Assembly (NCBI GenBank): GCA_012270065.1
Contig: JAAXJB010000082.1
Coordinates: forward strand, 103,349 to 136,587
Direction: 5' to 3'
DNA length: 33,239 bases
Source of the DNA: Rubripirellula sp.
Lineage (GTDB): Bacteria > Planctomycetota > Planctomycetia > Pirellulales > Pirellulaceae
Part shown: positions 1 through 33,239 of the stretch, one piece after another
Position numbering within the stretch: the first letter of the stretch is position 1
Layout of the letters: each line of letters begins with the position of its first letter
Program-made: the position numbers and the translations under genes
Notes under the pieces: generated by a model
What the model was told of the DNA's origin: nothing
The model's database searches: none
Seen by the model: only the letters and a program-made list of their open reading frames with translations

Positions 1-24
1 CCGCGTCACTTGGCAGTTGCTGTT

Positions 25-402
25 CTAGAACATCAGTTCGAGATCGGCCAGTTCATACCATGCTGATGCAACTGCTCGCTTGCACTCGACATAGTATTTC
101 CACTCTTTGCGTTTGAAATCCCAGGCAACTCTGTCGATTCGACCGTCTTCGTACGATTCAGGAAGACGAACGCGCACTGTGTCAAAAATCACAAGTTTTG
201 GGATGGTGATGTGATCCGGATTGGGATTCATCTTTTGAAGAAGCTGGAGAATCGCCTGTCTCAGGTTGGCCGTTTGAATGGCAGATTCAGAACTCTCCGC
301 CTCTTCTCTCGAAGTTCGGTGCACGACTTTGATGGCGGCTGACTGTGATCCGTCGTAGCGGGTCAGAGTGTGAATTGCCAATTCCTGCGCCATGAGTTGC
401 AT
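25..402 (-). CDS. Conserved-looking small protein, function unknown
   Basis: This encodes about 125 residues that I do not recognise. There is no signal peptide and no membrane segment, so it is probably cytoplasmic. The middle is mixed and charged, and the C-terminal part has several aromatic residues (AWDFKRKEWKYYVECKR). I start it at ATG 402 because a GGAG sits about nine bases upstream. A TTG two codons earlier (408) and an ATG three codons later (393) are alternatives. It lies 215 nt downstream of the PVC dehydrogenase gene on the same strand, too far to assume co-transcription. A triple CTAG repeat lies 40 nt upstream. The intact frame and usable ribosome site support a real gene, but no function can be given. 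Confidence 0.6.
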   Translation of the reverse strand: MQLMAQELAIHTLTRYDGSQSAAIKVVHRTSREEAESSESAIQTANLRQAILQLLQKMNPNPDHITIPKLVIFDTVRVRLPESYEDGRIDRVAWDFKRKEWKYYVECKRAVASAWYELADLELMF

Positions 403-441
403 CTTCAATTTCTCCGGATGAAAAGTCCCGAATCGCTATCA

Positions 442-455
442 CTAGTCTAGTCTAG
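442..455. repeat. Triple tandem CTAG repeat
   Basis: Three CTAG tetramers occur five bases apart (442, 447, 452), giving CTAGT CTAGT CTAG. The site lies about 40 nt upstream of the small gene that starts at 402. CTAG is usually rare in bacterial genomes, so three in 14 bases is uncommon. It may be part of a promoter or operator, or chance. Confidence 0.4.
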
Positions 456-617
456 CTGAACTTGCGGTGTTCTGGTTTGGCCCGGACTTTTATCGGGGAT
501 TCCAAAATCGCGTTCTATTGGTGGGTTCTGGAGCAATTGACCCATCGCGTGGTGAGTTGTGAAGGGTGAACCGGAATGAACACGCTTTGTTGCGTGGTTT
601 GAGATCCCACTTCCTGT

Positions 618-3599
618 TCATTTCTTTTGCATGTAACCAAACAGGTCTCGGATCTCACGCTCGCTGAGACTATCGAGAAGACCGGTTGGCATCACAGAGA
701 CATCGGTGCTTTTGAGTTGCTCGACCTCATCTGCTGGGACTGCTCGTGTTCCTTGTGCATTTGATATCGAGATCACCTGGGCAGTTCTGTTCCGCAATAG
801 TCCTGTAATGACCTGTCCGTCCACTGTTCTCAAAATGCTCATCTGGAAGTCCTTTGAAACCGATGAGTTCGGGGAGACGATGTTTTCGAGCAGGTACGCA
901 ATGTTCGTGCGTTGAGTGCCAGTCAGGTCCGGGCCGATATTGCCTCCCTCTCCGAAAAAACGATGGCATGTGCCACAGTGCTGTGCATAAAGCTGTTTTC
1001 CCCGTTGAAGGTCCGCCTCTGCGAGGTTCTCGGTGGTCAATGTTTGAAGGTACTTGGCGATTGCCTGTTTTTGCGTCTTGGGTGTGTTGGTGACTGTTCC
1101 CCACAGGTGTGCCAGTTGCTGGTTGAGTTCTTCATTGCCATGCGTCTGGATTTGGCGTGCCGTGAAAGCTGTCAAATCAGATCTCTTGATGACCCCGGAC
1201 ACAATTCCGGCGAGCAACGCTCGAGCTTTTGGTGGGGTGGCAGCAAGAGCATTCAGTGCGGCTTGTTTTTCATCTGGTTCATAAGACGGGTAGCCCGCAA
1301 GAATGGCGGAAGACGTTCCAGCGTTGTCAATCTCCGCCAATCCATTGAGTGCCGTCAGACGCAATGCTGCATCCTCCAGTTGTGCTGTCAGTAGGTTTGC
1401 TGTTCCGGGGTGTTTGCGCGTGACGAGTGCGGTCAGGGCGTCTTTTCTCGCATCAGGATCGTGTGTTTTATCATTGACGATCTCGATTAATTTTCGGGTC
1501 GCTTTGGGGTCATCAAATAGCAGGGCCAAGTGCATCATCTGTCGGTGGACTTCGGGGTTTGGCTTGTTTGCCAGGATCATTGAGGCCGCTTGCCAGTTCA
1601 TTGGCATTGATACGGCCCGACGACCTGAATAGCCCGTCAGGATTCCACCGAGGATGTCGCTGGCAACAGCAATGTCAGTTTCTGGCGTGAAGCCTTGGAA
1701 GAGAAACTCCATGTGGGATGCTGACGACTCGGACAGGGCGATACGTCGTGAGATGTTCTCTCTGATTTGAGGGATCTTGCTGGTGAAGGCAAGTTGCACA
1801 TAACGCTTGATATCATCGTCGATCAACGGCTCGATTCCGTACCAGAGCATCAACGGTATGTTCTGATCGTGTTTATCGATGGAGTGCTCGGAAAGGGCTT
1901 CTGCTAGTCTCCAGCGGTGGGTGAGGGGGATGCGTTGAAGCGAACTGGCCAGTTCAAGACGCACGCGAGGTGATTCGGTTACCTCGGCGATTTTTGTCAA
2001 TGTGTCAATCCAATTCACGGAACTGCTCTGGTTTTCGCAAGCAAGACGAATCGCCCATTGTTGCACGAATGGTGAAGAATCATCCATCAACGTCTTGAGC
2101 TCCGTATCCGTGAGTCCGCCGGTCACATGAAGTGCCCAGAGTGCTCGGAGGCGGCGTGGAACCGTTTGATCCATGCCGGCTTTGGATCTTAGAAGAATCC
2201 GCGCTTCAGTCATTGGTTGATTTGCATGATGGCGTTCCTGCAGTATTCGTCTTGCATGTCGCACCATCCAATCGTTGCGATGCATCTGCAATTGAGCCAG
2301 TTCCATGGTGGTCAATCGCTGCAAATCGATAGGTGAGGTGGTCGTTTTTCCGTAGGTGATGCGGAAGATGCGTCCCGTCTCTCGACGGGTGTTCCGGGTG
2401 CTGTGGCATTCACCAGTGTCAGACCAGTCGCTGACATAGACTTCTCCACCGGCACCGTAGGCAAGAGTAACGCCCATGAACCATGGGTCGCTTGACTTCA
2501 TCAGATCTTTTCCGTGGGATGCGGTGTAACCTGAACCGTGGAATTCAAGTTGTTCCTGATTGATGCGTTTGCCGTGGATGTTGTTGGTGAATAACTTGTT
2601 GCGATAGCTCGCCGGAAAAGCGTTACCAAGGTAGATCATGGTGCCGCAGTGCGCGTGGCCTCCACCGGCGGCGTCTTCGGCCGCTGAGCCAAGTCCGTTT
2701 CGGACATTGCCCAGCCCCACGTAATGGAGGTGGTCTGCGATCGTATCGATGCGTTGAAATGCGTATTGGCTGGATTTTCGTCCACGCCATGGTTCGTAAT
2801 GTGCTCCGGGGATCACATGAAACAGATGCGGATTGACGCAATTGCAGATGAAAGCATCGCCGTAGTCATTCCAGTCGATGCCCCATGGATTGGTGGTTCC
2901 ATCTGCGACAGCCTCCCAGTGATGATTTGTCGGGTGATATCGCCAGACTCCACCATCAAAACGAACCCGCGATTCCGTGGGGGTACCAGGTTTGCCGATC
3001 ATTGACCAATTCGTACGACCATGCGTTGCGTAAAGCCAACCATCCGGCCCCCACGCGAACCCGTTGGCGAGATTATGTGCGTTTGCATGGTTTCCGAATC
3101 CGTCCAGCAATACTTTGGGGGCAGAATCTGGCTGGTCATCGAGATCGGAATCCGGAATGAAATACATCGAGGGTGGCGACATCACCCATACGCCGCCGAA
3201 GCCGACTTCAATTCCCGTGATGTAATTCAGACCGTCGAAGAATATTTTGCGTTTGTCGTGAACACCATCGCCGTTGGTGTCTTCGAGGATCACAATCCGG
3301 TCGCCCGGGGTGTCACCGTGGCGTGGGTAGTTATACGCTTCCGCTACCCAGATGCGATTTCTGTCATCAAGACAGAAGCCGATGGGTTGCATCACGTCGG
3401 GCTCTGCCGCAAACAGGGTGCTATGGAAGCCGTCGGGCAGTTGCATGCTGATGCAGGCGTCTTCTGGAGAGAGTGGTTTCTCCGCGGTATGGATGATCTG
3501 TTTTTGACAAAACCCCTCATTTGTTCCTGACGCGAACATGAATGTAGAAATCAGGATAAGAATTCTTGTCATGCAGCGCTTGCAGGATGCAGTTTCCAT
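618..3599 (-). CDS. PVC-type exported dehydrogenase with HEAT repeats and C-terminal c-type heme domain
   Basis: This is a 993-residue secreted protein of the large planctomycete/verrucomicrobial family that joins a membrane-bound-dehydrogenase-like beta-propeller, a HEAT-like helical region and a cytochrome c domain. The start (METASC or MTRILILIS at residue 10, position 3572) is followed by a signal peptide. Residues about 40-415 form the propeller, with phrases typical of the family such as WVAEAYNYPRHGD. Two Asp-rich calcium-binding-like turns are visible (EDTNGDGVHDKRK and DSDLDDQPDS). Residues about 440-840 are helical, HEAT-like. The heme site is CGTCH at 875-879, with a candidate distal Met near 970 (SVMPTG). 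Family members are thought to oxidise sugars or alcohols in the periplasm, but the substrate is unknown. No electron-transfer partner lies next to it. Confidence 0.93.
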   Translation of the reverse strand: METASCKRCMTRILILISTFMFASGTNEGFCQKQIIHTAEKPLSPEDACISMQLPDGFHSTLFAAEPDVMQPIGFCLDDRNRIWVAEAYNYPRHGDTPGDRIVILEDTNGDGVHDKRKIFFDGLNYITGIEVGFGGVWVMSPPSMYFIPDSDLDDQPDSAPKVLLDGFGNHANAHNLANGFAWGPDGWLYATHGRTNWSMIGKPGTPTESRVRFDGGVWRYHPTNHHWEAVADGTTNPWGIDWNDYGDAFICNCVNPHLFHVIPGAHYEPWRGRKSSQYAFQRIDTIADHLHYVGLGNVRNGLGSAAEDAAGGGHAHCGTMIYLGNAFPASYRNKLFTNNIHGKRINQEQLEFHGSGYTASHGKDLMKSSDPWFMGVTLAYGAGGEVYVSDWSDTGECHSTRNTRRETGRIFRITYGKTTTSPIDLQRLTTMELAQLQMHRNDWMVRHARRILQERHHANQPMTEARILLRSKAGMDQTVPRRLRALWALHVTGGLTDTELKTLMDDSSPFVQQWAIRLACENQSSSVNWIDTLTKIAEVTESPRVRLELASSLQRIPLTHRWRLAEALSEHSIDKHDQNIPLMLWYGIEPLIDDDIKRYVQLAFTSKIPQIRENISRRIALSESSASHMEFLFQGFTPETDIAVASDILGGILTGYSGRRAVSMPMNWQAASMILANKPNPEVHRQMMHLALLFDDPKATRKLIEIVNDKTHDPDARKDALTALVTRKHPGTANLLTAQLEDAALRLTALNGLAEIDNAGTSSAILAGYPSYEPDEKQAALNALAATPPKARALLAGIVSGVIKRSDLTAFTARQIQTHGNEELNQQLAHLWGTVTNTPKTQKQAIAKYLQTLTTENLAEADLQRGKQLYAQHCGTCHRFFGEGGNIGPDLTGTQRTNIAYLLENIVSPNSSVSKDFQMSILRTVDGQVITGLLRNRTAQVISISNAQGTRAVPADEVEQLKSTDVSVMPTGLLDSLSEREIRDLFGYMQKK

Positions 3600-4033
3600 G
3601 TACCACCGAACAAGGGTGTAAAGTTGACGCGAAGGTGGACTGTTCCGCGATCAATTGAAGCGATAGCTGGCCAGCGACGGGTCGCTTGGAAAGCAACACG
3701 GAACTCGTTGGATCATTGTAACGCGTGTTTGTGATGCTCGTGTGCTTGCGCGGTAATACGTGCAGTTGCCACCGCAGGAAAATGCTCCCTGGATGGGCGA
3801 TCCTGATTTTCAGATCATCCTCGTGCACCGTTCGCGTGCACGGACCAGGAACAAGCCGAGGGCAGCAAGTAACCGAGAGCAGAAGGTAATCCATCCACCC
3901 GCGGCAGAGCCATCAAGAGATTGTCTTTGGATGAAGGCGCGATGTTTACTATCGATGTTTACTGTCGGCGGAGAATATCGGCTTTCTGCAGGTACGTTGT
4001 GGTGAGCAGAAAGCCAGAATCGATTTCATGCTG
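3600..4033. other. 434-nt intergenic region; no convincing gene
   Basis: Short open frames here on both strands (3517-3894 minus, 3760-4005 plus) have atypical composition, no good ribosome site and no recognisable domain. The region must hold the promoter of the minus-strand PVC gene. I see a tandem 13-base repeat at 3941-3966 and two GTGCAC hexamers seven bases apart near 3825-3840. No clear sigma-70 promoter or terminator was found. Confidence 0.5.
3941..3966. repeat. Tandem 13-bp direct repeat
   Basis: GATGTTTACTATC is followed immediately by GATGTTTACTGTC: two copies head to tail with one mismatch, in the gap between the PVC gene and the unknown gene at 4034. It could be a pair of half-sites for a regulator or a slippage product. 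Confidence 0.6.
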
Positions 4034-4987
4034 TCAGGCTGCTGCACGTCCATTGTGCCGAAGACGCAATTCTTCATCCTCGATCAGATGGTGATGGGAA
4101 TTGCCGCTGAGTGCGGCTTTGACGCGGCGTCTCAGGCTGCGACGCATTGCTTTGTGGTATCCAACTGATGCGGCAAACAAGGTGATCATGTCGACAAATT
4201 GTGTGCAGGAACTGAGTTCATGCGCGTCGATGTCCACGTAGCTGTCAGAGCCAAATGAGACAAGGCGACCATCGATTTGACCGAGTGGTTGACCGTTCAC
4301 TGCAAGGTCGTAGTCAGCACCGATTGATACCCAGTGACGTTTCAGACTCAGGTTCCACATTTTGTGATTGTGGTAAAAACCGAAAGTGAAGATGGACGGT
4401 ATTCGAAAAGTTCGATGGTTTTGCTGTATCTGGGTCACCATGCTCATCCGTGGCAGTATGACGGCAAAAGTCAACAAGCTGCGTTTGGATCCGATGCTGT
4501 TGTGCACTTCTGTGGTTGTCACCTGTTCGATTGTTCCACACCACCGAACGCGATCGGTGGATGTCTTGAAAAGTTTCAAAACCATTCGGCGATGTTCGAC
4601 ATCACCTGATTTCATGGTCATGATTGCATCGTTGTTGAGAGTCGTTTGGAGAAGCTGTTGCTGGTTGTTATTCAAACGACCGGTTTTTTTGATCTGTTGC
4701 TTCAGTTGTGTGCGACGCTGAGCTTTAATCGCGTTGACAGCTTGCTCAAGCTCCTCGCGGTCAGCATGCCAGACGTCGGTTCGCAGTCCGACGAGATGAG
4801 TACGTTGCCAATCGTTCGTTTTCAGGTCCTGTTGTGAGACGGTACCCACCGCGTCCATGTGTGTGGTGAATTGATTGGTTTCGGCCGTGGTCAGTTTCTG
4901 CATGAACTCCAGATTACTGGGATGTGCCCCAGGCAGAGCCCACATGTCAACGTAGCGGCGGTTCTCTTGCGGTTTGGATTTTGCCAT
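4034..4987 (-). CDS. Unknown protein with a possible LURP-one/Tubby-like segment
   Basis: This encodes about 317 residues from ATG 4987 (MAKSKPQ). A GTG at 5065 would add 26 residues but has no ribosome site. There is no signal peptide or clear membrane helix. The N-terminal third is polar and basic, with a Gln/Asn/Lys-rich stretch (AIKAQRRTQLKQQIKK). Toward the C-terminus, VSIGADYDLAVNGQPLG followed by QIDGRLVSFGSDSYVDID resembles the repeating strand pattern of LURP-one-related (Tubby-like) proteins, where a short polar loop and a G.VDGKL.S.GD-type strand recur. This is only a visual resemblance. The extreme C-terminus is strongly basic (RRSLRRRVK). The gene stands alone between the PVC gene and hemC. 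Function is not assigned. Confidence 0.6.
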   Translation of the reverse strand: MAKSKPQENRRYVDMWALPGAHPSNLEFMQKLTTAETNQFTTHMDAVGTVSQQDLKTNDWQRTHLVGLRTDVWHADREELEQAVNAIKAQRRTQLKQQIKKTGRLNNNQQQLLQTTLNNDAIMTMKSGDVEHRRMVLKLFKTSTDRVRWCGTIEQVTTTEVHNSIGSKRSLLTFAVILPRMSMVTQIQQNHRTFRIPSIFTFGFYHNHKMWNLSLKRHWVSIGADYDLAVNGQPLGQIDGRLVSFGSDSYVDIDAHELSSCTQFVDMITLFAASVGYHKAMRRSLRRRVKAALSGNSHHHLIEDEELRLRHNGRAAA

Positions 4988-5342
4988 GGCAACTTCAATC
5001 CGTTGGATGTAGCGAGGACATCGAAGTTCCGGGTGCGGGCATGGTGTGGTGGGGGTTGAGTCCACGCACTTTGGCCGCAGGAGCTGTTGATAGCAAAGCC
5101 CGGCCTGTTGAGACGTTGTCCGAAGGAGTCAGCTTTACAGGTCGATTCGGCGATTGAAGGCAGCTGACGCCAGAATGACCGGTGCAAGCCGCAAAGTTTG
5201 CCATCTAGGAGAATGTTGCTTCCAGTAGCGAAGGGTGATGGAAGGCATCAAAGTCAATGAAGCCATCCTGATCCTCGGCGTTCTGGCTCGGCTTGTTCAC
5301 CGCGGCTTCATCTCGGCGTGCGATGGCCTTTGGTTGGTTTGC
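4988..5342. other. Intergenic region between hemC and the unknown gene
   Basis: About 355 nt downstream of the hemC stop and upstream of the minus-strand gene starting at 4987. If the GTG at 5065 is the true start it shrinks to 277 nt. Short overlapping frames here look like noise. A CTTATC/GATAAG inverted repeat straddles the hemC stop (5342-5363) but has no T-tract, so I do not call it a terminator. Confidence 0.4.
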
Positions 5343-6281
5343 TTATCGAGCTTCGTTGATAAGTTCCGCTGCACCTCGTTTCAGCAGAGCGTCTGCGGTA
5401 GTTTGCGCGAGCTGGATCGCGGCGTTCCAAACGCTTTCGGGCTCCTCCTGCCCGGTTTGCAGGTCGATTCTGTTTTTTTCATCGAGTCTTTTGCTTCCAT
5501 CCTGGGAAAGCACCGTGGCGGTAAGCTCAATGTTCCCTTCGTTGACCACAGCATGAGCCGCGATAGGCGCGAGGCACCCGCCGTGCAGAGAAGCGAGTAG
5601 TGATCTTTCGGCGGTAACAGCGGCTCTGGTGGGCAGGTGGTCCAGTTTGGCGACCACATCGAATGCGTCGCACCCCTGCCGGACTTCGATTCCCAAAGCT
5701 CCCTGACCTGGTGCAGGTAGCATTTCGCTGATCGGAAACTGGGTACGCGGAAGATCGGTCAGTTCCAGACGGAGGATTCCTGCCTCCGCGAGGAGTATTG
5801 CATCAAATTCACCGCTCTCGAGTTTTGCTAGACGCGTTTGCACGTTTCCGCGAATGGGTTCAACATTCAAGTCGTGCCGGTGTTGCTTTATCTGGGCGGC
5901 GCGGCGTTTGCTGCCAGTTCCGACACGGGCTTCTGCAGGAAGATCGTTCAGCTTGAACGCTTGAGGAGAAACAAGACTGTCGAGGACCGTTTCGCGTTCT
6001 GGGACCGCGGCCAATTGCAGGGACTCCGTTGGCTCAGTGGGGAGGTCTTTGAGGGAATGAACGGCAATATCGGCCTCATTGTCCAGAAGTGCCTGTTGAA
6101 TGCGTTTGGTAAAAAGTCCGACTTGGCGAGTGCCGTCGATCGGACGCATATCGGTGTCACCACCGCTCACCATCGGCACCAGAACCGTTTCGGCACCGCA
6201 GGTTTGGAGGCATTTTGCGACAAACTCAGCCTGCCAGAGGGCGAGCGGGCTCTTGCGGGTGGCGATCCTGAGAGGCGACAT
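5343..6281 (-). CDS. hemC: Hydroxymethylbilane synthase (porphobilinogen deaminase)
   Basis: HemC joins four porphobilinogens head to tail to make hydroxymethylbilane in the cytoplasmic tetrapyrrole (heme) pathway. I start it at ATG 6281 ([20 protein letters not shown]), which gives 312 residues, the usual length (E. coli has 313). The open frame runs 64 codons further upstream, but that stretch has no family similarity. Visible hallmarks are the N-terminal substrate/cofactor Arg motif ([10 protein letters not shown]), the catalytic Asp in HSLKDLP (residue 79), [10 protein letters not shown] (121-130), the RGNVQTRL motif (144-151), [11 protein letters not shown] (189-199) and the cofactor-carrying Cys in LHGGCLAPI (Cys236), to which the dipyrromethane primer is bound. 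No other hem gene is adjacent. It is divergent from the kinase-Hsp70 gene and may share its regulatory region. Confidence 0.97.
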
Positions 6282-6393
6282 GGGGCGATCTTTGGATTGG
6301 CAAACGGGGAAAATGGTTGATTTTTGCAGGATCGTGGCAGAATTTGACGTTTCGCTTGGGTTTGTGCGCAAGGACCGTTTTGGGCGCAACGGG

Positions 6394-6410
6394 GTGACGG
6401 CGACCGTCAC
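6394..6410. promoter_or_regulatory. Perfect 7-3-7 inverted repeat, candidate operator
   Basis: GTGACGG CGA CCGTCAC is a perfect inverted repeat in the divergent region between hemC (start 6281) and the kinase-Hsp70 gene (start 6551). It lies 71 nt upstream of the plus-strand TATAAT box. It has the form of a dimeric regulator's site; there is no T-tract, so a terminator role is unlikely. The regulator is unknown. Confidence 0.4.
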
Positions 6411-6481
6411 AAATGACGCATGGTTGTCGAAAATGGCAATTTCAACGCCAAATTGGCCCAAGTAAGAACCCAAGTCGGGCC

Positions 6482-6487
6482 TATAAT
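6482..6487 (+). promoter_or_regulatory. TATAAT -10 box upstream of kinase-Hsp70 gene
   Basis: A consensus TATAAT lies about 64 nt before the GTG start at 6551. No good -35 hexamer is seen at 16-18 nt; TTGGCC at 6453 is too far away (23 nt spacer). An activator or another sigma factor may be needed, or the match may be chance. Confidence 0.4.
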
Positions 6488-6550
6488 ACTAATCTACCGC
6501 CGGAAGTCGAAGCCGGCACTCAAGCGCGGCGACCTAGAGAATGAACCCTC

Positions 6551-9154
6551 GTGGAAGACTCGACCAATAACTTTCCTACCGCAGAGATTCCCACGCAGGA
6601 TATGCGTGGCATGCGTACTCGCGATATGCACGATGGTGAGGATAGTGGGGATTTTGACCTCGCTTCGGAACCCAAGGGCGATGGGGAGATTCCAAGTCAA
6701 ATAGGCGACTATGCCATCCGTGAACTGATCGGGTCGGGAGGCATGGGGCAGGTTTTCCTCGCCGAGCATACACGCATGCAGCGTCTGGTGGCCGTGAAGA
6801 TGCTGCCTGTCGACCGGATGAAGGATGAGGTCGCGGTATCGCGGTTTTACGATGAAGTCCGAGCGGCCTCCCGCTTGATGCATCCCAACATCGTGACGGC
6901 ATTCGATGCCGGTGAATTGGATGATGTTCACTATCTGGCGATGGAATACGTTGATGGGCAAACATTGACGAAGCTGGTTGCACAGAAAGGACCATTGCCC
7001 GTCAGTGAAGCCGCGGCTGTGATCCGACAGGCGGCGTTAGGGCTGTTGCATGCCCATCGGGCGGGGATCGTGCATCGTGACGTCAAACCCGGAAACGTGA
7101 TGAAGGGTGCTGATGGCACGGTGAAAATCCTCGACCTCGGTCTGGCACGGATCAACTCGGCATCGTTGTTGGATGAAGCGGATGCTGCCGTTAACCCGAA
7201 CGATCCTGAACGCAGACCAAAGGGCAGGTTGGTTGGGACGTTGCCGTTCATGGCCCCCGAGCAACTTGACAACCCGGATGTCGCAGACCCACGCAGTGAC
7301 ATCTATTCCCTGGGTGCCACCCTGTTTTTTCTGCTAACCGGTCGCTCACCGTTCACGGGGGATTATCTGGAACTTGTTTATGGACATCGACACGGGAAGA
7401 TACCCGACCTGATGGAAGCAAGAAACGATGTTGATCTCCAATTCGCCAATATCTTCATGCGAATGATGGCCAAGTCGCCGGATGAGCGATATGCGTCTTT
7501 CGACGAGGTCATCGATGATCTGAGTGACTATGTCAATCGTGAAGACACACCTGCATGGCTTGCGGAGTACTCGGGAGGGCAGGTTTCTGCCGAATCAGGT
7601 GGTTCGTCCATCGGAATGACTGGCACCAGTTCGAGTTCCAAAGTGTTTGCGATTGACCTCGGAATGTTCTTTGGAGCTGCTGCCGAAGCAACTTCCACGG
7701 GAACGGTCAGGTTGCTGACTGCCAACAAGGAAGAAAATGCATCGTTCCGCATGGCAGTAGCGAGTGAGGATGAGCAACTGTTCTTCGGTGCTCAGGCAAT
7801 GGAGCGACGTTTGGCAAGGACCCAGAACCTTGCCTACTGCGTTCCCATGTATATAGGAAAAGATCTCGTCGAACGGGAGATTGCCGGCAGGCAATGTCCT
7901 CCGGAAGTTCTGATGGCGATGATGTTCCGTGATCTTGTGGCAAATACCTGGAGAGACGAAGATCCACCAGCAGTGACCGCCATCACCATCCCCGCAAGTT
8001 ATGATCAATTGCACCGGCAGAGTATTTTGCAGGCGGCCGAAATGGCAGGCCTGAAGTCCGTCCGCCTTGTCCACCGCTCCATTGCCGCAGTTCAGGCAAC
8101 ACTCTTGGAAGATGAGTTCGAAGATCTGGACGAAAATGCTGCCAATGTTGAGGAAGAAATACAGGAACGCATTCTTTTTGTCAGTGTGACCGGCATGGGA
8201 AGTGAGGTTTCGACGTTCCGTGGGGAAGCGAACCGACTGCACCAACTCGCAATCTCGGGGCACTGGAACTCGGGTACCCTGCCGTGGTTGCAGAAGTTAG
8301 TCGAACTGGCCGTGACTGCCTTCAAGAAAGAACATAAGTTCGATCCGCGCAGTTCGCGAAGCACTGTTGCTCAGCTGCAAACCGCCTGCGAGAGGGCGAT
8401 GAATTCCATGACGTTGCTCGACAAGGTAGCGATCAGGTTGAAGGTCGGTGATGACGAGTTCAAAGTTTGGGTCGCCCGTAGACACTGGCTGCAATCCTGC
8501 GAAGACTTGGCGGCACAGCTCCGAAAAACAGTCAAGAGGGCGTGTCGTGACGCATCGCTTCCGTTAAGCGAGGTGGATCGCTGCGTGATCCTGGGGCCGA
8601 TTTTGAAAATACCCATGGTTCGCAACGCCGTCCTGCGGGGAATCAATCCCGATGTGACTTATTCAATGGTTGATCGCACTGACACGGCGCGAGGTGCTGC
8701 CGCATGTCTTGCTGCTGAATTGCCTGGCAGAGGCGCGTCGATTGCCATGCCAGCCCGCGGAGTTACCGGGCAGACCATTGGTATTGTGGTTGAAGATGTC
8801 AAGGGACGTCGACGCATCTTGCCGCTGATCCCCTTCGGTACTTCTCTGCCTGCCAGAACCAACCGGCGATTGACCGTTGGTTCCGAACGCGATTCCATGA
8901 CTCTTTCGCTTGTTGAATCCTCCGGATTGTCACGCAATGATTGGCAGACATTGGGAAGATCTGAAATCAAGATAGATGATGGTGTGAATCGTTCTCGGAT
9001 GATTGGTTTTGAGATTGACGTCAACGGTCTGTTGATTGTGCGAGCGCAAGCCGAGGGCGCGACTTCCAGTAATCGAATGCCGACGCTTCCTGAACCCAAA
9101 CTCACAGACGAACAAATTGCCGAGTGGACACGATGGCTTGATGCGGTACTGTGA
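6551..9154 (+). CDS. Ser/Thr protein kinase fused to a degenerate Hsp70-like domain
   Basis: This 867-residue protein joins two modules. Residues 53-330 form a PknB-type Ser/Thr kinase: glycine loop LIGSGGMGQVFLA (59-71), VAVK Lys83, HRDVKPGN (175-182), metal-binding DLG (195-197), APEQ (235-238) and SDIYSLG (249-255). All catalytic residues are present. After a Ser/Gly linker, residues 364 to about 835 follow the Hsp70 plan in order: FAIDLG (366-371), ITIPASYDQLHRQSILQAAE (479-497), a lobe II strand region (541-556), ILGPILKIPMV (680-690), and a beta-rich part like the Hsp70 peptide-binding domain (IPFGTSLPAR, then FEIDVNGLLIVRAQ). The helical lid is absent. Phosphate-binding residues are altered, so ATPase activity is doubtful. 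There is no membrane segment. The start is GTG 6551, with ATG 6602 as alternative. Likely a cytoplasmic sensor kinase; targets unknown. Confidence 0.9.
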   Translation: MEDSTNNFPTAEIPTQDMRGMRTRDMHDGEDSGDFDLASEPKGDGEIPSQIGDYAIRELIGSGGMGQVFLAEHTRMQRLVAVKMLPVDRMKDEVAVSRFYDEVRAASRLMHPNIVTAFDAGELDDVHYLAMEYVDGQTLTKLVAQKGPLPVSEAAAVIRQAALGLLHAHRAGIVHRDVKPGNVMKGADGTVKILDLGLARINSASLLDEADAAVNPNDPERRPKGRLVGTLPFMAPEQLDNPDVADPRSDIYSLGATLFFLLTGRSPFTGDYLELVYGHRHGKIPDLMEARNDVDLQFANIFMRMMAKSPDERYASFDEVIDDLSDYVNREDTPAWLAEYSGGQVSAESGGSSIGMTGTSSSSKVFAIDLGMFFGAAAEATSTGTVRLLTANKEENASFRMAVASEDEQLFFGAQAMERRLARTQNLAYCVPMYIGKDLVEREIAGRQCPPEVLMAMMFRDLVANTWRDEDPPAVTAITIPASYDQLHRQSILQAAEMAGLKSVRLVHRSIAAVQATLLEDEFEDLDENAANVEEEIQERILFVSVTGMGSEVSTFRGEANRLHQLAISGHWNSGTLPWLQKLVELAVTAFKKEHKFDPRSSRSTVAQLQTACERAMNSMTLLDKVAIRLKVGDDEFKVWVARRHWLQSCEDLAAQLRKTVKRACRDASLPLSEVDRCVILGPILKIPMVRNAVLRGINPDVTYSMVDRTDTARGAAACLAAELPGRGASIAMPARGVTGQTIGIVVEDVKGRRRILPLIPFGTSLPARTNRRLTVGSERDSMTLSLVESSGLSRNDWQTLGRSEIKIDDGVNRSRMIGFEIDVNGLLIVRAQAEGATSSNRMPTLPEPKLTDEQIAEWTRWLDAVL

Positions 9155-9264
9155 GAAGAGTTTTCGTACTGCTTGTGCTTGATCGCGTTCTGATTCCACA
9201 GGCTTGCCACGTATCGGGCAGGCTGTCCGGGAACTGGCTCGATCGTCAACTGATCATGCTCTGA

Positions 9265-9291
9265 TTGACTTCACAGGGCTTTTGGTAGACT
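9265..9291 (+). promoter_or_regulatory. Weak candidate sigma-70 promoter for the histidine kinase
   Basis: TTGACT (9265-9270) and TAGACT (9286-9291) lie 15 nt apart in the 299-nt gap between the kinase-Hsp70 gene and the histidine kinase. The spacer is shorter than the usual 16-18, so this is weak. Nothing else notable is seen in this gap. Confidence 0.2.
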
Positions 9292-9453
9292 CTTTTCCCG
9301 GTCGTTGGTATCCGACCCGATCTCGCTGGCGATTCTTCGGCTCTCGATGATTTGCGTGGTGGCGATTGGAAGATCCGGGATTCATGAAGCACGCGTTGCC
9401 ACGCTTGATCGGTCGTGATTTTGGCATGATTCAAACACGAAAGGAAGATTCTG

Positions 9454-10629
9454 ATGCTCGATGGCCATACCGAAGCCATGAACGATTCGCAGCAAAATGA
9501 TCTGCTGTGTGAGGTATTGGCCGACGGAAGCATGATGCGTTGGAATCACGGCTGGTTCAAACTCGTCAGTTCGTGTTCTCCGACTGCATCTGTTCCGGTC
9601 GAAAAAATGATGGGCAGTGATTTCATGCAGTGGGTCCATGAGGAGGATCATTCGCATGTGAGTGAGGTGCTGGATCTATCTGATGCTGATGACCGACCAC
9701 GATCCATTCAGTTCCGTTTAGCCGGGGAAACCAGCGAAAGGGTTTTCATGGTTTGGTATCGCGTGTGTGACCCGCAGGGAAATGCTTCCATCATTGGCTT
9801 GGGGCATTCAGTGCCTTGTGATTTCACTCGAAATGCTGAACAGGAGGCATCTTCGCCAGTTTCAATTACATCCAGCGAGAATGTTGCGAAAGACGACAAT
9901 AAAAATGGTCAATACTTGCTAGACAGTGCAGAGTTGGCCTCTTTCGCGGGAAGGGCGAATCACGATTTGCGGGCGCCACTGCGTGCTATCAGTGGGTTGT
10001 CCCAGATTCTGGTCGAAGATCATAAGGACCAGCTTGATGAAAACGGCGTTGATTATCTTCAGAGAATTGCGGCGGCAGCAAAGCGAGTTGCAAACACCGT
10101 TGATGGCGTAACGGATTATCTCCGACTTGCCGGGTACGGTTGTAGTTTTCAAAACGTGGATTTGAATCAAAGCGTAGACGAAATCGTAGAATTTCATGGT
10201 AGCCATGAGGCTGGTTGGCGAGGGGAAGTGTTATCGGAGACGTTACCACTTGTTCATGGAGATCCCGCGCAACTTCGTACCTTGCTGCAAGAACTTGTCG
10301 GTAATGGTATCTGTCATAATGATGCCGCGAACCCGAGTGTTCGATTGGTCGTCGACCCGATTGGGTTGCGTGACGCGTTGCAATATTCCAGTTCTCGCGT
10401 CGTGATTGGTGTTGTTGATAACGGCGTTGGGGTTGATGAACAGTACCGCAACGATATTTTTTCTGCCTTCAGGAAACTCAGTCCCATCGGTGAGGAGAGT
10501 GGTCTGGGACTTGGCTTGGCCATTGCACTTAGAATTGTGAGGCGTCATGGCGGCGATCTTCGCTGTTACGGACACGAAGACGGAGGGAGCTGTTTTGTTT
10601 TTGATTTGCCGGTTGCTGTCAAAGAATGA
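9454..10629 (+). CDS. Soluble PAS-like sensor histidine kinase
   Basis: This is a 391-residue two-component histidine kinase with no transmembrane segment, so it should sense an intracellular signal. Residues about 22-125 look like a PAS-type fold (MGSDFMQWVHEEDHSHV is typical of PAS). The phospho-acceptor His170 lies in NHDLRAPLRAISGLSQIL, a HisKA box close to that of phytochrome-type kinases. The HATPase_c part has the N-box ELVGNG (Asn284), the G1 motif VDNGVGV (321-327, Asp322), an F-box (DIFSAFRKL) and G2 SGLGLGLAIALRIVRRHGG (349-367). The ATG at 9454 is preceded by a good AAGGAAG ribosome site; an ATG at 9478 is the alternative. No response regulator is encoded next to it, so its partner lies elsewhere. 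It follows the kinase-Hsp70 gene on the same strand after 299 nt. Confidence 0.93.
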   Translation: MLDGHTEAMNDSQQNDLLCEVLADGSMMRWNHGWFKLVSSCSPTASVPVEKMMGSDFMQWVHEEDHSHVSEVLDLSDADDRPRSIQFRLAGETSERVFMVWYRVCDPQGNASIIGLGHSVPCDFTRNAEQEASSPVSITSSENVAKDDNKNGQYLLDSAELASFAGRANHDLRAPLRAISGLSQILVEDHKDQLDENGVDYLQRIAAAAKRVANTVDGVTDYLRLAGYGCSFQNVDLNQSVDEIVEFHGSHEAGWRGEVLSETLPLVHGDPAQLRTLLQELVGNGICHNDAANPSVRLVVDPIGLRDALQYSSSRVVIGVVDNGVGVDEQYRNDIFSAFRKLSPIGEESGLGLGLAIALRIVRRHGGDLRCYGHEDGGSCFVFDLPVAVKE

Positions 10630-10676
10630 GTGTTTGATGCCTGGGGTTTGGATTCTGGAAACTGATGTCAGTGAAG

Positions 10677-10694
10677 GCGTAGTTGCGTCTACGC
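10677..10694. other. 6-bp stem, 6-nt loop hairpin
   Basis: GCGTAG TTGCGT CTACGC forms a perfect 6-bp stem in the gap after the histidine kinase. There is no T-tract, so it is not a standard intrinsic terminator. It also lies inside the possible small frame 10637-10843. Confidence 0.3.
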
Positions 10695-10845
10695 GGATTG
10701 ACAATGAATACCTTGCCGATCGACTCAAGCGAGTTGCAACGCATCGAGCACATTCAACAGTGTGGCTGTTGTTTTGGTTAATGCAGGATTTCAGACTTCC
10801 GTTCATTGTGCGGCGCTGGGTGTATCTTGAGGGTGGTGGCTGAAG

Positions 10846-11607
10846 ATGAGTGCTGTTGAACTTGGCTGGTATTTTCTGTTGGTCTTGGCTGGTTTTGCCG
10901 CCGGAATCGTAAACTCGATCGCCGGCGGTGGCTCATTCTTGACTCTGCCCGCGTTGATGCTTTTCGGGCTGGATCCCAAGATGGCCAATGGTACGAATCG
11001 AGTGGCTGTTCTGTTTTCCAGTGCTTCAGCGGTGGCGACTTTCAGAGCGCATGGCCATTTTGACCGAAGTCTTGCGATCAAAGTCGGGGTTCCATGCTTA
11101 ATCGGAGTACCTCTGGGATCTTTACTGGCAGTGCATCTTTCGGCTGACGCGTTTCGAGGCGCGTTCGGGATCCTTTTTCTTGTGATGGCGGCGATCATCC
11201 TATGGGATCCAAAGCGTTTGACTGCCATGAAAGAGGGCGCAACGTTGCCGCACTGGAAACTTGCACCTGTATTTGTGTTGATTGGCATTTATGTCGGTTT
11301 CATGCAGGCCGGGATGGGAATTTTGCTGCTGGTCGCCATGAGCTGGTTGAATCGAGGGGATTTGGTGGGATCCAATGCGGTAAAAAATTGTGTGGGTTTT
11401 GTCGTCACCCTCGCTGCATGTGCTGTTTTCGTTGCTTATGGATTGGTTTCCTGGATTCCAGCGTTACTGATGGCTGCTGGCAATGTTTTTGGTGGCATTG
11501 TTGGTGCTCGTTTGGCTATCAAAAAAGGAAACCGCCTGGTGTTTGGATTTCTGATCCTGATCATGATCATCACAGGTGTCAAAATGCTGCTTGAGAGTCT
11601 GTTCTGA
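10846..11607 (+). CDS. TSUP family (TauE/SafE) membrane permease
   Basis: This 253-residue polytopic inner-membrane protein matches the sulfite exporter TauE/SafE (TSUP) family, whose members move sulfite, sulfonates, sulfoacetate or other small organic anions. Each half of these proteins carries a glycine/asparagine motif. Here the first is seen as GFAAGIVNSIAGGGSFLTLP (residues 16-35), followed by MANGTNRVAVL, and the second as GFMQAGMGILLLVAM with GSNAVKNC. I count about seven to eight hydrophobic helices, the normal length for the family. The ATG at 10846 follows a GGTGG-rich stretch. Substrate cannot be read from the sequence. The sulfatase further downstream (14162) makes a sulfur-compound role thinkable, but the genes are not in one tight operon. 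Confidence 0.92.
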   Translation: MSAVELGWYFLLVLAGFAAGIVNSIAGGGSFLTLPALMLFGLDPKMANGTNRVAVLFSSASAVATFRAHGHFDRSLAIKVGVPCLIGVPLGSLLAVHLSADAFRGAFGILFLVMAAIILWDPKRLTAMKEGATLPHWKLAPVFVLIGIYVGFMQAGMGILLLVAMSWLNRGDLVGSNAVKNCVGFVVTLAACAVFVAYGLVSWIPALLMAAGNVFGGIVGARLAIKKGNRLVFGFLILIMIITGVKMLLESLF

Positions 11608-11902
11608 AGCCGTGGATTTCTGTCATGCCGCTGCATTTGGAACTTTTTTTAGATGGTTGGTTGAGCGGATTTGTGCAGGAAAAGGTGTGAGTTCCTGATC
11701 TTGGTTTTGTTCAGATGGACATTTGTATTCCGGCTTTGTAGCAACAAAAATTGGCTGCTGTCCGGATGCGGTCGTCGGAATGTACTATGATCATTGCCGC
11801 ATCAGGATTCGTATGTCGCGGGCAGAACGGACAGGTAGCTGTGCTCGTTCGGGATTTTGCGCAATCCGTTTTTACTTCCACCTGTTGTTTTGAGGATGTT
11901 TG

Positions 11903-13249
11903 ATGGCTGACGGAACGCATAGTGCACGCCAAACACTTTACATCTGTCTCGCGATCGTGATCGCGATTGTCTTTGCAATCATGGCGCCTACCTTTGCCAT
12001 GAAGTTTCACCTTGGTGGTGAGGTATTCCTCAACCTGTTGAAGATGATGGTAGTGCCCCTGGTCATGTCCAGTGTGATGTGCGGGATTCTTGGAATGGGA
12101 GACGTCCGAAAACTCGGCAAGCCGGGTCTGTATACAGTTCTGTATTACCTGTGCACCACTGTTCTTGCCGTGGTAGTTGGGTTGGTGGTTGTGAATATCA
12201 TCAGGCCCGGTGTCGGCACGGTTTCAGAGGAGGCCCGCGCAGAAATTGAGGGCGAGGGTTCAGCAACTGGAGACGTTATCTACGAATATCTTTCGAGCCA
12301 GGTGAATTTGCCAAAAGAGCAGGTTGCAGAGTTCTTCGGAGCGGCAGAACAGACGGAACCGTCGATCGGGATGATACTCGAAAATCTTGTGACTTCCCTG
12401 TTTACTGACAACCTGTTTGCTGCTGCCAGTGAAACGAATCTTTTACCGCTGATTGTGTTTTCCATCATTTTTGCTGGAATGCTTACGACGCTGGGTGAAA
12501 ACGTTGATGCACTCAAAACGGGCATTGAACAGATCAATCATGCGTTGATGGCGTTTGTGATGCTGTTGATGAAAATTGCTCCTTTGGGAATATTTTGCCT
12601 CGTCACGGCCAGATTTGGCGAGGCTCAACATGAGGGCGAACTTGTACAGGTTATCCAGCAGACTGGCTGGTACATGATGACGGTCTTAACAGGACTGGGG
12701 CTTCATGCGCTGGTCACGCTGCCTCTGTTGTTCTGGATCTTCACCAAACGGAATCCATACAAGTTTCTCTGGCAGATGTCGCGGGCTGTTTTGACCGCTT
12801 TCAGTACAGCCAGTTCATCGGCAACGCTACCTGTCACGATGGACTGTGCAGAAAAAGAAGCCGGGGTGTCCGAGCGAAGCGCTAATTTTGTTCTTCCGCT
12901 TGGAGCGACGATCAATATGGACGGAACGGCGCTGTATGAAGCTGCCGCTGCGATTTTTATCGCTCAGGTCATTGGCATGGACCTCACGTTCATGCAGCAG
13001 GTTACGATCGCCATGACGGCGACGTTGGCCGCGGTGGGAGCTGCCGGAATTCCGGAAGCGGGGCTGGTTACCATGTTGATCGTGCTCAATGCGGTGGGTT
13101 TGCCAGTGGAATACGTGGCACTCATTTTGAGCGTGGACTGGTTGCTGGACCGTTTTCGAACGGCGGTGAATACTTTCGGGGATGCTTGCGGTGCGGGGAT
13201 CATCGACACCAATTTTGCTTCCGAAATGGGTGGTAGTGAATCTGCCTAG
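11903..13249 (+). CDS. Glutamate/aspartate:cation symporter (DAACS), EAAT-like
   Basis: This 448-residue inner-membrane symporter belongs to the dicarboxylate/amino acid:cation family (GltPh, GltP, animal EAATs) and should import acidic amino acids with Na+ or H+. The ATG at 11903 has GAGG seven bases upstream. Hallmarks are KMMVVPLVMSSV in the scaffold region, the serine-rich hairpin STASSSATLPVT, the cation motif NMDGTALYEAAAAIFIAQ, the second hairpin GAAGIPEAGLVTM and the substrate motif DRFRTAVN (Asp416, Arg419, Asn423). The Arg corresponds to the residue that holds the substrate side-chain carboxylate in EAATs and GltPh, so glutamate or aspartate is the best guess. A loop of about 55 residues, acidic at its start, sits between early helices (near residues 105-160). 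The wording of the core is nearer to animal EAATs than to E. coli GltP. Confidence 0.94.
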   Translation: MADGTHSARQTLYICLAIVIAIVFAIMAPTFAMKFHLGGEVFLNLLKMMVVPLVMSSVMCGILGMGDVRKLGKPGLYTVLYYLCTTVLAVVVGLVVVNIIRPGVGTVSEEARAEIEGEGSATGDVIYEYLSSQVNLPKEQVAEFFGAAEQTEPSIGMILENLVTSLFTDNLFAAASETNLLPLIVFSIIFAGMLTTLGENVDALKTGIEQINHALMAFVMLLMKIAPLGIFCLVTARFGEAQHEGELVQVIQQTGWYMMTVLTGLGLHALVTLPLLFWIFTKRNPYKFLWQMSRAVLTAFSTASSSATLPVTMDCAEKEAGVSERSANFVLPLGATINMDGTALYEAAAAIFIAQVIGMDLTFMQQVTIAMTATLAAVGAAGIPEAGLVTMLIVLNAVGLPVEYVALILSVDWLLDRFRTAVNTFGDACGAGIIDTNFASEMGGSESA

Positions 13250-13296
13250 AAGCACACGCAAACGGTATGGAGCTCCAGAGGTTGGTCGCAGGTATT

Positions 13297-13327
13297 GAGC
13301 TTGAAGAGAACCTGATTCTTCAAGTTC
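13297..13327. terminator. 11-bp stem hairpin downstream of the symporter gene
   Basis: GAGCTTGAAGA and TCTTCAAGTTC (11 pairs, one G-U) surround a nine-base loop, 47 nt after the symporter stop and 49 nt before the next start. No T-tract follows, so it may be a mRNA end-protecting hairpin or a regulatory site rather than a classical Rho-independent terminator. Confidence 0.4.
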
Positions 13328-13375
13328 ACGCAAGTTCTTGCTAGCCGATGTTGGCTTTACGGGGGAGCCGCATAG

Positions 13376-14059
13376 ATGAAAACGGATCAAGACGACAATA
13401 CCGAAATTCATCCACTTGATATCGACTATACGGACGTTGAGGACAAACCGGAACGGCGGTTGCAGTGGAGCGTAGTACCTGCGATCAATCTCGGCATTGT
13501 TTGCTTTGCCTTGGCAGCGTTGATGATGGTGATTGCGATCATCACGAGCCAATTGGGTGGTATGAGTGCGGCGTCCATGGAGCAGGCCTATTTGTTCCGT
13601 AGGCTTGGAAGTCTGCTGATACTCGCGGGTGGGTTGTTCATTCTTCACGGAGTGCGTTCCAACTCTGATGTTCATGTCGAGAGACGGAAACGGGCAAAAG
13701 AAAAAAAAGAGGAAGCAGCCAGAAACAAGGCGTTGGTACGTTTCCAGATCGGAGGTAAAGATCCAGAAAAAGCGATCGATTTGCAGGATTGGATATACGC
13801 CCTGAAGAAATTTCCGTTCCTGGTGCCAAAGCAAGACGCGACTTCGGGAATGCCGTCTGAGTTTGAAGACGTCAATGTAGTTTGGAAGGACACCATCGTG
13901 GCAGTTCTTCGATGGGATCTTTCGGTTCCCGGGCGCATTCATGTGGTCACGAGGCTGCGTTACCTGGAGACATTAAAAATACCGTTCGAGATGCTACTTG
14001 CTGAATTGGGTGCGGATTCAGACTTGGCGAATTGCACGGATGGAGATTTGGTGGATTGA
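13376..14059 (+). CDS. Two-helix membrane protein of unknown function
   Basis: This 227-residue protein is not recognised. It opens with an acidic, polar N-terminus (about 28 residues), then two hydrophobic helices at about 32-59 (VVPAINLGIVCFALAALMMV) and 73-91 (LFRRLGSLLILAGGLFILHG). A strongly charged Lys/Arg/Glu linker follows (RRKRAKEKKEEAARNK, about 103-118), then a soluble domain of about 110 residues with mixed strands and helices (ALVRFQIGG, VVWKDTIVAVLRWDL, IHVVTRLRYLE). By the positive-inside rule the charged linker and C-terminal domain should face the cytoplasm. The ATG at 13376 has a strong GGGGGAG ribosome site. It lies between the symporter and the sulfatase with 126 and 102 nt gaps, so no operon partner is evident. 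Confidence 0.75.
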   Translation: MKTDQDDNTEIHPLDIDYTDVEDKPERRLQWSVVPAINLGIVCFALAALMMVIAIITSQLGGMSAASMEQAYLFRRLGSLLILAGGLFILHGVRSNSDVHVERRKRAKEKKEEAARNKALVRFQIGGKDPEKAIDLQDWIYALKKFPFLVPKQDATSGMPSEFEDVNVVWKDTIVAVLRWDLSVPGRIHVVTRLRYLETLKIPFEMLLAELGADSDLANCTDGDLVD

Positions 14060-14161
14060 GATCGTTCCTGCGTGTGCGAACTATGCATTATTGTTGTTCA
14101 GCGGGAGCCCATCTACAATTCGCAGCAGGAATATCTTTGTCCGCATATCCGATTGGCTCTC

Positions 14162-15802
14162 ATGAAAAGAAACTTTGTACTGCGTGTTTTTTGTTCTCTG
14201 CTGTTCCTGCTGCCAGGCATGGTGGTGTTTGGTGTCCATCGAGGGGCTTCTGCTGCGGATAGCCGGCCCAACATTCTTTTCATCTTCAGTGATGACCATG
14301 CAACTCATGCGATCGGGGCCTACGACGGCTGGTTGAAGTCTGTGAACCCCACCCCCAACATTGACACGCTTGCCGCACAGGGGATCGTTTTTCGTAATAG
14401 CTTTTGCACGAATTCTATTTGTGGACCGAGCCGGGCTGTCATTCAGACTGGGAAACACAGTCATAAGAATGGGTTCATGAATAATGGGAATTCGTTTGAT
14501 TGGAACCAGCAGACATTTCCAAAACTTCTGCGTGATGCTGGCTATACGACCGCAATGTATGGCAAGTCGCATCTGAAAGGTGCGCCGCAAGGATACTCTG
14601 ACTGGAAAGTGTTGCCTGGGCAGGGTTTGTACTACAACCCCGATATGATCACCCCTCAGGGACGTACCCGAATTGAAGGGCATTGTACGGATGTCGTGAC
14701 CGACTTGGCTGTTGACTGGCTGAAAAGTGGGCGTGAGGCCGGGAAGCCATTCATGTTGATGGTTCAACACAAGGCCCCCCATCGAAATTGGATGCCCGCG
14801 CCACGGCACCTGAATCTTTATGCAGATATTGATTTGCCGGAACCAGCGACGCTTTTCGATAAATGGGAAGATAACGCACCGCCAGCGCGCTATCAGGAAT
14901 TGGAAATCGATCGACACATGCATCTTAATTTCGATCTGTTTGTCGATCTCGTACCGAGTTTCAAAGGTGATGCGATCAAAGGCAGGTATGACAAGTCGGC
15001 GTGGCGGAATATGCAACGGATGACGGAAACGCAATTGCAGGCATGGCGAAATGCTTACGCGCCGCGTGACCGTGAATTCCATCAAGCAAAGCTTCAGGGA
15101 AAAGAACTCGTACGGTGGAAGTATCAACGTTATGCGAAGAACTATCTCCGGTGCATTAAAGGGGTAGATGAGAGTGTTGGGACACTCATGCAGACGCTCG
15201 ATGAACTGGGTTTGAGCGAAAATACCGTTGTGATTTATTCGTCGGACCAGGGTTTTTATGTGGGCGACCATGGGTGGTACGACAAACGCTGGATGTACGA
15301 CGAGTCCATGATGATGCCATTGATCGTGAAGTGGCCGGGAGTTACCGAGCCGGGGTCGCATAATGATCTGCTTGTGCAGAATCTTGATTATGCTGAGACA
15401 TTTCTGGAAATGGCTGGTACCACTGTGCCAGATGACATGCAGGGGAAATCGCTTGTCCCATTGCTGAAAGGTGAAACGCCTGATGATTGGCGGACCAGCC
15501 TGTACTATCACTATTACGAATACCCCAGTGTGCATATGGTTCCGAGGCATTACGGAGTTCGTGGTAATCGTTTCAAACTAATGCATTTCTATCAGTTTGA
15601 TGAATGGGAGTTTTATGATTTGCAGAACGATCCCGATGAGTTGGTGAACCAGTACACGAATCCTGCCTATGCCAAACAGCTTGCCGAAACCAAGGCTGAG
15701 TTGGTTCGTTTGAGAAATCATTACGAAGATGACAGTGATGTGTCTGAAAAGCCTCGGGCATGGCAGGAACAGATGCGAAATAATCAAGCGTCGAAAAATT
15801 GA
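14162..15802 (+). CDS. Exported type I (formylglycine) sulfatase
   Basis: This 546-residue arylsulfatase-superfamily enzyme hydrolyses sulfate esters, probably on sulfated polysaccharides or glycans, outside the cytoplasm. I start it at ATG 14162 because a typical signal peptide follows (MKRNFVLRVFCSLLFLLPG, cleavage near ASA-AD at 31-32); a GTG 30 codons upstream would bury it. The metal-binding FSDDHA motif is at 42-47. The active-site sequence CGPSR (Cys87) is the C-x-P-S-R pattern turned into formylglycine. Lys135 and His137 (YGKSHLK), HKAPH (203-207) and SSDQGFYVGDHGW (360-372) supply further active-site residues. The C-terminal region ends with the usual small domain (FYDLQNDPDELVN). 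The exact substrate is not readable; it resembles planctomycete enzymes labelled N-acetylglucosamine-6- or mucin-desulfating sulfatases. No formylglycine-generating enzyme lies in this window. Confidence 0.95.
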   Translation: MKRNFVLRVFCSLLFLLPGMVVFGVHRGASAADSRPNILFIFSDDHATHAIGAYDGWLKSVNPTPNIDTLAAQGIVFRNSFCTNSICGPSRAVIQTGKHSHKNGFMNNGNSFDWNQQTFPKLLRDAGYTTAMYGKSHLKGAPQGYSDWKVLPGQGLYYNPDMITPQGRTRIEGHCTDVVTDLAVDWLKSGREAGKPFMLMVQHKAPHRNWMPAPRHLNLYADIDLPEPATLFDKWEDNAPPARYQELEIDRHMHLNFDLFVDLVPSFKGDAIKGRYDKSAWRNMQRMTETQLQAWRNAYAPRDREFHQAKLQGKELVRWKYQRYAKNYLRCIKGVDESVGTLMQTLDELGLSENTVVIYSSDQGFYVGDHGWYDKRWMYDESMMMPLIVKWPGVTEPGSHNDLLVQNLDYAETFLEMAGTTVPDDMQGKSLVPLLKGETPDDWRTSLYYHYYEYPSVHMVPRHYGVRGNRFKLMHFYQFDEWEFYDLQNDPDELVNQYTNPAYAKQLAETKAELVRLRNHYEDDSDVSEKPRAWQEQMRNNQASKN

Positions 15803-15821
15803 ATCCCATGACCGGCGTTGC

Positions 15822-15902
15822 ATGATGTCGAGTCCATGGGCTGCTTTGTTGGTTTTGGCTGCGTTGGGTTTTTCGTCATGCTCAGCTGAGTTAGTCCGGT
15901 GA
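15822..15902 (+). CDS. Possible tiny lipoprotein-like ORF (26 aa)
   Basis: MMSSPWAALLVLAALGFSSC then SAELVR: a short frame that looks exactly like a lipoprotein signal peptide (hydrophobic core, then a Cys after Phe-Ser-Ser). It is in the same phase as the LssY_C gene downstream but separated by two TGA codons (15900, 15957). There is no strong ribosome site. It could be a real tiny peptide, the decayed front of a longer gene, or chance. Confidence 0.25.
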   Translation: MMSSPWAALLVLAALGFSSCSAELVR

Positions 15903-15959
15903 TTCCCGATTCAGAGTGGTTTTGGGGCTGGCACGCCAGAGGCCCAGTCGTTGTTCTGA

Positions 15960-17270
15960 TTGTTGGATGTGGACTTGGCAATGAAAGCACGACTGTTCCG
16001 CTGGTTGACGACGAATTACAACCCGAAACCTGAATCTCGGCCATTTCTAGAACGTTTGGAACAGAAGGAAATTGCTGGTATCCGGGTTTCAGTTGCCGTC
16101 CTTAGCGATCGTGAGAGCATTGAATGTTTGGGCATTCGCCTCGCACGCCAAGGCATGCAGGCAGTATGGATCGAGATTGATAATCAATCCGATCATGGTC
16201 AACGGCTTGACCGATATAGCATTGATGCCAGCTATTACACGCCGTTGGAGGCAGCTTCAGTCAACCATTTCTCGGTGGGGCGGCGTTTTTTGAGCTTTGG
16301 GATTCTGGGTTGGTTTTTTCTTGTCCTCTTGCCGCTCTTGCCAGCAAAAATCATTTCGGCTCGTCTTGCTAATCGGCGTATGTCAGCCGTGTTCAGGCAA
16401 TTGGCGTTGCCGGGCGGCGTTATTTTGGCCGGTGAGCAGCGATGTGGTCTCATTTATACGAGACTGGATGAAGGTTTGAAGACCATGCTTTTCCGGTTCG
16501 TATCAGATGCGGATGTAGCGACGGTTAGTTTTGCGTTGGAAGTGCCCGGGTTGCTTCTTCGGCCGGTAGCCCAGGACAGTGAGCATGGTGAAACAACCGA
16601 GGTTGAGCTTGAAGATTTGATCCGCTGGTCGGTTGAGCAGCCACGGTGCACGAGCGGAAAATCGGGAAGGCGCGAGGGTGATCCGCTCAATCTGATTGTT
16701 GTGGGGAAGCGGGACCTGGTGCGGCAATGCTTTGGATCGCGATGGGATGACGCCGAGGCCGTCAATTGGGCAACCAGCCTGAAAACCGCAAGGGCATTTC
16801 TGCTCGAATCGGTTTATCGTTATTCTCCCGTCAGCCCACTCTTTTATGAGGGGAGGATGCAGGACCTTGCGTTGCAACGTGCCCGGGCAAGCATCAACGA
16901 ACGGGTTCATTTGCGGTTATGGAAAACAACGATGCGGGTTCAAGGTGACACGGTCTGGATTGGTCAGGTGAGCCGGGACATTGGAGTGCGTTTTACGATC
17001 AAAACCTGGAATTTGACCACCCATCGCATTGACCCTGATGTGGATGAGTCGCGGGACTATGTTGTTGATTCACTTGCTGCTGGGGGCCATCTGGGAAAAA
17101 TAGCACTGGTTCCAGGATGCGATCGCACAGATTCGGGAAGTCCAAGAAAAAACCTTACGGGTGACCCGTATTTTACCGATGGGCGAAGAGCTCTCCTGGT
17201 GCTCTGTGCTCAGGGTGGTCGCGCAGAATCACTTGTATGCTCCGAGCATCATGGTGAACAAGGAATCTGA
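15960..17270 (+). CDS. LssY_C-domain membrane-associated protein
   Basis: This 436-residue protein carries an LssY-like C-terminal domain at about residues 242-372. Telling phrases are DPLNLIVVGKRDLVRQ, SLKTARAFL, SPVSPLFYEGRMQDLALQ, HLRLW, VWIGQVSRDIGV and THRIDPDVDESRDYVV. The domain is named after Legionella LssY and its molecular function is not known. One strong transmembrane segment lies at 109-130 (FLSFGILGWFFLVLLPLLPA), flanked by basic residues, with a soluble N-terminal part of about 105 residues before it. Many family members carry a PAP2 phosphatase domain in front; this one does not. The start is uncertain: two TTG codons at 15960, or ATG 15981 (MKARLFRWL), which is more orthodox. 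It ends base-to-base against the convergent gene at 17271. Confidence 0.85.
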   Translation: MLDVDLAMKARLFRWLTTNYNPKPESRPFLERLEQKEIAGIRVSVAVLSDRESIECLGIRLARQGMQAVWIEIDNQSDHGQRLDRYSIDASYYTPLEAASVNHFSVGRRFLSFGILGWFFLVLLPLLPAKIISARLANRRMSAVFRQLALPGGVILAGEQRCGLIYTRLDEGLKTMLFRFVSDADVATVSFALEVPGLLLRPVAQDSEHGETTEVELEDLIRWSVEQPRCTSGKSGRREGDPLNLIVVGKRDLVRQCFGSRWDDAEAVNWATSLKTARAFLLESVYRYSPVSPLFYEGRMQDLALQRARASINERVHLRLWKTTMRVQGDTVWIGQVSRDIGVRFTIKTWNLTTHRIDPDVDESRDYVVDSLAAGGHLGKIALVPGCDRTDSGSPRKNLTGDPYFTDGRRALLVLCAQGGRAESLVCSEHHGEQGI

Positions 17271-18059
17271 TCAGGCGGGATCCTCAAACTGCCCATGTGA
17301 CATTTGATCTCCTACACTCGCCGTCGCGTTTTGACGCGGGAAAACCTGCCGGTAAATGATGAACGCTGCGCCGATTTGAACCGGCAGCAGGAGAATTAGT
17401 GGGACATAGCACAGTAAAGCCGCAAGGAAACTGATGAAACTGAAGCTCACGTAAGTGAGTGCAAGTGGCATGAGGTTGTGACGAACAGCGCGTGCACTTG
17501 TTCGTACAGCGTCGGACGTCGACATCTTGTGTTCGGCGATCAGTTGGAAACAGAATGCAAATGGTACAACCGAAAGAATGGATACGACGATCAACAGCCC
17601 ATATCCGAGCACAAACCCACCGATGGAAATTACCCCCAGTGCTTCGGGTGAAAAACCGGTTTGTGCAATGCCGATGATAACAAGGAAACAGACGAGCATG
17701 ATCAACCCACACACCAGAGTCGCAGCGAGGTTGCAGCCAATCATGATGAGTACCACTAATAGCGATGGCACAAATTGATCAAATCCCTTGAAGAGAATAT
17801 CAAATTTGACCTTCCCAGTTGATTCTTGTGCAAGAAAGCACATGAAAATGCCAACGAACATGGGGCCCATGAGAATACCCATGGGTGCGAGGCTACCCAG
17901 TAGAAAACCACAGAATGTGATGCCGAGAAACAGCATGTAGTTACCCTGGATCAACTCATAGGATTGCTTCAGGTACTCTATCGGCGTCGCGGAAATACGT
18001 TGATAGGTTAATGCCGGTTGCCCGTTCGTTTCGGTGGCCTGGTAAGGGTTTGTACTCAT
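17271..18059 (-). CDS. Polytopic membrane protein with N-terminal NPYQ motif
   Basis: This 262-residue integral membrane protein begins MSTNPYQATE, a short polar tail seen at the start of many planctomycete membrane proteins. A start at ATG 18059 is backed by GAGG six bases upstream. About six hydrophobic helices follow from residue 42 onward, ending in a polar tail. SDAVRTSARAVRHNLMPLAL before the last helix pair looks like the amphipathic repeat found in DUF975-type and glycerophosphodiester-phosphodiesterase-associated membrane domains, where a helix precedes paired membrane spans. I do not assign a function. It lies 141 nt downstream of the metallopeptidase gene on the same strand and may be co-transcribed with it. 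Its stop codon adjoins that of the LssY_C gene. Confidence 0.8.
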   Translation of the reverse strand: MSTNPYQATETNGQPALTYQRISATPIEYLKQSYELIQGNYMLFLGITFCGFLLGSLAPMGILMGPMFVGIFMCFLAQESTGKVKFDILFKGFDQFVPSLLVVLIMIGCNLAATLVCGLIMLVCFLVIIGIAQTGFSPEALGVISIGGFVLGYGLLIVVSILSVVPFAFCFQLIAEHKMSTSDAVRTSARAVRHNLMPLALTYVSFSFISFLAALLCYVPLILLLPVQIGAAFIIYRQVFPRQNATASVGDQMSHGQFEDPA

Positions 18060-18200
18060 GGTGACCTCGTTGGCCTGATTGAAAAGGAGGAGTCGCTTTG
18101 GAGTGAAATGTGAGCTGTGTAAACTGATTACATGATCGTCCGAAAGCAGCGAGCATTGTCTGACTTGACTGAGGGCCAGGTAACATCCGTGCCTGTCATG

Positions 18201-19223
18201 TTACTTCGTGTCGTCGCTTTGCAATTTTTCAAAGTAATTTCGTATTTTCGATACCATTTGATCGGTCAGCCATCGGTCTGTGATTTTTCCGTTGGTCATG
18301 ATGAGTGCAAAATTGTCGGCAAGAATTTCTTCGGGGTGAATGATGTATCCGGTATTTCTTCCAATCTGACGTTGGAAATCTGCGTTCTTGGGTGAGTGGA
18401 AGACAGGCTCTTCATCCATGATGTCAGGGCACCAGCCATTGCTTTCGCGTTTTACCTGAAGCAGCTTGAACGACAGGTAAGCAAAAAGGCTGGAGGAACC
18501 CTCAGGATCGTAGTCGGATTTTGCAATCAACATGGGCGCTACATAAGCAGAGGCATCGTCAGAAAGTTGGATTTTCATGACGTGTTCGATGACTGGAGCA
18601 TCCGGATTGGTAATCCTCAGGTGTGCAAGGCCATCTGGCAACTCGATTGGGTTCGCTTTTTCAAATCCTATGATCCTGTAAAGCTCGTCCCGAAGAAGTG
18701 GGTGTTGCCGGGAAATCACGTGGAACAATTCGTGTGCTAGCAGTTTGGTTGGTGGTTTCTCAGGATCAAAAATGTGTTTTGGAAAAATGATTTCATTTCC
18801 TCGGGTGTACGCAGCACCACTTTCTTCTTTTCCGGTCGTATGGATCAAGTTCACCGGTGATTCCAATTGAATTCCGTGTGCAGCCAGTTTTGGTTCAAGG
18901 TTTTTGATTGCTTGCTCCAATGAAAGACGTGTTTCTTTTTCCCATGGAATCACTTGCGCCTGAACGAATTCAAGGTATTGCTGTTCACCGGGGTCGGTGG
19001 CGGTGCGCATCCTTACCTTTCGATCAAAAGAACTTGTTGTTCTTGTGTAAGAATCCTGTTGCCCGAGTAGTTGTTTTCCCGTCATCGGTGCAGGAAATTG
19101 AAATTCAATTCCCGTATCGGTTGGGTCTTGAGGACCCGCCGAGTGCGCCTGCTGCTGATCCTGATAAGGTGTGATCAACAGAAGAAATAGCGGCAAAAAC
19201 TTCAATGGAGAAGATCGGAGCAT
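18201..19223 (-). CDS. Exported HExxH metallopeptidase-like protein
   Basis: This encodes about 340 residues, starting at ATG 19223 with a signal peptide (MLRSSPLKFLPLFLLLITPY); an upstream TTG (19268) would add 15 residues of poor signal character. The zinc motif is AHELFHVISR (HELFH at 164-168), which gives two His ligands and the catalytic Glu. Near the C-terminus HPEEILADNFALIM (296-309) matches the E..AD.FA pattern that supplies the third, glutamate, ligand in gluzincin-type peptidases. Before the zinc helix, GNEIIFPKHIF is the edge strand expected in such folds. It is predicted to act outside the cytoplasm. The family and substrate are not recognised. No inhibitor or chaperone gene is seen beside it; the next gene downstream is a membrane protein. 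Confidence 0.8.
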   Translation of the reverse strand: MLRSSPLKFLPLFLLLITPYQDQQQAHSAGPQDPTDTGIEFQFPAPMTGKQLLGQQDSYTRTTSSFDRKVRMRTATDPGEQQYLEFVQAQVIPWEKETRLSLEQAIKNLEPKLAAHGIQLESPVNLIHTTGKEESGAAYTRGNEIIFPKHIFDPEKPPTKLLAHELFHVISRQHPLLRDELYRIIGFEKANPIELPDGLAHLRITNPDAPVIEHVMKIQLSDDASAYVAPMLIAKSDYDPEGSSSLFAYLSFKLLQVKRESNGWCPDIMDEEPVFHSPKNADFQRQIGRNTGYIIHPEEILADNFALIMTNGKITDRWLTDQMVSKIRNYFEKLQSDDTK

Positions 19224-19602
19224 TGGATTTGATCGGTTTGGTTTGGTGGTTCGTGTGCGTGTAGGCAAGTTGACGGGATGCGTTTGAGTAAGACTTTCTG
19301 TACCTGTAATGGGGCAAATCCATTGGATATTTTGGTAATCGGGTGAAGCTTAGCGGCCAGGTTCTGACCTTCGCTTCGGTTCATTTACTTCCGGCAGGTT
19401 GGCTCGTGGTTAAATGGCTTTCGGTTTATCATTCTATCCGTGGCCACGAGAGGTATACGCAGGCAGCAGATCCAGCGGTTGTTGTCTGTCGTCTACGAAT
19501 TTGCATGCCCGGTGGCTGACGATTGAGTTAACGCAAGGCTGAATTGTTGAAGAATTGATGATTGCTGATTTGCTCCTTGAGTGATTGCATGTGTGACGTG
19601 GA
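19224..19602. other. 379-nt divergent intergenic region
   Basis: Lies between the divergent metallopeptidase gene and cutC and must hold both promoters. No consensus promoter is clear. A CGTGGCCACG palindrome (19439-19448) is present, and CTCGTGG at 19403-19409 pairs with CCACGAG at 19444-19450. No credible small gene is seen; minus-strand frames here are noise. Confidence 0.45.
19439..19448. promoter_or_regulatory. CGTGGCCACG palindrome upstream of cutC
   Basis: A perfect 10-bp palindrome about 155 nt before cutC, with the left arm of a second inverted repeat (CTCGTGG) at 19403-19409 overlapping its right side as CCACGAG. It could be a regulator site; no family is suggested. Confidence 0.25.
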
Positions 19603-20358
19603 ATGTCCATGAAAACAAAACAGATACTTCTCGAAGCATGTGTGGCTTCGGCCGCTGATGCCGTGCTTGCGGTGAGCCATGGTGCAGAAAGGTTGGAACT
19701 GAATGTTGGGATGGAACTAGGAGGCATCACACCCAGTCTTGGGCTGCTGCAACAGACAAAAGAAGCAGTGGATGCTCCTGTAATGGTAATCATTCGGCCC
19801 CGTGGTGGGGGCTTTTGTTATTCTGCATCGGAAAGGAGGCTGATGGTTCGTGATGCCCACGCACTGTTGGCTGCGGGTGCAGATGGCGTGGTGACGGGTG
19901 GGCTGGGAAGTCAGGGACGGATCGATGCTTCATTGATGGAGCAAATGCGTGATGTTTGCCAGGAAAAAGAGTTGGTTTTTCACATGGCTTTTGATCTTCT
20001 GAATGATCCAGAGCAAGGCTTGGAAGAATTGGTTTCCTTGCAGGTAAGTCGGGTTCTTACCGCTGGGGGGCGATCAACGGCAATTGAGGGGAAAGGGTTG
20101 ATCGCAAAACTTGTTGCCCAATCTGCTGGGAGGATCGACATCCTACCTGGAGGTGGAGTCGATTCCGGTAACGTCATTGAGCTTTTACGTCATACCGGTT
20201 GTTCCCAGGTTCATGGCACATTCAAAATGTTCCGTGAGGATGCAGCAAAATTTGTGTGTGATGGTCGTTATCCCGCCTTGGATGAAATCGAGATCCGTAG
20301 AGTACGCTCGAAATTGAATGAATATGTCACCACGCTCGATCAATCAAGCGGATTGTGA
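19603..20358 (+). CDS. cutC: CutC family protein
   Basis: This 251-residue TIM-barrel protein belongs to the CutC family, historically linked to copper homeostasis, though its biochemical role is disputed. Features in order match E. coli CutC: LLEACVASAADAVLAVSHGA (9-28), ERLELN (29-34), GGITPSLGLL (40-49), IIRPRGGGFCYS (63-74), VTGGL (97-101), HMAFD (127-131) and LPGGGV (181-186). The normal FHRAFD motif reads FHMAFD here, an Arg-to-Met change in a conserved position. There is no signal peptide, so it is cytoplasmic. It starts at ATG 19603 (or ATG 19609 two codons later). The next gene, 198 nt downstream, is a metal-type ABC permease, so the two could serve metal balance together, but separate transcription is possible. 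Confidence 0.93.
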   Translation: MSMKTKQILLEACVASAADAVLAVSHGAERLELNVGMELGGITPSLGLLQQTKEAVDAPVMVIIRPRGGGFCYSASERRLMVRDAHALLAAGADGVVTGGLGSQGRIDASLMEQMRDVCQEKELVFHMAFDLLNDPEQGLEELVSLQVSRVLTAGGRSTAIEGKGLIAKLVAQSAGRIDILPGGGVDSGNVIELLRHTGCSQVHGTFKMFREDAAKFVCDGRYPALDEIEIRRVRSKLNEYVTTLDQSSGL

Positions 20359-20401
20359 CTTTCCGTTGCCGGTGCAGACCGATCCCTCTCATTTGTCACT
20401 T

Positions 20402-20423
20402 CACACGGAAATGTTCGCGTGTG
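20402..20423. terminator. Weak hairpin after cutC
   Basis: CACACG and CGTGTG pair across a ten-base loop 44 nt after the cutC stop, with a short TTTTT run nine bases later (20430-20434). The distance and loop size make it a poor intrinsic terminator; it could instead be an operator for the downstream permease. Confidence 0.25.
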
Positions 20424-20556
20424 TTCACGTTTTTGTCATGCAGGGTAAATGAAGTGGCGTAGGCGATGCTATACTGGCAGTGGTAACGTGCGGTACGATC
20501 GAGTTTGTCTCGCAACCGCCGATTTGCCGTGATTTCAATCCCTTAATTCGAGACCG

Positions 20557-21546
20557 GTGCGTTCTTTGTTGGCAGCCTTCGTTTGGACTCCGTTGGACAC
20601 GTGGATCACGCTGACGGCGTGCCTGGCATCGGCGTCGTGTGCAATTCCTGGTTGCTTTCTGTTTCTCAGAAAACAGAGCATGTTGGCTGATGCAATTACT
20701 CATGCCGCATTGCCAGGTGTTGTGGTGGCGTTTGTTTTGGCCGGGTATTTTGAAACTGCTGGATGGATTGACGAAACGAGTGGCTGGGGGGTGAGGCAGT
20801 TGCTGATGTTTGGCGGTGCTGTTGTTGCGGGTGTACTGACGGCTTTCCTGACCGACTGGGTCACTCGAAGCGGTTGGGTGAGGGAAGATGCTGCGTTGGG
20901 CGTGGTTTTCACGACACTGTTTGCATCAGGATTGATCATGATGCGACAATTGGCGGATCAAAGTGATCTTGATCTGGATTGCGTGCTTTATGGTCAACTG
21001 GAAACGGTTGGCTTGGGAGACGGCATTCCGGGAGAGGCAATTGCAAGCGGTTTGATGCTCGTTTGTAATCTATTCCTGGTCATGATGTGCTTCAAAGAAT
21101 TGCTGTTGACTACGTTTGATCCCGGTCTGGCACGTTCACTGGGATTCCGTCCAACTGCGGTTCACTACGCATTGATGGCTTTCACCAGCGCCACAGTTGT
21201 CACCTCATTTGAGGTTGTTGGTAGCATTTTGGTCATCGGAATGCTGGTCATTCCCCCTTCTACCGCTTTTTTTGTGACCAGGCGGCTGATGCCGATGATC
21301 GTCTGTTCCGTGTTGGTGGCCATGTCCGCATCAGTCATCGGGCATGTGGTTGCAAACGTGGTTCCCGGGCCTGTCACGGCTGGATTAGGTTTGCCCCCCA
21401 CTGAGAGTGTGCGAACGTCAGGTGCGATCGTGATAGTAGCAGCCATGCAGATGTTCATCGCAATTCTCTTTGGTAAAGAGCGTGGGCTGGTCATATCCCG
21501 CATGCGTCGCAGAGACCTGATCGTTGAAACACAGTTGGGGCAGTAG
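20557..21546 (+). CDS. ABC-3 family metal ABC transporter permease
   Basis: This 329-residue inner-membrane permease belongs to the ZnuB/MntB/TroC-type (ABC-3) family that imports Zn, Mn or Fe with a cytoplasmic ATPase and a periplasmic binding protein. The signature MLADAITHAALPGVVVAF (42-59) corresponds to the family's DAISHAVLPG. Later helices carry VVTSFEVVGSILVIGMLVIP, which is also diagnostic. About eight membrane spans are visible. The polar tail (KERGLVISRMRRRDL) should be cytoplasmic. The start is GTG 20557. Neither an ATPase nor a solute-binding protein lies beside it, so it must work with partners encoded elsewhere. It follows cutC. A TATACT hexamer (20470-20475) lies in the upstream gap, without a good -35. 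Confidence 0.92.
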   Translation: MRSLLAAFVWTPLDTWITLTACLASASCAIPGCFLFLRKQSMLADAITHAALPGVVVAFVLAGYFETAGWIDETSGWGVRQLLMFGGAVVAGVLTAFLTDWVTRSGWVREDAALGVVFTTLFASGLIMMRQLADQSDLDLDCVLYGQLETVGLGDGIPGEAIASGLMLVCNLFLVMMCFKELLLTTFDPGLARSLGFRPTAVHYALMAFTSATVVTSFEVVGSILVIGMLVIPPSTAFFVTRRLMPMIVCSVLVAMSASVIGHVVANVVPGPVTAGLGLPPTESVRTSGAIVIVAAMQMFIAILFGKERGLVISRMRRRDLIVETQLGQ

Positions 21547-21604
21547 AATCCAGACAAGCTGTTGCGTGGACTCGCAATTCAAAATTCGTTCATACGGTGA
21601 ATAG

Positions 21605-22936
21605 ATGTTTCAGAGATTGCGCACGGGTGCAAGTCGCACGCACGTCATTTGCTCAAAGGTTTTTTTCCAAGGTTGGAAATGCTTTTGGCATTCGTTTGTG
21701 CGGTGCGTTTATAGGTCCATTTGTGCTGGTATGATTGCTTGCGGTTTTGTTTTGATGACCACGTTGTGGCTGCCCTGTTCTGCCGGGGATTGGCCATGTT
21801 TTCGGGGGCCGAATGCCGATGGTGTGTCGCTTGAAAAAGATTGGTTAACGCAGTGGCCGGAAAACGGACCGCCAGTACTGTGGCGAACAGAGGTCGGGAC
21901 GGGTTATTCCGCGGTTGTCGTTGTTGACAATCGCCTGTTCACCATGGGGAATCGCGAAAATCGTGACACTGTGTACTGTCTGGATGCCTCCAGTGGAGAA
22001 GAACTCTGGAAGCATACCTACGATTGTCCTACAGACGCGAACGAGTTTGAGGGGGGGCCTACATCGACTCCGACTGTACATGACGGAAAAGTTTATACGT
22101 TAAGCAGAACGGGAAATCTGTTCTGTTTTGATGCGGCAACTGGCAATGTCAAATGGGCGATCGATGTACCTGAGATGACTTCCATTCGGATTCCCGGTTG
22201 GGGGTTTTCCAGCGCACCATGGGTAGGTAACGGTCGCGTGGTTGTAAACGTTGGGGATGCCGGTGTTGCGGTGGATGCGAACGATGGAAGCTTGCTCTGG
22301 AAGTCGGCGGACAAGGATTCGGGTTACTCTTCATTTGTGCCAAGCACGGTTGATGGCCGATTGTGTCTTGTCTTTGGGTCGGCGAGGTCCTATGTGTGCG
22401 TTGAGGCAGTCTCAGGGATGGAGTTGTGGCGTCAAAGATGGTTGACAACATTCGGGTGCAATGCAGCCAATGCGATGGTGATTGATGAGCATGTTTTGAT
22501 TTCATCAGGGTACAATCGTGGTTCGGCACTCTTGGAGTTTCGGGACGGCAATCCGAATGTCGTTTGGAAGACAAAAGAGTTTCAAAACCAGCTTTCAACT
22601 AGTGTGTATCGCAACGGTCATGTGTTTGGAGCCAATGGGGCTGTGTCGCAGGGCGCGGCTTTGGCATGTCTTCGTTTGGAAGATGGTGAAGTGTTATGGA
22701 ACGCAGAGGACGTGAATGTTGGTGGTCTTTCGGCAGCAGGGAAACACCTGCTCGTCATATCGGATGATGGGCGTTTGCAGGTGGTTCTTCCCGGACTCAA
22801 GGGAGCAAAGGTGGTGAGTTCCGCTAAGGTGCTCGACGAACAGTGTTGGACGGTTCCAGTGCTGTGCAATGGCCGCATTTATGTTCGTGGTGCTGGTGGC
22901 GGGTTGGTTTGTCTTGATGTGCGGTTGAAAAATTAA
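21605..22936 (+). CDS. Exported PQQ-type beta-propeller (BamB-like) repeat protein
   Basis: This 443-residue protein is built from PQQ-like (quinoprotein-type) propeller blades, as seen by repeats of the type VYCLDASSGEELWK, LFCFDAATGNVKWA, VAVDANDGSLLWK and VCVEAVSGMELWR. It starts after the signal with GDWPCFRGPNADGVS, the standard opening of a very common planctomycete family. Such proteins are exported, and most lack the residues to bind PQQ, so they are likely scaffolds or binding proteins rather than dehydrogenases. The N-terminus is uncertain. ATG 21605 leaves about 40 basic residues before the hydrophobic core; a GTG at 21698 (MRCVYRSICAGMIAC...) gives a better signal peptide, while ATG 21731 leaves it without positive charge. 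It is followed 86 nt later by the Gfo/Idh/MocA gene on the same strand. Confidence 0.9.
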   Translation: MFQRLRTGASRTHVICSKVFFQGWKCFWHSFVRCVYRSICAGMIACGFVLMTTLWLPCSAGDWPCFRGPNADGVSLEKDWLTQWPENGPPVLWRTEVGTGYSAVVVVDNRLFTMGNRENRDTVYCLDASSGEELWKHTYDCPTDANEFEGGPTSTPTVHDGKVYTLSRTGNLFCFDAATGNVKWAIDVPEMTSIRIPGWGFSSAPWVGNGRVVVNVGDAGVAVDANDGSLLWKSADKDSGYSSFVPSTVDGRLCLVFGSARSYVCVEAVSGMELWRQRWLTTFGCNAANAMVIDEHVLISSGYNRGSALLEFRDGNPNVVWKTKEFQNQLSTSVYRNGHVFGANGAVSQGAALACLRLEDGEVLWNAEDVNVGGLSAAGKHLLVISDDGRLQVVLPGLKGAKVVSSAKVLDEQCWTVPVLCNGRIYVRGAGGGLVCLDVRLKN

Positions 22937-23022
22937 TTTCACCTGGCTTTCTTGGCAGTATTTTCAGCATTCAGTAATAGTTTTGAATGAGTAGATGAGA
23001 TCGGATCGAGTTTGAGGAATTA

Positions 23023-24345
23023 ATGATGACAATCAAACGTAGACAGTTCATACAGTCCATGGCTGTGGCAGGAGCATGTGCTGGGGCTCCCATCGTTCAC
23101 GGTGGCAAGAACAAGGCGAAACGCTACAAAACGGCATTGATTGGGTCTGGGTGGTGGGGCATGAATATTCTCCGTGAAGCGATTGCTGCAGGGAATGTCG
23201 TTGTGGTTGCCCTTTGCGACGTGGATCAGGACAAGCTGGAATTGGCCGCAGAGGAGGTTGAGGAACTGACGGGCGATGTGCCGAGAACATATGGTGATTT
23301 CCGCGAATTGCTGGAAAAGGAAGAGGTCGAGATCGCGATTGTTGCCACTCCTGACCATTGGCATGCGCTGAACACCATTGCGGCAATTGATGCCGGTGCA
23401 CATATCTTTGTCGAGAAGCCAACCGGACATACGATTGGCGAGAGTCGTGCCATGTTGGAGGCTGCTCGGGCCAATGACCGCGTCGTGCAAGTGGGCATGC
23501 ATCGGCGAATCGGGCCACATTATGTTTCGGGAATGAAATTCCTGAAGGAAGGAGGTGCCGGCGATATTGGGATGGTGAAAGCATTTGTACACAGCCGTGG
23601 CGGAGCCGAGTTGCCCACTGCCAATAGTTCACCTCCGGAGCAGTTGGATTGGAAAATGTATTGTGGGCCTGCTGCGATGAGGCCATTCAATCGAAAAATA
23701 CATCCTGGTGGATTCCGCCATTTTCTTGACTTCGCCAACGGGACGTTGGGAGACTGGGGGGTTCATTGGCTTGACCAGATACTCTGGTGGACCGACGAGA
23801 AATATCCGAAGCAAATCCATTCAGTCGGCGGTCGTCCCGTGAAAGGGCCGGCTGTCCTGAATGAGAAACATCAAACGACTGATGCGCCAGATCATCAGGT
23901 TGCCACCTATCAGTTCGAATCCTTCACTGCATACTGGGAGCATCGGAAATTTTCAGGGTCTGGTCCTCAAAAGTCGTCGGTTGGATGCCACTTCTACGGA
24001 ACGAAAGGTACGTTCCATATGGGTTGGCGAGACGGATGGACCTTCTATCCGGCAGACTCCAAAAAACCGGTCATTCATCAGGATGCAATCCACAAGGAAC
24101 CAGATGGACATAGCATCGATTTGCTATGGAATGATTTTGTCTCCGCGATTGAAACAGGCAAACGTCCTACCTGTGATGTTCAGATTGGCCATGACGCGAC
24201 AAACATGAGCCTTCTGGGAATGCTGTCGATGAAGCTGGGCCGTAGTGTCCAATGGGATGGAGAGAACGAGAAGATCGTAGGGGATGGGGAGGCCAATGCA
24301 CTTCTGAAAAGAACCTATCACAATGGCTGGGAATATCCTGGGTAA
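23023..24345 (+). CDS. Tat-exported Gfo/Idh/MocA family oxidoreductase
   Basis: This 440-residue NAD(P)-dependent oxidoreductase of the Gfo/Idh/MocA family is of the kind planctomycetes hold in large numbers for sugar and cyclitol conversion. The N-terminus has a twin-arginine signal (KRRQFIQSMAVAGA, 5-18), so it is probably folded with its cofactor and exported. The Rossmann loop is GSGWWG (41-46); CDVD (65-68) ends the second strand. The conserved EKPTGHTIGE (131-140) holds the catalytic-type Lys. GDWGVHWLDQILWW supplies the active-site His/Asp region before the C-terminal beta sheet. The double ATG at 23023 follows GAGG. The substrate is unknown. It lies downstream of the PQQ-type protein and is convergent with the AI-2E-type transporter gene. 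Confidence 0.94.
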   Translation: MMTIKRRQFIQSMAVAGACAGAPIVHGGKNKAKRYKTALIGSGWWGMNILREAIAAGNVVVVALCDVDQDKLELAAEEVEELTGDVPRTYGDFRELLEKEEVEIAIVATPDHWHALNTIAAIDAGAHIFVEKPTGHTIGESRAMLEAARANDRVVQVGMHRRIGPHYVSGMKFLKEGGAGDIGMVKAFVHSRGGAELPTANSSPPEQLDWKMYCGPAAMRPFNRKIHPGGFRHFLDFANGTLGDWGVHWLDQILWWTDEKYPKQIHSVGGRPVKGPAVLNEKHQTTDAPDHQVATYQFESFTAYWEHRKFSGSGPQKSSVGCHFYGTKGTFHMGWRDGWTFYPADSKKPVIHQDAIHKEPDGHSIDLLWNDFVSAIETGKRPTCDVQIGHDATNMSLLGMLSMKLGRSVQWDGENEKIVGDGEANALLKRTYHNGWEYPG

Positions 24346-24356
24346 GCTTGATTGTT

Positions 24357-24372
24357 GGGCAAGGGATTGCCC
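24357..24372. terminator. Perfect GC-rich hairpin between convergent genes
   Basis: GGGCAA GGGA TTGCCC forms a perfect 6-bp stem with a 4-nt loop, starting 12 nt after the Gfo/Idh stop and lying between two convergent genes. No T-run follows on either strand, so it may stabilise the mRNA 3' end rather than terminate by the classic mechanism. Confidence 0.4.
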
Positions 24373-24494
24373 CAGATCAGCCGTCTGCCGAATCCATTCG
24401 CAGGCTCAGCAAAGGTCAGGGATAACGAGATGCGTTTCTTGATGGCTTGCGAGCTCTTATCCAGTTCGCTTGTGGTGTTGAAACGCAGTTGTGT

Positions 24495-26201
24495 TCACGG
24501 ATTCGGTGAGTCACTGGAAAGGTTTGCTGCCAGCTCATCCGGGAGGTTGTCAGGTTCGTCGTTGATGGTTTTCGCGTCACGTTCTGAAAGTTCATGATTG
24601 AGTATTTCCAACAGCGTTTGCAGGAAAACGACAACCATCGGACCTATCAGGATTCCAATGGGACCAAATACTTTGACGCCACCGAGTACACTCAAGAGCG
24701 CGAAGAGTGGATGCATGGTTGAACGACCGTGCAAGATGTACATCTTGATGACATTATCGATGGACGAAACGATTGTGGCACCATAAATCAACAAAAAAAG
24801 TGCTGCGTACCAACGTTGTTCGACTGCTCCCAGATAAAGCACGCATGGGATCCATACAGAGGCGGCACCGAGGAATGGTACCAGAGCCATCAGCGTAGTG
24901 ACCAGGAAAAGAAAGATGACTGAGTCAAATCCAAGCAGCCAGAAGGCAATTGATGCAAGCGTGCCTTGAGCAAGCGCACTGCATACACTCGCCAGCACGA
25001 CAGCACGGCTGGTCCGATCAAATTCAATTAGCAGGCGTGCCTCGTAGTTGTCGTCCAGTGGACTTAAACGCATCAAGGTTCGAATCATTGCGGCGCCATC
25101 GAGAAGGAAAAAATAAATCGCAATGACAAGAACCAGCAGTCCGATGGCTGTCTGGACTAGAAACCCGCCAGTCGCACTTGTCAAAGAGAAAAATCTGGGT
25201 TGCAGTATTTCCCGGCCGCGGTTGAGTAATTGCTTGAACGATTCAGCGCTTGGATTTGCAAATAGCCGGACTTGGCTACGGAAGGTACCACCGAGAAGGA
25301 TCCGCATCCAGGAGCGGATGGCAGCAGAAGCGATCACGCTTTGGCGGTGGAATTTCTCTTCGGCATTCAGTTTTCCTACAAGTTCATCTGTGTCCGTGTT
25401 GGTTGAATCCGGGGAATGATTTTCCACAGCTGTGCGAAAGTCAAGCAGCTTTTCTTCTGCGACCCGCGCCGCCTCGTCAGCTGTTGCTGGTCCTTCAACT
25501 TTGCTTTGCAGATACTTTACGAGCGTCAATGCCTCGGTAATGTTTTCGAGAACCATCTGACGCGTCACCTGTGGATTGTTGGTCAGCAACGATGAAGTTT
25601 CCGATTCCGTGCTTTCTGGTCGATCCAGATGGTCCGAAAGCGAATCGAGGCGGCGGAACTGTTCAGCATAGGGAAGCGAAATTCCGACCTGCTCGCGGCC
25701 GCGATCCAAAGCAGAGGAAAGGTCAGTGAAGTTGATGTGACTGACCATGGCCGTGAATTGGCTGGTGGCGACTGACAAAAGTAGAAAGATTGGCAGTAGA
25801 ACCACAGTCATGATCAAGAGGGTCGTGGCCATCGCGGCCATTTGTCGTCTGTTTTTGAACCGCTTGAGAAGATGAAGGTAGACTGGCCGAAAGAGGACGA
25901 CGAGCAAGGTCGCCAGAAACAGTGGAACAAAAAAACCAGCCATGACTTTGTAAAACAACGCACCGACGGCCAGGATTCCCAGAATCAGCATTACGATCGA
26001 GATGATGCGTGACAGAGTTGGGAAGTTCGATTGGCCGGACCAGGGGGCATGGGATTCCTCGCCCGATCCGGTTGCTGATGACTGAGCTGTGGAGTCCATT
26101 GTGGACTCAATATCGGGATCTGGTTTGTTGCGTGACGGACCTTGCGAAGTGCTTTTGGACGCGTGATCCTTGGTTTTGCGCTGTTTTCTGCGTTTTGGCA
26201 T
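24495..26201 (-). CDS. AI-2E family transporter with a long loop insertion
   Basis: This 568-residue inner-membrane protein belongs to the AI-2E (PerM/TqsA/YdiK) family. The name comes from autoinducer-2 export by TqsA; most members have other or unknown cargo. Residues 1-55 are polar and basic. Helices at about 62-105 and 122-146 form the first set; helices from about 345 to 545 form the second, with the family's typical wording (LTTLMALVPFLGA-like TTLMALVPFLGAAS, VFGPIGILIGPMVVVFLQTLLEIL). Between them lies a polar stretch of about 195 residues (about 150-345), far longer than in TqsA or YdiK (344-370 residues in all). The loop is rich in Glu, Ser and Asp. Start ATG 26201 (MPKRRKQRK). The protein is encoded alone on this strand. 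Confidence 0.9.
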   Translation of the reverse strand: MPKRRKQRKTKDHASKSTSQGPSRNKPDPDIESTMDSTAQSSATGSGEESHAPWSGQSNFPTLSRIISIVMLILGILAVGALFYKVMAGFFVPLFLATLLVVLFRPVYLHLLKRFKNRRQMAAMATTLLIMTVVLLPIFLLLSVATSQFTAMVSHINFTDLSSALDRGREQVGISLPYAEQFRRLDSLSDHLDRPESTESETSSLLTNNPQVTRQMVLENITEALTLVKYLQSKVEGPATADEAARVAEEKLLDFRTAVENHSPDSTNTDTDELVGKLNAEEKFHRQSVIASAAIRSWMRILLGGTFRSQVRLFANPSAESFKQLLNRGREILQPRFFSLTSATGGFLVQTAIGLLVLVIAIYFFLLDGAAMIRTLMRLSPLDDNYEARLLIEFDRTSRAVVLASVCSALAQGTLASIAFWLLGFDSVIFLFLVTTLMALVPFLGAASVWIPCVLYLGAVEQRWYAALFLLIYGATIVSSIDNVIKMYILHGRSTMHPLFALLSVLGGVKVFGPIGILIGPMVVVFLQTLLEILNHELSERDAKTINDEPDNLPDELAANLSSDSPNP

Positions 26202-26401
26202 CTACTTTCTACTCAGCAAAATTCGCACGAGGCATGACGGATCGTGACTACGGGCGTACAGTGTGACACACATGAGGTGCGTTTCCAAACAGGTTGTAAC
26301 AGTTCCCGGGGTTTGTGTGCCATGATGATGGCGGCTGCGTCAGCAGTTTTGCGGTGCGAACTGTGTTTGGATGTCGCTATCAATTGGGGTTGGAGTATCT
26401 T

Positions 26402-27505
26402 TTGAATTCGAACGAGAGTGTCACACCGTTGAAGAAAAACAAATTGGCCATGCGTGTGGCCAAGTGGGTGATTGCGGTAACCGTACTGGCGGGGCTTTTT
26501 GTTGCAGGGCGTTCAGCAATCCTGCAATGGAGGCAGGAGCATGCAAAGGTGCAGCGTCAAATAGATGAAATTGACGTGCAATTGAATGCAGCCGATGACG
26601 CCACAAAGCGGGACTTGGAATCCCGCCGCGAAAAGCTGCTTGTTTCGATGCCAAGTTGGAGTTCCATCCGCTGGGAATACTGCTTTCTTGCAAGTGTTCT
26701 TTATTCACTTGGGTTAGTTCCATCCGGGTTGCTGCTTCGGAGAGCATTGGTGTCTCTGGGCCAAAAGGCGAGTGTCGGCACATCAATTGCCGCCCAATTG
26801 TTGGGGCATTTGGGGAAATATGTACCTGGTAAAGCCATGGTCGTTGTGATTCGTGCTGGGGTTCTTTCACGCGATGGCGTGAAGGTGATGCCGGCAACGG
26901 TGAGTATTTTCCTTGAGACTTTCCTGATGATGGCGGTGGGCGGCGTGGTCGCGGGGGCTGTTGTTGTGTGGCTTCCGGTTCCTCGTTGGATTGCTGCGAT
27001 GTCCGTTGGTATTTCACTGGTCGCCTGTTTACCGACGTTTCCGATGGTGCTTCGCGTGATTGTCAAACGTATTGTCAAGGACTTCAGTTCCTCTGATGGC
27101 GAGCGTCTTGGCTGGGGCCTGTTTCTATCGGGTTGGGCATGGTCCTTGTTGTCGTGGATTCTCATTGGCGCTTCATTCACCTTGCTTGTTGCGGCGATCC
27201 CGGGGTTTGCTGTTTCAGGATCAGAGAAGACACTTGGGACGCTTGAGTTGTATCTTGTTTGTACCGCCGCCATCAGTTTGGCCGTCGTGATCGGTTTTGC
27301 CTCCCTGCTTCCCGGCGGTGCAGGCGTTCGTGAACTTGTGGTCACTACCGTCCTGAGTGTTGTGATAGGCCCTTCTCATGCGATCCTGGCGGCGATCGCA
27401 GCCCGCATCATGTTCGCCGTTTGTGAAGCATTTGTTGCGTTGTGCTGCTGGATTTGGCTGAGGGGTTCGCTTCGGATCAAGGTGCAGGGGGGGGATAGGC
27501 AGTGA
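26402..27505 (+). CDS. Flippase-like LPG_synthase_TM family membrane protein
   Basis: This 368-residue protein (from a TTG at 26402, six bases after GGAG) has the UPF0104/lysylphosphatidylglycerol synthase transmembrane fold, a flippase-like family. Diagnostic segments are GHLGKYVPGKAMVVVIRAGVL (G.Y.PGK...R) near 135-155 and FASLLPGGAGVRELVVTTVL near 304-323. About eight helices follow an N-terminal helix (19-36) and a charged coiled-coil-like stretch (43-82, HAKVQRQIDEIDVQLN). The catalytic C-terminal aminoacyl-transferase domain of MprF is absent, so it is a membrane transporter-type relative, not an LPG synthase. Its cargo is unknown. An upstream GTG (26315) would add 29 unlikely residues; ATG 26450 is another possible start. 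A G8 run lies just before the stop. Confidence 0.82.
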   Translation: MNSNESVTPLKKNKLAMRVAKWVIAVTVLAGLFVAGRSAILQWRQEHAKVQRQIDEIDVQLNAADDATKRDLESRREKLLVSMPSWSSIRWEYCFLASVLYSLGLVPSGLLLRRALVSLGQKASVGTSIAAQLLGHLGKYVPGKAMVVVIRAGVLSRDGVKVMPATVSIFLETFLMMAVGGVVAGAVVVWLPVPRWIAAMSVGISLVACLPTFPMVLRVIVKRIVKDFSSSDGERLGWGLFLSGWAWSLLSWILIGASFTLLVAAIPGFAVSGSEKTLGTLELYLVCTAAISLAVVIGFASLLPGGAGVRELVVTTVLSVVIGPSHAILAAIAARIMFAVCEAFVALCCWIWLRGSLRIKVQGGDRQ

Positions 27506-27506
27506 C

Positions 27507-27531
27507 GCCCAGCCACGACCGGGCTTTTTTT
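27507..27531 (+). terminator. Candidate intrinsic terminator after the flippase-like gene
   Basis: GCCC and GGGC pair across ten bases and are followed at once by seven Ts. It starts one base after the stop codon of the flippase-like gene. The stem is short, so termination may be partial, but the U-tract is strong. Confidence 0.5.
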
Positions 27532-27732
27532 AAAAGGGCTGGATCGAGTTGTCACGAAACATGGCAGAAGCCTGATGTCCAGTGAGTCGCGAGTCTTGGT
27601 TTCTTCTTGGCGTTCGTGCAGGTTGCATGTGGGCAGGGGGATCTTTTCTCATGGCTATTCAACAATATTGGACATGGGCGTGTTTGGTTCATGACATCGA
27701 TAAAACACGGGCATGTTCGGGAATGTTACTGA

Positions 27733-27761
27733 TTGCTAGGGTTTGGCTCCTGCTCTAAAAT
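27733..27761 (+). promoter_or_regulatory. Candidate sigma-70 promoter of the ABC module
   Basis: TTGCTA (27733-27738) and TAAAAT (27756-27761) are separated by 17 bases, with four of six and five of six matches to consensus. Transcription would start near 27768, about 25 nt before the TTG start at 27793. Confidence 0.45.
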
Positions 27762-27769
27762 GCCGCAGG

Positions 27770-27785
27770 GCACATGACCATGTGC
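27770..27785. promoter_or_regulatory. Perfect 7-2-7 inverted repeat, candidate operator
   Basis: GCACATG AC CATGTGC covers about +3 to +18 of the predicted promoter and ends seven bases before the putative start codon. This is a common place for a repressor site. It could also form a short hairpin in the mRNA leader, next to the ribosome-binding region. Confidence 0.45.
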
Positions 27786-27792
27786 GCACGGT

Positions 27793-30363
27793 TTGACTCT
27801 GATAGTGACTGATACGATCTTGAAATCTGAATTTGCTACCCGTCTTACGACATCTCTTGCTGTGTTCGTTGCAGCGTTTGCGGTTCTGATGTCCGACGCA
27901 ACAAAGGATTGTGCGCTGGGTCAGGAACAATCTGGAAATCAGGTAACCTCGGTGCCAGAACCAACGGTGACAGTCGCCAATGCAGGCGCTTCACGTCATG
28001 TTGCAGGGCGATGGTCGACCTTGAGTGTGAACGGGTTGAACAAAACCAGCCAGGACGCAGAAGAGATGAGTGTCGTGACGGTCGGCACTACATCCAAATT
28101 GCAGTACGGGCGTCGTTTGTGGGTGCCTGCTGGTTCAAAACGCCAGTCATGGTTGGCAATTCAAATACCGGAATCCGCTGAAACATCGATGTCCAATGGG
28201 AGTCAGGTTCCCGAAATGTACACCGAACTCACTACCATGCAACTGAAAGAAACGGGTGATGGAGAAGAGTTCAAATCCAATGCAGTTGGAATGCCAAAGG
28301 GTAAACGTAGGTTGTTGCTTTCCAGCGAAGCTTACCGAACGGGGACTTTGATTTCACCTCGGAAAAATTCTCTGCAGGCAGAATATGACGCGGGCGTGAT
28401 CATGCGAACGCTGTATGAAATCTCGGATAGTCAACGGGCAGGGGCACAGGACCTCGGAATGGTGGACTTGAACCGGGGATTCATACCACCAACGCCACGA
28501 CCACTGGATGCGCTGGATCAGTTGGTCATCGCGAACGATGCAGTGTTGGATGATACGGTTGGCGTACGGCGGATCAGATCGTGGCTCAATCGAGGAGGAA
28601 GGCTTTGGGTGATGGTCGACCAGATCAGTGCGTCGTCAGCAAGGAAGCTGCTTGGGGATGCCATGTGCTACAGCGTGGTCGATGATGTCGAACTGAATGA
28701 CTACGAAATTTGTGTGCGAGCGCAGCATTCTTCGGCGAAAGATGAATTCACCGAAATGAGCTTTGACAATTCCGTGTCCATGAGGCGCGTGATTGTTGAT
28801 GGTGGTGAAATTGTGTGTGAAGTTGATGGCTGGCCTGCTGCATTTTGGAAGAGTGTTGGGCAGGGAGAAATTCTTTTCACGACGTTGAACGCACGGGGCT
28901 GGTTGACCGAAGCGAAAATATCGCCGCCGTTGCAATCGCTGGCAGGCCGGTTTTTTGTTACGAAGCTGGAACCACCGCAGTATGGGGAAGCGGTTTCCGA
29001 AGTTCTCGATGGAGAAATTGGATACCGAATTCCCAGTCGGCGATTGGTCGCTTCGGTGCTGTTTCTTCAGGCGATTTTGGTCGTGTTTGGGGGGGGATGG
29101 CTGTTGTGGAAAAAACAATTGCAGCGGCTTGCCGTGTTGGTTCCCATTTCGTCTGTGGTGGCCATGGGCATTCTCGTGAGTGTCGGTAAGCAGAACACGG
29201 CTCAGGTCCCATCTACGATTGCAACCGGACAGATTGTTCGCACTACGCCGGATAGTGCGACGGCAGGCGTCACTTCTGTTTCCGCCATCTACAGTCAGGA
29301 ACAGAGACCGCTGCCGCTGTCCAGTAACGGGGACGGCACGACGGAGCTTTTGGGCGAGAATCAGGGGCGATCGGAACGAATCGTCTGGAATGATGCTGGT
29401 GGGGCTGATTGGTACTTCGTGGATCAGCCGCCGGGAGTAGTGCAGCACGTTAACTCTGAAGCTGTGGTTGAAATCGAGCAACCCTGGAATGCGATTGGGC
29501 GTTTTACCCCAGAAGGTTTTGAAGTTTCCGTCAAAGGTCTGAATGCCGGCATTTGCGAGGATGCATTCATTGGCGGGTTTGGCACCGTTGATCTGTCCCT
29601 CGTCAAGGCTGAGGAAAACGAGAATGTTTTTCGCGGCAATGGGTTGTTGGCTGACGGTCGGTTCATCAGCAGTACAGTGCTCTCGGAACGTCAGCAGATG
29701 AGGCAGGGGTTTCTGCAGGAGTTATCCGGTCGTGGAGTGGATTTCTTCACTCGTGAACCATCGCTCATCACATGGGCAAAGCCACTGGATATTGGCGTCA
29801 GGTTCGGAGAAGGATATGAGCATGTGGGCTGGTCGCTGGTTTCAATGCCGCTGCGGTTCGAAAAAACAAAGCAGGGAACTGCGTTTCGGGTTCCCGCGAC
29901 ATTCGTGCGTCAGGGTCCGCTTCTGACTGATTCTGGTTCGCAATTTTTCAATCCCAGTACCGGTGAGTGGCTGGACGAACTTGTGAAACCTGGGCAGGTG
30001 GGCGTTCGGTGTGTCGTTCCGCAGTCAGTGATGCCGTGTGATCTATCCGTTGCGACCATTGAACTGGACATCAAGGCTCCCGGTCGAACCGTTTCTCTGA
30101 AGGGCTTTTCAGATGGTGAGTTCAGGACTCTCAAACAGTGGGAAAGTCCACTCGGTGTTGTCGAGTACTCAATAGATGCACCCGGTTTCCTGTCGCTTGA
30201 TGAAGCGGGAGGATTGCGTCTTTTGATCGATGTTTCCGAATCAGATGAAGTAGAAAATTCGGGCGATGAGACAAATGATGCGAAAGTCAAACGAGATGAG
30301 GTTGTTCGCAATCTTTGGGGCATTGAGACTTTGAACGTGAGTCTGGAAGGGGTTTCCAAGTGA
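27793..30363 (+). CDS. Large membrane-anchored protein with GATase-like domain, partner of an ABC exporter
   Basis: This encodes about 856 residues. There is a signal-type hydrophobic stretch (residues 20-34) near the N-terminus, then a mainly beta extracytoplasmic region. Residues about 172-288 resemble the class I glutamine-amidotransferase-like fold used in planctomycete operons with vWA or ABC genes (PRPLDALDQLVIANDAVLDD then WLNRGGRLWVMVDQ); no catalytic Cys is obvious. Two adjacent helices lie at about 417-437 and 443-465, the second half follows them, and the protein ends with an acidic tail. It is not a clear homologue of GldG but has a similar place and plan: large, membrane-bound, next to ABC ATPase and permease genes. 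The start is uncertain (TTG 27793, GTG 27805 or TTG 27820). The ATPase gene follows after 40 nt. Confidence 0.75.
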   Translation: MTLIVTDTILKSEFATRLTTSLAVFVAAFAVLMSDATKDCALGQEQSGNQVTSVPEPTVTVANAGASRHVAGRWSTLSVNGLNKTSQDAEEMSVVTVGTTSKLQYGRRLWVPAGSKRQSWLAIQIPESAETSMSNGSQVPEMYTELTTMQLKETGDGEEFKSNAVGMPKGKRRLLLSSEAYRTGTLISPRKNSLQAEYDAGVIMRTLYEISDSQRAGAQDLGMVDLNRGFIPPTPRPLDALDQLVIANDAVLDDTVGVRRIRSWLNRGGRLWVMVDQISASSARKLLGDAMCYSVVDDVELNDYEICVRAQHSSAKDEFTEMSFDNSVSMRRVIVDGGEIVCEVDGWPAAFWKSVGQGEILFTTLNARGWLTEAKISPPLQSLAGRFFVTKLEPPQYGEAVSEVLDGEIGYRIPSRRLVASVLFLQAILVVFGGGWLLWKKQLQRLAVLVPISSVVAMGILVSVGKQNTAQVPSTIATGQIVRTTPDSATAGVTSVSAIYSQEQRPLPLSSNGDGTTELLGENQGRSERIVWNDAGGADWYFVDQPPGVVQHVNSEAVVEIEQPWNAIGRFTPEGFEVSVKGLNAGICEDAFIGGFGTVDLSLVKAEENENVFRGNGLLADGRFISSTVLSERQQMRQGFLQELSGRGVDFFTREPSLITWAKPLDIGVRFGEGYEHVGWSLVSMPLRFEKTKQGTAFRVPATFVRQGPLLTDSGSQFFNPSTGEWLDELVKPGQVGVRCVVPQSVMPCDLSVATIELDIKAPGRTVSLKGFSDGEFRTLKQWESPLGVVEYSIDAPGFLSLDEAGGLRLLIDVSESDEVENSGDETNDAKVKRDEVVRNLWGIETLNVSLEGVSK

Positions 30364-30403
30364 GTTTAAAACGAAATGTGTTGGACCGGAGAAGGATACG
30401 TCA

Positions 30404-31423
30404 ATGAGTGGGACTGATGCGGTCATCCAGATTGAAGGGCTGACAAAACGGTACGGTGAGTTTACTGCATTGGACGGGCTTTCCATGCAGGTGGGACAGG
30501 GGCAGATCCTGGGATTTATCGGTCCCAACGGCGCAGGTAAAACCACAACCATCAAGATTTTGGTCGGTTTGTTGAAAGCAACCTCAGGGCGCGCATCGAT
30601 CGCGGGTGCCAACTGCCTCACCGAATCGCGAAAGATCAAGAAGCTGGTTGGGTACATGCCGGATGACTTTGGGAAGTACAACAACATGCGGGTCAGCGAG
30701 TATCTGGATTTTTTTGGTGCCGTTTATGGCATATCGCGTCAACCGCGACGTAAGCGTGTGGACGAGGTCCTGGAGATCGCAGGGGCCACCTACATGAAAG
30801 ATCTCTACGTGGATGCTTTGAGTCGCGGCATGCAGCAGCGTGTGGCGCTTGCTCGTACGATGATGCATGACCCAGAAGTTTTGATTCTGGATGAGCCTGC
30901 CAACGGACTCGATCCGCAAGCAAGGATCGACATGCGCACACTTCTGTTGCGACTTAGCGAAATGGGCAAAACGCTGATTGTGACAAGCCACATCTTGCCG
31001 GAGCTGGCACGTGTCTGTGATGTGGTTGCGATGATCACGCAGGGCAAACTACGAGCATTTGGTACCGTCGACAGTATCATGAGGGAGATACAGCAGCGCA
31101 GGACATTCGAAATCCAGTTGCTTGACCGGGCAAGTGTTGAAGTAGGGGCGACAGATGTGCGTGATTGGCTGAATGGCAAAGTGGACGAGGAAAAAGGCGG
31201 GGCAGGAACGGCAGACGCTGCCCCGGCCGAACAGATGGTCCGTTTCAATACCAGTTTGTCGGATGAGGCAATTGCTCCCCTGCTGGCTCATCTGGTGAAC
31301 AGGGGGTTGCCGATTTCGCAGTTTCGAGAGGTCCCCACCGATCTCGAAGATGCCTTTTTGCATGTTGCGAATGAGCCCGGTGTTGGGCAGGACGCTGTGA
31401 TTGATGGGGAAAAGGCATCATGA
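30404..31423 (+). CDS. ABC-2 type exporter ATPase subunit
   Basis: This 339-residue ATP-binding subunit of an ABC transporter has Walker A GPNGAGKTT (40-48), signature LSRGMQQR (139-146), Walker B VLILDEP (159-165) and the switch His in TSHIL (196). The Q-loop position carries GYMPDD instead of Gln, as in many ABC-2/NatA-like export ATPases. Residues about 225-339 form a C-terminal extension, partly acidic, beyond the usual 220-residue core. The ATG has a strong GGAGAAGGA ribosome site. It overlaps the permease start by ATGA, so the two are translationally coupled. It should energise export, or the insertion or remodelling of an envelope component, together with the permease and the large protein upstream. 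Confidence 0.95.
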   Translation: MSGTDAVIQIEGLTKRYGEFTALDGLSMQVGQGQILGFIGPNGAGKTTTIKILVGLLKATSGRASIAGANCLTESRKIKKLVGYMPDDFGKYNNMRVSEYLDFFGAVYGISRQPRRKRVDEVLEIAGATYMKDLYVDALSRGMQQRVALARTMMHDPEVLILDEPANGLDPQARIDMRTLLLRLSEMGKTLIVTSHILPELARVCDVVAMITQGKLRAFGTVDSIMREIQQRRTFEIQLLDRASVEVGATDVRDWLNGKVDEEKGGAGTADAAPAEQMVRFNTSLSDEAIAPLLAHLVNRGLPISQFREVPTDLEDAFLHVANEPGVGQDAVIDGEKAS

Positions 31424-33078
31424 ACCCGGTTATCAGGCGTGAATTCATCGGTATCCTGAGGTCGCCTCGTGCGTTCGGGATGTTGGTGTGTTTGACGATT
31501 GTGTTTTCTCTCGCGGTACTGATGCGATGGCCATCAGATGCATCGGTTGATCTGTCCGGTGTTCAGTCGCTTCAGGTGTTCAGGGTGTTTGGGTACGGAT
31601 TGATGGCGGGAGTTATCTTTCTGGTTCCAGCTTTTCCCGCGACATCACTGGTGAACGAAAAGAACAGTGGCACACTCGCCCTTCTGCTGAATTCACCAAT
31701 GAATGGTGCGTCAATCTATCTGGGTAAAATTTCAGGCGTTCTGCTGTTCAGTGTGCTTGTTCTGTTTTGCAGTCTGCCAGCATCGGCAGCCTGTTTCGCG
31801 ATGGGAGGTATCGGCGATCACAAGTTCCTGCTGCTTTACCTGGTGCTCGGTCTGTTGACGCTGCAGTACACCACGTTGGGCATGTTGGTCAGCAGTTACG
31901 TGCAGAGCAGCGATTCTGCAGTACGCATCACATATGCAGCAGTTTTTGCCTTGTTGTTCCTGACTCTTCTGCCGGATGTTTTCTTCAGGGGCACTGGTGT
32001 TGGGGGAGTCGTTGCGGCGGATGTCGGTCAGTGGATTCGTGGGTTTTCACCCTTGCCTGCAGTGATGGAGGTACTTGGGCAAAGCGACATGGGATCGCTT
32101 GGTTTGAAGACACTTCCTGGGGTGACGCGTTTTGTGTTGCTTGCGCTTGTGTCGTCTGGAGCGTTTGCTGCATGGACGATTTCGCGATTGAATCATCGGA
32201 TTTTCGACCAGTCCCGCTCGAAGGGCAGGATCACGAACGAAATGGACGGCACTTCTCGGTTATTGCGGCGGTTGATATTCATCGTCGACCCGAACCGAAG
32301 AAAAGGTGGCATCCCCTGGTTTCTTAATCCGGTGATGGTGAAGGAATTCCGGTGCCGCCGGTTTGGACGTGCCCAATGGCTGTTGCGTTTGGTCTCTGTT
32401 TGTGCAGTCACTTCAATGGTGTTGACGTACATGGCAGCGACAGGAATCACATCCTGGGGAGTTGAAACCATTGGGGCACTGTTGGTTCTGCTGCAGGTTC
32501 TGCTGGTCGTGGTGTTGGCGCCAAGTCTCGGTTCGGGACTGATCAGCGGGGAACGCGACAGTGGTGGTTGGGAGTTGCTGAGAATGACACCGATTTCTTC
32601 TTTTCGACTGGTCATTGGTAAATTGATGAGCGTCGTCTGGACACTGTTGTTGGTGTTGATGGCGACTTTGCCTGGTTATGTAATGATGGTGATGATCGCA
32701 CCTGAGCTTAGCCTGCAGGTTCAGCAGGTACTGGTTTGTCTGCTTTGGACATCGGTGTATGCCTTGTCTGTGAGTGCAGCGGTGGGAAGCCTGTTCAAGT
32801 CGACAGCAGTTTCGACGTCAGTCACTTATGTCATTGTGATTGGGGTGTTTCTGCTCCCACTTCTGATCTGGCTCGGAAGAGATGCTCCGTTTGGTTTCGA
32901 CACGGTGCAGACCGCACTTCTGCTCAATCCGGTGGGTGCGGCGTTGAGTGTGATTGAGGCTCCTGGTTTTGAGTCCTATGAACTTTTGCCGCTTTCCTGG
33001 TGGATTGCAGGTGGTGTTTCGGGTTTGATGTTTGTTCTTCTTGGCGTCCAGGTTTGGCGGCTTTCTCGGGCGGTTTAA
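31420..33078 (+). CDS. ABC-2 type permease, tandem-duplicated
   Basis: This 552-residue membrane subunit has two similar halves in one chain. The first begins MNPVIRREF (1-9), the second LNPVMVKEF (302-310); both are the short N-terminal amphipathic motif found before helix 1 in ABC-2 permeases. Residues 77-120 (LVNEKNSGTLALLLNSP... then GKISG) align with 373-420 (LISGERDSGGWELLRMTP... then GKLMS), the conserved E-x-SG-x-LLxxxP-GK element. Each half has about six helices. A basic linker (about 256-300) joins them. A single gene therefore encodes what is elsewhere a pair of subunits. The start overlaps the ATPase stop as ATGA, and its own stop overlaps the next start as TAATG. Confidence 0.93.
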   Translation: MNPVIRREFIGILRSPRAFGMLVCLTIVFSLAVLMRWPSDASVDLSGVQSLQVFRVFGYGLMAGVIFLVPAFPATSLVNEKNSGTLALLLNSPMNGASIYLGKISGVLLFSVLVLFCSLPASAACFAMGGIGDHKFLLLYLVLGLLTLQYTTLGMLVSSYVQSSDSAVRITYAAVFALLFLTLLPDVFFRGTGVGGVVAADVGQWIRGFSPLPAVMEVLGQSDMGSLGLKTLPGVTRFVLLALVSSGAFAAWTISRLNHRIFDQSRSKGRITNEMDGTSRLLRRLIFIVDPNRRKGGIPWFLNPVMVKEFRCRRFGRAQWLLRLVSVCAVTSMVLTYMAATGITSWGVETIGALLVLLQVLLVVVLAPSLGSGLISGERDSGGWELLRMTPISSFRLVIGKLMSVVWTLLLVLMATLPGYVMMVMIAPELSLQVQQVLVCLLWTSVYALSVSAAVGSLFKSTAVSTSVTYVIVIGVFLLPLLIWLGRDAPFGFDTVQTALLLNPVGAALSVIEAPGFESYELLPLSWWIAGGVSGLMFVLLGVQVWRLSRAV

Positions 33079-33239
33079 TGATGAGTCGAGTACAAGTTGG
33101 ATTGGTGGTTTTGTGTCTGCTGGGGGCAGGATGTGTAACGCGACTGCGTGAAGAAGGCCCCGTAGACGCAGGGCACGGGAGGTTCGCCGAATCTGACATG
33201 ATCAGGAGCGACCGCCGCCAATTGGCATTGAGGCCCGGC
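33078..33239 (+). CDS. Lipoprotein, 3' end outside window (partial)
   Basis: At least 54 residues are visible before the window ends. The double ATG (33078 or 33081) is followed by a short lipoprotein signal (VGLVVLCLLGAGC) whose Cys19 fits the lipobox L-[A/G]-[A/G]-C. The mature part begins polar and charged. The start overlaps the permease stop as TAATG, which suggests translational coupling and membership in the ABC module. It is probably anchored in the membrane facing the periplasm and may be an accessory subunit of the exporter. No domain can be named from the visible part. Confidence 0.75.
   Translation, partial: MMSRVQVGLVVLCLLGAGCVTRLREEGPVDAGHGRFAESDMIRSDRRQLALRPG

Follow-up and report, generated by a model that had tools for sequence, protein, structure and literature searches.

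In eukaryotic stress signaling, kinase activity is tied to Hsp70, as in the pairings of PERK and IRE1 with BiP and of HRI with Hsc70. Among planctomycetes, the two components have been found in a single protein: a 2005 listing includes a "Kinase + HSP70" protein of Pirellula sp. (gi|32474490) with homology to HSP70 proteins in its C-terminal domain (PMC1262709). In its available sections, that listing names the combination only, and ATPase loss, distribution, structure and other fusion types are absent from it. The available part of a survey of planctomycete kinases stresses WD40 and TPR (PMC11032199), and the finding that these are common in some groups agrees with the statement of the first-pass annotation that accessory repeats are usual in such kinases; neither Hsp70 nor DnaK occurs in the main text of the survey. 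The fusion protein is undescribed in the available portions of three further papers (PMC7159879, PMC8195603, PMC4807772), and we found no account of ATPase loss in a kinase-fused Hsp70 in the literature searched, a body of work from which subscription papers were mostly outside scope. The architecture itself is already known; the present analysis adds the conserved dead ATPase, the sister fusions whose ATPase is intact and the finding that Hsp70s and kinases were joined more than once.

The window analyzed here is a stretch of 33,239 nucleotides from Rubripirellula sp. (contig JAAXJB010000082.1), and it contains a gene with the architecture listed in 2005 (Table 1). The earlier protein, from Pirellula sp./Rhodopirellula baltica in the same bacterial group, shares the kinase and the C-terminal HSP70 homology (PMC1262709) and, compared by description rather than by sequence, is probably an orthologue of the window fusion because Rhodopirellula europaea 6C has one (L060). 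That the protein is one chain, with the kinase first and an Hsp70-like module second, had been proposed from the sequence at first reading and is borne out by Pfam, structure prediction and structure comparison. A frameshift joining two separate genes, the circumstance that would have undone this proposal, was looked for and is ruled out by the translated frame and by the orthologues. Two orthologues (L065, from Rhodopirellula maiorica SM1, and G194:C38) have a reading frame that is disrupted within the Hsp70 half, reflecting either assembly error or real loss. The exact antisense frame of the fusion gene holds stops, and other antisense ORFs are listed. A downstream histidine kinase (9454-10629), considered as a partner of the fusion, is not shown to be conserved, being present by tblastn in 3 of 27 orthologous loci (L039, L042 and L050), some of the 27 ending short of its position.

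Table 1. Features of the kinase/pseudo-Hsp70 gene and its divergent neighbor, in window positions
Feature	Position	Strand	Basis or remark
hemC (porphobilinogen deaminase), divergent neighbor	5343..6473	-	in 13/20 orthologous loci with >=1.2 kb upstream
Kinase/pseudo-Hsp70 fusion gene	6551..9154	+	867 aa, GTG start; orthologues in relatives
N-terminal tail, residues 1-52	6551..6706	+	pLDDT <50 at residues 1-44
PknB-type Ser/Thr kinase domain, residues 53-330	6707..7540	+	every tested catalytic residue kept
Interdomain linker, residues 331-363	7541..7639	+	pLDDT <50 at 339-361
Actin/Hsp70-fold nucleotide-binding-like domain, residues 364-740	7640..8770	+	catalytic residues lost
Degenerate phosphate-1 loop, DLGMF (residues 369-373) replacing DLGTT	7655..7669	+	alignment
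Pro432 at the place of DnaK catalytic Lys70	7844..7846	+	residue from alignment; position by hand count
Arg509 at the place of DnaK catalytic Glu171	8075..8077	+	alignment
Degenerate phosphate-2 motif, SVTGMGSE (residues 545-552) replacing DLGGGTFD	8183..8206	+	alignment
Beta-sandwich substrate-binding-like domain, residues 741-840	8771..9070	+	predicted structure, pocket alignment
Lone C-terminal helix, residues 853-866 (14 residues), then stop; no lid	9107..9148	+	structure model and translation

The N-terminal half of the protein contains a complete kinase domain (PF00069, residues 54-315, 155.5 bits against a cut-off of 31.7), which is matched by PknB in the PDB with an E value of 5e-47. 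NCBIfam NF033483 aligns with residues 54-332 at 272 bits, below its cut-off of 450, and the match stops at residue 332; a Pfam search of the window protein returns no PASTA repeats. The protein belongs with the PknB-type (Hanks-type) Ser/Thr kinases and not with the PASTA kinases, PknB/StkP proper. The catalytic Lys, the alpha-C Glu, the HRD Asp, the Asn, the DFG Asp and the APE Glu are kept in 41/41 distinct members, as is each of the 11 kinase residues tested (parts shorter than 240 residues and duplicates having been removed beforehand), and the DFG motif of the window kinase reads DLG. From these residues, the kinase half is apparently catalytically competent.

Downstream of the kinase, both fold and domain order match those of the DnaK/Hsp70 chaperones (PF00012) over 478 residues in a structure comparison, and the protein belongs by descent to the Hsp70 superfamily, with an actin-fold domain followed by a beta-sandwich domain. 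Structure prediction and structure comparison recover both elements anticipated at first reading, an actin fold and a beta-rich, peptide-binding-like part. In the predicted model, for which there is no control structure, the nucleotide-binding domain (NBD)-like and substrate-binding domain (SBD)-like parts are docked. This would be consistent with a module kept in a single state, but BiP crystals labeled ADP or apo match the model about equally well. The alpha-helical lid of functional Hsp70s is absent from the window protein in both the structure model and the translation.

The catalytic center of the Hsp70 half was compared by aligning 45 distinct halves of the window's type, that of the window protein among them, to the DnaK of the same genome (parts shorter than 430 residues, duplicates and L112 being excluded), with residues numbered as in E. 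coli DnaK. T11 is Met in 40 of the 45, K70 is replaced in 44 (by Pro in 32), E171 is Arg in 41 and Lys in 3 (one or the other in 44), D194 and G342 are each lost in 44, and T199 is retained in just one. At Lys70, Glu171, Asp194 and Thr199, each replaced in 44/45, the window protein itself displays Pro, Arg, Ser and Gly. The VLLLD-type linker is likewise replaced in nearly all 45 members, with Pro at 390 in 39 of them, and reads I-P-A-R-G at the aligned places of the window protein, which has neither this linker nor the catalytic residues and DLGTT and DLGGGT motifs of a functional Hsp70 chaperone. Because D8 (42/45), G10 (45/45) and G197 (44/45) persist in this dead type, the Hsp70 half may, going by the alignment, retain some residual nucleotide binding. 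A protein that branches apart from the rest (L032) keeps Lys, Glu and Asp at three catalytic places.

How far the architecture extends had been left open by the first-pass annotation; it is widespread in one family, and none in this domain order appears outside that family among the best 2 or 3 candidates per genome. At E <= 1e-100, matches occur in 25 of 60 relatives (own genome counted): in 20 of the 22 that belong to the genus, in 5 of the 15 that belong to the family's other genera and in none of the 23 from other families of the order, at a cut-off that misses ATPase-intact fusions such as those of G028, G033 and G035. At least 129 of 241 family genomes have a match that crosses from the kinase to the Hsp70 part (start <=180, end >=568; hand tally of at most the best 3 candidates per genome), which is a lower bound, as G028, G099, G114, G255 and G261 carry fusions outside the tally. 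With 13 of the 129 set apart as ATPase-intact or ambiguous (including G112 and G242), at least 116 genomes in 16 genera (hand count) have the window's general type, assigned at that level rather than residue by residue in each. Named relatives are Rhodopirellula, Rubripirellula, Roseimaritima, Laterigemmans and Aporhodopirellula, most labels reading Pirellulaceae. Among 392 genomes of the phylum, spanning matches are confined to family members (G262 with profile A5 at E <= 1e-150; G000, G249 and G262 with A4 at E <= 1e-120), and among 296 genomes of the order at E <= 1e-230 to the family members G033, G262, G263 and G114, the rest of the matches listed covering the Hsp70 part alone; both searches scored the best 2 or 3 candidates per genome, such that weaker or rarer fusions elsewhere could escape.

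On balance, we lean toward a catalytically competent kinase bearing a nucleotide-independent, lidless pseudo-Hsp70 arm that is held in the docked shape and has a binding or regulatory role. From the computed features of the fusion, we infer that the protein would be a soluble Ser/Thr kinase of the PknB type. Its C-terminal half retains both domains of the Hsp70 body, actin fold and beta-sandwich, but would neither bind nor hydrolyze ATP in the manner of Hsp70. Fixed and nucleotide-free, the module would adopt the docked shape of ATP-bound working Hsp70s and would serve as a constant protein-binding and regulatory element, bringing the kinase its substrates or partners or, as an alternative within the same framework, restraining the kinase until a partner binds. 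The earlier suggestion of a chaperone-type binding module that senses unfolded proteins or recruits clients survives in part: clients may still be bound or sensed, but there is no support for a chaperone module of the ordinary ATP-driven kind, because the ATPase residues and linker are replaced, the lid is missing and the peptide pocket is altered.

A more doubtful explanation is that the protein is an unfolded-protein sensor, its beta domain binding exposed hydrophobic peptides without an ATP cycle and thereby turning the kinase on. The structure model shows a complete beta domain, which is somewhat better conserved than the NBD-like part (mean identity of 0.62 over residues 746-867 vs 0.55, in 24 sequences), and pocket positions 401, 436, 438, 474 and 476 stay mostly non-polar. 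However, I472 of the same pocket is Arg in 31/45 members and F426 is Leu in 39/45, and clients would have to be trapped without a lid, a canonical linker or an ATP switch. Heat shock of R. baltica induces DnaK, DnaJ, GrpE and the Ser/Thr kinase RB12942 (PMC2754498); the available part of that list is neutral toward such a sensor, as neither RB12942 nor another gene in it is matched to the fusion.

It is unlikely that the Hsp70 half is instead an autoinhibition or assembly module, forming homo-oligomers, or hetero-oligomers with DnaK or a J-protein, such that dimerization sets kinase activity and the peptide pocket is irrelevant. This would be in keeping with the C-terminal Trp pair W859 and W862, which is invariant in 23/23 aligned members and for which we know of no catalytic reason, and with the activation of PknB-type kinases through dimerization. 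Pairing with a J-protein, however, sits poorly with the replaced linker, since J-domains need the Hsp70 interdomain linker. Purifying selection acts on both halves, as seen in one close pair: between L010 and L012, which are unsaturated (dS is saturated in most of the other nine pairs), dN/dS is 0.017 in the kinase, 0.026 in the NBD-like part and 0.025 in the beta domain. A decaying relic, in which the Hsp70 half drifts without function, would account for the lost catalytic residues but is strongly disfavored and highly improbable, given that dN/dS is close to 0.025 in each sub-domain of the Hsp70 half in that one pair, that the replacement residues are themselves conserved (for example, Arg at 171 in 41/45) and that 16 genera (hand count) retain the window's general type.

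Fusions of the same domain order with an intact ATPase exist in the same family (L093-L099 and L102-L107), with DLGTT, Lys70, Glu171, DLGGGTFD and the GG motif all preserved, and two further ATPase-intact fusions (L164 and L165) have a visible start that reads DLGTT. T11, K70, E171, D194, T199 and G342 are kept in twelve ATPase-intact sister fusions and likewise in this genome's second fusion and short stand-alone Hsp70. Two tandem kinases lie ahead of a degenerate Hsp70 half in L100 and L101 (Pfam on L100). By PF00012, this genome has four Hsp70 genes, two of them fused to kinases: the window gene and L035 on contig C17 (L035:3694-7881; G000:C17:69693-73880, minus strand). The latter encodes 1395 residues in which the kinase is followed by a double zinc ribbon, then by a long middle region and finally by a DnaK-type Hsp70 with intact ATPase motifs and a shortened C-terminus. 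In the Hsp70 tree, its Hsp70 forms a pair with the DnaK of this genome (99/73, within a 100/100 group), and its kinase groups in both kinase trees (100/100) with those of C106, two adjoining large kinases (L038, G000:C106) that apparently have a stretch rich in cysteines and, C-terminally, a part resembling formylglycine-generating enzyme. A reversed fusion of 997 aa (L169:547-3540, G041), which comes from a different family of this order, places a full DnaK first and the kinase last. Stand-alone Hsp70s (L037:1217-2818 and L109-L131) are common in the relatives read, many with frames of ~500-575 aa; L037, the one aligned, is without the canonical linker, and 11 of 26 stand-alone rows share one group of the Hsp70 tree with 11 ATPase-intact fusions.

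A first kinase tree joined the ATPase-dead and ATPase-intact fusions (88/93), a group that broke when closer kinases were added. Holding the two types together is not rejected (p-AU of 0.384 for the Hsp70 part and 0.228 for the kinase, in a group that excludes L112 and L094); L112, whose motifs are half decayed and whose Hsp70 branch is very long, bore the ATPase-intact label in the Hsp70 tree and two kinase trees. The two types stem from one or two fusion events, and there are at least three planctomycete joinings: kinase with lidless Hsp70, kinase-zinc ribbon-helical region-DnaK, and the reversed DnaK-kinase. Tentatively, it could be that planctomycetes have repeatedly wired Hsp70s into Ser/Thr kinases through three or more such joinings, and that the commonest branch lost its ATPase to become a dedicated sensory or docking pseudo-chaperone. 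If so, these proteins would be a covalent version of the logic by which Hsp70 controls kinases in eukaryotic stress signaling. Full-body Hsp70 pseudo-enzymes without ATPase or lid are, to our knowledge, little studied, and the kinase-fused pseudo-Hsp70 offers a simple system for what the Hsp70 body does without an ATP cycle, with ATPase-intact sister fusions in the same family allowing direct comparison. Should the module sense or dock clients, protein folding state would be linked directly to bacterial phosphorylation signaling. Through this conserved planctomycete design, a signaling enzyme may come under the control of a chaperone shape.

Relative to DnaK and the Hsp70s (PF00012), the window fusion shares fold and domain order and differs in its replaced ATPase residues and allosteric linker, its missing lid and its attachment to a kinase. 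The ATPase-intact sisters have the same order, a similar length, a PknB-type kinase and an Hsp70 without a full lid, but their motifs are intact and, where complete, they carry an extra region N-terminal to the kinase. The PASTA kinases PknB and StkP share the kinase domain, whereas the fusion is without PASTA domains by Pfam. Finally, the Hsp70 of the PERK/IRE1-BiP and HRI-Hsc70 pairs is a separate protein with an active ATPase, whereas that of the fusion is covalently joined to its kinase and, by sequence, ATPase-dead.
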